From positions 1 through 64,000 of the forward strand of contig CANMAW010000003.1 of NCBI GenBank assembly GCA_947495915.1: a stretch of 64,000 nucleotides of DNA, written 5' to 3'. The notes under the pieces are model-generated. The model did no database searches and had not been told where the DNA came from. It worked only from the letters and a program-made list of their open reading frames with translations. Below, one piece after another: positions 1-64,000 of the stretch (the first letter of the stretch is position 1; every line of letters starts with the position of its first letter). This DNA comes from Maribacter algarum (ex Lu et al. 2025) (nom. illeg.). Its GTDB lineage: Bacteria; Bacteroidota; Bacteroidia; Flavobacteriales; Flavobacteriaceae. Both the position numbers and the translations under genes were made by a program.

Positions 1-1
1 A

Positions 2-676
2 GAAGCTGATGGTAATCGTGATACTTTAGAAGGATGTTTTGATTTATCAAATGCCGTAATGGTAGTACGTTCAGCTGAAGATGAATGCAACGTAAATGGT
101 GGTGAACTAATTGGTGGTCCATTTGCATTTACCGTCGGTGATGACGAAGCAGATATGCTTGAAGAAGATGCTATTACATTAAGTAATAGTCAAGGTTCAA
201 ATTCACAATGGTTGGTAACTGACGAAGAAGGATACATTTTAGGGCTTCCATCAATGCCAAGTGCTGTTAATTTTGACGGTGCAGGTGTTGGCACTTGTCT
301 TATTTGGCATTTAAGTTATGAAGATGGACTTATAGGAGCCGAAGTCGGTTTAAATGCAAATGATTTAGTAGGTTGTTACAGCCTTTCTAACGCTATAGAA
401 GTCGAACGAACGGCTGCATCAAGTGAGAAAACAAGTGCAACACCTTTTCCTATACCTGCAGTTAACACCATTAATGTTTCATTAACTTCTTTTAAAGGAG
501 ATAATGTTAATGTAACCATGGTTGATATCGCTGGTAATAGTGTAAAAAGCACCTCTAAAAAAATAGTCAATGATGCCATTTCATTGGATGTGCAAACAGT
601 ACCATCTGGACTTTACATATTGAATATTAGAAATTCTAATGGTCAGTCTGTGAGTAAAAAAGTAATAGTACAGTAG
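2..676 (+). CDS. T9SS-exported modular surface protein, C-terminal part (5' end outside window)
   Basis: The frame is open from base 2, so this is the last 224 residues of a longer protein; the ATG at 59 is internal. The window opens inside one module ending C-F-D-L-S-N-A-V-x-V-V-R. A full copy of about 110 residues follows (ECNVNGGELIGGPFAF ... GTCLIWHLSYEDGL ... GCYSLSNAIEVER), so it is a tandem-module protein. The last ~70 residues have the look of a type A T9SS sorting domain (VNTINVSL ... GNSVKS ... VPSGLYILNIRNSNGQ ... KKVIVQ), which directs export through the type IX system and anchoring or release at the cell surface. The modules are familiar from flavobacterial surface proteins, but I know no function for them. 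A strong terminator follows directly. Confidence 0.85.
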   Translation, partial: EADGNRDTLEGCFDLSNAVMVVRSAEDECNVNGGELIGGPFAFTVGDDEADMLEEDAITLSNSQGSNSQWLVTDEEGYILGLPSMPSAVNFDGAGVGTCLIWHLSYEDGLIGAEVGLNANDLVGCYSLSNAIEVERTAASSEKTSATPFPIPAVNTINVSLTSFKGDNVNVTMVDIAGNSVKSTSKKIVNDAISLDVQTVPSGLYILNIRNSNGQSVSKKVIVQ

Positions 677-699
677 AATCTTTAAATATTTTAAAAAAT

Positions 700-731
700 C
701 GCCTTCGACCTTGGTTGAAGGCGGTTTTTTT
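700..731 (+). terminator. Rho-independent terminator
   Basis: GCCTTCGACC pairs with GGTTGAAGGC across a very short loop and is followed by a run of seven T. It lies 24 bases after the stop of the T9SS protein. Confidence 0.85.
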
Positions 732-854
732 ATTTCTCCCTTTAAAATATCACATTAGTGTCTCAATTTATCACGAAAAATTTATAAGCCTGTTATTTGA
801 TTGCAACCTCTTGAATGTTTCTTCGTAATCTAATTTAAAAACAAATTAATCGTA

Positions 855-2750
855 ATGAAAAAAGTAAATTATTTTAGGAGTGTTCTAGCTGCAATCCTTT
901 TATTTGGAGTAGCATCTTGTGACGACGACGATCAGGCGTTAGTTCTTGCTGAAGAGCAAGAACAAGAACAGCCACAAGAACAACCGATGACCGAAGAGTC
1001 TATTTCGGTTGTAATTAATGAAGTTCGTTTTCAGGGAGATGATACTGTTGAGTTATTAAATAATGGACAATCAAGTATTGACCTTTCAAATTATTGGTTG
1101 TGTTTAGGCCCCGGTCAATATGTAGAAGTTGGTACTTTAACACCAGTCAGCGGTAGTTTAAATTTAGCCTCTGGCGAATATTTGGTAATAAACTATGACC
1201 TTCCAGATACTGACGGTGGTTTAGGACTTTATAATACCAATGAGTTTACAAATACTGATGCTCTAGTAGATTTTGTACAATGGGGTTCTGCAGGAAGTGC
1301 TCGTGAAAATGTTGCAGTTGCAGCCGGTCAATGGATAGCCGGAGAGTTTGTTGATACGGTCTCGAGCTCAAACAATTCTATTGCATATGATGGTGAAGGA
1401 AATGCTTCTAACGACTGGGCAGAAATTACAAGCCCAACTTTTGGTGCTGTTAATGAAATTTCAGAACCAACTACGAGTAGTTTTAATATAACTATTACCA
1501 ATATCATCAATTACTTAGCAGTTCAAGTATTTAACACACCTGACGGTGCATCCGATCCAGGTCCAGTCGCAAATGTTGACGGTTCTTATTCTTTTGAATT
1601 TAAAGCCGTATCAGGCGCACGACTCAACTTTGCAACGATGCAAGTAGTATCTAACGATTGGTTCTATGCACCAACCGGAGCAGGGATAGCATTATTCGAA
1701 AATGGATCACCAGCAACGGGAGATATTACAGATCAAATTTACCTTTGGGATTCTGGTACTGAGGAGGAAGATCCTGCTACCTTTACTTCCGCTCCTGGTG
1801 GAGCTGAAGCAGGTGAGCCTGATGACGATAATACGGTTAGAATGGTTACTAATGATGTAACTAGTATGGTTTCGGTTTCTTTAGATTATGATGAAACTAC
1901 AAGCTTGTTTACACTACAAATTAAAAATTTAAAAGGTGCGAATGATGCCAATGAACCAGTTATTCTAGCCCCTGGAATTGCAATTATACATGCTCAAGAT
2001 GACCCATTATTTACAGTAGGAGAACCTGATCGTGGTTTAGGTTTAGCAAAAATAGCTGTACAAGGTAACCCAGCCGATCTATATAATTGGTTTGCTGAAG
2101 TAGGTAGTACTGGAGCTCCATTAAGATTATCTTCTTCTTTAAGTGTTTTGGCACCAGCAGTAGCTTATGCCTTTGATACTGAGAGTGATCCTGTATTTAC
2201 TCAAGGAGAGACTGCAATATCAGGAAGCGGTATTGAAGAAAGTGCTGAGGATGGCAATAACCAAATAATCTTTGACTACATCAATGATACTCTAGGTTTT
2301 CCTGTTGCAAAAAGTAATGAGTCTATGCCAATAGCACCCGGTCAAAGTTTCACGTTTACCTTAGAAAATATTCCAACAGGGTATAAACTAGGTTTCAACA
2401 CCATGTTGGTAAATACTAATGATTGGTTTTTAGCATATAACAATTCAGGTTTCGAGTTATTTGACGAAAATGGAAATCCAAAAATGGGAACAGAAGCTAC
2501 TGAAAAATCATATTTATATGATGCTGGTACTGAAGTTGATCAAGAGGTAGGTTTCGGGGCCGACCAACCAATGCGACAGGCAGGCCCGAATTCAGGTGCC
2601 GCTGATGAAAATACCGCAATTCGAAGAGTTATGGAGATTGAAGATTTGCAATTTGGTAAAGGTATTATAAGCTCACCAGCAGGAGTTGTAGGTTATGCCG
2701 ATGAACGCGGAGGGTACAACTTAATTAAAATTACAATTTCTTCTAATTAA
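855..2750 (+). CDS. Lipoprotein with lamin-tail domain and two spondin-like domains
   Basis: The 631-residue protein starts with a lipoprotein signal (LLFGVASC, lipid Cys at residue 22) and an acidic D/E/Q-rich linker. Residues ~50-195 look like a lamin-tail (LTD) domain: VVINEVRF, VELLNNGQSSIDLSNYWL, LASGEYLVI, VDFVQWGSAG. Two copies of a spondin-N-like beta domain follow at ~205-440 and ~470-630. Both carry A/GFNTMxVxxNDWF, a GxxLFExG strand and a YLxDxGTExxxE segment. LTD domains are common in secreted bacterial proteins and are thought to mediate attachment. The role here is probably envelope or extracellular binding, but the ligand is unknown. It stands alone between terminators, and no catalytic motif was seen. 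Confidence 0.8.
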   Translation: MKKVNYFRSVLAAILLFGVASCDDDDQALVLAEEQEQEQPQEQPMTEESISVVINEVRFQGDDTVELLNNGQSSIDLSNYWLCLGPGQYVEVGTLTPVSGSLNLASGEYLVINYDLPDTDGGLGLYNTNEFTNTDALVDFVQWGSAGSARENVAVAAGQWIAGEFVDTVSSSNNSIAYDGEGNASNDWAEITSPTFGAVNEISEPTTSSFNITITNIINYLAVQVFNTPDGASDPGPVANVDGSYSFEFKAVSGARLNFATMQVVSNDWFYAPTGAGIALFENGSPATGDITDQIYLWDSGTEEEDPATFTSAPGGAEAGEPDDDNTVRMVTNDVTSMVSVSLDYDETTSLFTLQIKNLKGANDANEPVILAPGIAIIHAQDDPLFTVGEPDRGLGLAKIAVQGNPADLYNWFAEVGSTGAPLRLSSSLSVLAPAVAYAFDTESDPVFTQGETAISGSGIEESAEDGNNQIIFDYINDTLGFPVAKSNESMPIAPGQSFTFTLENIPTGYKLGFNTMLVNTNDWFLAYNNSGFELFDENGNPKMGTEATEKSYLYDAGTEVDQEVGFGADQPMRQAGPNSGAADENTAIRRVMEIEDLQFGKGIISSPAGVVGYADERGGYNLIKITISSN

Positions 2751-2785
2751 GACATAGGTTGTTCAGTGTTTTATTAATTGCAAAG

Positions 2786-2817
2786 GCCTTGAAAAATATC
2801 ATTTCAAGGCTTTTTGC
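2786..2817 (+). terminator. Rho-independent terminator
   Basis: GCCTTGAAA (2786-2794) pairs with TTTCAAGGC (2802-2810), followed by TTTTTGCTTTT. It sits 35 bases after the lipoprotein stop and could also slow transcription arriving from the convergent membrane-protein gene. Confidence 0.8.
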
Positions 2818-2837
2818 TTTTGTATTTGAGTTGAATT

Positions 2838-3317
2838 TTATTCCCATGAATCTATATGATCCATATCATCGAATTTATATTCTCCGACATTCTCTTTTCT
2901 ATATTTTATAAGCAATACTGTTAATCCTATTAAAAATAAATACAAAATCAGTATTAAAATTCCTAAGGGTAAAAATACACTTGGCATGACATGACTTTGG
3001 TAATCACTGTAAGTGGTTAAAACATATAAACTTTCAAAAGTTTTATAAACATAAACCAAAACAATACCATACAATGCATATTCTAAATTCCGCATTGGCA
3101 CATCAGTATCTTCATGTTCAGTTACTTTAAACCACAAAACATATAAATAAGTAAAGTGAGCAACCGTTAATACCGGTAGGATGTAATTGCTTACTTTAAA
3201 AAAGTAAAATTTATTGGTATATGGACCATAAAAATTAAAAATCACAAGTAATCCTAACACAATCGCAGAACTTATTAAACTGCGTTTCAGAGTTAAAATG
3301 TTTATTATCGCCTTCAT
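2838..3317 (-). CDS. Hypothetical four-helix membrane protein
   Basis: I do not recognise this 159-residue protein. It has four probable transmembrane segments (residues ~14-30, 44-63, 80-98, 112-140), a short basic N terminus, and a C terminus rich in Asp and Glu (KFDDMDHIDSWE). The loop TEHEDTDVPMRNLEYALYG between helices two and three is acidic. No enzymatic motif is visible. The gene is convergent with the LTD lipoprotein and is followed on its own strand by no other gene. The next minus-strand gene (3474-3914) is also a small membrane protein, but 156 bases separate them, so a shared transcript is uncertain. Confidence 0.7.
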   Translation of the reverse strand: MKAIINILTLKRSLISSAIVLGLLVIFNFYGPYTNKFYFFKVSNYILPVLTVAHFTYLYVLWFKVTEHEDTDVPMRNLEYALYGIVLVYVYKTFESLYVLTTYSDYQSHVMPSVFLPLGILILILYLFLIGLTVLLIKYRKENVGEYKFDDMDHIDSWE

Positions 3318-3473
3318 AGCATAAGTAGGTTTCAGTCTTTGGGGGACCCATTCAGTTGTTTAAAACGCCTTCTAATTTCTTTTTATTGAAATTATTCGAT
3401 GAAGCGCACAAATTGTTGGGTAAGCCCTTAAAGGTGTTGCGAAATTATCTTTTTAAATCAAAAAAGAAAAGGT

Positions 3474-3914
3474 TTATACTATCCAATTACGATCTTTGGC
3501 CACTTTGGCTAAAATTATTAAAAGCCCCCCAATAACAATTATTATGATTGGAAAAATAGTACCCTGAAATACATCAAAAACTTCAGTAGCATTGGTAAGA
3601 AAAAAATAATAGCATGTGCGTGCCAAAACAGCAACCAAAGAAATAATAAGCGCAGGTTTCGCCCAATTTTTACGAGCTAACAACCCAATACAACCAATAG
3701 CTCCTGCAAAAACACCTAAGGCATAGGCCGCCGTTAACCATGTAGGCTGTGTTTCAAATATAGTTCTTTGAGCATCTGTATATGCAGCCATCATTTCATC
3801 TTTCATAAATGCATCGGCTAAGTAAGCAGATACCCCCATTAAATTCCACAATAAAGCTAAGACACTTACGATCCAAAACCATACTGGCGGTTTTGTAGTG
3901 ATATTATTTGACAT
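3474..3914 (-). CDS. Small four-helix integral membrane protein
   Basis: This 146-residue protein has four hydrophobic segments (residues ~10-28, ~60-80, ~88-105, ~118-138). PPVWFWIVSVLALLWN begins the first and YALGVFAGAIGCIGLLARKNWA spans the second and the following loop. Proteins of this shape are widespread in Flavobacteriia and Proteobacteria and are sometimes labelled 'sugar transporter'. Nothing in the sequence supports transport, so I leave the function open. The RKNWAKPAL loop and the layout resemble small DoxX/DUF-type inner-membrane proteins. The start ATG at 3914 follows an A/T-rich leader without a Shine-Dalgarno site, as usual for this phylum. Confidence 0.7.
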   Translation of the reverse strand: MSNNITTKPPVWFWIVSVLALLWNLMGVSAYLADAFMKDEMMAAYTDAQRTIFETQPTWLTAAYALGVFAGAIGCIGLLARKNWAKPALIISLVAVLARTCYYFFLTNATEVFDVFQGTIFPIIIIVIGGLLIILAKVAKDRNWIV

Positions 3915-4049
3915 AATTATTTGGTTTTGGTTGATTGTTTTAGCTTATTAAAATACAAAAAAAAGTAATAAAGCCATAAATCAAATCATGTTTAAATGAT
4001 TGAAATATTATATTGCCATTCGATAACTCCAACGACATTTAGAACGCTC

Positions 4050-4832
4050 ATGAAATCAAATAGAAGCTATTATATAATTAGAATTCAATACCTAGGCTTT
4101 CGATTTAGCGGTTGGCAAAAACAACCAGGTCAAAAAACGGTTGAACAAATGCTACTTAAAACCTTAAAATATATTCTGCCTAATCAAAAAATAAAGGTAT
4201 TGGCTGCAGGAAGAACAGATGCCAAAGTTTCCGTTTTAGACGGTGCATTTGAGTTGTTCATTGATCAACCAATCTTAAATTCAAATACCTTTCTAGAATT
4301 GTTCAATCAAAATTTACCTCCTGATATTAAAGTAACGGAAATAGCAAGTACAGACGAAAAATTCAATATCATACAACACACGAAGCAGAAAGAATATGTA
4401 TATCTATTTTCTTATGGAACTAAAAACCACCCATTTGCAGCCCCATTTATTACTAACATTTTTGAAACTTTAAATATAGACTTGATGAAAAAAGCAGCTC
4501 GACTCTTTGAAGGAGAACATGATTTTTCATCATATACCGCACGATTACAGCAACATACAATTGCTGTTAGAACAATTGATTCTTGTGAAATAAAAAACAA
4601 TAATATTTTGAGTGCTAATTTTTTTCCTGACACTTCATATGCCCTTCATATTAAAGGTTCAGGTTTTATGCGATACCAAGTGCGAATGATCATGGGAGCA
4701 TTAATTCAGTTAGGCAGGGGAGAACTCAGCTACGCTAATATTGAACAGTCATTACAACCAAAATGTAATATAAAACTCAACTATGTAGCCCCAGGTTCAG
4801 GTCTGCTATTAAATTCACTAAAATTCGAATGA
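4050..4832 (+). CDS. TruA-family tRNA pseudouridine synthase-like protein
   Basis: This 260-residue protein belongs to the TruA pseudouridine synthase family, which converts uridines of the tRNA anticodon arm. The N-terminal strand YYIIRIQYLGFRFSGWQKQPG and the catalytic segment AGRTDAKVS (Asp in the RTD turn) are clear. The C-terminal half has the family's FMRYQVRMIMGAL helix. The usual RTDAGVHA continuation is changed to RTDAKVSVLDG, so this is probably the divergent paralogue often found beside a canonical TruA in flavobacteria; the target may differ. An upstream in-frame ATG at 3996 would add 18 residues that TruA proteins lack, so I chose the ATG at 4050. corA follows 41 bases later on the same strand. 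Confidence 0.8.
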   Translation: MKSNRSYYIIRIQYLGFRFSGWQKQPGQKTVEQMLLKTLKYILPNQKIKVLAAGRTDAKVSVLDGAFELFIDQPILNSNTFLELFNQNLPPDIKVTEIASTDEKFNIIQHTKQKEYVYLFSYGTKNHPFAAPFITNIFETLNIDLMKKAARLFEGEHDFSSYTARLQQHTIAVRTIDSCEIKNNNILSANFFPDTSYALHIKGSGFMRYQVRMIMGALIQLGRGELSYANIEQSLQPKCNIKLNYVAPGSGLLLNSLKFE

Positions 4833-4873
4833 ATTAAGGTACATATAATTATCTTTAATTTAAACGTCAACTA

Positions 4874-5965
4874 ATGAAGATAAAAAAACCAAAACAGTTT
4901 CAAATAAAGCCGAAAATATCAAGAGCAAATAAAAAGCTTGGAAAAGCGCCCGGCACCGTAACTTACTTAGGATATCGTGAAAAAACAGATAGTGTTATTC
5001 ATGTAATCGGATATAATGAAAAGGCTTTTACTGAAACCTATCCTAAAAATTTAGAAGATTTAATAATTTCAAAAAGTTCGGAAAACACTAATTGGATTGA
5101 TGTTGTTGGAATCAATGATGAAGATTTTATTGAACGTCTTGGTAAGCTTCTAAACCTAAATGCTCTATTACTTGAAGACGCCGTTAACACCCAACAAAGG
5201 CCTAAAATTGATGAATATGAAGGTCATATTTTTGGCGTTTTTAAAATGCTTTATCTAGACGACAATAAAGTCATGATAAGTGAGCACGTGGCCATAGTAC
5301 TTTTTAAAGATAGTGTTCTTGTTTTTCAAGAACTTGAAGAAGATGTATTCGAGGGAGTAAGAAATCGAATTAAAGCTGAGAATAGTAGAATTAGGAAAAG
5401 AGGCGCAGACTATTTGTTTTTTGCATTGATTGATGCTATAATCGATAATTACTTTTTCATTTTAGAGAACATTCATTCTAAAATAGAAGCCTTAGAAGAG
5501 GAGGTATATCAAGACCCTACTCAAGAGGTAGCCCAGCGAATTCAGCTACTCAAAAAAGAAGTGCTGAAAGTACGACGCTTTATATTTCCGGTTAGAGACT
5601 TAGTAGGTAGATTAATTGATTCAGAAAGCGATTTGATTTCTAAAGACACTAAAGTTTACCTTCGAGATGCCTTAGATCATTGTATAGAAATTAATGAAAG
5701 TTTACAAATTTATCGCGAAATGTCAATGAGCTTGATGGAAATGTATATGACAAACATGAGTAATAAAATGAATGAAGTAATGAAGGTATTGACCATAATG
5801 GCGTCGATTTTTATACCCCTTACATTTATTGCAGGTATCTACGGAATGAATTTCGACAACATGCCTGAACTTCATATGAAGAATGGTTATTACATCGTAT
5901 GGGCCGTTATGATTGCTCTATTTATTGGAATGATGATTTATTTTAAGCGTAAAAAATGGCTATAA
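4874..5965 (+). CDS. corA: Magnesium/cobalt transporter CorA
   Basis: CorA is a homopentameric channel that brings Mg2+ (and Co2+) across the inner membrane. The 363-residue protein has the expected layout: a large cytosolic alpha/beta and helical domain (residues ~1-300), then two C-terminal transmembrane helices (~305-325 and ~337-357). The signature YGMN lies between the helices, where it forms the selectivity filter, and the basic tail KRKKWL closes the protein. The acidic stretch after the motif (FDNMPELHMKNG) is the periplasmic loop. The 41-base gap to the upstream TruA-like gene allows a shared transcript, but no functional link is evident. Confidence 0.95.
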   Translation: MKIKKPKQFQIKPKISRANKKLGKAPGTVTYLGYREKTDSVIHVIGYNEKAFTETYPKNLEDLIISKSSENTNWIDVVGINDEDFIERLGKLLNLNALLLEDAVNTQQRPKIDEYEGHIFGVFKMLYLDDNKVMISEHVAIVLFKDSVLVFQELEEDVFEGVRNRIKAENSRIRKRGADYLFFALIDAIIDNYFFILENIHSKIEALEEEVYQDPTQEVAQRIQLLKKEVLKVRRFIFPVRDLVGRLIDSESDLISKDTKVYLRDALDHCIEINESLQIYREMSMSLMEMYMTNMSNKMNEVMKVLTIMASIFIPLTFIAGIYGMNFDNMPELHMKNGYYIVWAVMIALFIGMMIYFKRKKWL

Positions 5966-5979
5966 GTTTAGGCGAATTG

Positions 5980-6858
5980 TCAATTAAACAAATTAGACGA
6001 CAAATATCGATCACCACGATCACAAATAATTGAAACAATAGTACCATGTTCTAAAGTTTCAGCAAGTCGTAACGCCGCTGCCGCTGCTCCACCGCTACTA
6101 ACACCTGCAAAAATTCCCTCCTCAAGTGCGAGCCTACGAGACATAGCTGCAGCTTCTACTTCACTTACATCTATAGTTTTATCAACTTTACTCGGGTTGA
6201 AAATCTTTGGTAAATATGCCTCTGGCCATCTACGTATTCCTGCAATTTTAGAACCATCTGTAGGCTGAACTCCAATAATTTGAATATCTGAATTTTGTTC
6301 TTTTAGATAGGTAGAAGTACCCATAATAGTACCCGTAGTACCCATGGCCGAAACAAAATGAGTGATTTTTTGATTCGTGTCATTCCATATTTCAGGCCCG
6401 GTAGAATTATAATGTGCTTTCCAATTATCGTTGTTTGCAAATTGGTTCATCATGATAAAACCTTCTTCATTTACTTTAGCTTCAGCATAATCACGAGCTC
6501 CTTCAATGCCATTAGGGTTTAATGTGACTTTTGCTCCATACGCTTTCATGGTTTGTACCCTTTCTTTCGTGGCGGTATCAGGCATTACTAATTCTATTTG
6601 CAAACCATAAACCCCTGCAATCATTGCCAGAGCAATTCCTGTATTTCCACTAGTTGCTTCTATTAATTTTGAATTTTGATTAAAATCACCGCGCTCTAGG
6701 CCACTCTTTATCATGTTTAGCGCTGCTCTGTCCTTCACACTTCCTCCAGGGTTGTTACCTTCTAGTTTAAATAGTAGTGTAACATTCGGATTCTTATTTA
6801 AAACCCTTGAAGCAACCATTGGCGTATTACCAATTAGGTCAAATAAACTATTATACAT
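5980..6858 (-). CDS. cysM: Cysteine synthase (O-acetylserine sulfhydrylase), CysM type
   Basis: The enzyme makes cysteine from O-acetylserine and sulfide (or thiosulfate) with PLP. The 292-residue protein has IGNTPM near the N terminus, the PLP lysine in NNPGGSVKDRAA (K42), the substrate loop EATSGNTGIALA, and a C-terminal GVSSGGAAAAALRLA phosphate-binding turn. Length and the NPGGSVKDR motif favour the CysM type over CysK. It starts inside the end of the upstream serine acetyltransferase gene (8-base overlap), so the pair is translated together and supplies both steps of cysteine synthesis. The C terminus (DRGDRYLSSNLF) matches the family. Confidence 0.93.
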   Translation of the reverse strand: MYNSLFDLIGNTPMVASRVLNKNPNVTLLFKLEGNNPGGSVKDRAALNMIKSGLERGDFNQNSKLIEATSGNTGIALAMIAGVYGLQIELVMPDTATKERVQTMKAYGAKVTLNPNGIEGARDYAEAKVNEEGFIMMNQFANNDNWKAHYNSTGPEIWNDTNQKITHFVSAMGTTGTIMGTSTYLKEQNSDIQIIGVQPTDGSKIAGIRRWPEAYLPKIFNPSKVDKTIDVSEVEAAAMSRRLALEEGIFAGVSSGGAAAAALRLAETLEHGTIVSIICDRGDRYLSSNLFN

Positions 6859-7642
6859 GCGTATTTGTTTTGATTTTAATTTCTGGTGAATGAAATACGG
6901 TTGAATTTGGAGGCACTGAATTAGTCAACCAAGCATTACCGCCGATTATAGAATTTGCGCCTATGGTCGTTTCACCTCCCAAAATAGTGGCATTGGCATA
7001 AATAGTAACATTATTTTCAATGGTAGGATGTCTTTTGGTTTGTTGTAGGTGTTTGGCAACAAAAAGACCACCAAGGGTTACTCCTTGATAGATTTTAACA
7101 TCATTCATGATAATGGCTGTTTCTCCAATTACCACACCAGTACCATGATCGATATGAAATGAATTACCAATTTTTGCCCCAGGATTAATATCTACCCCTG
7201 TTTGACGATGTGCATATTCGGTCATGAGTCTAGGCACCAATGGGAATCCTATTTTATATAATTCATGAGCCAAGCGATAAATAGCAATAGCATAAAATCC
7301 TGGATAGGCCATGTAAACCTCTTCAATAGATAAAGAAGCCGGATCGCAATTTACTGTGGCCTCTGCATCTAAATTTAGTTTTTTTAATACTTCAGGTAGC
7401 GTTGCAATATAATTTTCCCAAACTTTCTTACATGGTTTTTGAGTATCCCAACAAGCCAAGTTTACCAATTTATCAAATTCAATTTCTAAAGCCTCTAGAT
7501 TTGAATCAACCGGTGTCTCGATATCAAACAAGGTATAAAAAAGTAAATTAGTAAACACTTCCGTACGCTCTTTCAGCTGATAGCGCAAATTAGGCTGCTT
7601 CTTATGCTGAATGATTTGCTTAATGATTAAATCTTTATCCAT
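6851..7642 (-). CDS. cysE: Serine O-acetyltransferase
   Basis: This enzyme acetylates serine with acetyl-CoA, the first step of cysteine synthesis. The 263-residue protein has an alpha-helical N-terminal half and a left-handed beta-helix built from hexapeptide repeats in the C-terminal half. The repeat region shows DINPGAKIGNSFHIDHGTG, VVIGETAIIMNDV and YQGVTLGG, which contain the catalytic His/Asp pair of the family. The gene overlaps cysM by 8 bases. It is longer at the N terminus than the compact EpsC-type enzymes, and is likely the long form found in Bacteroidota (sometimes called EpsC). It is divergent from the DUF2461 gene across 95 bases. Confidence 0.92.
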   Translation of the reverse strand: MDKDLIIKQIIQHKKQPNLRYQLKERTEVFTNLLFYTLFDIETPVDSNLEALEIEFDKLVNLACWDTQKPCKKVWENYIATLPEVLKKLNLDAEATVNCDPASLSIEEVYMAYPGFYAIAIYRLAHELYKIGFPLVPRLMTEYAHRQTGVDINPGAKIGNSFHIDHGTGVVIGETAIIMNDVKIYQGVTLGGLFVAKHLQQTKRHPTIENNVTIYANATILGGETTIGANSIIGGNAWLTNSVPPNSTVFHSPEIKIKTNTHV

Positions 7643-7737
7643 AGATTTAGTAGATTAAAACTCAAAATTAACTAATAAATAAGAAGTAAAAGCTTTTAAT
7701 AGTTAACTTTAAATTAAAATTTCAAAGTTAAAGTCGC

Positions 7738-8421
7738 ATGCAAAACCAAGTCATTACCAATGAGGTATTCTCTTTTCTAAAAAAACTTGAAGAGAACAAT
7801 AATCGAGAATGGTTTACAGAACATAAAAATGAATTTAAAAACTTAGCGTCGAAAATGACCCTATTTTTTAATGAGTTGTCTGAGAAAGTTAAAACACATG
7901 ATGAGCTTGAAAAGGTTAAAATTTTTAGAATATATCGTGATGTTCGTTTTTCTAAAGATAAAACTCCATATAAAACGAATTTTTCCAGTTCCTTTTCAAG
8001 AGCCGGGGCTAGATTGCGGGGTGGGTATTACATACACGTGCAACCTGGTAATGAAAGTTTTCTTGCCGCAGGCTTTTGGCAACCCAATAAAGAAGACTTA
8101 TTTAGAATTCGAAAAGAACTAGAACTTGACGCTTCAGATTTCAGGAGTGTTATTACTTCTAAAAAGTTTAAAAATACTTGGGGAGATCTCGTAGGAGAGG
8201 AGCTTAAAACTGCTCCAAAAGGTTTTGATAAAGAACATAAAAACATCGATTTGTTGCGTAAAAAACAGTTTATTTTTATCAAAAAATTTACTGATAAAGA
8301 AGTTCTTCAACAAGACTTTATGGAAAAGTCAAATATGGCCTTTAGCGAAATTAGACCTTACTTTGATCTTATGAGTGACATTTTAACAACTAACTTAAAC
8401 GGTGAATCGTTGTTAGACTAA
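7738..8421 (+). CDS. DUF2461 family protein
   Basis: The 227-residue protein matches the DUF2461 (TIGR02453) family. It has F-L-K-K-L-x-x-N-N-R-E-W-F near the N terminus, IFRIYRDVRFSKDKTPYKTN, the GGYYIHVQPGNESFLAAGFW strand, and the conserved C-terminal half with KGFDKEH. No biochemical function is established for the family to my knowledge. An inverted repeat (TTAACTTT at about 7701 and AAAGTTAA at about 7724) lies in the short divergent region upstream and could be an operator shared with cysE. The stop codon overlaps the convergent gene at 8413 by 9 bases. Confidence 0.85.
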   Translation: MQNQVITNEVFSFLKKLEENNNREWFTEHKNEFKNLASKMTLFFNELSEKVKTHDELEKVKIFRIYRDVRFSKDKTPYKTNFSSSFSRAGARLRGGYYIHVQPGNESFLAAGFWQPNKEDLFRIRKELELDASDFRSVITSKKFKNTWGDLVGEELKTAPKGFDKEHKNIDLLRKKQFIFIKKFTDKEVLQQDFMEKSNMAFSEIRPYFDLMSDILTTNLNGESLLD

Positions 8422-8823
8422 TACAGACTTTTCGAAATATTGTATTTGATCTTGAATACGCTTGATCACCATATTCATCATACGCTTATTAAGAGCTGAT
8501 GAATTTTCAGTGTATTGTTGGTATTCTTCAAGGGTAAAATGACCGATGATCATCCCTTTCATTGAATTTCGCAGCTTTAAATCTTTTTGTATGGCATGTG
8601 TAACATAACTTAAACGCTTTTCTAAAGTAAGTTCGTAAAAAGCATTTTTACGTTTAGCAATGTAATTCTGAAAAACCAATAAAAACAAATCGTTTTGAAG
8701 CTTGATAATTGGTCTTAAGGTAACGTTTTGAAAACGCTCATCTTCACTGGTAAACTCTGTTATTATTACTGATGAAATTTGAGGGCGAATTTTTTGAAGA
8801 CTTGAAGATCTTTCGTTCATCAT
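8413..8823 (-). CDS. Conserved flavobacterial protein of unknown function
   Basis: This 136-residue soluble protein is mostly helical (RSSSLQKIRPQISSVI ... TLRPIIKLQNDLFLLVFQNYIAKRK ... SMKGMIIGHFTLEEYQQY ... SALNKRMMNMVIKRIQ). I recall close relatives throughout Flavobacteriaceae that carry the label 'glyoxalase', but I see no glyoxalase metal-binding pattern here and would not transfer that name. It has no signal peptide and no membrane segment. It is convergent with the DUF2461 gene and overlaps its end by 9 bases. A 393-base gene-free stretch follows on its upstream side. Confidence 0.75.
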   Translation of the reverse strand: MMNERSSSLQKIRPQISSVIITEFTSEDERFQNVTLRPIIKLQNDLFLLVFQNYIAKRKNAFYELTLEKRLSYVTHAIQKDLKLRNSMKGMIIGHFTLEEYQQYTENSSALNKRMMNMVIKRIQDQIQYFEKSVLV

Positions 8824-9216
8824 CTTGAGGTTTAAGTAAAATTACTGAAATACCGTAGAAGAAAATCGTAGCTATACCCACAGGTTATCAACGATTTTAT
8901 GAACATTAACTTAAAGATAAAACTCTTCATTAACCACTACATAAGGGGTGCTCATTCTCTAGGTTGTCTTATGAAATTGAGTAACAAAACTTAAAGATTA
9001 AAGCGAAAAAGCCATTAAATCAAAAATTCAAGCTTTCTAGTCCTTAAAATTTCTATATCTAGAATATTGATTTATACTTTCAACACTATTGTATTTTACG
9101 AAATTCAATAAAAATGATGGTCGAAATTTTTAAAATCTTAATTCTACACGTCTCGCAACAATTCAATAATTATGAGACCGTTTCTTTCCTAACTTTGTAA
9201 TCTAAATTCAAAGCTT
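8824..9216. other. Gene-free stretch between divergent genes
   Basis: These 393 bases are A/T-rich. The longest plus-strand reading frame starting with ATG is about 31 codons and shows no protein-like pattern. A Bacteroidota-type -7 box lies at 9190-9197; otherwise I see no repeat, RNA gene or terminator. Confidence 0.6.
9190..9197 (+). promoter_or_regulatory. Candidate -7 promoter box for thioesterase gene
   Basis: TAACTTTG matches the Bacteroidota housekeeping -7 consensus TAnnTTTG, 20 bases before the start codon. I see no clear TTTG at -33. Confidence 0.5.
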
Positions 9217-9639
9217 ATGAGATTTCATACAAGAAAATGGGTTAAACCAGAAGATTTAAATGCAAATCAAACCTTATTTGGTGGTAAATTATTGGCCTGG
9301 ATTGATGAGGAAGCGGCCTTATATAGCATTGTACAGCTTGAAAACAAACGGGTTGTAACAAAATACATGTCTGAAATTAATTTCATGAGTTCTGCCGAGC
9401 AAGGAGATATCATAGAAATTGGTATTGAGGTAGTAAAATTTGGTCAAACATCACTTACACTCAATTGCGAGGTTCGTAATAAAATGACTCGTGAAACTAT
9501 TGTTACCGTTGACAATATAATTTTGGTTAACCTTGGAGAAGATGGTAAACCATTAGCTCATGGTAAAACCAAAATAGAGTATGTTAAAGACCGTTTAGCA
9601 AACGAGCAAAAAATGTTAGAAGCTAAAAAGAAAAATTAA
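9217..9639 (+). CDS. Acyl-CoA thioesterase (hotdog fold, YciA/BFIT-like)
   Basis: The 140-residue protein has the single hotdog domain of YciA-like acyl-CoA thioesterases, which cleave acyl-CoA to free acid and CoA. N-A-N-Q-T-L-F-G-G-K-L-L-A-W-I-D-E-E-A carries the catalytic Asp of the family (here within WIDE). VVTKYMSEINFMSSAEQGDIIEI is the second conserved block, and GQTSLTLNCEVRN forms the central strand. A charged C-terminal tail follows. The stop overlaps that of the convergent dipeptidase gene by 4 bases. The substrate range cannot be read from the sequence. Confidence 0.88.
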   Translation: MRFHTRKWVKPEDLNANQTLFGGKLLAWIDEEAALYSIVQLENKRVVTKYMSEINFMSSAEQGDIIEIGIEVVKFGQTSLTLNCEVRNKMTRETIVTVDNIILVNLGEDGKPLAHGKTKIEYVKDRLANEQKMLEAKKKN

Positions 9640-10925
9640 TTTTGTTGCATTGATTTAGCAACAGCTTCAACTTCATCAAGCACACGCATCAAATTGCCAC
9701 CCCATAGCTTTGCTATTTGATCTTCTGTATAACCACGTTTAACAAGCTCCAGGGTAACATTGAAGGTTTCTGATGCATCTGACCAGCCTTCAATACCACC
9801 ACCACCATCGAAATCAGAACTAATACCGACATGATCAATTCCAATCAGTTTCACCATATAATCAACATGATCAATGAAATCTGAAACGTTAACTGCAGGT
9901 GGCAACCCTTTCATAGTCTTTGTCTTTGTTGAAACAATTTTGCGCATTTGCATATAAGTAGCGATATAGGCATCACGTTCATCACTTGCTAAACTCCTAA
10001 TTTCACTTCGCTCTAACCATGGAGTGTTTAAAGAATCCATAATATTCTTTTCTATTTTTTTAATTTCCTCATTTCTAGCATTATGCTTATCCGTATTTAA
10101 ATAAGAACTAAAAGCTACCGTTTGTACAACACCTCCATTTTCTTTCATTAACATGAGCTGTTCATCATCTAAATTTCTACTGTGATCACATATGGCTCTA
10201 GCCGATGAATGAGAGGCAATAATAGGTGCTTTAGAAAGTGCAATCATTTGTTTCATAGCCGCTTTTGACGGATGTGACACATCAATCATAATGCCCAACC
10301 TATTCATCTCTTTTACAGCCTCTTTACCTAATTCACTTAAACCATTGTGTAACCACTTATTATCTGCCTCTCCAGTATTAGAATCAGAGAATTGACTGTG
10401 GCCATTATGTGCAAGTGAAATGTATCGCGCTCCTAAATCATAGTATTTTTCAAAATTTGATAAATCTGTTCCTAACGGATATGCATTTTCGACGCCAATC
10501 ATAGCTACTTTTTTACCAGCGGCATCAATGCGAATTACATCTTCATGATTTAAAGCTAGATTAATTTTATCAGGTGCAAATTCTTCGCAAAGCCTATGAA
10601 TTGCTTCAAATTTTGACATGGCATTTGCTTTAGCTTTCGCATAACCTTCATCATTCAAAGAATCTTGACCTGTGTAAACAATTAGCCAAGCAACATCTAA
10701 ACCTCCTTCTTCCATTTTCGGAAGATTTATTTGTGAATCGAGCCGCTGCGTATAATTAATTGAGTCTGTGAAATTTTTAACATTGATATCATCATGAGTG
10801 TCAATTGTTATCACTTTTTCATGTATTAATTTCGCTCGCTCTTCAAGGCTCAATTCTGCTTTTTGCTGGGTTTCTCCGCAACTCAATAAATATAAAACTG
10901 GTACAACTAATAGTAGTTTATTCAT
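9636..10925 (-). CDS. Membrane dipeptidase (peptidase M19), lipoprotein
   Basis: M19 dipeptidases are zinc enzymes that hydrolyse dipeptides. The 429-residue protein starts with a lipoprotein signal (MNKLLLVVPVLYLLSCGE, Cys16). Family metal ligands are visible: the HxD pair in TIDTHDDIN, Glu in MIGVENAYPLG, and His in IDVSHPSKAAM and IIASHSSARAICDHSRN. The C-terminal Asp lies in GISSDFDGGGG. The start was set at 10925 because an upstream in-frame ATG (10970) would put 15 residues, including two cysteines, before a perfect lipoprotein signal. The product is probably an inner-leaflet or periplasmic lipoprotein that recovers dipeptides. Confidence 0.9.
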   Translation of the reverse strand: MNKLLLVVPVLYLLSCGETQQKAELSLEERAKLIHEKVITIDTHDDINVKNFTDSINYTQRLDSQINLPKMEEGGLDVAWLIVYTGQDSLNDEGYAKAKANAMSKFEAIHRLCEEFAPDKINLALNHEDVIRIDAAGKKVAMIGVENAYPLGTDLSNFEKYYDLGARYISLAHNGHSQFSDSNTGEADNKWLHNGLSELGKEAVKEMNRLGIMIDVSHPSKAAMKQMIALSKAPIIASHSSARAICDHSRNLDDEQLMLMKENGGVVQTVAFSSYLNTDKHNARNEEIKKIEKNIMDSLNTPWLERSEIRSLASDERDAYIATYMQMRKIVSTKTKTMKGLPPAVNVSDFIDHVDYMVKLIGIDHVGISSDFDGGGGIEGWSDASETFNVTLELVKRGYTEDQIAKLWGGNLMRVLDEVEAVAKSMQQN

Positions 10926-11038
10926 GACATAAAAATTTTTACACCTACAAATTAAGCTATTTGACAACACTTATAGAACCTTAGATAACATTTAATTGTT
11001 AGAGCTACTTTATTTAGAGATTTTTAACATTATTAACC

Positions 11039-12895
11039 TTGAAGACTTATGGCCAATTTATTCTTGTCAAAACAGGCACACTTAGTCATAAATTCTTTAC
11101 TTATCGTTCCCCAAATTTGAAAACTAAAGATTTACTTTCTCAATTATCTTCATTGGAGTATGCTCTGAATGATTTTTCTTATGAAGAATTAAGCACCTCT
11201 GAAGCAGCACATTTAAAGAAATCATTTGACGTTTTTCGAAGGCAATTGGAAGATAAAATTTTTCATCCGAAGGCCATCACTATTAATGATGACACCAATG
11301 AGAAACTGCAAAATCACGTTACAGCGTCAAAAGACAAAAAAAAACCTGTAAAAGATACGACCCTGCTAATTGCTCAAGTTAGTCATGAAATTCGTACGCC
11401 TCTAAACGGAATTATCGGTTTTAGCGATTTGCTGAAAGAAGATGATTTATCAAAAATTCAATTAGAACGTGTTAACGCTATACAATCTGCCTCATATTCT
11501 TTGTTAGAAATTATTAATGAGCTTTTAGACTATTCAAAACTTTCTTCAGGTCTCGAAAATTTTGAACTAATTGATTTTCAACTAAATAGTTTGGTAAATG
11601 ATGTCATGTATCTATGTAAAACCTTACTTACCAATAAAAAAGTTGCCTTAGAACTTACCGTAGATGAAAAAATTCCAAATATTCTGATTGGCGACCCATC
11701 AAAGCTATCACAAGTACTGCTAAACCTCTTGAACAATGCCATAAAATTCATTAAGAAAGGTAGTATCTCGCTTCATATCAGTCTTCAAAAGAATCAAGGA
11801 AACGTCAATTTTATTCAATTTGAAATAGTCGATACCGGTATTGGAATTTCTGAAGAAAATCTAAAACACATTTTCGATTCATTCAAACAGGCTGAAAATG
11901 ATACGTTTGTGAAATATGGCGGTACCGGATTAGGACTCAGTATCGTTAAACAAATTATTGAAAACCAAGGCGGAGAAATTAAAGTTTCTAGTAAGGTTGG
12001 TAAAGGAACAACATTTACTTTTTTCCTCCCATTTATGGAAGGCAACAAAGAAAATTTACAACTATCAAGCACCAAACAACCAACAATTTCTGAAATAGAA
12101 TCGGTAAAAGATCTTCGTGTTTTAGTTTTTGAAGACAATTTGCTAAATCAAAAGTTAATTGAACAACGCTTGAAATCTTGGGAGTGCATAACCTATGTAA
12201 CCAGCAATGGCTTATACGGCTTAAACATCTTAGAAACACATGATATTGACGTGGTTCTTATGGATTTAAAAATGCCCAAAATGGACGGATTTGAAATTAC
12301 CGACCGAATTCGAAATTCTAAAAACAAAAGAAAAAGTCAAACACCCATAATTGCATTAACAGCCGATTTTAGTATTAAGGACAAAGAGAAATGTGAAGCT
12401 CATAAAATCAATGACTTCATTTTGAAACCATATGCTCCTGACGAATTAATGTCTAAAATAATTAAAACCAAAAAACATATGACAACAATGAATTTGACCT
12501 CCTCAGTTGAGATACCAGCTACTGAAATGTATTTAGATGCTACCAAAATTAATCTTTCTGCCATTCTAGAAGATTGTATGGGGCAGGTAGATTTACTAGA
12601 AGAACTAATAATTCTTTACAAACAAAATGCACTTGAATTCATAGGCATTGTTAAAAGACACCTTAATTCTAGTGGCCTTGAAACTATTGCACTTGCTGCC
12701 CACAAAATAAAATCTGGCCTTGCAATGATGCAATCAAAAAGCCTGCATAGTATCGTTGTTCAAATTCAAAAAATATGTAATGAAACAGGAGATATTAAAC
12801 ATATAGGGTTTTTGCTTGATTGTTTTGTAGAGGAGTATCCACAAGTTGAAGCAGCAATTGAAGAACAAGTTCAGGCATTAAAAAACAATTCTTAA
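11039..12895 (+). CDS. Soluble hybrid sensor histidine kinase with receiver and HPt domain
   Basis: The 618-residue protein is a complete phosphorelay in one chain. An uncharacterised ~100-residue N-terminal region comes first, then a HisKA dimerisation domain with VSHEIRTPLNG (His116), a HATPase domain (N box LNNAIKF; DTGIGIS; GGTGLGLSIV), a receiver (VFEDN acidic pocket, phospho-Asp409 in VLMDLKMPKMDGF), and a C-terminal HPt domain (AAHKIKSGL, His555). There is no transmembrane segment or PAS domain, so the signal is probably cytosolic or reaches it through a partner. The start codon is TTG at 11039; a stop lies 24 bases upstream in frame and no ATG is nearby. It leads a run of six close genes to 21505, and the receiver gene follows after one base. 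Confidence 0.92.
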   Translation: MKTYGQFILVKTGTLSHKFFTYRSPNLKTKDLLSQLSSLEYALNDFSYEELSTSEAAHLKKSFDVFRRQLEDKIFHPKAITINDDTNEKLQNHVTASKDKKKPVKDTTLLIAQVSHEIRTPLNGIIGFSDLLKEDDLSKIQLERVNAIQSASYSLLEIINELLDYSKLSSGLENFELIDFQLNSLVNDVMYLCKTLLTNKKVALELTVDEKIPNILIGDPSKLSQVLLNLLNNAIKFIKKGSISLHISLQKNQGNVNFIQFEIVDTGIGISEENLKHIFDSFKQAENDTFVKYGGTGLGLSIVKQIIENQGGEIKVSSKVGKGTTFTFFLPFMEGNKENLQLSSTKQPTISEIESVKDLRVLVFEDNLLNQKLIEQRLKSWECITYVTSNGLYGLNILETHDIDVVLMDLKMPKMDGFEITDRIRNSKNKRKSQTPIIALTADFSIKDKEKCEAHKINDFILKPYAPDELMSKIIKTKKHMTTMNLTSSVEIPATEMYLDATKINLSAILEDCMGQVDLLEELIILYKQNALEFIGIVKRHLNSSGLETIALAAHKIKSGLAMMQSKSLHSIVVQIQKICNETGDIKHIGFLLDCFVEEYPQVEAAIEEQVQALKNNS

Positions 12896-12896
12896 A

Positions 12897-13262
12897 ATGA
12901 CAAAGAAAAGGCTTTTACTGGTTGAAGATGATGAATTATTAGCTTCCCTTTTGAATTTTAGATTAACAAAAGGCGGTTATGATGTGCGTATTAGTCGCGA
13001 TGGTAGAGCAGTGAAAGAAGCCTTGGCTAAAGAAATTCCTGACATTATAGTAAGTGATATAATGATGCCGTATTTCTCAGGAATGGAATTAATAGGTTTT
13101 GTACGCAATGATTTACAATCATCAGTTCCAATTATTATTATTTCATCAGCTGGAAACGAAGAAAATGTACTGAATGCTTTTGAAATAGGAGCGAACGACT
13201 TTATTCCGAAACCTGTGAGCCCATCAGAATTGCTTATACGAGTAGCAAGATTAATGAAGTAA
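12897..13262 (+). CDS. Stand-alone response regulator receiver
   Basis: This 121-residue protein is a receiver domain only. It has the acidic pocket LLLVEDDELL, the phospho-acceptor Asp54 in IIVSDIMMP, the switch residue in IIIISSAGNEE and the conserved Lys in DFIPKPVSP. There is no DNA-binding or enzymatic output, so it must act by protein contact, probably as the final acceptor of the phosphorelay from the hybrid kinase one base upstream. The HEAT-repeat protein encoded next, 7 bases downstream, is a natural candidate for its partner. Confidence 0.92.
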   Translation: MTKKRLLLVEDDELLASLLNFRLTKGGYDVRISRDGRAVKEALAKEIPDIIVSDIMMPYFSGMELIGFVRNDLQSSVPIIIISSAGNEENVLNAFEIGANDFIPKPVSPSELLIRVARLMK

Positions 13263-13269
13263 ATGTAGG

Positions 13270-16236
13270 TTGAACTTTTACAAACAAACATATCATCTTT
13301 TTGCCATTAAGGCTCCAAAAATCCACACGGATTTATTGTGGGACCTCTCATTTCTATTCATAGGCCTATCAGTGATTTATTTTACACTGGTATTTATTCA
13401 TAAAAAAAGACTTGCCAAGCGCCTTGAACGAATTAAGCAACATAAAAATGAATTATCACCGATGATTAGTGAATTCTTATTTTATGAAGATGATGCATCA
13501 AAAGCGGACAAAGCCGTTTATTTGAATCTGAAAATTGAAATTAGACAACTTATTCTCAATAAGTTTAATAGAAATGTACTTTCTGATGTATTATTAGATT
13601 TAAGCAAAGACCTTTCTGGCGAAACACAAAATCGCATATTTGAACTTTACAAAGACCTTGGCTTACACCAAGATGCATTTAAAATGCTTAAAAGTTGGCG
13701 TTGGGAACTGGTTTCTAAAGCCATTCAAGACTTAACAAGAATGCAAGTTTCAGAAGCCTACAGCTTTATAACGAAATTCATAAACGATAAAAGACCGACT
13801 ATACGCAAACAAGCAGAAATAGCTATTGTTTCGCTAAAATATGAGGGCATCAATTACTTTTTAGATACTACCAAATATAAAATATCAGAATGGCAGCAAT
13901 TGAAATTATTAGATGTAATTCGAAACCGTGCTGACTACCAACCACCAGTGTTTAGCGCTTGGTTAACTTCAACAAACAATCATGTGGTTCTATTTGCCTT
14001 ACGATTGATTAAATTTTATAACCAAAACAACGCCAATGCTTCGCTTATACAATTACTAAAACATAAAAACACAAATATTAAACTTGAAGCAATCGCTTGT
14101 ATTAAAGAGTTCTATGTTACTGAAGCGATGGACACCTTGAAACTTGTTTTTTGGAAAAGTTCAACAGACATAAAAATCGCAATATTAGATACCATTGCAG
14201 AATTAGGATCAGAAGATGATATTGAATTTTTAGAACTAATAGAAAGGAAAATATCAAATTTTGCGGTTACCAGTAAAGCGTTAAGTAGCATCAATGCCAT
14301 ATCTCCAGGGTGGATTTTACCCACGAAAGATATTGTTGAAACTACTGAAAATACTATTCCTGAAGATTTACCAACAATCAATGAAGCTGTGATTAGTACT
14401 ATTAAACAACCAGATAGTCCTTTAGATCCTATTAACTCAACAATTAATGACCTAAAGGAAAACCTTGGCAATTCTGAAACCTTAGTTACAGTAGAAGAAA
14501 ACAAAGAATCTAAAGTTACTTTAGAGCATACTACTGAAGAAATAACTGATACTGTTTCTGAGATCGACGTTACTCATAATGAAGAAACGAAAGATCATGC
14601 ATCTAAAGTCATCGACACCAACAAAAACAAATCAAACACTGAAATATCAACTGTAAATATTGATTTTTTACCCATTGTAATTCTTAAAACAGATCAAGAA
14701 CAAAAATCTGCTATAAAGAACAGTACATTTTATAAGCCAGATGATTTATTTGAGCCTCAATCATTGAAATATACTTATGATAAAAAATCAGAGTTAGAAG
14801 ACCAAGACAAGTCCGATACTAATGATTTTTGGAAAAATGTAAATGTAGATTTTCTTCCTCTTGTTATAGGTAACTCCGAAAAAACATCTACTTCTGCAAC
14901 ATCAAAAAATAATACACCAGATAAGCCACTTAATAGTATTTCAGTATTATTTGAAGAGGTTACTGCAACTCCCTTTGAGGAGGTAAAAAATAGTGCAAGC
15001 AATATAAACTTTGAAAGTTATAATACAACTGAAATAAATAACATTCCAACGTTTTCCGAAGAAATTTTAGTTCCAGAAGCATCAGAAAATGCTGTGCGCG
15101 ATTTTGATGTAATTGACCCTGTTTTTCTTGCTCCTTTAAAAAATAAGCAAAAAGAAAGACCTATGAACGATATGTTCACTGCCAAATACACAAAACAACA
15201 AACCGATGTAGCAATGACACCGCAAGATGAAGAGAAATTCAAAGAAATACTCAATTCTTTAATAGCTATCGAAAATGATAAAAATTTAGAGAAAAATGAA
15301 GTTAAAGATGACAGCACAAAAACATCACTCGAATTTGATAATGAAGCCATAGACATCACCTTTATTCCCTTGGTAACTGAGGATGAGGAGACTCTGAATG
15401 ATATTAAAAAGGAAGCACCTGAACAACCTAAAGAAGATCAAGTACGTAAAGAGGAACCAGAATTCAAGGCAACTATTCCAAAAGCAATTATCACTAATAA
15501 ATTGGTCAGTACACCTGATTTTATTGATGAAAATTCAGAAGAAGCTACCTTACAATTGTTAGATGATATTGAAGAAATGGGAGATCAACGAGAGGTGCCC
15601 TTATTAAATGAAATGATTAAGAATACAAAATATCAACATGTAACTTCAAGACTGAGTCAACTAATAGAAAGATTTTCAGATGATGAAGTGGTCATTGGGT
15701 TGGTGGAAAATGAAGCAGAAAATATAACTTTAAAACCTTTTAATGTTTTTGAAGATTTGTTTCGTGTTTGTGATACTGAGGCCAAATTAATTTTATTAGA
15801 TGAAGTTGCTGCAGTTGGTGACGCAGGCGACATTGCATTCTTAGAAGGTCTTTTATCAAATGAAGACCAAGACATTAGTAAACAAGCTAATATTGCGCTA
15901 GAGGCGGTCCAATCAAGATTGCTATTAGATGTTACACCAACCGATGACACTCCAATAAAAGAAATTGAAGTAGGTGAAAATTCAAAGGCTGTTGAAGAAG
16001 AAAACTTTGAAGAGTACAATTCATTAATGGAGGAACTAGAAATAGATTCTCCCAAAGCACCATCTGGTGTATTTGACATCGACTTTGAAGTAGAGTTTGT
16101 TAATCAAACTACAGAAAATGAATTGGTGATTGAGAAGCCTTCGACAAAAAAAATAAAGACTAAATCTAATTCAGAATCTATAATAGATCAAATATGTTCT
16201 TTCTCTCATAAAATCATAGATAAATTTAATGGATAG
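13270..16236 (+). CDS. Large membrane-anchored HEAT-repeat protein
   Basis: The 988-residue protein has one transmembrane helix near the N terminus (residues ~22-46). Helical HEAT-like repeats follow at ~50-350 (for example KRPTIRKQAEIAIVSLKYEG, KHKNTNIKLEAIACIKEFY, SSTDIKIAILDTIAELGSED) and a second set lies at ~755-890 (EEATLQLLDDIEEMGDQREV, AKLILLDEVAAVGDAGD). Between them is a long, acidic, Ser/Thr-rich and probably disordered region. It carries a repeated short motif, VNIDFLPIVIL (~461), VNVDFLPLVIG (~523) and IDITFIPLVTED (~692). The start is TTG at 13270, because the only nearby ATG (13263) is followed by a stop. The gene overlaps the GT2 gene by 8 bases. It probably acts as a scaffold that couples the phosphorelay to the glycan synthase; that role is an inference. 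Confidence 0.85.
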   Translation: MNFYKQTYHLFAIKAPKIHTDLLWDLSFLFIGLSVIYFTLVFIHKKRLAKRLERIKQHKNELSPMISEFLFYEDDASKADKAVYLNLKIEIRQLILNKFNRNVLSDVLLDLSKDLSGETQNRIFELYKDLGLHQDAFKMLKSWRWELVSKAIQDLTRMQVSEAYSFITKFINDKRPTIRKQAEIAIVSLKYEGINYFLDTTKYKISEWQQLKLLDVIRNRADYQPPVFSAWLTSTNNHVVLFALRLIKFYNQNNANASLIQLLKHKNTNIKLEAIACIKEFYVTEAMDTLKLVFWKSSTDIKIAILDTIAELGSEDDIEFLELIERKISNFAVTSKALSSINAISPGWILPTKDIVETTENTIPEDLPTINEAVISTIKQPDSPLDPINSTINDLKENLGNSETLVTVEENKESKVTLEHTTEEITDTVSEIDVTHNEETKDHASKVIDTNKNKSNTEISTVNIDFLPIVILKTDQEQKSAIKNSTFYKPDDLFEPQSLKYTYDKKSELEDQDKSDTNDFWKNVNVDFLPLVIGNSEKTSTSATSKNNTPDKPLNSISVLFEEVTATPFEEVKNSASNINFESYNTTEINNIPTFSEEILVPEASENAVRDFDVIDPVFLAPLKNKQKERPMNDMFTAKYTKQQTDVAMTPQDEEKFKEILNSLIAIENDKNLEKNEVKDDSTKTSLEFDNEAIDITFIPLVTEDEETLNDIKKEAPEQPKEDQVRKEEPEFKATIPKAIITNKLVSTPDFIDENSEEATLQLLDDIEEMGDQREVPLLNEMIKNTKYQHVTSRLSQLIERFSDDEVVIGLVENEAENITLKPFNVFEDLFRVCDTEAKLILLDEVAAVGDAGDIAFLEGLLSNEDQDISKQANIALEAVQSRLLLDVTPTDDTPIKEIEVGENSKAVEEENFEEYNSLMEELEIDSPKAPSGVFDIDFEVEFVNQTTENELVIEKPSTKKIKTKSNSESIIDQICSFSHKIIDKFNG

Positions 16237-17659
16237 CGGTCTCTTTAATACCCTATTAGAGTATATAAACATTGTATTTTTCATGTTTACAGTGGTGCTA
16301 TTTTCTATGTTTACCGCAATGGCTTATTTCGCCACAAGAAATTCTATTCACTATCGTAACAAAAATAGTTTTAATGACTTATCTAAAGTTATGGCATCAC
16401 CCTTAGCGCCTAGTATTACTATTATTGCACCAGCATATAACGAAGGCCTTACCATAGTTGAAAATATTCGTTCTTTAATGTCTTTACGGTACGTGAATTT
16501 TGAGGTAATGGTAGTAAATGATGGCAGCAAAGATGACACGCTAGAAAAGATGATTGCCGCATATGATCTCTATAAAATTGAACAAAAAATTGACCCCAAT
16601 TGGAAAAACAAACCCATACGCGGAATATATAAGTCACCACATCGCGCATTTTCTAAATTAACAGTTATTGACAAAGAAAATGGAGGTAAATCTGATGCTC
16701 TGAATACAGGAATTGCCCTGTCAACCAACAAGTATGTAGGCTGTATTGACGTAGATTGTTTACTACTACCAGATGCACTACTACATGTTGTGAAATCTTT
16801 CTACCAACGATCGGAAAAACAAGTTATTGCGGTAGGTGGTGTAATTCGAGTTGCAAATTCATGTATCATAGATGGTGGAAAACTTGAGGAGATACGATTA
16901 CCAAAAAATTGGCTTGCGCGTTTTCAATTGCTTGAATATACTCGCTCTTTTATACTAGGCCGCATGGCTTGGGGTCGTATTGATAGTCTTTTAATTATAT
17001 CAGGAGCATTTGGTTTTTTTGATAGAGAACTAGCACTCGCTGTTGGAGGGTATGATACGAACACCGTAGGAGAAGATATGGAGATTGTGTTTAAAATGAG
17101 GCGATTTATGCATGAACGCAAGCTGCCATACACCGTAGAGTATATTCCAGATCCCTTATGCTGGACAGAGGTACCTGAAGATCTTAAAATACTAGTAAAC
17201 CAACGTGATCGATGGAGTAGAGGCAACCTAGAAACCTTATTTAAACACAAAGACATGTTCTTTAATCCAAAATTTGGTAGACTTGGCATGTTAAGTTATC
17301 CGTACTGGTTCTTTTACGAATGGCTTGCTCCTATACTAGAATTCGTTGGCTTTTTTACAATAATTCTATTTTACTTTTTAGGAATTCTGAATTGGGATTT
17401 TTTCATTGCCATCACAGCTGCAGTATATCTCTACTCCATCATGTTTTCATTTTATGCCATTTTATGGGATGTTTACTCCTACAATGAATACAACAAAACT
17501 AAAGATATATTAACCTTAATGTTCTGTGCATTAGTAGAGCCTATTGTATTTCACCCCATAGTAGTATGGTCTTCTATACGTGGTAATTATAAAAAATTAT
17601 TTAAAATAAAATCGGGCTGGGGTTCTCAAGTTCGAAAAGGATTTGCAAAGGCAGGTTAA
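16229..17659 (+). CDS. Processive family 2 glycosyltransferase (membrane polysaccharide synthase-like)
   Basis: The 476-residue enzyme shows the layout of hyaluronan/PgaC/cellulose-synthase-type GT2 proteins. An N-terminal helix (~residues 15-37) precedes the GT-A domain with ITIIAPAYNEG, VVNDGSKDD, ENGGKSDALNTG and the metal-binding DVD in GCIDVDCLLL. The acceptor motif is GED (TVGEDMEIVF) and the processivity motif is Q-R-D-R-W. Several C-terminal helices (~370-440) are likely to form the translocation path. It should polymerise a nucleotide sugar on the cytosolic face and thread the chain outward. It overlaps the HEAT gene by 8 bases and the next start codon is one base after its stop, so it belongs to the same operon. 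Confidence 0.92.
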   Translation: MDSGLFNTLLEYINIVFFMFTVVLFSMFTAMAYFATRNSIHYRNKNSFNDLSKVMASPLAPSITIIAPAYNEGLTIVENIRSLMSLRYVNFEVMVVNDGSKDDTLEKMIAAYDLYKIEQKIDPNWKNKPIRGIYKSPHRAFSKLTVIDKENGGKSDALNTGIALSTNKYVGCIDVDCLLLPDALLHVVKSFYQRSEKQVIAVGGVIRVANSCIIDGGKLEEIRLPKNWLARFQLLEYTRSFILGRMAWGRIDSLLIISGAFGFFDRELALAVGGYDTNTVGEDMEIVFKMRRFMHERKLPYTVEYIPDPLCWTEVPEDLKILVNQRDRWSRGNLETLFKHKDMFFNPKFGRLGMLSYPYWFFYEWLAPILEFVGFFTIILFYFLGILNWDFFIAITAAVYLYSIMFSFYAILWDVYSYNEYNKTKDILTLMFCALVEPIVFHPIVVWSSIRGNYKKLFKIKSGWGSQVRKGFAKAG

Positions 17660-17660
17660 C

Positions 17661-20012
17661 ATGCACATATACAATGACATACCACCCATTAGCGAACGAA
17701 AAACATTAAAAGATTTTATTCCTTTAATAATAGCTTTTTTCGGTAGTTTAGTTGCGCTTTCATTGTATCAAAATTTACGACTTTACTTTAGCGGAGTTTT
17801 AGATAGTTTTTTTAATAAAAGTTTTGCACTGCTTGTATTACATCACACAGGTTTCACGGCCCTGGTGGCGTTGTTTTTAGCATTTCTATTTAATTACTTA
17901 GAAAATAAAAGCGTAGGGCGAGGTTTAAAAACGGTACGTATCATTTTAATGATTTTGTTGGCTATTGAAGGTTTTCTAATAGCTTTTTACGTGCAGAATT
18001 ACGAAATTCTTGGCATCAGTATTTTTGGTATTTCAGATTCAGAGAACATTCGATTCTTTTTGTTGCCAATAGTAATGATGCTGTTGTTGACTGCCTTAAT
18101 TTTTCATTATCTACATAAAGCTGCAGCATCGTTTTATACCGTAATCAGTAGAATGTATCCTTTTACAATTATTTTGTTTAGTCTCTTTTTAGCAACATTA
18201 AATTCAGAGAAGAAACCTATAAACGAGAATAAAACACAGTATTTGGTTCATAGTATGTTTCAAGGCTTGTTTGATTTTAATGATTATGAGGGAAAGGAAG
18301 AATACCCTTTACTGCGACCTCACAAACCAGACGTTTCATTGGCACAGTATTTTAATTTTAATGAAGAAAAACCAAATATTGTAATTCTACTTGTTGAGGG
18401 TTTAGGAAGCGATTTTGTTGGAGAACAGGCCAGGTTTAAAGGTTTTGCACCCCATTTAAACGCTTTAAGAAAAGAATCTCTTTCATGGAATAAATTTGTT
18501 AGCAATAGCAGTGCTAGTTTTGCTTCTTTACCAATGCTTGTTGGTTCTTTACCATTTGGAGACAATGGGTTTACTAATATACCCACTTATACAAATAGGC
18601 ATACGCTGTATAGCATTCTTAAAACCAACGGATATCATACTTTTTTTAATTACGGAGGAAACAGCGCATTAAATCACATTGATAAGTTTTTAGACGAAGA
18701 ACGTGTCGACTATATTCTTGATCGTAATGCCTTTGGCACCGAATTTCAAGAGCAAGCAGCAGATGCCGCTGGTATTTCGTTAGGTTACCCAGATCATCAA
18801 TTATTTAAAAAATGGAAAACTTTGCCATATGTAAAAGGGCCTAAATTTATAGTTTTTCAAACCTTAAGCACTAAAAATCCATTTTTAATACCCGATCAAG
18901 AAAAGCACCTTTTAAAACTACAGCATCTAGCATCAAATTTGAATCTATCAGAACAAACCAAGCGCATTGTAAGTAATAATGAAGAGGCATTTGCAAGCTT
19001 TATATATGCCGATCAGGCTATTCATGATTTTATTGAAGATTATAAAAAAGGACCTGACTATAACAACACCGTATTTATCATTACCGGAAGTCACAATATA
19101 ACTGATTTACCACAGGTAGATGAACTAGGAAGATATAAAGTACCTATGCTGATATTTGGCCCGTTAGTCAAAACAAAAATGGCTATACAAAACTTAGCTT
19201 CACATGCAGACCTAGCACCATCATTAGTGGCATTATTAGAAAGTACGCATCAAATAAAGGCTCCTAAAAATGTCGCTTGGTTAGGAAAATCTATACTTCA
19301 AGAAAATATTTATGATACTCAAAAGAACATACCTATGTTTCGAGATATCAATAACATACAAGATTTTATTAAAGGAAAACATTATGTGACTAATGATACC
19401 TATTTCGCTCTTGATGATCATTTAAAATTAATTGAAATTGGTGATGATAGTATTACCAAGAATATTAAAAAAGCTTTTAAAAAATTTAAAGCAGTAAATA
19501 AGTATACCACTGAAAATAATAAGATTCTTCCAGAAAATGAGTCCTTACTCGTAAAAAAGCAGAACGACTTTTCTAAAACAGAATTAGTTTGGATTGAAAG
19601 TGTATTTAATGGAATAGACTATGATAATGCCTATAATACGGCTCGAAAATTAGCTTTTGATAAAGATTGGAATCGGGCTCTATTACTTTGCAAATTTATT
19701 TTAAGTAAAACACCGCGACACGCTGACACAGAGATACTTATGGGTAGAATATATTCTTGGCAAGAAAAATTTCAAAACTCTGAAGAAGTTTTAAAAGAAA
19801 CTTTACGAAAATATCCTAAGTATGAAGATGGTTATGCCGCCTTATTAGATACATACTTTTGGGCGGGTACCAATGAAAAATCGATAGCATTATTAAATAC
19901 TATGAATCGACATGATATTAACAATACTATCATAAATGAAAAAATAGCTAGGGCGAAACATCATATTTCTAAAGATTCTACGTTAGATATGAACCCAAAC
20001 TCACCAAAGTAA
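17661..20012 (+). CDS. LtaS/sulfatase-like membrane protein with C-terminal TPR region
   Basis: The 783-residue protein has about five N-terminal transmembrane helices (residues ~20-185). A periplasmic alkaline-phosphatase-superfamily domain (~230-540) and a TPR-like tail (~645-780; DWNRALLLCKFILSKTPRHA) follow. Relatives such as LTA synthase and OpgB-type enzymes transfer or hydrolyse phospho or sulfo groups. Visible elements are NIVILLVEGLGSD (metal Glu), a Ser-rich nucleophile segment SNSSASFASLP, and ITGSHNITDLP, where the family usually has GDH. The Asp-to-Ser change may weaken or alter metal binding. It may decorate the polymer made by the GT2 protein. The start was set at 17661, one base after the GT2 stop; an in-frame ATG at 17643 lies inside that gene. 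Confidence 0.85.
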   Translation: MHIYNDIPPISERKTLKDFIPLIIAFFGSLVALSLYQNLRLYFSGVLDSFFNKSFALLVLHHTGFTALVALFLAFLFNYLENKSVGRGLKTVRIILMILLAIEGFLIAFYVQNYEILGISIFGISDSENIRFFLLPIVMMLLLTALIFHYLHKAAASFYTVISRMYPFTIILFSLFLATLNSEKKPINENKTQYLVHSMFQGLFDFNDYEGKEEYPLLRPHKPDVSLAQYFNFNEEKPNIVILLVEGLGSDFVGEQARFKGFAPHLNALRKESLSWNKFVSNSSASFASLPMLVGSLPFGDNGFTNIPTYTNRHTLYSILKTNGYHTFFNYGGNSALNHIDKFLDEERVDYILDRNAFGTEFQEQAADAAGISLGYPDHQLFKKWKTLPYVKGPKFIVFQTLSTKNPFLIPDQEKHLLKLQHLASNLNLSEQTKRIVSNNEEAFASFIYADQAIHDFIEDYKKGPDYNNTVFIITGSHNITDLPQVDELGRYKVPMLIFGPLVKTKMAIQNLASHADLAPSLVALLESTHQIKAPKNVAWLGKSILQENIYDTQKNIPMFRDINNIQDFIKGKHYVTNDTYFALDDHLKLIEIGDDSITKNIKKAFKKFKAVNKYTTENNKILPENESLLVKKQNDFSKTELVWIESVFNGIDYDNAYNTARKLAFDKDWNRALLLCKFILSKTPRHADTEILMGRIYSWQEKFQNSEEVLKETLRKYPKYEDGYAALLDTYFWAGTNEKSIALLNTMNRHDINNTIINEKIARAKHHISKDSTLDMNPNSPK

Positions 20013-20038
20013 TATTGAACTACCTTAACTAGCTAAGA

Positions 20039-21505
20039 ATGAGATTACATAAAGTCTTACTTTCATTCATATTGCTTGCCTTTACATTTATGGTTAAGGG
20101 GCAAGATTTGGTGTACGCAGGAAACCCAGATACTTCTTTTCTTACAGCCAGAGACATGGCTTTTGCTGGGCATCGAAATTCAGCTCGAGATACCCTCAAT
20201 CACATATTAACCCGATACCCTGAGTATAGCGATGTTAGAAATCTACTGGGCAAAACTCTAAGTTGGGATGGCAAATACAAAGAAGCTCGAAAACATTTTA
20301 ATCGTATCACATCAAATGAACGCATCAACAAAGAGGCATGGGAAGCAGCCATAAAAAATGAAATATATGCTAAAGAATATTATTTAGCTTTAGGTCTTTC
20401 AAATAAAGCATTAAAGTATATCTCTAATGATGCAGATATTTTGAAACTAAAGGCAGAAGCTACTAATCTCTTAAACAAAGAAAGTAAAAGCACAGAACAA
20501 AATCGAAAATATTATAATCGAATAACCTCTTCTGAACATAGTAATAAAGAGGCCTGGGTTGCAGCCATTAAAAATGAAATTAACGCCAATGAGTATTACC
20601 TGGCATTAGGTTTAGCCAACAAAGCACTTACATTTTTAAGTGATGATGATGATTTAATAGTAATGAAGGCCTATGCTACTATGAAGATAAATCAGCTAAA
20701 TGGTAATAATGCTCTTGACGGTGTAGAATTACCTTCTAAGTTTGCCGAAAAAGAGGAAGAAGAAGAAAAACAAAAAAATAATCAAATATCTATATCAAAT
20801 ACATTCGATGCATTCGACAAAGTGTTTGATCCTATGATTTATACAAGTATTGAATACAAAAGAGAAACTAAAGCAGGGGCTATAATTCCTAGAATCAATT
20901 ATAACAACCGATTTCAAACACACGGACTACAATATGAAGTTGATTTTTATCCAAAGTTTTCAAAAACCTTTTATGCTTATTTAAATTATGGGTATTCAGA
21001 CGCTCCGATATTTCCTGACCACAGAGTAGGAGGTGAGCTATACTCAAATTTTGCAAAAAAAATTGAAGCCTCTGCAGGTTTTCGATTTTTAGATTTCTCC
21101 GATACAAAGGCGATAATTTATACAGGTTCACTCGGTCTGTATTCTGGCAATTACTATTATTCACTTCGCCCATACGTTATTCCGAATGATAATGGTGAAT
21201 TGGGTATTTCTGGTGAGTTGTTAGCGAGAAAGTATCTGAAAGATGCCGACAATTATCTCGGGTTAAGAGCAGGAATGGGCTTTTTACCAGAATTAAGGCA
21301 ATTACGTTTTGGAGATGAACTGCTAGCCGAAACCCTTTTATATGTAGAATCACAACAACTACAATTTGAATACCAATTTACGGGTTGGCTACCATCAAAC
21401 AAGTATCGTGCTAACCTCGGACTGTTACGACAAGAGCTGGTATTTGATTCTAATAATTTTTACTGGGCGGTTTCAGCAGGCATTACAGCTCAAGTTAAGT
21501 TTTAA
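20039..21505 (+). CDS. YaiO-family TPR and outer-membrane beta-barrel protein
   Basis: The 488-residue protein begins with a cleavable signal peptide (LLSFILLAFTFMVKGQ). A TPR-rich segment (residues ~25-230) and a C-terminal barrel (~260-488) with alternating hydrophobic strands and a terminal ITAQVKF follow. This matches the YaiO outer-membrane family, thought to be a glycan export or surface barrel. The TPR part holds an internal duplication: N-R-I-T-S and AAIKNEI-x-A-x-E-Y-Y-L-A-L-G-L occur twice, 72 residues apart. The TPR tail of the upstream sulfatase-like protein resembles the first part of this protein. It is the last gene of the operon and the likely outer-membrane exit. Confidence 0.87.
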   Translation: MRLHKVLLSFILLAFTFMVKGQDLVYAGNPDTSFLTARDMAFAGHRNSARDTLNHILTRYPEYSDVRNLLGKTLSWDGKYKEARKHFNRITSNERINKEAWEAAIKNEIYAKEYYLALGLSNKALKYISNDADILKLKAEATNLLNKESKSTEQNRKYYNRITSSEHSNKEAWVAAIKNEINANEYYLALGLANKALTFLSDDDDLIVMKAYATMKINQLNGNNALDGVELPSKFAEKEEEEEKQKNNQISISNTFDAFDKVFDPMIYTSIEYKRETKAGAIIPRINYNNRFQTHGLQYEVDFYPKFSKTFYAYLNYGYSDAPIFPDHRVGGELYSNFAKKIEASAGFRFLDFSDTKAIIYTGSLGLYSGNYYYSLRPYVIPNDNGELGISGELLARKYLKDADNYLGLRAGMGFLPELRQLRFGDELLAETLLYVESQQLQFEYQFTGWLPSNKYRANLGLLRQELVFDSNNFYWAVSAGITAQVKF

Positions 21506-21733
21506 ACTTAGGAAATGACATAAGAGTGCTTTTCCTTTTTTAAAATGTCAAAAAAATCGATGAACTACACACCGGTTTTTAAGCTTAAATTTCATTCATA
21601 TGGTCATTCATCGATTTCACAACAAAAATTTAGTTCTACACCACAATTAATTGTTTCCATTTCACGTTATCAATAAGTTAGTAGTATAATTATTGAACCC
21701 AAATCAAATAATAAACTAAACAAAACCCCTACC
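21506..21733 (+). promoter_or_regulatory. Structured upstream region with 11-bp inverted repeat
   Basis: AAATCGATGAA (21554-21564) and its exact reverse complement (21607-21617) flank 42 bases, which contain the palindrome TTTAAGCTTAAA (21578-21589). This lies about 120 bases before the two tiny ORFs. It could be an operator, an RNA hairpin or part of the tail of the YaiO transcript. I saw no clean TAnnTTTG box. Confidence 0.4.
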
Positions 21734-21832
21734 ATGTTGTACGATACCTACGGAGAGGAGTATTTAAGCTTTCTTCAAGAACTAAACGAAATCTTAAGTG
21801 TTAACGAACTAACTGAGTTAGACTATATGTAG
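21734..21832 (+). CDS. Candidate 32-residue micropeptide, copy 1
   Basis: The frame reads MLYDTYGEEY, then a hydrophobic/acidic part with Y-L-x-F-L-x-x-L-N-E-I-L-x-x-N-E-L-x-x-L-D-Y. A second ORF starts 28 bases downstream with the same spacing Y-x-x-F-x-x-x-L-N-E-I-L-x-x-x-E-x-x-x-L-x-Y. Such conservation between two adjacent tiny frames is unlikely by chance. The pattern predicts one amphipathic acidic helix. I recognise no family and no Shine-Dalgarno site. A strong terminator follows the pair. It could be a regulatory peptide, a precursor peptide or a small binding protein. Confidence 0.5.
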   Translation: MLYDTYGEEYLSFLQELNEILSVNELTELDYM

Positions 21833-21860
21833 TCTCATAGAGTTCACTAAAAATCAAGTT

Positions 21861-21962
21861 ATGGCAAATCAAAATTCAGACAATGCAGCTTACATGAATT
21901 TCATTGAAACATTAAATGAAATTTTAACAGATTCAGAAATCAACAAACTAAGTTACTCGTAA
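21861..21962 (+). CDS. Candidate 33-residue micropeptide, copy 2
   Basis: The frame reads MANQNSDNAAY, then M-N-F-I-E-T-L-N-E-I-L-x-x-S-E-I-N-K-L-S-Y-S. Its last ~24 residues align with copy 1, while the N-terminal ~9 residues differ. A divergent head with a conserved C-terminal helix suggests the helix is the working part. It ends 28 bases before a perfect palindromic terminator, so the two ORFs form one short transcript. No known family is recognised. Confidence 0.5.
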   Translation: MANQNSDNAAYMNFIETLNEILTDSEINKLSYS

Positions 21963-21983
21963 CTACTAATTAGGTTTAACCTA

Positions 21984-22024
21984 AAAAAAAGCACTCTATT
22001 CTAGAATAGAGTGCTTTTTTTTTT
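21984..22024 (+). terminator. Strong bidirectional Rho-independent terminator
   Basis: A 24-base perfect palindrome (21991-22014, GCACTCTATTC arm) is flanked by eight A on the left and about ten T on the right. It ends the micropeptide transcript and also serves the sigma-factor gene on the minus strand, which stops at 22058. Confidence 0.9.
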
Positions 22025-22057
22025 GTTCGAAATCGGGGGCTTTATTTGAAAATCGCT

Positions 22058-22921
22058 TTATCCTAAATAGGTCTTTAATAACTTACTTCTAGAATTATGT
22101 CGCAACTTACGAATTGCCTTTTCACGAATTTGGCGAACACGTTCTCTAGTTAAATCAAATGTTTGCCCTATTTCTGCCAAAGTCATTGACTGTTGGTCTC
22201 CTATACCATAATACAGTTTAACCACATCTGCTTCACGAGGTGATAATGTTTCTAAAGCGCGAACTATTTCGGTGTTCAATGATTGTTGCATCAAATCTTT
22301 ATCAGGCCGTGGAGATTCACCAGATCGAAGTACATCATATAAATTTGAATCTTCGCCTTCACGCAAGGGAGCATCCATAGAGACATGCCGACCAGAATTT
22401 TTCATCGACTGCTTAACCTCACTTACCGTCATTTCGAGTTCTTTTGCTATTTCTTCTGCCGAGGGTGGTCTTTCATGTGCTTGTTCGAGATACGAAAAGG
22501 TTTTTTTGATTTTATTGATTGAACCAATTTTATTTAAAGGCAAACGAACCACACGTGACTGTTCTGCAAGTGCTTGCAAAATCGACTGACGAATCCACCA
22601 AACGGCATAAGAAATAAATTTAAATCCTCTAGTTTCGTCAAACCGTTTAGCAGCTTTCACAAGCCCCAAATTACCTTCATTTATTAAATCGGGAAGTTTT
22701 AATCCTTGGTTTTGATATTGTTTTGCCACAGATACGACAAAACGTAAATTTGCAGTGGTAAGTTTTTCTAAAGCCCATTGATCACCTGTACGTATACGTT
22801 GTGCCAATTCTACTTCTTCAGCTGCGTTAATTAAATCAATCTTACTAATATCTTGCAAGTATTTATCTAAAGATTTTGATTCTCTATTCGTTACTTGCTT
22901 GATAATTTTTAGTTGCCTCAT
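22058..22921 (-). CDS. rpoD: Primary RNA polymerase sigma factor (RpoD/SigA type)
   Basis: The 287-residue protein is the short primary sigma factor typical of Bacteroidota, lacking the long N-terminal region 1.1 of E. coli RpoD. Region 1.2 ([15 protein letters not shown]), region 2 ([49 protein letters not shown]), region 3 and region 4 ([16 protein letters not shown], helix-turn-helix [23 protein letters not shown]) are all present. It should direct transcription from the TAnnTTTG promoters seen across the window. It shares a bidirectional terminator with the micropeptides. Confidence 0.96.
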
Positions 22922-23111
22922 ATATTTGTTTAGATTTCGAAGTTCTACATCTTCTCATAATACATTTTTATAACCGCTTTTCCAAAGAGTTCTTCATAAT
23001 CTTATACAAATTTTATTACAAAACCGTGCGAATACTACGTTTTACTCAAGTTTGGTATATGATACTATTATGTGATTTTGAGTACTTTATTGATTATTGA
23101 AGTGCTTGCCT

Positions 23112-23119
23112 TACATTTG
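23112..23119 (+). promoter_or_regulatory. Candidate -7 promoter box for DUF6155 gene
   Basis: TACATTTG fits TAnnTTTG. A TTTATTG sequence ending at 23092, 19 bases upstream, may act as the -33 element. Confidence 0.5.
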
Positions 23120-23135
23120 AAATACAATATTAGTT

Positions 23136-23645
23136 ATGAGTAAAAGAGCCTTACAGAAATATTTAAAAGAACTTAAAAAACCCGAGTTAGAAGAACAGCT
23201 TATTGATTTATATTCACGATTTCCTGTGGTTAAAGAATACTATGATTTTGTCTTTAACCCTAAGGAAGAAAAATTAGTACAAGAGGCTAAAACAAAAATA
23301 TCAAACGAATACTTCCCTCTAAAGCGGAGAAAAGCTAAAGCTAGACGTTCTGTTGCTCAAAAATTCATTAAGCATTTTAATAAATTAGGGGTTGAACCTG
23401 TGCTAGTTGCTGATGTAATGTTGTTTAACATGGAAATTGCCCTAGCTTATTCCTTAGAAAAAAATGTACCCGATGCCTTTTATAAAAGTATGGCAAACAG
23501 TTTCAAAGAGGCCATTCATTTCATTTCGCTACATGGTTTATTATCTGAATTTAAAGTGCGTATAGTAGGCCTTTACAAAGAAATACAATCAAATGAGTGG
23601 TTATTTGAAGAAGAATTTTCGCGTGCCTTAGATATTATTGATTAA
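23136..23645 (+). CDS. DUF6155 family protein
   Basis: The 169-residue helical protein fits DUF6155, a family I recall from Bacteroidota. It shows KRALQKYLKELKKPELEEQLIDLYSRF, YYDFVFNPKEEKLVQEAK, YFPLKRRKAKARRSVAQKFIKHFNKLGVEP and a C-terminal acidic end. The KRRKAKARR stretch is strongly basic, which would suit nucleic-acid contact, but no fold or function is established as far as I know. It has no signal peptide and no membrane helix. It stands alone, with the sigma factor divergent upstream and the helicase 190 bases downstream. Confidence 0.75.
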   Translation: MSKRALQKYLKELKKPELEEQLIDLYSRFPVVKEYYDFVFNPKEEKLVQEAKTKISNEYFPLKRRKAKARRSVAQKFIKHFNKLGVEPVLVADVMLFNMEIALAYSLEKNVPDAFYKSMANSFKEAIHFISLHGLLSEFKVRIVGLYKEIQSNEWLFEEEFSRALDIID

Positions 23646-23773
23646 ACTTAAAAACACAAGACCTCAATGAATGACTGTTATGAATTAGTCTTTAAAAAAT
23701 AATCGTAACGTTAAAATAATGAACAAATACTACGATTCCGCGGTTATAATTTCGTACAAGTATAAAAATCGGT

Positions 23774-23781
23774 TAGTTTTG
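23774..23781 (+). promoter_or_regulatory. Candidate promoter of first DEAH helicase
   Basis: TAGTTTTG matches TAnnTTTG. TTCG at 23751-23754, 19 bases upstream, is a one-mismatch match to the -33 TTTG. Confidence 0.55.
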
Positions 23782-23835
23782 CAAAATTCCCCTTTCATGA
23801 ATTTTTTCAGCAGTTAACACAGAAACAAGCACTAC

Positions 23836-25347
23836 TTGGAAGTAAAAAAAAATATAAAAGAGAAAACCCTATACGATTACCAACTAGAGGATTTGAATAC
23901 TATTTTCAAAACTTTAGATGAATCAAAAGAAGGTGCAAACATATTGTATCAATTACCTACTGGCGGAGGAAAAACTGTTGTTTTTTCTGAAATTGTTAGG
24001 CGATACATAGAACAAACCGGCAAAAAAGTAGTTGTACTAACACATCGTATTGAATTGAGTGTTCAGACCTCTAAAATGCTGACCGGTTTTGGTGTTCAAA
24101 ATAAAATTATAAATAGTGAAGTAAAAGAACTTCGTGATCAAGATGAATTTGCCTGTTTTGTTGCAATGGTCGAAACCTTAAATAATCGGCTTCAAGAAGA
24201 AAAGGTAGAGATTAATAATATTGGATTGGTTATTATCGATGAAGCTCACTATAATTCTTTTCGTAAACTATTTAAGTATTTTGAAAAATCAACCATATTA
24301 GGGGTCACTGCTACGCCATTAAGCTCGAATATAAAATTACCGATGAAAGACAATTATCAAAAGTTAATTGTCGGAGAATCAATTCAGTCTTTAATTAAAC
24401 AAAAGTTTTTGGCGAAAGCCAATGTATACAATTACGATGTAAGTCTTCAAAATTTAAAACTAGGAATAAGCGGTGATTACACCGTAAAATCTTCTGACGA
24501 GCTATACGGCAATCAAAGTATGCTGGGCAAATTATTAACAGCCTACACCGAAATTGCAAAAGGCACCAAAACGTTAATTTTCAATAACGGTATTAACACC
24601 TCCCGATACGTATATGATACCTTTAAAAAGGCGGGTTACAATGTACGTCACTTAGACAATAAAAATAATGCAACCGAGCGACGTGAAATTTTAGAATGGT
24701 TTTCAAACACCCCTGATGCTATTTTGTCTTCTGTAAGTATTTTGACAACAGGGTTCGATGAACCAACAGTAGAGACCATTATTTTAAATCGGGCCACCCG
24801 ATCTTTAACTCTTTACTTTCAGATGATTGGAAGGGGTTCTCGAGTGCTTCCAAACAAGAAAGAGTTTACCGTGGTTGACATGGGAAATAATGTTGCTAGA
24901 TTTGGAATGTGGGATGCTCCAATTGATTGGCAAGAGATCTTTCATTTTCCTGATTTCTTTCTCGAAAACATTAAGAATGACGAAGATATAGAAAGAGAAT
25001 TTGTTTATGAGATGCCTGCAGCCTTACGTGAGAAATTTGCCAAGTCTGATGCTATCGAATTTGATATAAAAGAAGAATACAAAAAGGTCTTCGCTCAAGG
25101 TCAAAAATCAAAAATAGTTTTAGAGAAAAGTATAGAACAACATGCGCGCATTTGTATGGAAAATGCAGAAGATGTATTTGATGCTCGAATTCTTGCGAAG
25201 CAACTAAAAGAAGAGATTAGTTATCGTGTACGTCAATACTCTTATTGCATTATGAATAATACTAAAAATTATAAAGAATGGCTAGAGGAAGATTACGAAC
25301 GAAAATTACGTTCAAAAATATCTAAAATGTTTGCTGAAAAAATGTAG
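23836..25347 (+). CDS. SF2 DEAH-box helicase (copy 1 of 2)
   Basis: The 503-residue protein is a superfamily 2 helicase. Walker A LPTGGGKT, motif Ia LTHRIELSVQT, motif II IIDEAHYNS, motif III TATPLSS, motif V SILTTGFDEPT and motif VI QMIGRGSRVL are all present. A helical C-terminal region (~residues 400-503) follows. The start is TTG at 23836, because no ATG occurs until well inside the helicase domain. It is closely similar over its whole length to the protein at 41449-43002, so the two are paralogues. No nuclease, methylase or other restriction partner is adjacent, so the substrate and role cannot be inferred. Confidence 0.88.
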   Translation: MEVKKNIKEKTLYDYQLEDLNTIFKTLDESKEGANILYQLPTGGGKTVVFSEIVRRYIEQTGKKVVVLTHRIELSVQTSKMLTGFGVQNKIINSEVKELRDQDEFACFVAMVETLNNRLQEEKVEINNIGLVIIDEAHYNSFRKLFKYFEKSTILGVTATPLSSNIKLPMKDNYQKLIVGESIQSLIKQKFLAKANVYNYDVSLQNLKLGISGDYTVKSSDELYGNQSMLGKLLTAYTEIAKGTKTLIFNNGINTSRYVYDTFKKAGYNVRHLDNKNNATERREILEWFSNTPDAILSSVSILTTGFDEPTVETIILNRATRSLTLYFQMIGRGSRVLPNKKEFTVVDMGNNVARFGMWDAPIDWQEIFHFPDFFLENIKNDEDIEREFVYEMPAALREKFAKSDAIEFDIKEEYKKVFAQGQKSKIVLEKSIEQHARICMENAEDVFDARILAKQLKEEISYRVRQYSYCIMNNTKNYKEWLEEDYERKLRSKISKMFAEKM

Positions 25348-25425
25348 CAACAATAGTAAACTCTGCTTAAAAAAACGATTTTCAATTTAATTCATTTGTT
25401 GAATTAATCACAAGGCTTGCATTAA

Positions 25426-26673
25426 ATGTCGCAACAAAAAGTTCTAATTATCGCTTTAGTTTGGCCCGAACCGCAGACTACTGCCGCAGGAAGCAGAATG
25501 TTGCAATTGTTACAATTTTTCAAAAGTTCAAACTATGCTATTACTGTTGCTAGCACTGCAACCGAATCTAAATTATCATTTGACCTTAATAACTTAGAAA
25601 TAGATAAAAAAAGCATTCAATTAAACCATTCTAGTTTTGATGTTTTTATTGCAGACTTCAACCCTGCAATTGTTCTATTTGACCGTTTTATAACTGAAGA
25701 ACAATTTGGCTGGCGTGTGGCCGAACATGCTCCAAATGCATTACGTATTCTTAATACTGAAGATCTACATTCATTGCGCCATGTTAGAGAAAAGTCATTT
25801 AAAAAGAATATTCCGTTTACTATAAACCATTGGCTAAATGATGATAAAACAAAACGAGAGATAGCAAGTATATATCGATCAGATTTATCATTAATAATCT
25901 CTAGCCATGAAATAGAACTACTTCAAAATGTTTTAAACATTGATAAAAACCTCTTACTGCATTTACCATTTATGACAGAAAAAGTATCGGAAAAACAAAT
26001 ATCTGATTGGCCTACATTTTCAGAACGAAAAGACTTTATCTGTATCGGCAACGGTAAACATGCTCCTAATCTTGATGCCATAGTTTGGTTAAAAAAAGAG
26101 ATATGGCCTTTAATTCATGCTAAACTACCTGATTCAAACCTTCACATTTATGGTGCCTATCTACCAGAATTTATCAAGCAAATGCACCGCCCTAAAGAGG
26201 GGTTCTTGGTTCATGGATGGACGGAAGATAAAAAAACTGCTTTTCAAAAGGCCAAAATTAATTTAGCCCCTTTACGTTTTGGTGCAGGTATTAAAGGAAA
26301 ATTGGTTGACAGTATGACCTTTGGTACACCGAGTATTACAACCTCTATTGGTGCTGAAGGCATGCATGATCATTTACCATGGAACGGTACTATTGCTGAT
26401 GAAGCAGGAACCTTTGCTAATGCAGCAGTTTTGCTATATAGAGATAAAAATACTTGGCAGACCGCACAAGGCTTCGGAATAGAAATTATTGATGAAATTT
26501 ATAATTCTGAAAAACTTCACAATAGACTAACCAATGCAATAAATAAACTATTTGAATATTTGATAACGCATCGACAACGAAATTTTATAGGGGTTATGTT
26601 GCAACATCATTCTTTAGCAAGTACCAAGTTTATGTCTAAATGGATAGCAGAAAAAGAGAGTAAAAACAATTAA
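25426..26673 (+). CDS. GT4-type glycosyltransferase
   Basis: The 415-residue protein has the two Rossmann-like halves of GT-B enzymes. The C-terminal half shows GNGKHAPNLDAIVWL, LHIYGAYLPEF, HGWTEDKKTAFQKAKINLAPLRFGAGIKGKLVDSMTFGTPSITTSIGAEGM, typical of family GT4 donor-binding regions. The N-terminal acceptor half (LVWPEPQTTAAGSRMLQLLQFF) is also recognisable. There is no signal peptide, so it acts in the cytosol or at the membrane surface. A small inverted repeat (TTAATTCA/TGAATTAA, 25387-25407) lies just before the start. Its neighbours, a helicase and menB, give no pathway clue, so donor and acceptor are unknown. Confidence 0.85.
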   Translation: MSQQKVLIIALVWPEPQTTAAGSRMLQLLQFFKSSNYAITVASTATESKLSFDLNNLEIDKKSIQLNHSSFDVFIADFNPAIVLFDRFITEEQFGWRVAEHAPNALRILNTEDLHSLRHVREKSFKKNIPFTINHWLNDDKTKREIASIYRSDLSLIISSHEIELLQNVLNIDKNLLLHLPFMTEKVSEKQISDWPTFSERKDFICIGNGKHAPNLDAIVWLKKEIWPLIHAKLPDSNLHIYGAYLPEFIKQMHRPKEGFLVHGWTEDKKTAFQKAKINLAPLRFGAGIKGKLVDSMTFGTPSITTSIGAEGMHDHLPWNGTIADEAGTFANAAVLLYRDKNTWQTAQGFGIEIIDEIYNSEKLHNRLTNAINKLFEYLITHRQRNFIGVMLQHHSLASTKFMSKWIAEKESKNN

Positions 26674-26765
26674 AAAAAACTATACCCGATTTTTGAAAGC
26701 TAGCATATCACCATTCTTTTTCAATATTACCACTATCTTTACGTATTAAAAATGAATAATAATAC

Positions 26766-27608
26766 ATGAAAACTCCTAACTGGAAAACTGCTATAGAATT
26801 TGAAGATATTACCTATACTAAAAGTGACGGTGTTGCGCGAATAGCTTTTAATCGCCCAAATGTTAGAAATGCATTTCGACCTAAAACTACAAGTGAATTA
26901 TATAAAGCTTTTTACGATGCTCAAGAAGATACTTCTATTGGTGTAGTATTGCTATCAGCTGAAGGTCCGTCTACCAAAGATGGTATTTATTCTTTTTGTA
27001 GTGGCGGTGATCAAAAAGCTAGAGGTGAACAAGGCTATGTTGGAGATGATGGTATGCATCGACTGAATATTCTTGAAGTGCAGCGACAAATTCGTTTTAT
27101 GCCAAAAGTAGTTATAGCTGTTGTACCAGGATGGGCTGTAGGAGGTGGGCATAGTCTACACGTGGTTTGCGACATGACTTTAGCGAGTAAAGAACATGCT
27201 ATCTTCAAACAAACAGATGCTGATGTTACAAGTTTTGATGCCGGCTATGGATCTGCCTATTTGGCAAAAATGGTGGGGCAGAAAAAAGCACGTGAAATTT
27301 TCTTTTTAGGAAGAAATTACTCTGCCCAAGAGGCTTATGAAATGGGAATGGTTAATGCAGTAATACCGCATGACGAATTAGAATCTACCGCGTATCAGTG
27401 GGCGCAAGAAATATTAGAGAAATCACCTACTTCTATAAAAATGCTGAAATTTGCAATGAACCTAACCGATGATGGTATGGTTGGGCAACAAGTATTTGCG
27501 GGTGAAGCTACACGGTTGGCCTATGGTACTGAAGAAGCCAAAGAAGGAAGAAATGCTTTTCTTGAAAAACGAAAGCCTGACTTTGGCAAAAACAAGTGGA
27601 TTCCGTAA
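26766..27608 (+). CDS. menB: 1,4-dihydroxy-2-naphthoyl-CoA synthase
   Basis: MenB closes the naphthoate ring of menaquinone by converting o-succinylbenzoyl-CoA to 1,4-dihydroxy-2-naphthoyl-CoA. The 280-residue crotonase-fold protein has FNRPNVRNAFRPKT at the N terminus, FCSGGDQKARG, GWAVGGGHSLHVVCDMTLAS, DVTSFDAGYGSAYLAKMVGQKKAREIFFLG and the C-terminal YGTEEAKEGRNAFLEKR, all typical of MenB and longer than generic enoyl-CoA hydratases. Menaquinone is the expected respiratory quinone of Flavobacteriaceae. The other men genes are not adjacent here. A terminator lies ~40 bases downstream. Confidence 0.95.
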   Translation: MKTPNWKTAIEFEDITYTKSDGVARIAFNRPNVRNAFRPKTTSELYKAFYDAQEDTSIGVVLLSAEGPSTKDGIYSFCSGGDQKARGEQGYVGDDGMHRLNILEVQRQIRFMPKVVIAVVPGWAVGGGHSLHVVCDMTLASKEHAIFKQTDADVTSFDAGYGSAYLAKMVGQKKAREIFFLGRNYSAQEAYEMGMVNAVIPHDELESTAYQWAQEILEKSPTSIKMLKFAMNLTDDGMVGQQVFAGEATRLAYGTEEAKEGRNAFLEKRKPDFGKNKWIP

Positions 27609-27649
27609 TCGAACCGTTGTTAATTAAGATAATAATTCAATACAACTAA

Positions 27650-27684
27650 AAAGAGCTCCATCTTTACGATGGAGCTCTTTTACG
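27650..27684. terminator. Bidirectional hairpin terminator
   Basis: AAAGAGCTCCATC and GATGGAGCTCTTT flank a five-base loop. The T run is short on the plus strand, with a longer one on the minus strand, so it can serve menB and the convergent serine-hydrolase gene. A second hairpin (AATACATCAT/ATGATGTATT, 27798-27819) abuts the serine-hydrolase stop. Confidence 0.7.
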
Positions 27685-27822
27685 AGAACACTATATGAAA
27701 ATGAAAAAATTTATTCGTCTTTAATAACACTGTAAACTTAAGGGCTTTCTATAGTGTTTCTAAATACTTGTTGTGAGCTTTATTAATTATGTTGTGAAAT
27801 ACATCATTTATGATGTATTACA

Positions 27823-29160
27823 TTATTCAAATGCAGCAATGACTTCCTTTAAAAATTTATTATCATCAAAATTAGGAGGTTCAGCTAAACCCGTTCTAAC
27901 GATAACCAAGTCTTTTGATGGAATAATGAAAACCCGTTGTCCTTGAAATCCATTGGCAGAATATAAGTCTTTCGGCACATCTTTATATTTACCTTCAGCA
28001 TTCAACCACCAGTGCGCTCCATAGGTTCCGTTAGAATGGGCTGTGGGTTTGGTGATGTAATCTATCCATTCCGGATTAAAAATTTGTTCCCCATTCCAAT
28101 TACCTCTGTATAAATGTAATAGTCCGAATTTAGCCCAATCTCGTGTTGTAGCCCATCCGTAAGAAGAACCAACAAAATTACCAGACATATCGGTCTCAAT
28201 GAGCATAGAATGCATACCAATTTTATCAATTAGCTGCTGGTAAGGAAAATCAAGATATTCTTGATGTGTATCAAACTGCTTTCTTAAAATTCCAGATAAC
28301 AAATTGGAAGTTCCTGAAGAATAATTCCAAATTTCAGTAGGGGCCGCTATCACTTGTTTTTCCCCTTGTTTTTTAGTCATATCAGCATCTAAAAATAGCA
28401 TCTCAGTAACATCAGAAATTGCACTGTAATCTTCTTCCCATTCAAGACCACTTTGCATGCGTAATAAATGATCAAGAGTTATCGAATGTTTCATATCTTT
28501 CATGCGCATCTGATTAGCAAACGGCTTAAATGTTTGAACATCAATTTTATCTTGATATTCCAAAACTCCGTACATTGTTGCTAATATGCTTTTGGTCATT
28601 GACCATCCTAAAACCGGTGTTTCTACGGTAATTCCATCGCTATATTTTTCAGCAACAATTTGTCCTTTATAAACAACCAAGACTGTTCTAGTTCGTTGCA
28701 CCTCATTATTCGTAAAGGCGCCAGCGACTGCAGTATTTAGCTGGTCATAGTTCACTTCTTGAAAAAGGGTGTCTTTTGTACCATTATTTCCATAGGGAAA
28801 GGGCAATTTATTTTGCAAAATACTACGTTTGGGTTGAAGTAATTTTTGTGTTTTATCATAAGAATCGTTGATTAACACACAGCCTAAACCATCACGACAC
28901 ACCGTTTCTCTATCCATTAAACCGTATACCGATGTAATTACATTTCCATTGTTAGTACTCTCCACATCAGCCAATTTTATTAAGGGGATATTGTTATCTG
29001 TTGCCACGATATCAGTATAAGGCCTTTCGGAAATAAAAGCTGTGGAGGCTAAATTTTTTGATGCATAACCAGAGATAATATTCAGTTTGGGATAATTTAG
29101 TACAATAGCAATAGCTACTACGACTAATAATAGTAATAGAATACGCTTTAGAATTTTCAA
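27823..29160 (-). CDS. Serine hydrolase of the class C beta-lactamase family
   Basis: The 445-residue protein belongs to the beta-lactamase/penicillin-binding-like serine hydrolases (peptidase S12/6-aminohexanoate-dimer hydrolase type). A membrane helix (residues ~5-22) precedes a periplasmic domain. The catalytic S-x-x-K is in VLGWSMTKSILATM (Ser187, Lys190), and the tyrosine motif is YSSG at ~285. The late motif lies near HWWLNAEGK and SANGFQGQRVFIIPSKDLVIVR. It could be a carboxypeptidase, esterase or beta-lactamase-like enzyme, and the sequence does not decide which. It is divergent from the 3D-domain gene. Confidence 0.87.
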   Translation of the reverse strand: MKILKRILLLLLVVVAIAIVLNYPKLNIISGYASKNLASTAFISERPYTDIVATDNNIPLIKLADVESTNNGNVITSVYGLMDRETVCRDGLGCVLINDSYDKTQKLLQPKRSILQNKLPFPYGNNGTKDTLFQEVNYDQLNTAVAGAFTNNEVQRTRTVLVVYKGQIVAEKYSDGITVETPVLGWSMTKSILATMYGVLEYQDKIDVQTFKPFANQMRMKDMKHSITLDHLLRMQSGLEWEEDYSAISDVTEMLFLDADMTKKQGEKQVIAAPTEIWNYSSGTSNLLSGILRKQFDTHQEYLDFPYQQLIDKIGMHSMLIETDMSGNFVGSSYGWATTRDWAKFGLLHLYRGNWNGEQIFNPEWIDYITKPTAHSNGTYGAHWWLNAEGKYKDVPKDLYSANGFQGQRVFIIPSKDLVIVRTGLAEPPNFDDNKFLKEVIAAFE

Positions 29161-29174
29161 TTTACAGTGGAATT

Positions 29175-29182
29175 TAGATTTG
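29175..29182 (+). promoter_or_regulatory. Candidate -7 box for the cell-wall gene set
   Basis: TAGATTTG fits TAnnTTTG and lies 29 bases before the 3D-domain gene. No good -33 element is seen. Confidence 0.45.
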
Positions 29183-29210
29183 TTGTAAATTTAAAAAGAA
29201 TAATAGTTAC

Positions 29211-29654
29211 ATGATTCTTTCAAATATCTCAAAAAGTACATTAGTATTTATTGCCTCGGTATTGATTACAATTTCTTGTTCTTCGAAAAAAGAAGATCCG
29301 TATGTATGGAAAAGCATTGAAGTTACCGCAACTGCCTACAACTCGGTATCATGGCAAACGCAAGGAAACCCAGTAATTGCAGCATGGGGAGATTCTTTGA
29401 AACCAGAAATACCATCTATTGCTGTTTCTAGAAATTTAATCAATTCAGGACTAAAACACAATACACCAGTAAAAATAGAAGGTTTTGATAGTATTTTTTT
29501 AGTTCGTGATAAAATGCATAGAAGATGGCAAAACCGTATTGATATTTATATGGGTACAGATATCACTAAAGCTAAAGAATGGGGGAGACAAAAAATCACC
29601 ATTCAATATGGTATTTTAAAGGATAGTCTAAGCGAACCAGAACTACCGAAATGA
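29211..29654 (+). CDS. 3D-domain lipoprotein
   Basis: The 147-residue protein starts with a lipoprotein signal (ASVLITISCSS) and carries a 3D/double-psi barrel domain: VTATAYNSVSWQTQGNP, AWGDSLKP, IAVSRNLI, TPVKIEGF, LVRDKMHRRWQNRIDIYMG. The family includes MltA C-terminal and RlpA-like domains that bind or cleave peptidoglycan; the typical DxxDxY end of the 3D motif appears as RIDIYMG. The cysteine-rich part seen in many relatives is missing. It precedes an amidase by 30 bases and an M14 peptidase, so it probably belongs to a peptidoglycan-turnover set. Confidence 0.78.
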   Translation: MILSNISKSTLVFIASVLITISCSSKKEDPYVWKSIEVTATAYNSVSWQTQGNPVIAAWGDSLKPEIPSIAVSRNLINSGLKHNTPVKIEGFDSIFLVRDKMHRRWQNRIDIYMGTDITKAKEWGRQKITIQYGILKDSLSEPELPK

Positions 29655-29684
29655 TTTTCTTGATTCCTTTGTAGATTTAACTCG

Positions 29685-30341
29685 ATGAAAAATTATATAC
29701 TTTTTGGTTTGCTTATAGTTATACTAACATCTTGTGCTACGCAACATAGCATCGTTGACAAGCGGATTATTTTTGATGATGTGCGTAAAAACCTTTCTCT
29801 AGAATACCTTGAATCACATTATAATTTGGTACAGAAAGAGCCTGTGATTATTCCTAAAATGATTGTTTTACATTGGACGGTTATTCCAACATTTGAAAAA
29901 TCTTTTGAAACTTTCAATCCGTCAAGATTACCTGGCAGACCTGATTTAAAGGCTGCGAGTGCTTTGAACGTGAGTTCGCAATTTACGGTAGATCGTGATG
30001 GTACTATTTATAGACTTCTTCCTGAAACTACTATGGCACGTCATGTAATCGGTTTAAACCATTGTGCTATTGGCATTGAGAATGTTGGTGGTTCTGATGC
30101 ATTACCTCTGACAAAAGCTCAAGAGAAAGCTAATATTTGGTTGGTTAACTATTTGGCTGAAAAGTATTCTATCGATTACTTGATTGGGCATTATGAATAC
30201 ACCAACTTTGAAGGACATGAACTATGGCTTGAACAAGATGAAGGGTATCGAACGAAGAAAACAGACCCGGGTGAACATTTCATGAATGTTGTTCGAAAAG
30301 CTACTAGACACCTTAATTTTAAACCTATTCCTGTTAAATAA
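29685..30341 (+). CDS. N-acetylmuramoyl-L-alanine amidase lipoprotein (Amidase_2, AmpD-like)
   Basis: The 218-residue protein has a lipoprotein signal (LFGLLIVILTSCATQ) and an AmpD/PGRP-like zinc amidase domain that cleaves the amide bond between MurNAc and L-Ala. Zinc ligands are in IVLHWTVIP (His), HVIGLNHCAIGIENVGG (His, with the catalytic region Glu) and TDPGEHF (Asp). The strand SSQFTVDRDGTIYRLLPE is typical. It lies between a 3D-domain lipoprotein (30 bases) and an M14 carboxypeptidase (6 bases), which supports cell-wall remodelling or recycling at the periplasmic face. Confidence 0.88.
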   Translation: MKNYILFGLLIVILTSCATQHSIVDKRIIFDDVRKNLSLEYLESHYNLVQKEPVIIPKMIVLHWTVIPTFEKSFETFNPSRLPGRPDLKAASALNVSSQFTVDRDGTIYRLLPETTMARHVIGLNHCAIGIENVGGSDALPLTKAQEKANIWLVNYLAEKYSIDYLIGHYEYTNFEGHELWLEQDEGYRTKKTDPGEHFMNVVRKATRHLNFKPIPVK

Positions 30342-30347
30342 TAATTT

Positions 30348-31817
30348 ATGAAAATCACCTTTACTCTTTGCGCTTTACTGTTGTCATGTTTTATTTCTGC
30401 TCAGGGCAATGATATCACTACTCAGCTCTATGATACTTACGAAAAGTACCAAGAATCAAGTTTAGATAAAAGGAGGATAAAACATCATCAATTACAGCCC
30501 TTACTTGCTAAATTGAAAGCCGACAGTCGATTTAAAGTGAATGTTGTAGGCAAATCTATAGAAGGCCGTGATTTGTCATTGGTAAGTATCGGTCAGGGAA
30601 GTATAGATATATTTCTTTGGTCTCAAATGCATGGTAATGAACCTACCGCAACGCAAGCCATATTTGATATACTTAACTTTTTCAAAAGTCCTGATTTTAA
30701 GGAAGAAAAAGAGGCATTGTTACAAAATACTACGATTCATTTTTTACCAATGCTAAATCCTGATGGGGCTGAACGGTTTCAACGAAGAAATAGGTTAGGG
30801 GTCGATATCAACAGAGATGCACTACGCCTACAATCACCTGAAAGTCAAACATTAAAAAACGTTCGTGACAGCCTTGATGCAGATTTCGGATTTAATTTAC
30901 ATGACCAAAGCACCTACTATAATGCCGAACGAACTGAAAAACCAGCTACAATTTCTTATTTGGCACCTGCATTTAATTATGAGAAAGAAGTAAACGAAAA
31001 ACGAGGTAATGCTATGAAAGTCATCGTTTTTATGAATAACATTATTCAAAAATATGCGCCAGGTCAAGTAGGTCGATACAATGATGATTTTGAACCTCGG
31101 GCTTTTGGTGACAATATTCAAAAATGGGGCACAAGTACGATTCTAATAGAATCAGGTGGTTACCGTAACGATGTAGAAAAACAAGAAATTAGAAAATTAA
31201 ATTATGTGTCTATTTTATCGGCAATTTACACTATTGCCAAAGGTAATTTTAAAGATATACCTATTGAGGATTACGAAAAAATACCCAATAACGATCGAAA
31301 ACTTTTCGACCTTAAAATCACTAATGTGACTTATGAAATTGGCGGCAAACCCTATATTTTAGATATTGGAATAAATCAATTAGAAGTAGAAAAGGATAAA
31401 TCTAATGATTATTGGCATAGTAGTAGAATCATTGACCAAGGCGATTTATCGACCTATTTTGGGTATGATAATTTTGATGCCACTGGATTTACTATTAGAC
31501 CGGGAAAGGTCACTAACGAACCTCTGAATACCTTTAGTGATTTAACTTATGAAAAAACAATGAATCTCTTACGACAAGGCTATACCTATTTACAAGTAAG
31601 CAAAATACCAGCAGAATGGGTTGATTTTTCTTTTCCTATTCATTTAATTTCTTCTCAACACCATTTACATGATTTTACTTTAGAAGTTGGTGTTAATCCA
31701 ACCTTTTTATTGGAGAAAAACGGAACTTATCATTATGCAGTCATTAATGGATCTTTAATAAACCTTGAATCAGGAACTGCGTTGGGTAGTTTTAAAAATG
31801 CTATGATTTATCGTTAA
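30348..31817 (+). CDS. Secreted M14 zinc carboxypeptidase
   Basis: The 489-residue protein has a signal peptide ending in FISAQG. The M14 domain shows the zinc H-x-x-E in SQMHGNEPTATQA, NPDGAERFQRRN followed by GVDINRD, the His ligand in FNLHDQS, and a catalytic Glu in TILIESGG. A C-terminal beta domain (~residues 300-489) follows. M14 enzymes remove C-terminal residues from peptides, including D-amino-acid cell-wall peptides in some members. With the amidase upstream, a cell-wall peptide or a general protein substrate are both possible. The gene starts 6 bases after the amidase stop. Confidence 0.88.
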   Translation: MKITFTLCALLLSCFISAQGNDITTQLYDTYEKYQESSLDKRRIKHHQLQPLLAKLKADSRFKVNVVGKSIEGRDLSLVSIGQGSIDIFLWSQMHGNEPTATQAIFDILNFFKSPDFKEEKEALLQNTTIHFLPMLNPDGAERFQRRNRLGVDINRDALRLQSPESQTLKNVRDSLDADFGFNLHDQSTYYNAERTEKPATISYLAPAFNYEKEVNEKRGNAMKVIVFMNNIIQKYAPGQVGRYNDDFEPRAFGDNIQKWGTSTILIESGGYRNDVEKQEIRKLNYVSILSAIYTIAKGNFKDIPIEDYEKIPNNDRKLFDLKITNVTYEIGGKPYILDIGINQLEVEKDKSNDYWHSSRIIDQGDLSTYFGYDNFDATGFTIRPGKVTNEPLNTFSDLTYEKTMNLLRQGYTYLQVSKIPAEWVDFSFPIHLISSQHHLHDFTLEVGVNPTFLLEKNGTYHYAVINGSLINLESGTALGSFKNAMIYR

Positions 31818-31906
31818 CTTCCAAATGTTTTAAAAGACAAAAAAGCAGCTTCTATAAAGCCACTTCATTTGTCTTTCACACTTGTAACAGATTGCAATTA
31901 AGCCAA

Positions 31907-32074
31907 TTAAAATCCAAATTGAACAATCTTATATGGGTTGTAAACTATCAAAATAGTTAACATACATAATAAGGTTACCACAATGGAGGAAAAAAGGAAC
32001 AAGGTGGTGGCTTTATACCACCTTGGCATTCCGTTTAACGAGGTGTTTTGAATAATTGTATTGAATACATCCAT
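31907..32074 (-). CDS. Candidate 55-residue single-helix membrane protein
   Basis: The minus-strand frame reads MDVFNTIIQNTSLNGMPRW, then a long hydrophobic stretch at residues ~24-46 with flanking charges (W-Y-K before it, Y-N-P-Y-K after it) and ends IVQFGF. The composition (hydrophilic head, one transmembrane segment, short tail) is what a real small membrane protein would show and is unlikely in random A/T-rich DNA. It lies in the ~500-base gap between the M14 peptidase and the vWA lipoprotein. I recognise no family. No promoter box or ribosome-binding site is clear. The rest of the gap shows nothing else. Confidence 0.55.
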   Translation of the reverse strand: MDVFNTIIQNTSLNGMPRWYKATTLFLFSSIVVTLLCMLTILIVYNPYKIVQFGF

Positions 32075-32268
32075 AATTTCTACATTTTTCGTTACACATA
32101 ATTCCAGTTTTTAGGATGTAGGTCTTCAATTTAAAATAGGGGATAATGTTATTCAAAAAACAACTATTACACCAAAAACCCTACCCAATAAGACGAACAG
32201 TAAATTTATGGGGCAAACTGCATAAAATGGTGTATTTGTTTACCTGTAACGCTAATGTTATGAAATGA

Positions 32269-32292
32269 AAAAACGCCCAAATGGGCGTTTTT
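32269..32292 (-). terminator. Rho-independent terminator of vWA lipoprotein gene
   Basis: AAAAACGCCC and GGGCGTTTTT flank a four-base loop, 27 bases beyond the stop of the minus-strand gene. Confidence 0.8.
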
Positions 32293-32318
32293 AAAATGTT
32301 CTTTTGTAAATTTTCGAA

Positions 32319-33410
32319 TCACTCGCAACCTCCTGTAAAGCCAGTGGCATCGAATTTAGATTGTACGGCACCTTCACGATTTCCATCTTTTACTTGAATA
32401 GCCAAATTGTTTTCACCACTACCATCACGTTTCGGACTACAATATTCAAACAAATAAAAACTATTGGCTTGCTCTGAAACTCGTTGCGAAATATCATTAA
32501 ATGTTGTTTCTAACTCTTCTTTATTACCAGCAAATACGCTAAAGGTTTTTCCAAGGTCAGTTAGTACCTGAGAATCTATTTCTGCCCCTAAACCAATAGT
32601 AAAGAATGCAATATTCGCATCAGCCTCATCTACCTTTTTTTGTGCCGATTCTTGAGTAAAACGAGAGGCTTGGTCAGTACCATCGGTAAATATAACCACA
32701 GATGCAGCACCAATTTTTCCTCCTTGGGTACTTGAATTTAAAAGTTCAGTCGCTATGTCTGTAGACTTAATCACAGCGCCATATAGATCGGTAGAGGGGT
32801 CATTGCTAATATCTGTCGTGATGCCATCAATAGCCAATTTTAATTCTTCTTTATCTGAAGTTAAATCATTTAAAGGATGAAGAACGTTTTCTCCATCAAA
32901 CCAATAAATAGCCATTTTAAATGATTCTTGAGAGCTTGCTGGCATTACATTATCAACAAAACTCGTACTGGCAATTTTCAATTCGTCTAAACTACTACTC
33001 AATACACTATTACTCAAATCAAGCACCAATAAAGTATTGGTTGCAAAAATTTGAGAGTTTGGCGATATACGTGCCTGTGATTCTGACTTAGAAATCGTGT
33101 TAAAACAATCGTCATTTCTACCTTGCTCATAAATAGTAAATTGATCGGCATTCAAACCAGCTACGGGATTGCCATCAGTATCAGAAACTTTAAACAAAAT
33201 TGATACTTTGCCGGGCAAGGTCGTATACTGCTCTTGAATTGAAAGTACCAAATCGCTTTCAGGAAAACCTAGACAATCATCTACTGGCACTCCTTTTCCT
33301 AGTCCATCAACATTACCAAACCGGAAGTTAACATCATCATCTGCATTACCACAAGAAACTGCAATACAAAGGGTAATGGCAATTAAAAATACATTGGTGA
33401 AATGTTTCAT
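32319..33410 (-). CDS. vWA-domain lipoprotein
   Basis: The 363-residue protein has a lipoprotein signal (AITLCIAVSCGN, Cys20) and an acidic N-terminal segment. A short beta domain (LVLSIQEQYTTLPGKVSILFKVSD) precedes a von Willebrand A domain. The MIDAS D-x-S-x-S is in LLVLDLSNSVLSS, and the later MIDAS-type residues lie in STDLYGA and VVIFTDGTDQ. vWA domains bind proteins through a coordinated metal. The C-terminal tail contains a cysteine pair region (FEYCSPKRDGSG, FTGGCE). It is probably surface- or periplasm-facing; the partner is unknown. Confidence 0.85.
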   Translation of the reverse strand: MKHFTNVFLIAITLCIAVSCGNADDDVNFRFGNVDGLGKGVPVDDCLGFPESDLVLSIQEQYTTLPGKVSILFKVSDTDGNPVAGLNADQFTIYEQGRNDDCFNTISKSESQARISPNSQIFATNTLLVLDLSNSVLSSSLDELKIASTSFVDNVMPASSQESFKMAIYWFDGENVLHPLNDLTSDKEELKLAIDGITTDISNDPSTDLYGAVIKSTDIATELLNSSTQGGKIGAASVVIFTDGTDQASRFTQESAQKKVDEADANIAFFTIGLGAEIDSQVLTDLGKTFSVFAGNKEELETTFNDISQRVSEQANSFYLFEYCSPKRDGSGENNLAIQVKDGNREGAVQSKFDATGFTGGCE

Positions 33411-33546
33411 TTTCTAAATTTAGGGTTCAACCAACAGAACGGACAAAACAATGATTAAGTATAACCTCAATTGAAATAATATGTTAAAGAATGTTAAGAA
33501 AATGTACGCTTTTTTTATTCCTATCTTAAAATATTACTTTCAAGCT

Positions 33547-34152
33547 ATGAATTCTTCACCACACATTGCTGTTCTCATTCTTGCTGCTGGTCAATCACAG
33601 CGAATGAAAGAACATATCAAACAATTGCTCCCTTATAAAAAGAGTACCTTACTCGGTGAAGCAATACATTCGGCCAAGGCATCAACTGCCAGTCATGTAT
33701 ATGTTGTATTAGGGGCTTATCATGAAGAAATTACAGAAAAACTAAGGTTAAAACCAGAATTAATTATTTATAATTCTAAATGGCAGCAAGGTATGGGGGG
33801 CTCTATTGCAATTGGCATCAAACATTTGCAATCAACATCTATTAAATTTGATGGGGTACTGATAATGCTCGCCGATCAACCTAATATTGATACCGAGTAC
33901 TTGAATCAATTAATTCATAAATGGTGGAACGATTCATCAAAAATAGTATCAACTAAATACGCTAATCATTCAGGGGTGCCAGCAGTATTTGGAACTTCTT
34001 TTTTTGATGAACTTAGTAAATTAAATAAAGATTTTGGAGCAAAACACCTTATTCAACAACATGGTGATTCTATTCTAACTATAGACGCTAACGGTAAAGA
34101 ACTCGATCTCGATGATTATCAAACCTATCAAAACCATGTGAATTCAATTTAA
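33547..34152 (+). CDS. MobA-like NTP transferase
   Basis: The 201-residue protein has the GT-A-like nucleotidyltransferase fold of MobA/MocA proteins: ILAAGQSQRMKEHIKQLLPY (nucleotide-binding loop), VYVVLGAYHEEI, GMGGSIAIGI and MLADQPNIDTEYL. Family members transfer CMP or GMP to molybdopterin in molybdenum-enzyme cofactor synthesis. No molybdenum enzyme or XdhC-type partner lies nearby, so the substrate is uncertain. An ATG at 33481 would add 22 residues ahead of the first conserved strand; I chose the ATG at 33547. The amidohydrolase gene follows 15 bases later. Confidence 0.8.
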   Translation: MNSSPHIAVLILAAGQSQRMKEHIKQLLPYKKSTLLGEAIHSAKASTASHVYVVLGAYHEEITEKLRLKPELIIYNSKWQQGMGGSIAIGIKHLQSTSIKFDGVLIMLADQPNIDTEYLNQLIHKWWNDSSKIVSTKYANHSGVPAVFGTSFFDELSKLNKDFGAKHLIQQHGDSILTIDANGKELDLDDYQTYQNHVNSI

Positions 34153-34167
34153 AAAGAATATTGATTT

Positions 34168-35256
34168 ATGAAATTTATAAAAATCGCATTTTTCATTTTG
34201 GCATTATTGCCCATAACGGCTATCTCACAAGATATGGGTTTTGAAGAATATAATCCAACCTCGACTTTAGTAGTAGAAGGAGAAGAAATAAAAACAGCAA
34301 AATTTCCATTTATTGATATTCATAGCCACCAACGCAATATGGATTCAGAAAGATTAACGCAATTATTAGCTGATATGGATTTAATTAATGAAGCTATTAT
34401 GGTGAATTTAAGTGGAGGATCAGGATCTAGTCTAAATCAAAAACTAGAAAGTATACGGCAAAACTATCCGAATCGCTTTGTTGTTTTTGCGAATGTTAAT
34501 TTTGATGGTATAGGAGAGAAGGGGTGGTCGGAAAAGGCAGCTGCCCAATTAGAAAATGATATTAAAAATGGTGCTAAAGGACTAAAAGTCTTCAAAAGTC
34601 TTGGGTTGCGGTATAAAGACACCAATGGAAATCGAGTAGCTATTGATGACCCACGCTTAGACGCTATTTGGGCTAAATGTGGCGAATTAGGGGTGCCGGT
34701 ATTAATTCATGCTGCTGATCCAAAGTCATTTTGGCATCCAATGGACAGTGATAATGAACGATGGTTAGAACTAAAAACTCACCCCCGAAGAAAGAGATCA
34801 GCAACAAACCCCGCGCCCTGGCAACAAATTATAGATGAGCAACACAGAATGTTCAAAAAACATCCTAATACAAATTTCATTAATGCTCACATGGGGTGGT
34901 TCGCCAATGATCTTACGAAGTTAGGTAAGTTATTAGATGAAATGCCAAATATGAATGTGGGTATTTCTGCAGTTATTGCTGAATTAGGTCGGCAGCCACG
35001 TAATGCAAAAGCCTTTTTCGAAAAATATCAAGACCGAATACTTTTCGGAAAAGACAGCTGGAAACCTGAAGAGTTTCCGACGTATTTTAGAATATTAGAA
35101 TCTGATGATGAATACTTTCCTTATTATAAAAAGTACCATGCCTTTTGGGCTATGTACGGATTAGATCTACCTGATATTGTGCTCAAAAAGGTCTATTACA
35201 AAAATGCTCTAAGGCTTATTCCTGGTTTAGATCATACTTTGTTTCCCGTAGATTAG
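34168..35256 (+). CDS. Secreted amidohydrolase-family protein
   Basis: The 362-residue protein has a signal peptide (FFILALLPITAISQD). A TIM-barrel amidohydrolase-2-type domain follows: FIDIHSHQRNMD (the H-x-H at the end of strand one), a long barrel with GAKGLKVFKSLGLRY, VPVLIHAADPKSFW (His), INAHMGW (His) and ILFGKDSW (Asp). The pattern fits metal-dependent hydrolases or decarboxylases of the family, but the substrate is not visible. It follows the MobA-like gene by 15 bases and overlaps a convergent small ORF by 4 bases. Confidence 0.83.
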   Translation: MKFIKIAFFILALLPITAISQDMGFEEYNPTSTLVVEGEEIKTAKFPFIDIHSHQRNMDSERLTQLLADMDLINEAIMVNLSGGSGSSLNQKLESIRQNYPNRFVVFANVNFDGIGEKGWSEKAAAQLENDIKNGAKGLKVFKSLGLRYKDTNGNRVAIDDPRLDAIWAKCGELGVPVLIHAADPKSFWHPMDSDNERWLELKTHPRRKRSATNPAPWQQIIDEQHRMFKKHPNTNFINAHMGWFANDLTKLGKLLDEMPNMNVGISAVIAELGRQPRNAKAFFEKYQDRILFGKDSWKPEEFPTYFRILESDDEYFPYYKKYHAFWAMYGLDLPDIVLKKVYYKNALRLIPGLDHTLFPVD

Positions 35257-35414
35257 CGGGCTTTATTTTTCACTGTTACTTCAGTATTCAACTCGTTTTC
35301 GGTGCTACCATAATCTTGAAAAATTCCGCAAGAGTTCACCATCTTAATAAGTGATTTCTCTTGTTGTTTTCTTTTTCTAGCAACCGCTTCAATGTCTTTT
35401 GATAAATATTGCAT
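35253..35414 (-). CDS. Candidate 53-residue hydrophilic small protein
   Basis: The minus-strand frame reads MQYLSKDIEAVARKRKQQEK, then S-L-I-K-M-V-N-S-C-G-I-F-Q-D-Y and an E/N/T-rich tail. A basic helical head and an acidic tail are protein-like. Its stop overlaps the amidohydrolase stop by 4 bases, as other convergent pairs here do. No promoter box fits cleanly (TACGTTTTG just upstream is one base too long). The function is unknown. Confidence 0.4.
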   Translation of the reverse strand: MQYLSKDIEAVARKRKQQEKSLIKMVNSCGIFQDYGSTENELNTEVTVKNKAR

Positions 35415-35589
35415 CTTTTCAGAATTTATTGCAAAACGTAAAGATCATTATTTTGTTGTCATCATTAATTAAATACCAATTTCCTTAACAAATTTTTATC
35501 ATGCAATTTACATTATAGAAAAAGTATATTAAAATAGTGTGACAAAATTAGTAGTATCTGTACTAATATCTCGAAACAACAAGAACAAG

Positions 35590-36078
35590 ATGCAAAAAGA
35601 AGAAGCCTTTGTTGAACTAATTAAACAAAATGAAGGTCTTATTTTTAAAATTACCACAATGTATACAGATCATTACGATGATCAGCAAGATTTGTATCAA
35701 GACATTGTGTATCAACTTTGGAAATCTTTCGACTCTTTTAGATCAGAATCTAAAATTAGTACTTGGATGTATCGTATTGCGTTAAATACCGCTCTAACCC
35801 GCATCAGAAAAAAGAAACGCTTCGGTAATTCTGTTTCCATTGATCAAGTAATATTAAAACAAACCGAGAATTATAATCAAGAATTTGAAGAACGATTGAA
35901 ATTAGTTTACGCCCATGTGCGAAAATTGAATGTAGTTGAAAAAGGCCTCATTTTTCTTTTGTTAGAAGGAAAAAAATATGAGGAAATAGCTGAAATAACT
36001 GGACTTAGCCCAACAAATGTGGGAACCAAAATTTCAAGAATTAAACAAAAATTAAAACAACAAATTGTAAAAAAATAA
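35590..36078 (+). CDS. ECF-type RNA polymerase sigma factor
   Basis: The 162-residue protein has only sigma regions 2 and 4, as in extracytoplasmic-function sigma factors. Region 2 includes DDQQDLYQDIVYQLWKSFDSFRSESKISTWMYRIALNTALTRIRKKKR. Region 4 includes LNVVEKGLIFLLLEGKKYEEIAEITGLSPTNVGTKISRIKQKL with a helix-turn-helix. A GTG at 35539 would add 17 residues before the conserved N terminus (QKEEAFVELIKQNEG); I chose the ATG at 35590. A membrane protein starts 3 bases after its stop and is a likely regulator of its activity. Confidence 0.9.
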   Translation: MQKEEAFVELIKQNEGLIFKITTMYTDHYDDQQDLYQDIVYQLWKSFDSFRSESKISTWMYRIALNTALTRIRKKKRFGNSVSIDQVILKQTENYNQEFEERLKLVYAHVRKLNVVEKGLIFLLLEGKKYEEIAEITGLSPTNVGTKISRIKQKLKQQIVKK

Positions 36079-36081
36079 GCG

Positions 36082-36681
36082 ATGGAAATCGAAGAAATGA
36101 AAGCGCTTTGGTCAGATATGAGTAATCAGTTAGATCAACAAAAAAAATTAACAAATGACATCATCATGCAAATGACACAAGAAAAGTATACTAATAAATT
36201 TAAAACGCTGGCGAATTATGAAACCATAGGAGCATTCGTATGCTTTGCCATATTAATTTTTTTAATTCTAAATATTCACAAATTAGACACCTGGTATCTA
36301 TTGGGCTGCGGCATCGTCACGATGGTATTTATGTTCGTTTTTCCAGTTTTGACCCTGCGCTATCTAAGAAAAATTAAGCAGTTCGAAATCGTTAATAAAA
36401 ATTATAAAGAAGTTTTGGTTGGCTTTCACAAGGCTAAAGCAAACCTGCTCAACCTTCAGAAAGTTGGTGTATTTGCTAGTTTTATAGTTATTTTTACTTC
36501 TGCAGCGGTCTTTGCTAAAATATTCGATGACAAAGACTTTTTCATGGTAGAAAGAGGAGTGAAAGAATATCTGTTTCTAGCTTTTACACTAGTATTAGTA
36601 TTCTTCTTTTCTCGTTGGGGGTTTCGGGTCTACCAAAAAGTTGCAAACGCTGCTGAAGCTGTTTTAAAAGAACTAGAATAG
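36082..36681 (+). CDS. Membrane protein linked to ECF sigma factor
   Basis: The 199-residue protein has a short cytosolic N-terminal region (MEIEEMKALWSDMSNQLDQQ), a coiled stretch, and about four transmembrane helices (residues ~48-65, ~72-92, ~126-145, ~165-182). Proteins of this kind often sit directly after ECF sigma factors in Bacteroidota and may act as anti-sigma factors, binding sigma through the N-terminal acidic/aromatic region. No zinc motif of the classic anti-sigma family is seen. It begins 3 bases after the sigma-factor stop, so they are co-transcribed. Confidence 0.75.
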   Translation: MEIEEMKALWSDMSNQLDQQKKLTNDIIMQMTQEKYTNKFKTLANYETIGAFVCFAILIFLILNIHKLDTWYLLGCGIVTMVFMFVFPVLTLRYLRKIKQFEIVNKNYKEVLVGFHKAKANLLNLQKVGVFASFIVIFTSAAVFAKIFDDKDFFMVERGVKEYLFLAFTLVLVFFFSRWGFRVYQKVANAAEAVLKELE

Positions 36682-36718
36682 AAGTTCAAGAATTTACTAA
36701 ATATTTTTTTGTTCGCAT

Positions 36719-37354
36719 CTAAAGAACCTCAAGCAATTGACGTTGTATATAATCTAAAATCAACATCCAATTCATTTTAAGTACCAATGACGCTGTAGGC
36801 ACATTATCATCTTCAATAGCGGCAATAATCGCATCATGCTGATTATCAGATTTTGAATACAATAAATCATCAGCCATAAACTCGCGCTCATAGAAAAATA
36901 CACGTATTTTCAAATCTTCAAGTACATGTTGTGCCAATATATTACCATAATTTTTAGTCAACAAACGATGAAAACCCAACTTAGCATTGATTCTAGCAAC
37001 AGTATCTTCCGCATTTTTAAATACTAATTGCTGTTCTCTCAGCTGTACAATTGATGCCTCATCAAATTCAGAGTTTTCAATGGCTAAAACTTCTAGATCG
37101 GCAACAAGTTCATAAAGATCTTTAGCCTCTTTCAAGCTTAACTCTGAAATAATAAACCCTCTGTTGGGTATCGCGGTTATAATACGAGATTGTTGTAGTT
37201 GTGTTAATGCCTCGCGAATGGGTGTCACACTTACGCCTAATTTTCGTGCCAACGCCGCTAAATTAATAGTTTGGCCTTCTTGAAGATGTCCGCGTTTCAT
37301 TTCGCTTAAGAGAAATTCGCGCACCTGGTCTCTGAAACTAGATTTTATGATCAT
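36719..37354 (-). CDS. GntR-family transcriptional regulator (FCD domain)
   Basis: The 211-residue protein has a winged-helix N-terminal domain (LQEGQTINLAALARKLGVSVTPIREALTQLQQSRIITAIPNRGFIISE) typical of GntR. An all-helical FCD-type effector domain follows (residues ~80-205), with HRLL and QHDAIIAAIEDDN, which supply metal/effector-binding residues in the family. Effectors are usually organic acids. A 14-base palindrome lies 16 bases before its start, so it probably represses itself. No metabolic operon is adjacent, so its other target is unknown. Confidence 0.9.
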   Translation of the reverse strand: MIIKSSFRDQVREFLLSEMKRGHLQEGQTINLAALARKLGVSVTPIREALTQLQQSRIITAIPNRGFIISELSLKEAKDLYELVADLEVLAIENSEFDEASIVQLREQQLVFKNAEDTVARINAKLGFHRLLTKNYGNILAQHVLEDLKIRVFFYEREFMADDLLYSKSDNQHDAIIAAIEDDNVPTASLVLKMNWMLILDYIQRQLLEVL

Positions 37355-37369
37355 GAATCAAATATATGC

Positions 37370-37383
37370 AATCGTATACGATT
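37370..37383. promoter_or_regulatory. Palindromic operator of the GntR gene
   Basis: AATCGTATACGATT is a perfect 14-base palindrome of the GT-n-n-AC-like type bound by FCD-GntR proteins. It lies 16 bases upstream of the start codon. Confidence 0.65.
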
Positions 37384-37583
37384 TTTGATTGAATTTGTTG
37401 TGATGCCTCATCATTCTGTGGTATACTTAACGAAAAACAAGTACAGATAAACAAATTTATGGCAAAGTATTTGCTATCCTCTGTATTCAAAGCTATCTTT
37501 GATAATCCTAAGTATCTCAAATACTTAAACTTCCTTACTCCATATTGGAATGGAAAATATAAAAAACAAACAGCATTTAAACT

Positions 37584-38036
37584 ATGGCTAGAGCACAAGA
37601 AACCTATGGTAAAAAAGAACGAGAAAAGAAACGTTTGAAAAAACGTGAAGAGAAAGCTAAGAAAAAGGCAGAACGCCAAGCGAACTCTAATGCAGGAGGA
37701 TCATGGGAAGATATGCTAGTCTATGTAGATGAAAACGGTCATTTCACTGATACACCACCAGATCCTACAAAAAAAGTTAAGGTTGATGCTGAAAGTATAG
37801 TTTTAGGCGTTCCTAAGAAGGAAGAACAAGAAGAAGAAGATCCGATCAGAAATGGTAAAGTAGCTTTCTTTGATACCTCTAAAGGCTTTGGTTTTATAAA
37901 TGATTCTGAAAATCAAGAAAAATATTTCGTTCACGTAAGCGGACTTATTGATGAAATTGCTGAAAACGACAAGGTTTCTTTTGAACTCGAAAGAGGTATG
38001 AAAGGTATGAACGCTGTTCGCGTTAAAAAAATCTAG
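37584..38036 (+). CDS. Cold-shock-domain protein
   Basis: The 150-residue protein has a strongly basic, lysine/arginine/glutamate-rich N-terminal third (KKEREKKRLKKREEKAKKKAERQ), a linker, and a C-terminal cold-shock domain (~residues 88-150). The domain has GKVAFFDTSKGFGFI (RNP1) and KYFVHVSGL (RNP2). Such proteins bind single-stranded RNA or DNA and can act as RNA chaperones. The basic tail would add RNA affinity. This extended form is common in Flavobacteriia. It lies downstream of the divergent GntR gene. Confidence 0.87.
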   Translation: MARAQETYGKKEREKKRLKKREEKAKKKAERQANSNAGGSWEDMLVYVDENGHFTDTPPDPTKKVKVDAESIVLGVPKKEEQEEEDPIRNGKVAFFDTSKGFGFINDSENQEKYFVHVSGLIDEIAENDKVSFELERGMKGMNAVRVKKI

Positions 38037-38454
38037 TTAACTTATTTAATTAGTATCTCCTACTTTAAAACCTGAATATGAAGACATTCTGGTGATATGT
38101 CTTTTTATTGCTGTTTATAATATATTTTTAATGAATCAATATTCTTTTAACTCTGCTATATGCAGAAAATAGTTGTTATAGTTAAAGATATTGATCTTGG
38201 TAAGTATTTTATGTGAATTTTTGGTTTCATATTGCTTGGTGCATTCCACATCAATAACTGGTGATTTTTCTCAATAACTAAAACAGACTTCTTCTTACAG
38301 TAAGGCGTAATACCGTTTATCGATTTTTTTGTTAAAATTTATATAGCGGCGGTTAACAACAGGGTTGTGTGCACACTAAACGACTCAGGATATACGTTTC
38401 TAATTATAGTATAAACCTTACCCTGTTCAACAAAGGGTCTTAAAAAAAGATTTC
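38037..38454. other. Gene-free stretch
   Basis: A weak hairpin (AGACAT/ATGTCT, 38082-38102) followed by TTTTATT may end the cold-shock transcript. The remaining bases are A/T-rich, with no frame above about 31 codons that looks protein-like. Part may be the leader of the lipoprotein at 38455. Confidence 0.5.
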
Positions 38455-39258
38455 ATGAATAAGTTTATTAAAGGTAGCAAGCTAGCGTTGTTTAGCATGA
38501 CAGTGCTATTTGTATTTAGTTGTAGTAAAGATGATGAAGTTGACCAAATAGTTCAAGATCAAGTCGTAACCGCAACAGAGGTTCAAACTATCATCGCAAC
38601 AGACGACTATTCTAGTGCGGTAGACGATATTATTACCGACCTTTTTCAAAATGGAGAATCTTCAAAATCTTCAAAAAATGATTGTTATGTGACAACATAT
38701 TCAGATACCGGATATTCAGTAACTTTTGATAACTGTAGTTTTGATGACGGTGAAATCATTAACGGAAGTTTAGTGGTAACCTATAAAGAAGGTGAAGAAT
38801 CTTCAGCATTTACTGCAGCCTATAATAACTTAACTGTCGGCGATATTGCTATTAATGGTACACGAAGTTTTACCATAAATAGTAATTCTGAAGGAAATGA
38901 TATTTCTTTTGATATCGTAAGTGATATGAATGTAAAATTAGAGGATGGTTCTATAATCGAAGAAATGGGAAGTAAGAACTTTTCATTTGAATTTGACACT
39001 GAAAATTTTGAAGAAAGCGTTTTGATTATTGATGGGGATTGGACTGTTAAAGCCAATGGAAATACGTATACAGTGAATATTACCTCACCATTAAAAACAA
39101 ACTTCTTCAGTTGTGAACACGCATCTGAAGGTGTTATGAGTTTAAATAAAAACGGCCTAGCAGTTACCATTGATTTTGGAGATGGTACTTGCGATGATGT
39201 AGCTGACATGACCTATCCTGACGGAACAGTAGAAGAAATTAAACTAAGTGACATCTAA
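38455..39258 (+). CDS. Hypothetical lipoprotein
   Basis: The 267-residue protein starts with a lipoprotein signal (MTVLFVFSCSKDDE, Cys23) and an acidic stretch. A beta-rich body follows with repeated strand-loop units (VTTYSDTGYSVTFDNCSFDDGEIINGSLVVTY; FEFDTENFEESVLIIDGDWTV). Three to four scattered cysteines are present (CYVTT, DNCSF, FSCEH, DGTCDD), suggesting disulfides. The C terminus has YPDGTVEEIKLSDI. I do not recognise the family and see no enzyme motif. A terminator follows; the convergent micropeptide array shares it. Confidence 0.7.
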   Translation: MNKFIKGSKLALFSMTVLFVFSCSKDDEVDQIVQDQVVTATEVQTIIATDDYSSAVDDIITDLFQNGESSKSSKNDCYVTTYSDTGYSVTFDNCSFDDGEIINGSLVVTYKEGEESSAFTAAYNNLTVGDIAINGTRSFTINSNSEGNDISFDIVSDMNVKLEDGSIIEEMGSKNFSFEFDTENFEESVLIIDGDWTVKANGNTYTVNITSPLKTNFFSCEHASEGVMSLNKNGLAVTIDFGDGTCDDVADMTYPDGTVEEIKLSDI

Positions 39259-39283
39259 ACGATTGCTTATTTAATAAAAAATT

Positions 39284-39316
39284 AAAGCCCCGATACAATG
39301 GTATCGGGGCTTTTTA
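39284..39316. terminator. Bidirectional terminator shared by lipoprotein and micropeptide array
   Basis: AAAGCCCCGATAC and GTATCGGGGCTTT flank a four-base loop, with T-rich tracts on both sides. It ends both the plus-strand lipoprotein transcript and the minus-strand array transcript. Confidence 0.9.
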
Positions 39317-39338
39317 ATAGGGTAGGTGGCGCTATAAA

Positions 39339-39425
39339 TTAGCGGTATCTTCTTTTGCTATTCCAGATATTACTTTTAGTATTTTCTGATGTTGATCTTA
39401 CTTGATATTTGTTTATAGTTTCCAT
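39339..39425 (-). CDS. Array micropeptide copy A (28 residues)
   Basis: This minus-strand frame reads METINKYQVRSTSENT then KSNIWNSKRRYR. The N-terminal part is polar and the C-terminal KRRYR is strongly cationic with an aromatic I-W-N turn. It is the last gene of the array, nearest the terminator. No signal peptide or known domain is seen. See the array finding for the copy comparison. Confidence 0.6.
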   Translation of the reverse strand: METINKYQVRSTSENTKSNIWNSKRRYR

Positions 39426-39478
39426 GATTGTTGTTTTTTGATTGTTGTTGATGATGATTGATGATTGAGATACAGTGA

Positions 39479-39565
39479 TTAGCGGTATCTTCTTTTGCTA
39501 TTCCAGATGTTACTTTTGGTATTTTCTGATGTTGATCTTACTTGATATTTGTTTATAGTTTCCAT
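39479..39565 (-). CDS. Array micropeptide copy B (28 residues)
   Basis: The protein is identical to copy A. The DNA differs at two positions, both synonymous: an AAT/AAC Asn codon and an ACT/ACC Thr codon. Preserved protein despite changed DNA is evidence of selection on the peptide. Confidence 0.65.
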   Translation of the reverse strand: METINKYQVRSTSENTKSNIWNSKRRYR

Positions 39566-39611
39566 GATTGTTGTTTTTTGATTGTTGTTAATGATAATTG
39601 AGATACAGTGA

Positions 39612-39698
39612 TTAGCGGTATCTTCTTTTGCTATTCCAGATATTACTTTTAGTATTTTCTGATGTTGATCTTACTTGATATTTGATTATAGTTTCCAT
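39612..39698 (-). CDS. Array micropeptide copy C (28 residues)
   Basis: It is the same as copy A apart from one change, AAC to ATC, which replaces Asn5 with Ile. The cationic C-terminal KRRYR is intact. Confidence 0.6.
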   Translation of the reverse strand: METIIKYQVRSTSENTKSNIWNSKRRYR

Positions 39699-39751
39699 GA
39701 TTGTTGTTTTTTGATTGTTGTTATTGATGATTGATGATTGAGATACAGTGA

Positions 39752-39838
39752 TTAGCGGTATCTTCTTTTGCTATTCCAGATATTACTTTTAGTATTTTCT
39801 GAAGTTGATCTTACTTGATATTTGTTTATAGTTTCCAT
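39752..39838 (-). CDS. Array micropeptide copy D (28 residues)
   Basis: The protein is identical to copy A; the DNA differs by one synonymous Thr codon change (ACA to ACT). The same frame stays open upstream to 39961, but that read-through covers the spacer and the opposite phase of the neighbouring ORF, so the start is placed at 39838, as in the other copies. Confidence 0.6.
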   Translation of the reverse strand: METINKYQVRSTSENTKSNIWNSKRRYR

Positions 39839-39875
39839 GATTGTTGTTTTTTGATTGTTGATGATTAATAAAATT

Positions 39876-40004
39876 TTAAAATTGTGACCGGTATTCAATT
39901 TTTTTTGTTTTAGACTTCTCGTCATACAGTCTATCTGTACTCCAGCCAAAGCCAAATCCAAAATATATTCGAGGTCGTAATTGATGTTGGTGTAAAGTTC
40001 TCAT
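39876..40004 (-). CDS. Array micropeptide E, diverged 42-residue cousin
   Basis: It reads MRTLHQHQLRPRIYFGF, then G-F-G-W-S-T-D-R-L-Y-D-E-K-S-K and a basic end K-K-I-E-Y-R-S-Q-F. The head M-x-T-L-x-x-H-Q-x-R resembles member F (M-D-T-L-S-K-H-Q-K-R), but the Gly/aromatic middle is unlike the 28-residue members. It has the same leader type and sits between F and D. Confidence 0.5.
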   Translation of the reverse strand: MRTLHQHQLRPRIYFGFGFGWSTDRLYDEKSKTKKIEYRSQF

Positions 40005-40073
40005 GATGATTGTTTTTTGATGATTGATGATTGTTTTTTGATGATTGATGATTGATTTGTTTTAGTATAGATC

Positions 40074-40160
40074 TTATCTATATCTTCTTTTGTTGTTCCA
40101 GATGTCACTTTTAGAGTTCTCTGTAAATTGTCTTTTTTGATGTTTGCTTAAAGTATCCAT
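40074..40160 (-). CDS. Array micropeptide F (28 residues), promoter-proximal diverged copy
   Basis: It reads MDTLSKHQKRQFTENS, then KSDIWNNKRRYR. Length, the N-K-R-R-Y-R end and the IWN turn match copies A-D while much of the rest differs, which defines a family M-(E/D)-T-x-x-K-x-Q-x-R ... E-N-x-K-S-x-I-W-N-x-K-R-R-Y-R. It is the first gene after the candidate promoter. Confidence 0.6.
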   Translation of the reverse strand: MDTLSKHQKRQFTENSKSDIWNNKRRYR

Positions 40161-40208
40161 GTATATATATTTTGTTGTTAATAATTGTGTTATATCTAGA
40201 AGACGTCT

Positions 40209-40216
40209 CAAAACTA
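40209..40216 (-). promoter_or_regulatory. Candidate promoter of the micropeptide array
   Basis: On the minus strand TAGTTTTG fits TAnnTTTG, with a TTTTT tract about 20 bases upstream in place of the -33 TTTG. Transcription would start near 40202 and give a leader of about 40 bases before member F. Confidence 0.5.
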
Positions 40217-40588
40217 ATTTTGTTACAGTACTATGTATAAAAAGGTACTATTTTATATATTTTTTAACACATTAAAATTTACAACCAATTGATTTAAAGG
40301 TGATTATAATTTTATACTTTTTTAAAAATTTTGAAGAAACTAATTTTTAGTTTGAAAATAGCAACCTTTTTATGTGAGTTTTTTACTAAATAGTGCAGGT
40401 AATACAAGTTTTATTGAATAGTAAATTCTAAACAATTGATTTAAACTATTACAATGAAGTACTAAACCATCAATGACAAAGACATGTTTTACAAACGATA
40501 ATAAACTATTCTACTATTTCACTCAAGGTTATCTCAACTTTCTGTTTAAGAATATTCCTATTTTATTAACTTACCTAAAATTCTCGCT

Positions 40589-40629
40589 AGACTAGTATTA
40601 TGTTTCACACTCTACTATAATACTAGTCT
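40589..40629. promoter_or_regulatory. 13-bp perfect inverted repeat before DUF1080 gene
   Basis: AGACTAGTATTAT (40589-40601) and its exact reverse complement (40617-40629) flank 15 bases. It ends 18 bases before the start codon and has no T run, so a leader hairpin or operator is more likely than a terminator. Confidence 0.5.
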
Positions 40630-40647
40630 GAAATTCATGAATCACAA

Positions 40648-41331
40648 ATGAAGCTTATTTTTATTTTCGTACTTTTTCTTTTTTGCTTTTCCTGCAAACC
40701 TATTGCTAGTGAAAGTTTATTTAATGGGTATAATTTAGATGGATGGCATATTGATGTTCCGGCAATAGATAGTATTCCAACTGCAAAAACACCATTTATA
40801 GTTCAAGATCAAATGCTAATAAGTCTGGGTACACCACAGGGCCATTTAATTACAAATAAAAGTTATGACAACTTCAGGCTAGATATTGAGTACCGATTTA
40901 CCGGAGCACCCGGAAATTGTGGGGTACTAGTTTTCGCATCTACACCAAGGTCTTTATATAAAATGTTCCCAAAATCTATTGAAGTGCAAATGATGCATGA
41001 AAATGCAGGTGATTTTTGGTGTATAGTTGAAGATATTAACACAGATAATATGCTAGTGCGCCGAGGCCCAGAAGAAGAGTGGGGTATTACTGAAGGAAAA
41101 AAAAGAAGGATAAAAAACTTAACTGATTCCTCTGAAAACCCGTTAGGTGAATGGAATTATATGACTATTGAATGTGTAAATAATGCGATTAAGGTTTGGG
41201 TAAATTCAGATTTGGTAAATTATGGTTATAATGCCACTGCTAATTCTGGTCAAATTGCTTTGCAGGCAGAAGGTGCAGTTGTAGCCTTTAGAAAAGTACA
41301 ATTGACCTCAATTACAGAGTTTTCAGAATGA
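40648..41331 (+). CDS. DUF1080 (3-keto-disaccharide hydrolase-like) lipoprotein
   Basis: The 227-residue protein has a lipoprotein signal (LFLFCFSCKP, Cys16) and a concanavalin-like beta-sandwich domain of the DUF1080 type: LFNGYNLDGWHID, NFRLDIEYRFTGAPGNCGVLVFAS, SIEVQMMHENAGDFWCI, GEWNYMTIECVNNAIKVWVNSDLVNYG and GQIALQAEGAVVAFRKVQL. Some relatives act on 3-keto sugars; others are carbohydrate-binding. There are no neighbouring sugar-oxidoreductase genes, so the substrate is open. An inverted repeat precedes it. Confidence 0.85.
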   Translation: MKLIFIFVLFLFCFSCKPIASESLFNGYNLDGWHIDVPAIDSIPTAKTPFIVQDQMLISLGTPQGHLITNKSYDNFRLDIEYRFTGAPGNCGVLVFASTPRSLYKMFPKSIEVQMMHENAGDFWCIVEDINTDNMLVRRGPEEEWGITEGKKRRIKNLTDSSENPLGEWNYMTIECVNNAIKVWVNSDLVNYGYNATANSGQIALQAEGAVVAFRKVQLTSITEFSE

Positions 41332-41416
41332 TACATTTTTAGTTTTAAAACGGCCCAATTACAACGATAACTTAAACAGTTTCATCAGAAAAATTCCATA
41401 AACCTCAATAAAGACG

Positions 41417-41424
41417 TATTTTTG
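41417..41424 (+). promoter_or_regulatory. Candidate -7 box for second helicase
   Basis: TATTTTTG matches TAnnTTTG. It overlaps an in-frame TTG at 41422, which argues that translation starts at the later ATG (41449). Confidence 0.55.
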
Positions 41425-41448
41425 CAATCCCAAAAAGAAAAGGATCGA

Positions 41449-43002
41449 ATGGCGGAAATTGCAATTGAACTTCAAGACAAGAAATCAGATAAAGAACTTT
41501 ATGACTACCAGCAAGGTGCCATAAGTCAAATTTTTGAAAAATTTGATACAGCACCAGAAGACCATCACTTACTTTACCAACTACCTACAGGTGGTGGTAA
41601 AACGGTGATATTTTCTGAAATGGTTCGTCAATACCTTAAAAATCATAAAAAGAAGGTATTGGTTATGACGCACCGGTTAGAGCTATGTAGGCAAACATCG
41701 AATATGTTAACAGAGTTTGGTGTTATCAACAAGGTGGTTGATAGTAAAGCCGATTTGCAAGATCAAGCTGATTACGTGTGTTATGTGGCCATGGTTGAAA
41801 CTTTAAATAACCGCTTACAAGATGATAAGTTAGATATATCAGATATTGGGCTGGTTATTATTGATGAAGCCCATTACAATTCGTTTACAAAGCTATTTAA
41901 GTTCTTTGAAAATTCTTTTATTTTAGGAGTTACAGCAACCCCTTTAAGCTCAAACAAAGAGCTACCTATGAAAGATAATTACAATGAGCTAATTGTTGGG
42001 GAAACTATTGAAAATTTGATTGAAAACGACTTTTTAGCACGAGCGGAAGTATTTCAATACGATATGGCACTAACCTCATTAGAGATTGGTTCTAATGGAG
42101 ATTATACCGTTAAATCTTCGGAGGACTTATATTCGAGTCCTGCCATGTTAGAGAAATTATTAAAGGCGTATGAAAAACACTCTCAAGGAAAAAAGACATT
42201 AATTTTCAATAACGGTATAAATACATCTATTAATGTATATCATACCTTTAATGCTGCAGGACTTCCGGTAATGCATTTAGACAACACTGCCACTAAAAAG
42301 CAACGTGCTCAGATTTTAAAATGGTTTAAGGAAACTCCTGATGCTATTTTAACTTCGGTAAGTATTTTAACCACTGGTTTTGATGAACCTACTATAGATA
42401 CTATAATTTTAAACAGAGCAACCAAGTCATTGACATTATATTATCAAATGATTGGTCGTGGTTCTCGTATTTTAAATAACAAATCAAAATTTACGGTTAT
42501 AGACCTGGGTAATAACAATTATAGATTTGGCCCTTGGGGTGCAGACTTAGATTGGCAGGCCATTTTCTCTTCTCCTAATTTTTATGTAGATCGTATTCAA
42601 GATGATGAATCTATTGAAGATCAATTTAAACATGACATGCCTGAGGAAATTCGTTCAGAATTTTCTAAATCAGAAGATGTATCATTCGATATTAAAGAAG
42701 TTTATAGGTCGGCAACCAGTAGTGGAGAATCTTCTAAAGTAGTTTTAGAACGATCAATAGCACAACACGCCAGAATATGTATCGAAAACAGTGAGGATGT
42801 TTATGATGCTTTAGGCTTGGCTAAACTTTTAAAAGACGACATTAACCAACGTATATTAACCTATACCAAATGTATTAGTAGAAGTACTGGTAATTTTATT
42901 ATTTGGTTAAAAGATGATTACAAGAAAAAGCTAAATGCGTATTTACGCCAAAACTTCGATACAGTTTTTGAGGAGATACATGGGTATCCACCAGAAGACT
43001 AA
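41449..43002 (+). CDS. SF2 DEAH-box helicase (copy 2 of 2)
   Basis: The 517-residue protein is a paralogue of the helicase at 23836-25347 and aligns over its whole length: LPTGGGKTVIFSEMVRQYL, VMTHRLELCRQTSNML, IIDEAHYNS, TATPLSSNKELPMKDNY, SILTTGFDEPT and QMIGRGSRIL. A helical C-terminal region follows the helicase core. The start was set at ATG 41449, because the TTG at 41422 overlaps a promoter box. The partner substrate is unknown; the next gene is an RNA helicase of a different type. Confidence 0.88.
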   Translation: MAEIAIELQDKKSDKELYDYQQGAISQIFEKFDTAPEDHHLLYQLPTGGGKTVIFSEMVRQYLKNHKKKVLVMTHRLELCRQTSNMLTEFGVINKVVDSKADLQDQADYVCYVAMVETLNNRLQDDKLDISDIGLVIIDEAHYNSFTKLFKFFENSFILGVTATPLSSNKELPMKDNYNELIVGETIENLIENDFLARAEVFQYDMALTSLEIGSNGDYTVKSSEDLYSSPAMLEKLLKAYEKHSQGKKTLIFNNGINTSINVYHTFNAAGLPVMHLDNTATKKQRAQILKWFKETPDAILTSVSILTTGFDEPTIDTIILNRATKSLTLYYQMIGRGSRILNNKSKFTVIDLGNNNYRFGPWGADLDWQAIFSSPNFYVDRIQDDESIEDQFKHDMPEEIRSEFSKSEDVSFDIKEVYRSATSSGESSKVVLERSIAQHARICIENSEDVYDALGLAKLLKDDINQRILTYTKCISRSTGNFIIWLKDDYKKKLNAYLRQNFDTVFEEIHGYPPED

Positions 43003-43022
43003 GCTTTTAAAATTTACCATCG

Positions 43023-43030
43023 TACCTTTG
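43023..43030 (+). promoter_or_regulatory. Candidate -7 box for RNA helicase
   Basis: TACCTTTG fits TAnnTTTG, 38 bases before the start codon; no well-spaced -33 element was seen. Confidence 0.45.
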
Positions 43031-43068
43031 AATTTTTAAAATAGCTTTAATAGCTACAAAATAGTATT

Positions 43069-44427
43069 ATGCAAGGTTTTGATGACTTCAATATTTCTAC
43101 GCCACTTCGAAATGCCATTGATGCGTTAGGTTTTAAAGAACCTACACCCATTCAATCAAAATCTTTTCCCGTAGTGCTTTCAGGAAATGACATGGTAGGT
43201 ATCGCTCAAACCGGAACGGGTAAGACTTTCGCTTATATGTTACCCTTATTACAAATGCTTACTTTTTCTAAGGAAATACATCCGCGAGTATTGGTTTTAG
43301 TTCCTACAAGAGAATTAGTGGTGCAGGTAGTAGAAGAGGTTAAGAAATTTAGTCAATACGCATCTATACGTGTATTGGGTGTTTACGGGGGTACCAATAT
43401 GAATCGTCAGAAGGAAGCATTAGCAGCAGGAACAGATATCGTCGTGGCAACACCAGGGCGCTTATACGATCTCGCATTATGCCAAGCTCTTCGTTTGAAA
43501 TCGATTAAAAAATTAGTTATTGATGAGGTTGATGTAATGCTTGATTTAGGCTTTCGCTTTCAACTTACTAATATCATGGATTTACTTCCTGAACGACGCC
43601 AGAATATCATGTTTTCTGCAACAATGACTGAAGATGTAGATATTTTAATTCAAGACTTTTTCATTGCTCCAAAAAAAGTTACAGTTGCTGTTAGTGGCAC
43701 CCCATTAGATAACATTTCTCAAACCTGTTATGCCGTACCCAATTTTTATACAAAGGCCAATTTATTAGTTCATCTATTTAAAGATAAAAACATTTACAAT
43801 AAAGTTTTAGTCTTTGTTTCGAATAAGAAAGACGCTGATCGATTATTTGATGAGTTAAATGAAGATTACGGAAGTGAAACTTGTGTCATACATTCAAATA
43901 AAACTCAAAATTACAGATTACGTTCAATTCGTCAATTTGATGAAGGTGAAAATAGAATTTTAGTCACTACAGATGTTATGGCAAGGGGCTTAGATTTAGA
44001 AAAAATATCACATGTAATAAACTTTGATACCCCTATTTTTCCAGAAAACTATATGCATCGAATTGGGCGTACGGGTAGGGCTGAAGAAACTGGTAATTCC
44101 GTATTACTATTTACAGAAAAAGAAGTTGAAGCAAAAGAACGAATTGAAGCTTTAATGAATCTTAAAATTAAAACCAATGAGTTACCCGATTCTATTGAAG
44201 TTGCATCTCGATTAACTCCCGCAGAAACTCCTAAAATCATTGAAAGAGATAATCCAAATAAAAGACCAGAAGGTGAAGATATTGGCTCTGGTTTTCATGA
44301 GAAAAAGGAAAAAAATAAAAGAACAAATCAAGGAGGTTCTTATCAACGTATCATAGCTAAAAAATACAAGAAGGCTAAAACCAAGGGAGATAAAAATTAT
44401 AACCGTCGTAACAAGAAAAAAAGGTAA
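43069..44427 (+). CDS. DEAD-box RNA helicase (RhlE-like)
   Basis: The 452-residue protein has the full DEAD-box set: Q motif (FKEPTPIQSKSFP), AQTGTGKT, PTRELV, TPGRL, motif II IDEVD (usually DEAD), motif III FSATMT, and HRIGRTGRAEETGN. A basic tail of ~70 residues (KKEKNKRTNQGGSYQRIIAKKYKKAKTKGDKNYNRRNKKKR) probably binds RNA. Such proteins unwind short RNA duplexes in ribosome assembly and mRNA decay. The DEAD to DEVD change is unusual, although the two acidic residues are kept. Confidence 0.9.
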   Translation: MQGFDDFNISTPLRNAIDALGFKEPTPIQSKSFPVVLSGNDMVGIAQTGTGKTFAYMLPLLQMLTFSKEIHPRVLVLVPTRELVVQVVEEVKKFSQYASIRVLGVYGGTNMNRQKEALAAGTDIVVATPGRLYDLALCQALRLKSIKKLVIDEVDVMLDLGFRFQLTNIMDLLPERRQNIMFSATMTEDVDILIQDFFIAPKKVTVAVSGTPLDNISQTCYAVPNFYTKANLLVHLFKDKNIYNKVLVFVSNKKDADRLFDELNEDYGSETCVIHSNKTQNYRLRSIRQFDEGENRILVTTDVMARGLDLEKISHVINFDTPIFPENYMHRIGRTGRAEETGNSVLLFTEKEVEAKERIEALMNLKIKTNELPDSIEVASRLTPAETPKIIERDNPNKRPEGEDIGSGFHEKKEKNKRTNQGGSYQRIIAKKYKKAKTKGDKNYNRRNKKKR

Positions 44428-44471
44428 GCTTTTGGTTTAATTTTACTAATTTTCATGTTCAATATAACCTC

Positions 44472-45695
44472 ATGAGATATATTATTTTTTCCTTCCTCAT
44501 TTTTGTATTTTCTTGCAAGTCTTCTAATATTCTCACACCTTCTGAACATGATTATGTAAAGCCGGTTGATACAACTACAAGACCTATTAATACCCAACAA
44601 ATTAAAACCTATACCTATAATGGCCTCAGTGCCACCAATGATTTTCCCGCGGCCAGATTGAATAGTTTCGTTCAAGAAAATGATTCCACCTTTACGGTTA
44701 ACATTTGGCCAGAAAATTATCCTATTAATCCAAGTCCTTGGTATGCATTTAAGTTGTGGTCAGAGCATGAAAAAGAAGTGTATATCAACTTAGATTATTC
44801 TAATGGAGCAAAACATAGATATTCGCCAAAAATTAGTAAAGATGGAGAAACTTGGTCTTTACTAGATTCAACCAAGGTTAAAAGATCTACTGATGAAACA
44901 AGTGCACAGCTGCAATTATTAGTAAGTAAAGACACTTTATGGGTGGCGGCCCAAGAAATTGAAGATCATAAGCGTGTTGGTGAATGGGTGAAACACATGG
45001 CTACAAATTCAAATGTTACTGCATCAAGTGCTGGATATAGTGCCATGGGAAGGTCTTTGTACTTTTTAGATTTAAACAAGGGGATCATAGACAAAAAACC
45101 CACTGTAATCATCATTAGTCGTCAACATCCGCCAGAAGTAACCGGCTTTTTGTGCATGAAAGCATTTGTCGAAACGGTAATTGAAGAAGGGTCTCAAAAC
45201 GGATTTTTAGATAAATTTAGGGTGATGGTTTACCCATTAATGAATCCTGATGGAGTTGATATGGGGCATTACCGCCATAACACCGGTGGAGTTGATTTGA
45301 ATCGCGATTGGAGTAAATATCATCAACCTGAAGTAAAACAGGTAACAAATCATATGGTTAGAGAAACTGGGTTACATAAAAACAACGTACTTCTCGGACT
45401 TGATTTTCATAGTACCTACCGCGATGTTTATTATACAGCCAATGATAGTATAAAGCGTAAAATTCCAGAATTCACAAAAGCATGGCTTGAAAAAATAAGA
45501 ATTGCCGTAGGTTTAGATGACATTAATGAAAGTCCTGGTAAGAATGAAAGTCCGACTTCATTGGCTTGGTTTAATCGACAATTTGGCGCAACAGGCATTA
45601 CCTACGAAATCGGAGATGACACTCCAAGAGATTTTATAAATACAAAAGGCATTGAATCTGCCCGGGCAATGATGCAATTACTTTTAGAAGAATGA
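44472..45695 (+). CDS. M14-family zinc carboxypeptidase lipoprotein
   Basis: The 407-residue protein has a lipoprotein signal (FLIFVFSCKSS, Cys15). An M14 peptidase domain follows: zinc H-x-x-E in IISRQHPPEVTGF, NPDGVDMGHYRHN with GVDLNRDWS, the His ligand in GLDFHSTYRD, and a catalytic Glu in ITYEIGDDTP. The N-terminal ~190 residues form a beta domain. It differs from the M14 protein at 30348 in length and domain layout. The last 4 bases overlap the start of an EamA transporter, so they form an operon, possibly peptide release and efflux. Confidence 0.87.
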   Translation: MRYIIFSFLIFVFSCKSSNILTPSEHDYVKPVDTTTRPINTQQIKTYTYNGLSATNDFPAARLNSFVQENDSTFTVNIWPENYPINPSPWYAFKLWSEHEKEVYINLDYSNGAKHRYSPKISKDGETWSLLDSTKVKRSTDETSAQLQLLVSKDTLWVAAQEIEDHKRVGEWVKHMATNSNVTASSAGYSAMGRSLYFLDLNKGIIDKKPTVIIISRQHPPEVTGFLCMKAFVETVIEEGSQNGFLDKFRVMVYPLMNPDGVDMGHYRHNTGGVDLNRDWSKYHQPEVKQVTNHMVRETGLHKNNVLLGLDFHSTYRDVYYTANDSIKRKIPEFTKAWLEKIRIAVGLDDINESPGKNESPTSLAWFNRQFGATGITYEIGDDTPRDFINTKGIESARAMMQLLLEE

Positions 45696-46633
45696 ATATC
45701 TCAAAAAAAACAGTCTATATTGTTTTAGCTTTTTTTTCAATTTATGTCATATGGGGGTCTACCTATTTGCTTAATAAAATAGCGGTTACTGAATTACCTG
45801 CATTTATGTTGGCCGGAATTAGATTTGTGATTGCCGGGATCTTAATATTCGTACTTTGTAAATTTTTAAAAATCTCTATTGCCATATCCAAAAAACAATT
45901 GATTAATACCATCATTGCAGGATTCTTATTTTTAACTTTTGGAAATGGGGTAGTGGTTTGGGCATTGAAGTTTATTGACACCGGACTAGCGGCTTTAGAG
46001 ATCTCAGCGCAGCCGTTGGTAGTATTAGTTTTAATGCTAGTATTTCAAGGAAAGAAAATTCAACCCATGTCAATCGTTGGTGTAATTTTTGGCATCATTG
46101 GCATCTATTTATTAGTAAGTCAAAAGCAGCTTTTAAGCCAAGAAAATTCCATTCTAGGTATGGCAACAATTTTTCTTTGTATGGTAAGTTGGGGTTATGG
46201 TAGTTTATTTGTTGGAAAGGCCGATCTACCAAAGAACTATTTTGTTAATACTGGCTATCAAATGTTTACGGGTGGTATCATGTTAATTTTAGCTAGTTTT
46301 TTACTTCAAGAAACTTGGATTAGCCCTTTAAATTGGAGTACAAAAGTACAATGGGCAATGATCTTGCTAATAATTTTTGGTAGTATTGTTGCGTTTACGT
46401 CGTTTAATTATTTACTACGTATGGTTTCTCCTGAAAAAGTAGCTACCTCTACCTATGTAAACCCCATCATTGCTTTGCTATTAGGATGGTATTTTCTTGA
46501 TGAACAAATCACCGCGCAATCAATAGTCGCAGCCATAGTACTTCTCACAGGTGTTTTCTTTATAAATACTAAAAAGAAAATGACTTTATTTTCTAGGTTT
46601 AGAGGAAAAGCAATTAAAAAGATAGATCAGTAG
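45692..46633 (+). CDS. EamA/DMT-superfamily transporter
   Basis: The 313-residue protein has ten hydrophobic segments arranged in two repeats, as in EamA (drug/metabolite transporter) proteins. Typical pieces are YVIWGSTYLLNKIAVTELPAFMLAGIRF and the second repeat ILIIFGSIVAFTSFNYLLRMVSPEKVATSTYVNPIIALLLGWYFLDEQI. Direction and substrate are unknown. It starts inside the M14 gene by 4 bases (ATGA overlap), so expression is coupled. It overlaps the convergent pseudouridine synthase by 20 bases. Confidence 0.87.
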   Translation: MNISKKTVYIVLAFFSIYVIWGSTYLLNKIAVTELPAFMLAGIRFVIAGILIFVLCKFLKISIAISKKQLINTIIAGFLFLTFGNGVVVWALKFIDTGLAALEISAQPLVVLVLMLVFQGKKIQPMSIVGVIFGIIGIYLLVSQKQLLSQENSILGMATIFLCMVSWGYGSLFVGKADLPKNYFVNTGYQMFTGGIMLILASFLLQETWISPLNWSTKVQWAMILLIIFGSIVAFTSFNYLLRMVSPEKVATSTYVNPIIALLLGWYFLDEQITAQSIVAAIVLLTGVFFINTKKKMTLFSRFRGKAIKKIDQ

Positions 46634-47198
46634 CTTGAACTTCTCCTACTACCATATCCTTTAGTTCTACATTACCAATCCGAACTCTAACTAATCGCAA
46701 AGTAGGAAAACCAACCGCAGCGGTCATTTTACGTACTTGTCGAAATTTTCCCTCGGTAATAATCACACATATCCATGAGGTTGGTCGATGTCTACCCAAA
46801 CGCAATTTTTGTGAAGGTTCGGGTAGTAGAGGAGGAATTATTTTTTCAACTTGGCAAACTTTTGTGGTGTACCTTTTTCCAGCAAAACCAATAGTTACTC
46901 CATTTTTTAATGCGATGATTGCTTCATCAGAAATTAATCCGTCTAATTGTGCCCAATACTCCTTTTCAATACCTGAACGATTAATATGATCGCTGAGTTT
47001 ACCGTCAGTGGTCATTAACAATAATCCTTCTGATTTTTCATCTAAACGGCCAACAGGCATCAATAACTCTGGAAAATCATAAAGTTCTTTTAAAAATCTT
47101 TTTTTTCGAATTTGCTTACTATTATTAGAATGCAATTGACTCAACATGCCAAATGGCTTGTAAACTTTATAATGTATATGTTTTAATTCCAAAATCAA
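46614..47198 (-). CDS. RsuA/RluE-family pseudouridine synthase
   Basis: The 194-residue protein is a short rRNA pseudouridine synthase of the RsuA/RluB/E/F family. It has KPFGMLSQ near the N terminus, the catalytic Asp in GRLDEKSEGLLLMTTDG, the GKFRQVRKM motif and a VRVRIG strand near the C terminus. It lacks the N-terminal S4 domain, as RluE does, so an RluE-like action on 23S rRNA is the best guess. The rRNA site cannot be read from the sequence. It overlaps the EamA transporter by 20 bases in convergent orientation. Confidence 0.87.
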   Translation of the reverse strand: MILELKHIHYKVYKPFGMLSQLHSNNSKQIRKKRFLKELYDFPELLMPVGRLDEKSEGLLLMTTDGKLSDHINRSGIEKEYWAQLDGLISDEAIIALKNGVTIGFAGKRYTTKVCQVEKIIPPLLPEPSQKLRLGRHRPTSWICVIITEGKFRQVRKMTAAVGFPTLRLVRVRIGNVELKDMVVGEVQATDLSF

Positions 47199-47454
47199 TT
47201 TCTTTAATCGTAAAAATATTTTTTTGAAGAATAAAAAAAAGAAACGCTGTATAAATTCTAAAAAATACGGAGATTGCTAGTTTCAAATTTCTAGTTATTT
47301 TTGAACCTATGAATACTTGTTCTAATATATCTGAATATCTTTAAAAAATCGATGTAGATTCGCTTTAATATTTTTAATTATATTTTTTCACATCAAGATT
47401 CAAAATCTTTACTAATTATACTTCATCATTAAAAAACCTAAAACACAAATAACC

Positions 47455-48645
47455 ATGTATTTATTTAAAAAAACAGTCTTATTGATTTTAATTGTTGCTA
47501 TCTATTCTTGTAAAGAAAACACCAAATCAGAAACTGTAGATAAAATAGGTATACAATATGATGAGCCAGAATCAGTGCTTCCTATTGAAAGGTTAAAACT
47601 TCCACCAGGTTTCAAGATAGAAGTTTACGCTGATAGTATTGACGGAGCACGATCAATGGCGATGGGGGAAAATGGAACTTTATTTGTAGGCACTCGAAAT
47701 GAAAATACGGTTTACGCACTACAAGACCGCGATGAAGATTACAAGGTAGATAATGTTATTGTCATTGATACTACTTTCGAAATGCCGAATGGCATAGCCT
47801 ATAAAAATGGTTCGTTATATGTGGCAGAAGTGGGCCGCTTGCTAAGATTCGATAGTATTGAAACTAGGTTAAACAATGCGCCAAAACCAAAAGTTATTTA
47901 TGATGACTACCCAACAGAATTTCATCATGGATGGAAATATATAGCCTTTGGGCCAGATGATAAACTTTATGTGCCGGTTGGGGCTCCTTGCAATATTTGT
48001 GATTCGACTGTAAGTGACAAAAAGTTCGCGACAATTACAAGAATGAATGCCGATGGAAGTGATCGAGAAATATATGCACACGGGGTTAGAAATTCAGTAG
48101 GTTTTACGTGGCATCCAGAAACCAAAGAATTTTATTTTACAGATAATGGAAGAGATATGCTAGGTGATGACACCCCACCTTGCGAATTAAATAAAGTTAC
48201 CGAAGTCGGTCAACATTTCGGATATCCATTTTGCCATGGTGGTATTGTTAAAGACCCTGAGTTTGGAGACCAACGCCCTTGTGAAGATTTTGTAGCGCCG
48301 ATACAGGCCATGGGAGCTCATGTAGCTCCTTTAGGAATAAAGTTTTACACAGGCAACATGTTTCCTGAGTCATATAAAAAATATGCATTTATTGCAGAGC
48401 ATGGCTCTTGGAATAGATCAAAAAAAGTAGGATATAAAATTGCCATGGTGGGCATCAAAGATGGTATAGCAACATCATATGAAACATTTATAGATGGTTG
48501 GTTAGATGAAGAAAGTCAAGAACGTTTTGGAAGACCTGTTGATATATTAGAATTAAAAGATGGCTCGTTTTTGATTTCTGATGATTTTGGAGATGCTATT
48601 TATCGTGTAACCTATGAAAATGAAGAAGTTGCTAGTAATTTGTAA
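47455..48645 (+). CDS. Sorbosone dehydrogenase-like beta-propeller lipoprotein
   Basis: The 396-residue protein has a lipoprotein signal (LILIVAIYSCKE, Cys19) and a six-bladed beta-propeller of the PQQ-dependent glucose/sorbosone dehydrogenase type: LKLPPGFKIEVYADS, GTLFVGTRNENTVYAL, GIAYKNGSLYVAEV, GWKYIAFGPDDKLYVPVGAPC, HGVRNSVGFTWHPETKEFYFTDNGRD and FIAEHGSWNRSKKVGYKIAMV. Such enzymes oxidise sugars in the periplasm, but PQQ dependence is not proven from sequence. A CNICD pair and PPCELNK and YPFCHGG cysteines may form disulfides. Confidence 0.85.
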   Translation: MYLFKKTVLLILIVAIYSCKENTKSETVDKIGIQYDEPESVLPIERLKLPPGFKIEVYADSIDGARSMAMGENGTLFVGTRNENTVYALQDRDEDYKVDNVIVIDTTFEMPNGIAYKNGSLYVAEVGRLLRFDSIETRLNNAPKPKVIYDDYPTEFHHGWKYIAFGPDDKLYVPVGAPCNICDSTVSDKKFATITRMNADGSDREIYAHGVRNSVGFTWHPETKEFYFTDNGRDMLGDDTPPCELNKVTEVGQHFGYPFCHGGIVKDPEFGDQRPCEDFVAPIQAMGAHVAPLGIKFYTGNMFPESYKKYAFIAEHGSWNRSKKVGYKIAMVGIKDGIATSYETFIDGWLDEESQERFGRPVDILELKDGSFLISDDFGDAIYRVTYENEEVASNL

Positions 48646-48793
48646 AATTACTAGGTATCAAATCCACAAAAGAAGCATAGCTTTATTGTTAAATATTATA
48701 GCATTCAATCCATATTTCTAATAAAACATCCAAACGCATTACTTTTTCGTATAAACTTTCGTAATACTAACTAAAATTTAGTTTTTTTGCCGA

Positions 48794-50752
48794 ATGTTTC
48801 AATGCTATAAGAAATTTTTATTGCCGTGTATTGTTTTTATAATTACACTTCAATTACCACAGCTACTTGTTGCTCAAGAAAATCAACGATATACTGGTAA
48901 CCATAAAATTGGTTCTTATTATGGTAAGGCAGATTATCAGTATTTTATATCCGAACAAGATACTATTCTCGACGGTCCTTTTAAATTACAACGTTCAAAT
49001 TTAGAAGCTCTATTAGAAAAAGAAGATGCTTCTTTTCTTTTTCAGGGTAGTTTTAAAAAAGGAATCGCCGATGGTTTATGGAAGTTTCAATTTGGTGAAT
49101 TTAAGTCCGATTCTAAAACGGAAGTAGTTGACTACGAATATCGGGTTCGAGTTACTGGTATTCAAGATGAAGGAATCGGCAGCATTGTAGATGGAAAACC
49201 TAACGGTTCTTGGAAATACGAGGTAAATCAAATAGTTGATTCAAAATTAGATAAAGCTTTATTTAAAAGTAATATCACTTTTGAAAATGGAGTGCCACAA
49301 CGAAATTTTCAAATGGAAAATGAAAAAGCCGTGTTGGTCGGCCGTTTTCTGCGAAATGGCTTAGCACATGACGAATGGTCTTCTTATGATTTAGAAGCTA
49401 TTGAGAACACAGAAAGTTGGTTTTTTGAAGAAGGTTTATTAAAAAAAATACAAATAGTTGAAGAAGGGCGTACTAAAAACATTACAGTTTTCACTGGGCA
49501 TGAAGACTCTTTTGAGATTATAAACATCGATAAGAGTTACTTTAGAATTATTCAAAGTTTTTTAGCTACTCAAGGTATTTCTTTCTCTTTAAACAAAGGG
49601 CTACCCAATCTTATTAGTACAAATGAGAACTATTATAATAAAATTGATACTTTATTGAACCTTGTTGGTTCAGCAGAATTTAAAGCACAATTTAAAGTTC
49701 AGGTACCCTACTTTGCAATCGATTCTTTAGAATCTTCTGAAATAAGACAAATTACAGCAGACTATTCTGAAGCGATTTTAAAAGCAGAAAGGTTGTTAAA
49801 CAACAGTCAACTAAATATTTTGAAACGCTCAGATACCGATGCACTTTTCTATTACAAGAGCCTAGAAAATATTACAGAAAATTTTTTAACCCCCTTAAAA
49901 CCTTTTGTTGAGCTTGGCAATAATAACACACTTCAATTTTTAAACCGTTCAGAGTTAATTAAACAACTTTGGAAAAATGGAAAGCCTTCAAAAGAAATTA
50001 CGGTTACCCTTGATAGTTTAACAAAGGCGAAATCTTTTGTTCTAAATAATGCAGATGAGTTTAATTTTGATGGAAATTCGATAAATAGTGTTTCCGAAGT
50101 AGTTCGCTATGCGAAAAATAGTATTACAGAAATACAAAATAAACTCTCGGCTCAATTAACCAGTGAAGAACGTGCTCAAGCATTGATTTTGTTAGAGGAA
50201 GATTTAATAAAACAAAATGAAAGTTTAGGAAAGCTAATAGCCAACACTAAAGATAGCTTAAACCCTAAAGAGCAGAATGCCTTAAAGAACATTGAACAAT
50301 TAGCTGAAAATTCATTAGGTAAATATGCTACAAGTAACAATCCGCAATCAAAGTTAGAGTACGGACAATCTATAGCATCTTGTTTTGATAAACTCTTAAC
50401 GCTTACCAATAAAATCTCGGACTTACCCCAGCAAAAGCGTATAATCAATTCTTTGTACCAAGATGCGATATGGAATCCGTTTATGGCAACGGTCATGGAT
50501 GAAGAGGTGAAGAAACGAATTACCACGGCATATTTTAAAAACTTATTGCCATTTTTTATGCAACAATTGAATGACAAGGTAACCTGTGAAACCGTAGAGG
50601 TAGTTCTTAGTCAACTTAATGAAGTTCATTTACAGATGGAACAACTGCGAACGGTTGACACCAAAAAGTTAGAACGAAAACTACGTAAAGAAGAAGACCC
50701 TAAAGAAATTATGAAATTGTTTTCTGAACATTTAACAGCGAAAGCGAAGTAA
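48794..50752 (+). CDS. Secreted protein with MORN-like N-terminal repeats and coiled-coil body
   Basis: The 652-residue protein has a signal peptide (LLPCIVFIITLQLPQLLVAQE). A region of MORN-variant-like units follows at ~50-240 (GPFKLQ, FQGSFKKGIADGLWKF, GSIVDGKPNGSWKYEV, VGRFLRNGLAHDEWSSY). A long helical, partly coiled-coil body makes up the rest (~280-650; QNKLSAQLTSEERAQALILLEEDL). I recognise no family and no enzyme motif. It starts an operon with a DUF2490 outer-membrane barrel (2 bases downstream) and a MORN-repeat protein, suggesting an envelope scaffold. Confidence 0.72.
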   Translation: MFQCYKKFLLPCIVFIITLQLPQLLVAQENQRYTGNHKIGSYYGKADYQYFISEQDTILDGPFKLQRSNLEALLEKEDASFLFQGSFKKGIADGLWKFQFGEFKSDSKTEVVDYEYRVRVTGIQDEGIGSIVDGKPNGSWKYEVNQIVDSKLDKALFKSNITFENGVPQRNFQMENEKAVLVGRFLRNGLAHDEWSSYDLEAIENTESWFFEEGLLKKIQIVEEGRTKNITVFTGHEDSFEIINIDKSYFRIIQSFLATQGISFSLNKGLPNLISTNENYYNKIDTLLNLVGSAEFKAQFKVQVPYFAIDSLESSEIRQITADYSEAILKAERLLNNSQLNILKRSDTDALFYYKSLENITENFLTPLKPFVELGNNNTLQFLNRSELIKQLWKNGKPSKEITVTLDSLTKAKSFVLNNADEFNFDGNSINSVSEVVRYAKNSITEIQNKLSAQLTSEERAQALILLEEDLIKQNESLGKLIANTKDSLNPKEQNALKNIEQLAENSLGKYATSNNPQSKLEYGQSIASCFDKLLTLTNKISDLPQQKRIINSLYQDAIWNPFMATVMDEEVKKRITTAYFKNLLPFFMQQLNDKVTCETVEVVLSQLNEVHLQMEQLRTVDTKKLERKLRKEEDPKEIMKLFSEHLTAKAK

Positions 50753-50754
50753 TT

Positions 50755-51582
50755 ATGAAGAAAAACTACGCTATCATTTTTTTACTGCTGTTTTTATTGT
50801 GCTTTTCAATGACTTTATGGTCACAAGAAAAGGAAAAAGAAGAACTTCCCTTTGAATCAAAGTATAAAGACCCAACTACAAAGGTTTGGGTAAATACCTA
50901 TGGAAATATTAGAATCGGAAAACGATTTTTTTGGGACGCACAAACACATTTTAGATTTCAAGAAACGCTAAACACTCCTTATGTCGGCCAAATTGCACAA
51001 ATTTATAATCGACATGCTATTGGTTATATCTATTCTAAAAAAACCAATTTTAGTTTGGGTGGGGTAGTGCGTATTAATTTTAATACTGACGAAGAATCTA
51101 CTGACAGAAATGTAGTGCCAGAATGGCGAATTTGGCATCAATATCAATTTGCAATGCCTTTTTATTCTGCTATGATTTATCATCGAATTCGAATTGAACA
51201 TCGATGGACTCAAGGTTTTGCTGAGAATAGTGAATACATTTTTAGAAACCGTTGGCGTTATATGTTTCGCGCAAAAGTGCCTTTAAACAGTCATAAATTA
51301 AAGGCAAAAACACTATACGTTTCGCCTGAGGCAGAATTAATAATGCAAAGTGGAAAACAAGTAGTTGCTAGCCCTATGGAAGATTTGCGATTAACAACCA
51401 CCTTAGGTTACATCGCCACACCACGATTAACCTTTGCCGCAGGTATGATGTATTCAATGGGCCAAGATTTAAGTAATGGCGGTATATACAAGCAAGGATG
51501 GACAATGCGCTTTCATATGTACTTCTCACCAGACTTTAGAAAAGTAAAAAATAAACTTCCCGAAATCCATTTGAACGATTAA
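50755..51582 (+). CDS. DUF2490 outer-membrane beta-barrel protein
   Basis: The 275-residue protein has a signal peptide (LFLLCFSMTLWSQE) and alternating polar/hydrophobic strands typical of the DUF2490 barrel family: KVWVNTYGNIRIGKRFFWDAQTHFRFQ, YNRHAIGYIYSKKTNFSLGG, WRIWHQYQF, YHRIRIEHRWTQGF, FRNRWRYMFRAKVPL and the final QGWTMRFHMYFSPDF. The function of the family is not established. It begins 2 bases after the MORN-like coiled-coil gene and 34 bases before the MORN-repeat gene, so the three are likely to be co-expressed and to meet in the envelope. Confidence 0.8.
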   Translation: MKKNYAIIFLLLFLLCFSMTLWSQEKEKEELPFESKYKDPTTKVWVNTYGNIRIGKRFFWDAQTHFRFQETLNTPYVGQIAQIYNRHAIGYIYSKKTNFSLGGVVRINFNTDEESTDRNVVPEWRIWHQYQFAMPFYSAMIYHRIRIEHRWTQGFAENSEYIFRNRWRYMFRAKVPLNSHKLKAKTLYVSPEAELIMQSGKQVVASPMEDLRLTTTLGYIATPRLTFAAGMMYSMGQDLSNGGIYKQGWTMRFHMYFSPDFRKVKNKLPEIHLND

Positions 51583-51616
51583 TTCGTATGTAAGGTGTTG
51601 ACTTTATAACCAAAGA

Positions 51617-52468
51617 ATGAAAATTAAACAATCTATTGCCATTTTTGTAACGGCAATTTCAATTACCGGGGCTATTTTCTTCCAATTAGAAAATAGAAAT
51701 TTGAAAGAACAATTAGTTCATATTCAGAAAGAACAATCGACTTTAGCAAATGAATTGAATGATTATGAACAATTGGTTCATATCGATTCAATGTTATTAA
51801 AAGGTGATTACGATACTGCCTTAAATTCTTATAATGAGAGTTTGAAATTCCATGAAGAGAACAAAATGGGCATTCCTGTTCGTATTGCCTTAGCTGAAAA
51901 ACTGTTAAGCTCGAATCAAAATAGTACTCCCATACAAACGGAAATGGAAGAAGAGCTTGATAGTGATGCAGATAATTCAGAACGGTCTGCAGAAGAAATT
52001 AGAAAATTTGACTCTCTCAATTTTACATTAGAAAAAACCAAAGTTCAATTGACCAGATTACGTCGTCAACTAAAAGCTAAGACATTTGGTGAATATTTAA
52101 AATTTAAAAGTAAAAAAGGAAATCAAATGCATTACGTTGGTCAGGTGAAGAATGGCAAAGCCAATGGAATTGGTATTGCATTACTAGATTCTGGTAGCCG
52201 TTACGAAGGCCAATGGAAAAACAATGAAAGACATGGTGAAGGTACTTTTTATTGGGCCGATGGTCAATATTATGTGGGTACTTATGATAGCGACAAACGT
52301 AGTGGTTATGGTACTTATTATTGGCCTAATGGAGAAAAGTATGCAGGTGAATGGAAAGAAGATAAACGTCAAGGAACGGGTAAATTCTTTGGTTCTGATG
52401 GCGATATGGTTACAGCTGGTGAGTGGGAAGATGATGAACTTGTAACTTCCGATAAAAAAGGAAAGTAA
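51617..52468 (+). CDS. MORN-repeat protein with N-terminal anchor and coiled coil
   Basis: The 283-residue protein has a hydrophobic N-terminal segment (IAIFVTAISITGAIFF), a coiled-coil region (residues ~25-160), and about five MORN units near the C terminus: GQVKNGKANGIGIAL, YEGQWKNNERHGEGTF, YVGTYDSDKRSGYGTYYWPNG, YAGEWKEDKRQGTGKF and GEWEDDEL. MORN repeats are beta-hairpin units that bind membranes or proteins. It is the third gene of the MORN/DUF2490 operon, and a terminator follows. Confidence 0.82.
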   Translation: MKIKQSIAIFVTAISITGAIFFQLENRNLKEQLVHIQKEQSTLANELNDYEQLVHIDSMLLKGDYDTALNSYNESLKFHEENKMGIPVRIALAEKLLSSNQNSTPIQTEMEEELDSDADNSERSAEEIRKFDSLNFTLEKTKVQLTRLRRQLKAKTFGEYLKFKSKKGNQMHYVGQVKNGKANGIGIALLDSGSRYEGQWKNNERHGEGTFYWADGQYYVGTYDSDKRSGYGTYYWPNGEKYAGEWKEDKRQGTGKFFGSDGDMVTAGEWEDDELVTSDKKGK

Positions 52469-52528
52469 TTTTTTAGCATTCTGAAGGCTTCGAAAAGTTT
52501 TACTTCCTTTAGATTAGAATAGTATACA

Positions 52529-52557
52529 AAAACCTCATTAAAAATGAGGTTTTTTTG
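52529..52557 (+). terminator. Rho-independent terminator of the MORN operon
   Basis: AAAACCTCAT and ATGAGGTTTT flank a short A-rich loop, followed by a further run of T. Confidence 0.85.
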
Positions 52558-52649
52558 TGTTTAAATATGAGAATCAATTCGTAGTTTTAAATATCATGAA
52601 ATACACTTGTAAACTCCCCTAAACGTTGTATTATATTAAAGTAAAACGT

Positions 52650-53456
52650 ATGCATACATTTGAAAAAGCAACTGCTAACGTAGCAGCATGGAATTTAGAG
52701 GGTTTTCACGGAATACCTGATGAACGCTTAAAAAACCAAGTAGAAGGTTTGGCAATGCTTGATGCAGAGGTAGTAGCCTTGGTTGAAATAAACCCGATTG
52801 AAGCCATCGACAGCATTAAAGCTGGTTTAAAAGAAAAAGGACTCACGTACCACCATCAGCTGTTACCTCAAGCTGACAAATTGCATATCGGAGTGCTATA
52901 CAAGGAAGGGGTAATCGCTTCAAATCCGCGTTTTATTGAAGGTTCTGATTTAGGTGATCCTGGTAAACGTAAAGCGTTTGTACTAGATTTAGTAATTGGA
53001 AAATTTGATTTTACGTTAATTGTCGTTCATTTAAAATCTGGCAGAGCTCTTAGTAATCAACGCACGCGAGATGAACAGGCAAAAGTCATTTATAACTTTA
53101 TTGAACAAGAAAGAGGCCTAAGAGGTAGAGAAGATTACATCGTTACTGGTGATTTTAATATGATTCCTGGTCAAGACATCAGTAATTTTCATCATTTAGG
53201 AGGCGATGATGTTCTTGACTTTTTATCATCATGGGATCTTCAGGAACGATTTTCTCATATATTATCAAAAGGTAGAGCTAACTTATTAGATGGTTTTGCC
53301 ATTACCCGAACCTTTAGCAAAGAATATGTAAGGGGTAGTTTAAGACTTTTTCCCATGCATTGGACTATGGATATTGGCCGTGAAGAATACAAAAAATCAG
53401 TGTCAGATCATTTACCCTTTATAGCAACATTTCGAATTGACAAAAGTAGAGATTAG
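52650..53456 (+). CDS. Endonuclease/exonuclease/phosphatase-family protein
   Basis: The 268-residue protein has the EEP fold: ANVAAWNLEGF near the N terminus, a metal Glu in VVALVEINP, TLIVVHLKSG (His), IVTGDFNMIPG (Asp/Asn) and the terminal SDHLPFIATF (Asp/His). The family includes DNases, sphingomyelinases and phosphatases; the substrate is open. There is no signal peptide. A TTG at 52626 would add 8 residues; I chose ATG 52650, which places the first conserved strand near the N terminus. It is convergent with an EamA transporter. Confidence 0.85.
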   Translation: MHTFEKATANVAAWNLEGFHGIPDERLKNQVEGLAMLDAEVVALVEINPIEAIDSIKAGLKEKGLTYHHQLLPQADKLHIGVLYKEGVIASNPRFIEGSDLGDPGKRKAFVLDLVIGKFDFTLIVVHLKSGRALSNQRTRDEQAKVIYNFIEQERGLRGREDYIVTGDFNMIPGQDISNFHHLGGDDVLDFLSSWDLQERFSHILSKGRANLLDGFAITRTFSKEYVRGSLRLFPMHWTMDIGREEYKKSVSDHLPFIATFRIDKSRD

Positions 53457-53470
53457 GTATAATCTTTAAC

Positions 53471-54370
53471 TTAACTATAAAGAATTAAAAATACCCCGAT
53501 TAAAATTCCAGCTAAAGGCACTAACTTTTTACGTTTATATTGTTCTTTAAAGATGATGCCACCAACCACCACTGCAATCAAAATTTGACTTCTTTTAATG
53601 GCCGACAGTAACATAATTAAAGCATCAGGATCTTGTAATGCTTTAAAATAAAAATAATCAGCAGCTTGTAGAAGTATTCCGACTAGGGGTATGGTCCACC
53701 GAAATTTAAAGGCACTCTTTTTCGAAGATTTTGCCGTTTTTGTAACCAATACAATTATAGCTATGATAATCATAGTATAAGTACAAAACCAAAACTGTAG
53801 GGTAGGAGGGTTCAAATTTAAGCTCTGAATTAAAAACTTATCATAAAGCCCGCTAGAAGCACCTAAGAAGGTAGCACCGATAATGGCATAGATCCACTTA
53901 TTACTTTTAAAATTGATTCCTTCTTTTTTCCCAATTCTAGAATATAAAAACACAGAAAATATGATTAAGAAAAAACCAATCCATTGCCAAATATTTGGCC
54001 GCTCTTGGTAAATAAGTATGGCACCAATAAATGTAAAAAATGGGCCAGCTGAACGAATAGGTGTAACAATTGTAATCGGCAAATGCTTTAAGGCTTGGTA
54101 AGCTAGTACCCATGAAGAAGCCATTATCATTGATTTGATTACTATAAACCCATGCGTCTTTAAGTTAATCTCATTTACAAAAAGATGTACTGCTTTTAAA
54201 TCATCAGGAAAAAATTTTGAACCAAAATAAAGGGGTAACAATAATAAAAAACCAGCGGTTATTGTACCTAATAATACTAAAAAAGCATCATTATTTTGTA
54301 CGGCATGTTTTTTACATAAATTATGTAGTCCTAAAAATAAGGCGGCTAAAAGACCAAGATACATCCACAT
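53471..54370 (-). CDS. EamA/DMT-superfamily transporter
   Basis: The 299-residue protein has about ten transmembrane helices (for example YLGLLAALFLGLHNLCKKHAV, LLGTITAGFLLLLPLYF, ITIVTPIRSAGPFFTFIGAILIYQERPNIWQWIGFFLIIFSVFLY). The second repeat is recognisable near IPLVGILLQAADYFYFKAL and IVVGGIIFKEQYKRKKLVPLAGILIGVFLI. Substrate and direction are unknown. It ends 14 bases from the convergent EEP gene and lies downstream of the HAD-fused protein on the same strand. Confidence 0.85.
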   Translation of the reverse strand: MWMYLGLLAALFLGLHNLCKKHAVQNNDAFLVLLGTITAGFLLLLPLYFGSKFFPDDLKAVHLFVNEINLKTHGFIVIKSMIMASSWVLAYQALKHLPITIVTPIRSAGPFFTFIGAILIYQERPNIWQWIGFFLIIFSVFLYSRIGKKEGINFKSNKWIYAIIGATFLGASSGLYDKFLIQSLNLNPPTLQFWFCTYTMIIIAIIVLVTKTAKSSKKSAFKFRWTIPLVGILLQAADYFYFKALQDPDALIMLLSAIKRSQILIAVVVGGIIFKEQYKRKKLVPLAGILIGVFLILYS

Positions 54371-54460
54371 AGCGCGCGAAGATATTGGTTTTTTTTAAGT
54401 AATAGTATTGCTTCTTTCAATAGAATTCAACGTAATTATAAGTTTATGTTAAACAGCATC

Positions 54461-56533
54461 TTATTTCAAATGCTCATATTTAAATCGGCTTATTTTTTGA
54501 AATATACTTCTTTTGATTGCTCTATTAAATTTTATATAGTAATAAATGGCCCAATTTGGCATGAGATATGCCAGAAAGTATTTCTTTTTCGAATACAAGT
54601 AAGGCTTTATTCGTAAGAGTGCCGGAAACAACATATCGGGACTAAGAATAAAGGTTTTAAGCAACTTTAACTTATCATTGGTATACTTACCAGGAGACAT
54701 TTGCATGCCACTAGTAAAGTTACCTACGTTGGTATAGAAACCTTTTGAAATTTTCATAGCACTGGCCACTTTTCGTTTAGATGCAAAAAGGCCTATTCTC
54801 AGGGCATAATCTGTCATCTGTTTTTGAACCAGAATATCATCGTAACAAACCGAATCAAAGGCCACTAGTAAGTCTTTATAGCATTCAAACATAAACTCTT
54901 GAATCGGACTAATGTGCTCATCATAAACCTTTTTTTCAACATCATGATGATATTCATTGGTATATGATTCCAATTGATTATAGGACAATGTTGACCCGTG
55001 TCCGGCCGATAACAATTGCTCATTCAACTCTGTATTTCCTCTAAGAATATTATCAAAATATGTAGTATAAGGAAAAATGGAAAAGTTTAAGCCCCAACGT
55101 GCTTTATTCTTCTGAATCGCATATATTTCTGTTAGTCCCAAATAGTGCCCGTGCACTTCGACTTTACCTTCAAAATAATCGAAAAGACTTTCTTGCATCG
55201 ACCCTCCCCAGCCAATATCGGCAATATGCATTCCCTCATTATAAAAATCAACATTGAATGAAGCTAAATAAGTGGCAAAGGCTTTTTGTTGAGTTAACCT
55301 TTTTCTATCATAAGCATTTAAAAATATTTTACTTGTTTTGAGTTGTTCATATACCTCTGAATCAAGAAAATTATCAATAACCTTGTGTTCTAAGTCTTCT
55401 AACTGTAATTCATTTATAATTGAACTAATTATTTCTTCGTTAAAGGTGAAATTGCTCAAAAAATGGTTTAAAGATAAATCAGGATATTTCCTTTTTAGAA
55501 AAGTATATTCTTCATTCTCTATTTCTTTCAACGAAACTAACATAGAAGCTTGACGAGATGTTTTTAAATAATGAGATCTAATATTATCCTCTCTTCGTAA
55601 TGAAAAATGCTCTTGATAATAATCAAACATCTTTTTCAAAAACAAGCCTTCACGCGATAAAAAGAAAATATCATTAATACGTTCTTTTTTTAATTGATGG
55701 TATAAGCGCTCAACATACACCATATAAAATAGAATGTAGTCACTATTTGCAGCAGCTTCTTTATTATTGCAATGATTATATAAACACTTTAATACTTTGC
55801 GATAATCTTTGCGGTCAGAGCCTATTAGGTTTTTAAAGGCTGTTTTTAGTTCTTTTTTATTAGAAATGTACAGTGTTTCAAATCCGTGATTTTTGGCATT
55901 CTTTATATCACTAGAATAATTATCGCCAATCATCATAACATTCGAAGGATTCACTTCTAACTCTTGGAGTAAATGTGGATAAAGGGTACCAGAATACTTA
56001 CTTTTTTGAATATCTGCAGATGAGAAAACAGCTTCAATTAAATTATCAATTCCATGAAATTTTAAAATTTCTTCTATAACCTTGTATGAAGTGTAAAAAT
56101 CGGTAACACAGTATATTTGATAATTCTTTGATTTAAGCTCTTTTAGTAAATTAATGGTTTCTGTATTCAAATACTGAACATTTGTTTCAGAACGAATATC
56201 GGCAAGTTCAAAATATGCTTTAAAACGAGAAAGTGTAGTGTTTTTTAGTTCTAAGGTTGAAGTAAGTCGATTGTATACCTCAGTGATCAATTCATTGTAA
56301 TCGATCTCCCAGTATTTTTTTTCTTGTTTTTTTGCCAAAAACTCTGAAGAATCTTTTCTAATAAAATATAGTTGATCGACTTTTAGTTTTAAACCCAACT
56401 CTCTTATAAGAAGCTTCGACCAAATGCGCAAAACTTGGTTCGGGTGAACAGTTCTATGAACTATTGTATCAAAAAAATCTACAAAAACAGTATTAATGGC
56501 TGAATTGCCAGTAATTGAATTCAAATACCTCAT
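54461..56533 (-). CDS. HAD-domain protein with large C-terminal region of the polysaccharide-locus type
   Basis: The 690-residue protein starts with a HAD-like domain (~residues 10-250). Motif I is VDFFDTIV, where the second position after the nucleophile Asp is Phe rather than the Asp acid/base of phosphatases. YQIYCVTDFYTSYKVIEEIL (motif II) and NVMMIGDNYSSDIKNAKNHGF (motif IV) follow. The rest has FLSREGLFL, YLKTSRQASM, HIADIGWGGSMQESL and a basic C terminus. HAD proteins with this SREG/GWGG tail occur in flavobacterial capsule loci, so a sugar-phosphate or lipid-linked glycan step is possible. The function is not established. Confidence 0.7.
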   Translation of the reverse strand: MRYLNSITGNSAINTVFVDFFDTIVHRTVHPNQVLRIWSKLLIRELGLKLKVDQLYFIRKDSSEFLAKKQEKKYWEIDYNELITEVYNRLTSTLELKNTTLSRFKAYFELADIRSETNVQYLNTETINLLKELKSKNYQIYCVTDFYTSYKVIEEILKFHGIDNLIEAVFSSADIQKSKYSGTLYPHLLQELEVNPSNVMMIGDNYSSDIKNAKNHGFETLYISNKKELKTAFKNLIGSDRKDYRKVLKCLYNHCNNKEAAANSDYILFYMVYVERLYHQLKKERINDIFFLSREGLFLKKMFDYYQEHFSLRREDNIRSHYLKTSRQASMLVSLKEIENEEYTFLKRKYPDLSLNHFLSNFTFNEEIISSIINELQLEDLEHKVIDNFLDSEVYEQLKTSKIFLNAYDRKRLTQQKAFATYLASFNVDFYNEGMHIADIGWGGSMQESLFDYFEGKVEVHGHYLGLTEIYAIQKNKARWGLNFSIFPYTTYFDNILRGNTELNEQLLSAGHGSTLSYNQLESYTNEYHHDVEKKVYDEHISPIQEFMFECYKDLLVAFDSVCYDDILVQKQMTDYALRIGLFASKRKVASAMKISKGFYTNVGNFTSGMQMSPGKYTNDKLKLLKTFILSPDMLFPALLRIKPYLYSKKKYFLAYLMPNWAIYYYIKFNRAIKRSIFQKISRFKYEHLK

Positions 56534-56845
56534 TCCTAAAATAATTATTGCTAAAAAATAGGGGGGAAATAAGAGAACAAACGTTCTGTTTTATGAATTT
56601 AGAATATTAACTGATAAATTGTATTTGATTATCGGTAACAAACTAAAAAGTTAGATAAATGAACTTAATACAGCGTTCAACATACCTCTACACATATGAA
56701 TCATCAAATTGCATTACTATTCAAGGTACCGGCAGTTGCGTGATTATTTGACCGTAATTAGCGGTACACCTGCCCACTTGTGATTACATAAGAAATGTCT
56801 ATAACAAATCTTAAATGCTAAAAAGTATCAGTTTTATGATTGCAC
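56534..56845. other. Gene-free stretch
   Basis: These 312 bases between the HAD gene and kdgK hold no frame above about 30 codons that looks protein-like, no repeat and no clear terminator. They may contain the promoter of the HAD gene. Confidence 0.5.
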
Positions 56846-57850
56846 CTATCGAATTAACCTGCCAGTAATATTTCCTCCTAAGATATTAGTGACTTCATTT
56901 ACTGTTGCCAAATTTACGTCACCTTCATAAGTATGTTTAAGAGCACAAGCGGCACTAGCAAATTCCATAGCCTTATAATCATCGAAGTTTTGTAAGCCAT
57001 ATATTAAACCAGCAGCGAAAGCATCACCTGTTCCAATTCGATCTACAATATGAGTGATATCAAGATCTTCCGTTTCACGAAAATCGGTACCATTCCACAT
57101 TCGAGCTCTTATTTTATGCCATGAAGAGTTTAATGATGTTCTAATTTTGTCAAAGACCTTTTCTATGGTTGGAAACGTGATCATTAATTGTTTACTGGCT
57201 TCAATAAATTCATCATTACTATACCCGTAATTGGTACCCAATGCTTCATTAATTTCATTAACGCCGCCAATAAATATAGTTGATAAATGAAGGAGTTCAT
57301 TTAATGCTTCCTTAGGATTTTGATCATATTTCCATAATCCACTTCTATACGTAGGGTCAGCAGATACAGCAAATCCTTTTTTTCTTGCCAGTTGTAAGCC
57401 ATTTTTGAGCGTATCAAAAGCCCCTTTTGATAGAGCTGGGGTGATTCCCGTCCAATGCATCCAGTCCCCATTTTCTAAAGCACTCTCCCAATTTACACTA
57501 GCAGGTTGAATTTCAGAAAAGGCAGAATGAGAACGGTTATATGAAATCATACTCGGACGTATAACTGCACCTACCTCCAGAAAATAGACCCCTAAAGGTC
57601 TTTTTGACAAACTTATTGATGAAGTATCTACTCCAAATTTACGAATATAAGCCAACGCAGTTTCACCCATGGAGTCTTCTGAAACAGCACTAATATGCTT
57701 GACATCACCACCAAAATTGGAAATAGATATTCCAACATTTAATTCAGTTCCTCCGAAGTAAAATTCAACAATATTAGATTGTATAAACTTTTTGTTTCCG
57801 CGAGGAGAAATACGCAGCAATACCTCTCCAAAAGTAATCACCTGACCCAT
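56846..57850 (-). CDS. kdgK: 2-dehydro-3-deoxygluconokinase (PfkB family)
   Basis: The 334-residue protein is a PfkB-type sugar kinase. It has VITFGEVLLRISPRG at the N terminus, FYFGGTELNVGISISNFGG, NYGYSNDE and the C-terminal catalytic GTGDAFAAGLIYG, whose Asp acts as the base. Its closest resemblance is to KDG kinases, which phosphorylate 2-keto-3-deoxygluconate from uronic-acid degradation (alginate or pectin). The second member of the pathway (KDPG aldolase) is not adjacent, so the assignment rests on sequence type. A related sugar such as 2-keto-3-deoxygalactonate is possible. Confidence 0.82.
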   Translation of the reverse strand: MGQVITFGEVLLRISPRGNKKFIQSNIVEFYFGGTELNVGISISNFGGDVKHISAVSEDSMGETALAYIRKFGVDTSSISLSKRPLGVYFLEVGAVIRPSMISYNRSHSAFSEIQPASVNWESALENGDWMHWTGITPALSKGAFDTLKNGLQLARKKGFAVSADPTYRSGLWKYDQNPKEALNELLHLSTIFIGGVNEINEALGTNYGYSNDEFIEASKQLMITFPTIEKVFDKIRTSLNSSWHKIRARMWNGTDFRETEDLDITHIVDRIGTGDAFAAGLIYGLQNFDDYKAMEFASAACALKHTYEGDVNLATVNEVTNILGGNITGRLIR

Positions 57851-57936
57851 TTTCTAATTTTTGGACTAAATTATTCAATCACATGAAACTATGTATTGTT
57901 AATCACTGAAAATTGATGGAATTACATAAAAAAAGC

Positions 57937-57963
57937 CGCTAATGTTATAATATCCATTTAGCG
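57937..57963 (-). terminator. Terminator of the DUF4494 gene
   Basis: On the minus strand CGCTAAATG pairs with CATTAGCG and is followed by GCTTTTTTT. It lies 30 bases beyond the stop. Confidence 0.7.
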
Positions 57964-57992
57964 ACTCTTTAAAAAATCTTATAGTAGGTCAA

Positions 57993-58553
57993 TTATTCTT
58001 CTTCTGTAGCAAGAATATCAGCCATTTCAAGCTTTTCATTCATTTCAAGGTTTACAGAAACTGAATCTTTTAAAGCATTAAATCTCTCTAATCGATCTAG
58101 TTCATTTTCCTCTCCTGAAAAATAGGGAAATACATCCATTATTGGAGATTCAGCAACAGCAGGTATTGTATATTCTCCCATAGTATCTTTCATCACACTA
58201 ACTGTGTTTTCATAAGCTTCTTTTACATCGTTAGCCTGTATTAACAAATACTGATTTGTTTTGCGTTCTTTACCACTTTCTTCGTCAAACGCAATCAGTG
58301 AAATTTTTGATTTAAACCAACGGTCTGAGTTTTCAAAAGGATGTATTTCTGCATAATTTGCTACTTTAATATTTGTGATTTTAATTTCCTCACTATCACT
58401 TAAATACACTGACATTTCTTCGGTTATTCTTCCTTCAGCTTCCGTATACGAAATAGCATCAACCAAAAAAGGTTCGGTTTTTACTTTTTGTGTACCTGAC
58501 GCCTCATCAAGTTTTCTATACTTTACTTTACATTCATACCACGTTGCACTCAT
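57993..58553 (-). CDS. DUF4494 family protein
   Basis: The 186-residue soluble protein matches DUF4494: MSATWYECKVKYRKLDE, KVKTEPFLVDAISYTEAEGRI, IKITNIKVANYAEIHPFENSDRWFKSKI, NQYLLIQANDVKEAYENTVSVMKDTMGEY and AVAESPIMDVFPYF. The family is widespread in Bacteroidota and has no established function that I know of. No catalytic motif is evident. It stands alone, with its own terminator. Confidence 0.82.
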   Translation of the reverse strand: MSATWYECKVKYRKLDEASGTQKVKTEPFLVDAISYTEAEGRITEEMSVYLSDSEEIKITNIKVANYAEIHPFENSDRWFKSKISLIAFDEESGKERKTNQYLLIQANDVKEAYENTVSVMKDTMGEYTIPAVAESPIMDVFPYFSGEENELDRLERFNALKDSVSVNLEMNEKLEMADILATEEE

Positions 58554-58903
58554 TTCTTTTTTGTTTTAGGGATGCCAAAAATAGTAGTTACCGATTGCTA
58601 TAAATGACAAAAACAAGAATAGATATTCACAAATTGACTCCTTTTTTCCTACTAGTTTTAGTGTCAGTACCTTAGAGCAGATTGTTTTACGTTTTATTGA
58701 TAATACTATCGTTTTGCAACATATTGCGACAGCGACTACTAGTTAAAAAAACATAAACAATCGTAATTGATTTGGTTTAATCTTGTGTTAAAAGCTACAA
58801 TGCTTACCTCATTAGTTGTGTAAATTTGTATGCAATTGTAAAGTTGTTTCCTTCATGGAAATTCAAACATACGCTTGTCTTTTAATTTGTTGCATCGCTT
58901 GTT
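58554..58903. other. Gene-free stretch between divergent genes
   Basis: These 350 bases are A/T-rich. A -7 box lies at 58821-58828; no other feature or protein-like frame was seen. Confidence 0.5.
58821..58828 (+). promoter_or_regulatory. Candidate -7 box for monooxygenase gene
   Basis: TAAATTTG fits TAnnTTTG. It lies 75 bases before the start codon; a suitable -33 element was not found. Confidence 0.4.
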
Positions 58904-59908
58904 ATGACCGCAAAAAAAATTGCCTATTCAATTTTAGATCTCGCCTTGGTTTCAAAAGGTCAAACCCTCAAACAGACCTTTAACAATACCCTTAAGTTGG
59001 CGCAGCATGCAGAAACATTTGGGTATACACGATATTGGTTAGCTGAGCATCACAACTCATCTAATATTGGTAGTAGCGCAACAACTGTATTAATTGGTTA
59101 TGTGGCCGAAGGCACTCACACCATTCGTGTTGGTTCAGGTGGAATTATGCTGCCAAATCATTCTCCGTTGATAGTGGCTGAACAATTTGGGACTTTAGGA
59201 GCATTATATCCTAATCGAATTGATTTAGGATTGGGCAGAGCTCCTGGTACAGATCGTGAAACTGCCTTAGCAATACGGTCAGATTTTATGCAAGCAGCAC
59301 ATTCATTTCCTAATGAATTAGATAAAATTGCCAGGTATTTTTCTAAAGAAAACGCTAATGCAAAAGTACGAGCAACAGTAGCCGAAGGGGTAGAGGTACC
59401 GCTGTACGTTTTGGGTTCAAGTACTGATAGTGCTCATTTAGCTGCTGAAAAAGGTTTACCATATGCTTTTGCAAGCCATTTCGCAACAACTCATTTATCT
59501 GATGCCTTAGCAATATATCATTCAGAATTTCAAAGTGAAGACCCCACAATCACACCATATACCATAGCAGGTATTAATGTAATTATTGCTGATTCTGATG
59601 AAGAAGCTGAACGTTTGTCAACCTCATTAATTCGACTGATTATTAGTTTATTTACCGGTAAACGTGAGTTAGTACAACCACCAACCACTATGACTGCAGC
59701 TTTAAAAGAAGTTATGCAAAATTCGCAGGTTCAACAAATGCTTAAATATTCATTTATAGGAAGTAAAGCTACAGTTAAAACTCAAATTGAAAATTTTCTA
59801 TCTAAAACCAAAGTTGATGAATTAATTGCTGTTACCAATATTTACGACATCAAAGATAGAATACGTTCTTATGAGTTACTTTCAGAAATTATGAAGGAGT
59901 TAAATTAG
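58904..59908 (+). CDS. LLM-class flavin-dependent oxidoreductase
   Basis: The 334-residue protein is a luciferase-like monooxygenase of the single-subunit type that uses reduced FMN: SILDLALVSKGQTL, YWLAEHHNSSNIGSSATTVLIGYVA, IRVGSGGIMLPNHSPLIVAEQFGTL and PNRIDLGLGRAPGTD. The C-terminal half is shorter than in true luciferases. The substrate is unknown. It stands alone, with a beta-propeller lipoprotein convergent downstream. Confidence 0.9.
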   Translation: MTAKKIAYSILDLALVSKGQTLKQTFNNTLKLAQHAETFGYTRYWLAEHHNSSNIGSSATTVLIGYVAEGTHTIRVGSGGIMLPNHSPLIVAEQFGTLGALYPNRIDLGLGRAPGTDRETALAIRSDFMQAAHSFPNELDKIARYFSKENANAKVRATVAEGVEVPLYVLGSSTDSAHLAAEKGLPYAFASHFATTHLSDALAIYHSEFQSEDPTITPYTIAGINVIIADSDEEAERLSTSLIRLIISLFTGKRELVQPPTTMTAALKEVMQNSQVQQMLKYSFIGSKATVKTQIENFLSKTKVDELIAVTNIYDIKDRIRSYELLSEIMKELN

Positions 59909-59927
59909 CAGTACATGCTTGTTGGGT

Positions 59928-61292
59928 TTAAGGTTCAAAAGAAGGTAATTCAACTACGTAAGATTCTACTGATTTACCATCTTCAGTACCGCTCCAATCA
60001 GAACCAAAGAGCACCCTCGTGCCTGTCGGACTTATAACTGCATGCGGCTCGCCCCAATAATCAAATTCATTTTCATCGGCTCTATGATGGCCAATTCTAT
60101 AAACCTTAACGTTGCCCGGTGTTACCTGTGCAATTACCAATTCTTGATCTAATAACCTCTGGCCATCACCTTCAAATCCTATCATTGAAGCCGCTATCCA
60201 TCCCGGATTTTTGTGAGCAACAGCAGATATATGAGTACCTGATTTCGGGTAATCATATCCTAAATCTTCTGAAATTACAGGAAGACATGCTCCTGTATTT
60301 AAGTCATAAGCGATAATATTACCTTGACAACCACCATTCGGGCCAGCATCGAAACTAACGGAAAAATCGGTGTCAGTACCATCTGCCATTTTACCTAAGC
60401 AAGAATGCTCTGGCTTACTTTTATTCAAACGTACTTTGAAATTTCCTTGGGCATCATACGAAGATACATTATGATAAAAGAGTTTTCCACTTGGTGCAGG
60501 CATTACAGCCGTATAGTTCACATCGTCTAAATCTATAGTAACCAATTCTTGGGTTGATAACTTATAAAAATAGGTCTCCTTATTTTCGCATCGAAATCCT
60601 ATTACATCAGAATCCCATGACATCATTTGCACATCATTACCCATACCTATGCTTCCGGTACAGTTTGATATTTCTTTTAAATTAACCAGAATTGTTTTTA
60701 CTCCAGAAGAAACGGTATATTTAATAAAGTCATCGGTCGTAGCATCTAAATAGTACAAAATATCAGGGTCATTAAAATCCCAAAATAACTGTTCTAAATC
60801 ATCAGGTCGAACATCATCTAAATTGCGAATGAATTCATAGCTCATACCATGTAACAATTGATGAACACCGTGGGTTTGATCATACAAAATCATTCTAGTT
60901 TCATCAGCATTCCATGCTTGAATCGTACTATACATAGGTTTAATGACTCCACCACTACCAGCATTAGAAATTCTACGAATAATTGTTCCGAATGAAGGGT
61001 CAACCATCGTTTCTAAATAACCAGGTTTTGCTACATCTTGCATAGGGTGAGGTTCAAGATCATTAGCAATTAGTTCTGTAGCAACATCAACCGATTCGTC
61101 ATTATCAGTTGTAATATCTTCTTCATCAGCGTTGTCATTGTCTGAAGTTTCATCGCCAACCGAATCATCTGTAAAATCTTGATTTTGCTCATCAGAAATA
61201 TCGTCAACAACTAAATTGGCTTGCTCATTACTACATGCATGAAACACACATACAAAACAAAGTAACCAAAAGAAATCTTTTAATTTTCGCAC
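59928..61292 (-). CDS. Lipoprotein with beta-propeller-like body
   Basis: The 454-residue protein has a lipoprotein signal (FVCVFHACSNE, Cys20), a long acidic D/E/T-rich linker (residues ~25-75), and a beta-rich body that resembles a WD/TolB-type propeller: YSTIQAWNADETRMILYDQ, FWDFNDPDILYYLDATTDD, MMSWDSDVIGFRCENKETYFY, APSGKLFYHNVSSYDAQGN and EPHAVISPTGTRVLFGSDWSG. Cysteines in SNCTG, SCLGK, GGCQG and GACLP may form disulfides. It could be a surface glycan- or protein-binding protein; I recognise no specific family. Confidence 0.72.
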   Translation of the reverse strand: MRKLKDFFWLLCFVCVFHACSNEQANLVVDDISDEQNQDFTDDSVGDETSDNDNADEEDITTDNDESVDVATELIANDLEPHPMQDVAKPGYLETMVDPSFGTIIRRISNAGSGGVIKPMYSTIQAWNADETRMILYDQTHGVHQLLHGMSYEFIRNLDDVRPDDLEQLFWDFNDPDILYYLDATTDDFIKYTVSSGVKTILVNLKEISNCTGSIGMGNDVQMMSWDSDVIGFRCENKETYFYKLSTQELVTIDLDDVNYTAVMPAPSGKLFYHNVSSYDAQGNFKVRLNKSKPEHSCLGKMADGTDTDFSVSFDAGPNGGCQGNIIAYDLNTGACLPVISEDLGYDYPKSGTHISAVAHKNPGWIAASMIGFEGDGQRLLDQELVIAQVTPGNVKVYRIGHHRADENEFDYWGEPHAVISPTGTRVLFGSDWSGTEDGKSVESYVVELPSFEP

Positions 61293-61415
61293 AGTATTCG
61301 ATTTAGGGTTATACTGTATACGTAAAAATTAAGGTTGTAGTTGTTTTCTTATGTTTTTTTCGATAAATCGACTCATATAAATTTTAGTTCAATAAAAACT
61401 ATTTAACGTATTTTT

Positions 61416-63503
<2,088 letters not shown>

Positions 63504-63665
63504 CTAGATAAAAATGTGCTGTTTTTTTTGTTAATTCATATTACAAGTTGACAGCGCTTCCTTAATTTTTCTTCATGCGACATTGATTTCATTCCTGTTA
63601 TAAAAAAGTATAATCACTTTTCAAGTATTGCCATTTTTAGTTTTCACCTACTGGGGTTTTTAGTT

Positions 63666-63673
63666 TAGTTTTG
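63666..63673 (+). promoter_or_regulatory. Candidate promoter for deaminase gene
   Basis: TAGTTTTG matches TAnnTTTG, with a TTTT tract about 20 bases upstream as a -33 element. Confidence 0.55.
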
Positions 63674-63692
63674 CACTCTTAAAATAGCTAAA

Positions 63693-64000
63693 ATGAATAA
63701 GGAGAAATTTATGCAGGAAGCTGTAAATGCAGCTTTGAAAGGAATGCAAAACAATGAAGGAGGACCTTTTGGTTGTGTCATAGTAAAAGACGGAAAAATT
63801 ATTGGAAAAGGAAATAATAAAGTTACCTCAACCAACGATCCTACGGCACATGCTGAGGTAACGGCTATAAGAGATGCTTGTAAAAATCTAAACTCTTTTC
63901 AATTAGATGGTTGTATTATTTACACCTCATGTGAACCATGCCCTATGTGTTTAGGTGCAATTTACTGGGCTCGACCAGAAAAAGTATATTACGGCAGCAG
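63693..64000 (+). CDS. Guanine deaminase-like nucleoside deaminase, 5' part (3' end outside window)
   Basis: Only 102 codons are present. The cytidine-deaminase-like fold is clear: NEGGPFGCVIVKDGKIIGKG, zinc His and catalytic Glu in TAHAEVTAIRDAC, and the zinc cysteine pair in SCEPCPMCLGAIYWARPEKV. The closest resemblance is to GuaD-type guanine deaminases, with TadA as the alternative. The final strand and C terminus that would tell the two apart lie beyond the window. Confidence 0.85.
   Translation, partial: MNKEKFMQEAVNAALKGMQNNEGGPFGCVIVKDGKIIGKGNNKVTSTNDPTAHAEVTAIRDACKNLNSFQLDGCIIYTSCEPCPMCLGAIYWARPEKVYYGS

Follow-up and report, generated by a model that had tools for sequence, protein, structure and literature searches.

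A tandem micropeptide array of Flavobacteriaceae and its putative link to PadR/PspC and ECF membrane-stress control

The question raised by this locus is whether six minute open reading frames lined up in tandem on one strand encode peptides at all and, if so, what controls them and what the peptides may do. The frames lie in a 64,000-nucleotide stretch of Maribacter algarum DNA (contig CANMAW010000003.1, positions 1 to 64,000; hereafter the window), for which a sequence-only reading had proposed that several micropeptides with cationic tails are encoded together in one short operon. We come to the same view of the operon and put the probability at roughly one half that these micropeptides are translated and serve as the output of an envelope-stress circuit built from PadR/PspC proteins and an ECF sigma factor. 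The regulation is supported by comparison of sequences, and we infer from indirect features how the peptides would act. The features of the locus are as follows:

39284..39313, minus strand: intrinsic terminator-like hairpin with a 13-bp stem and, on this strand, a T-rich tail
39339..39425, minus strand: micropeptide A, 28 aa, class 1
39479..39565, minus strand: micropeptide B, 28 aa, class 1
39612..39698, minus strand: micropeptide C, 28 aa, class 1, Ile at position 5
39752..39838, minus strand: micropeptide D, 28 aa, class 1
39876..40004, minus strand: micropeptide E, 42 aa, separate conserved family (RP..YF..GFGW.TDR.YD)
40074..40160, minus strand: micropeptide F, 28 aa, class 1 (diverged)
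40200..40227, minus strand: putative ECF-type promoter, TGTAAC (-35) ... CGTCTT (-10); same box before the ECF-DUF4252 sigma gene
40209..40216, minus strand: TAGTTTTG, the TAnnTTTG box of the sequence-only reading; promoter spacer, not conserved
40229..40247, minus strand: TACCTTTTTATACATAGTA, PadR-type operator-like site; right half exact, left half degenerate, 11/14 half-site bases

The array and its coding capacity

All six frames exist where the sequence-only reading had placed them. Its description of A to D as near-identical 28-mers is borne out, since over 88 nt these copies, which lie 133-140 nt apart, are 97-100% identical to the reference copy; F is a diverged 28-mer (76%). The hairpin that it had noted after A is present as well (39313-39284), and a convergent gene without Pfam match (38455-39258) faces this end of the array. 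E had been counted among the relatives of the other copies: Its frame is real, but it lacks the aromatic-basic end and belongs to a separate conserved family, which comprises six members from the genus plus two from other loci and has M1, L4, P11, G18, G20, T23, Y27, and D28 invariant. On the other side of the locus, a perfect 13-bp inverted repeat (AGACTAGTATTAT/ATAATACTAGTCT, window 40589-40629) directly precedes a 3-keto-disaccharide hydrolase gene.

The 28-mer family is widespread in Flavobacteriaceae. Matches were found in 6 of the 14 genomes of the genus, own genome included (E <= 1), and reached E 4.2e-10 in the 5 others, more than expected by chance. In a sample of the whole family, 108 of 397 genomes had matches (own included, E <= 0.1), at least 56 of them two or more by a hand count among the matches listed, where also just a single match with internal stops was seen (G364). 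Some genomes carry several separate matches, as in G018 (contigs C3, C4, C14, and C16) or G030 (contig C5 at 71882 and 126008). In a sample of the order, the class-1 profile matched 11 of 395 genomes, all within Flavobacteriaceae. When 41 peptides were aligned over 29 columns, M1, W21, N22, K24, R25, and R26 were invariant, though choosing the members by their tail has lowered the variation in that part. Many arrays are followed by a peptide of around 44 aa, and most of those aligned end in W.G.KRYAH. As for the neighborhood, 10 of 12 wide loci of relatives have, close to the array, a gene for a lysine-rich protein that we take to be of the cold-shock type, and this recurrence suggests that the locus is inherited vertically. 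Only 23 of 89 loci have an ExbD-like motif downstream in the same orientation, so this gene is not a general part of the system; together with the arrangement in the window, where the array ends in a terminator and then a convergent gene, this speaks against a leader peptide or attenuator, which we rejected.

The family is also undescribed, as had been suspected: We found no match to a described protein family in Pfam, NCBIfam (queried with the window peptides only), PHROGs, PADLOC, or the PDB sequences (profile of class 1 only) and no earlier description of these peptides in open-access PMC text. Weak hits were limited to PHROG 30125 (E 0.028) and DUF1496 (E 0.2, under its cut-off), and AlphaFold gave no confident fold for E (mean pLDDT 58) or class 2 (mean pLDDT 67). 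An upstream ORF (MHSTVT) that we took to resemble a spurious frame of tRNA regions turned out to be translated promoter, and ARAGORN found no tRNA in 35 loci, so that a link to tRNAs was discarded.

Evidence that the frames are kept as protein comes from their substitution pattern. Over 129 distinct class-1 coding sequences, pN/pS was 0.48 (0.23 in the tail), with 0.78-1.31 in the five other frames, and arginines 25 and 26 are retained while all six codons are used. This set had again been picked by its tail, which lowers variation there, and the test was therefore repeated blind to any motif, with ORFs of predefined lengths that lie no more than 900 nt from one of 80 promoter sites. Lengths of 28 (82 ORFs), 37 (48), and 44 aa (28) stood out, the antisense strand was flat, and 58 of the 69 sites with 900 nt available had two or more ORFs of these characteristic lengths; a further 38 sites yielded the same lengths (32, 26, and 11 ORFs, respectively). 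In this test, pN/pS was 0.52 for 28 aa and 0.47 for 37 aa, with 0.85-1.31 in the two shifted frames, whereas the 44-aa class is weakly constrained (0.73 versus 0.89-0.95 in shifted frames). Frameshifts or stops in relatives would have spoken against a coding function, but a nucleotide profile recovered 160 copies of the 28-residue class from 115 partly overlapping loci and the frame is intact in 159, the other one being partly masked by N. An early stop was seen in one copy of the 37-residue class, the first class-2 copy of L099, which has 24 aa and lies at a contig end. Judged by these codon-level comparisons, the 28-mer frame is under purifying selection, and a noncoding repeat was rejected.

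A composite promoter with an ECF-type box and a putative PadR-type operator

The TAnnTTTG box upstream of F had been read as the promoter of the array. The string exists but sits between the -35 and -10 elements of a conserved ECF-type promoter, and among related promoters a box at the equivalent place was found in none of 80 and, in a further set, in 3 of 38; with just 3 of 118 in total, we rejected a housekeeping promoter. Loci chosen by their peptides instead share TACTWTGTTATACATAGTACTGTAACA, a spacer, and then TCGTCTAT or close forms, and TGTAAC-N14-18-CGTC is present in 34 of 35 of them, the reversed pattern in none. In the window genome, the same TGTAAC...CGTC box precedes the ECF gene of an ECF-DUF4252 operon (L074), as it does in 30 of 30 loci of relatives that were read; the sigma gene itself was found in 34 of 34 genomes tested. 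The array promoter thus resembles that of the ECF gene itself, which places the array in the predicted regulon of an ECF sigma factor. The ECF box alone is not specific, since its exact form TGTAAC...CGTCT occurs 11 times in the own genome and the reversed pattern 7 times.

Some of these further occurrences, and one absence, are recorded here as separate observations. Two successive genes for small secreted-looking proteins (L072:2625-3858, G000:C2) each stand behind their own TGTAAC...CGTCT box and might also be under the control of this sigma factor. Elsewhere in the window genome (L075:1606-2392, G000:C1), an ECF box precedes a gene whose product looks secreted and contains an I-E-x-I-E-D/E-E-V ... 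FDTS-like stretch. Another ECF sigma gene lies around 4 kb from the array beside a gene for a 199-aa partner that has no Pfam match (window 35590-36681), and this one is without the box.

Just upstream of the ECF-type promoter, the arrays carry a palindrome that also precedes the DUF4870-PadR-PspC operon, including the one of the window genome, and whose consensus is TACTATG-N5-CATARTA. In the window genome (L070), hits to PF03551, PF04024, PF22571, and PF22744 reveal that the PadR gene adjoins a PspC/Toastrack gene; a 48-aa ORF stands first in this operon (L070:2358, G000:C4), and none alike is listed for 30 relatives. At least 12 of the 14 half-site bases are found before PadR in 29 of 30 loci of relatives, followed by a housekeeping-like TATATTTG box, while four scrambled palindromes reached 12 half-site bases in 1 of 120 tries. 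A close PadR homologue is present in 34 of 34 relatives, and as both PadR-PspC and the ECF gene occur in all 34 genomes tested, their presence or absence gives no link to the array.

The operator of the arrays is more variable. Among the 35 peptide-chosen loci, 27 have at least 12 of 14 half-site bases, the window and five others have 11, and two have 9; L034 and L044 have no palindrome. A degenerate left half characterizes all or nearly all loci of the genus and many arrays of 37- and 33-residue peptides. A strict pattern of 20 bases, drawn from the sites seen, was searched in 30 genomes and found at 52 distinct places (reversed pattern: 2), which by eye, with palindromic double rows merged, were assigned to 28 PadR operons, 23 arrays, and one unrelated stretch (L319). 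Since the pattern was written from sites at these very loci, it finds them by construction, and only its scarcity elsewhere is informative. In 22 of these 30 genomes, which do not include that of the window, the site before the array conforms to this pattern, and a palindrome search of the own genome at two mismatches was not special (25 rows versus 15 for the reversed pattern). Taken together, the array appears to share the operator of the PadR operon and would belong to its regulon, with a site that is degenerate on the left in the window.

The ECF-type box joined to the PadR-type operator forms what we call the composite promoter. Its pattern occurs in at least 118 stretches of a collection of species genomes, under names of genera that we take to be Flavobacteriaceae, of the family itself, or only at the rank of Flavobacteriia, Bacteroidia, or Bacteroidetes. 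Intact micropeptides of several classes follow 110 of the 118 sites among the matches listed; WN.KRR-type peptides do so at 49 of the first 80, and other classes include 37-mers ending like SKRAQWAQYRNFNR, 33-mers ending in SSKRRYF, and approximately 40-mers ending in YWNSKRRF. The other sites have a shortened copy alone (L099), a protein of 152-189 aa in place of micropeptides (L109, L137, and L165), no clear peptide (L108), or a sequence that ends within 120 nt of the promoter (L118, L184, and L190). By eye, the proteins of L109, L137, and L165 are like the secreted-looking L075 protein. A slightly looser pattern was present in 151 of the 397 family-sample genomes (with no match of the reversed control among those listed) and in 3 of 295 genomes of a class sample, two of them within Flavobacteriaceae; in the third (L287), no micropeptide follows among the ORFs listed. 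The loci of the promoter scan and those chosen by peptide are not independent sets, since some places among L003-L045 occur again in the scan. Two composite promoters per genome were seen in L031, L162, and G094, in the latter around 1 kb apart on one contig (C11:17252 and 18289). Sequence comparison shows that the frames are kept as protein and amplified in tandem and that their promoter joins an apparent ECF-sigma promoter to the putative PadR-PspC operator.

Candidate roles of the peptides

In the mechanism that we favor, PadR would repress the array together with its own operon and come off the DNA once the PspC/Toastrack protein signals a disturbed membrane, upon which the ECF sigma factor would read the array promoter; two envelope signals would thereby be combined in the manner of two keys. 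The peptides would remain cytoplasmic and dock in high numbers at the inner membrane surface or a membrane partner by virtue of their net charge (around +5 to +7, from six example peptides) and of a constant aromatic-basic C-terminus that is preceded by a polar stretch of variable sequence. They might thus play the part that PspA plays elsewhere, and their copy number would set the dose. Peripheral binding to the membrane or a partner at high dose is the reading that we infer from these features.

Under the same operon and control, the peptides might instead use their basic-aromatic tail to attach to RNA or ribosomes and so tune translation or the stability of RNAs under stress. Small basic peptides with an invariant W-N-x-K-R-R would suit this role and so would the lysine-rich neighbor, but the gene of the latter lies outside the operon, control is shared with membrane-stress genes, and the sequence profile of class 1 has no similarity to any PDB chain, ribosomal proteins included; we consider this unlikely. 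We give still less credence to peptides that act as feedback ligands by docking on PadR, PspC, or the anti-sigma factor to reset or hold the stress circuit: A variable stretch followed by a short constant motif at the C-terminus would fit, as would an operator common almost only to the PadR-PspC operon, yet up to five copies are not obviously needed for feedback.

Secreted peptides often have cationic ends and are often encoded in tandem by near-identical copies, as in this array, which would agree with peptides that are exported or act on neighbors as bacteriocin-like, signaling, or adhesive molecules. This is improbable in our view, since the same tail has been kept long and not diversified, PADLOC, PHROGs, and Pfam gave no match, and inspection of the ORF list by eye (34-46 kb) revealed neither signal or leader nor processing, modification, or export genes. 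On these grounds, with Pfam run on four proteins, a bacteriocin or RiPP precursor was rejected, and the earlier suggestions of neighbor inhibition and surface adhesion are left unsupported. Least of all do we expect the RNA to be the product, with the repeats as a regulatory RNA and the frames incidental. A short independent transcription unit with a terminator would be compatible with it, but pN/pS, the frame tests, the intact copies, and arginines kept despite six available codons all speak for protein, and Rfam gave nothing at gathering score (best E 0.13).

Returning to peripheral membrane or partner binding, a wider generalization to Flavobacteriaceae is conceivable, though we hold it only tentatively and rather doubt it as a whole. 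Arrays of fast-changing, dosage-tuned micropeptides would be the effector arm of a two-key membrane-stress response in bacteria that mostly lack PspA, and the classes of around 28, 33, 37, 40, and 44 aa, which stand behind one promoter and share little but the start and a mostly aromatic-basic C-terminus, would make up a new functional class, one of peptides that bind a partner or attach peripherally to the membrane. The locus matters as a large micropeptide family of abundant marine bacteria that is unmatched in the libraries searched and whose control logic can be read from sequence. Their PadR-PspC system would gain a concrete set of targets, and the peptides are candidates for the agent that acts at the membrane in bacteria without PspA.

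Comparison with known systems

MgrB and AcrZ of enterobacteria are very small, regulated stress proteins that were missed by annotation; they are encoded by single genes and have a membrane helix. The array peptides are likewise very small, apparently regulated, and overlooked by annotation, but they are polar, cationic, and arranged in tandem. With the SM6 system, the array shares CGT in the -10 region, and an ECF/anti-sigma pair is among the SM6 targets; in the available part of its description, the targets named are type IX secretion and other genes, and a micropeptide array is not mentioned there. A precedent for the combination proposed here is LstR-SigC of Listeria, where one operon is under both a PadR repressor and an ECF-like sigma factor (PMC6624303). 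The target in that case is an FtsW/RodA-like protein, whereas here it would be micropeptides in another phylum, with dual control predicted from sequence.

The classical PSP system differs by its effector PspA/IM30, which was present in just 2 of 30 genomes and absent from the other 28, by a search that was positive in 9 of 14 control genomes. Closest is the PadR-PspC-Toastrack branch of the PSP/Lia systems, whose groups are proposed to be membrane-stress sensors (PMC11237479): Both have PadR (PF03551), proteins with PspC, LiaI-LiaF-TM, and Toastrack domains, and an operator before their operon. In the genomes compared here, PspA is mostly missing, and the HAAS domain is found in the PspC of the window genome only below cut-off (E 5.5e-4; 20.7 bits versus a cut-off of 27). 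In addition, the array appears to share the operator of the PadR-PspC operon, and the output would be tandem micropeptides under an ECF promoter.
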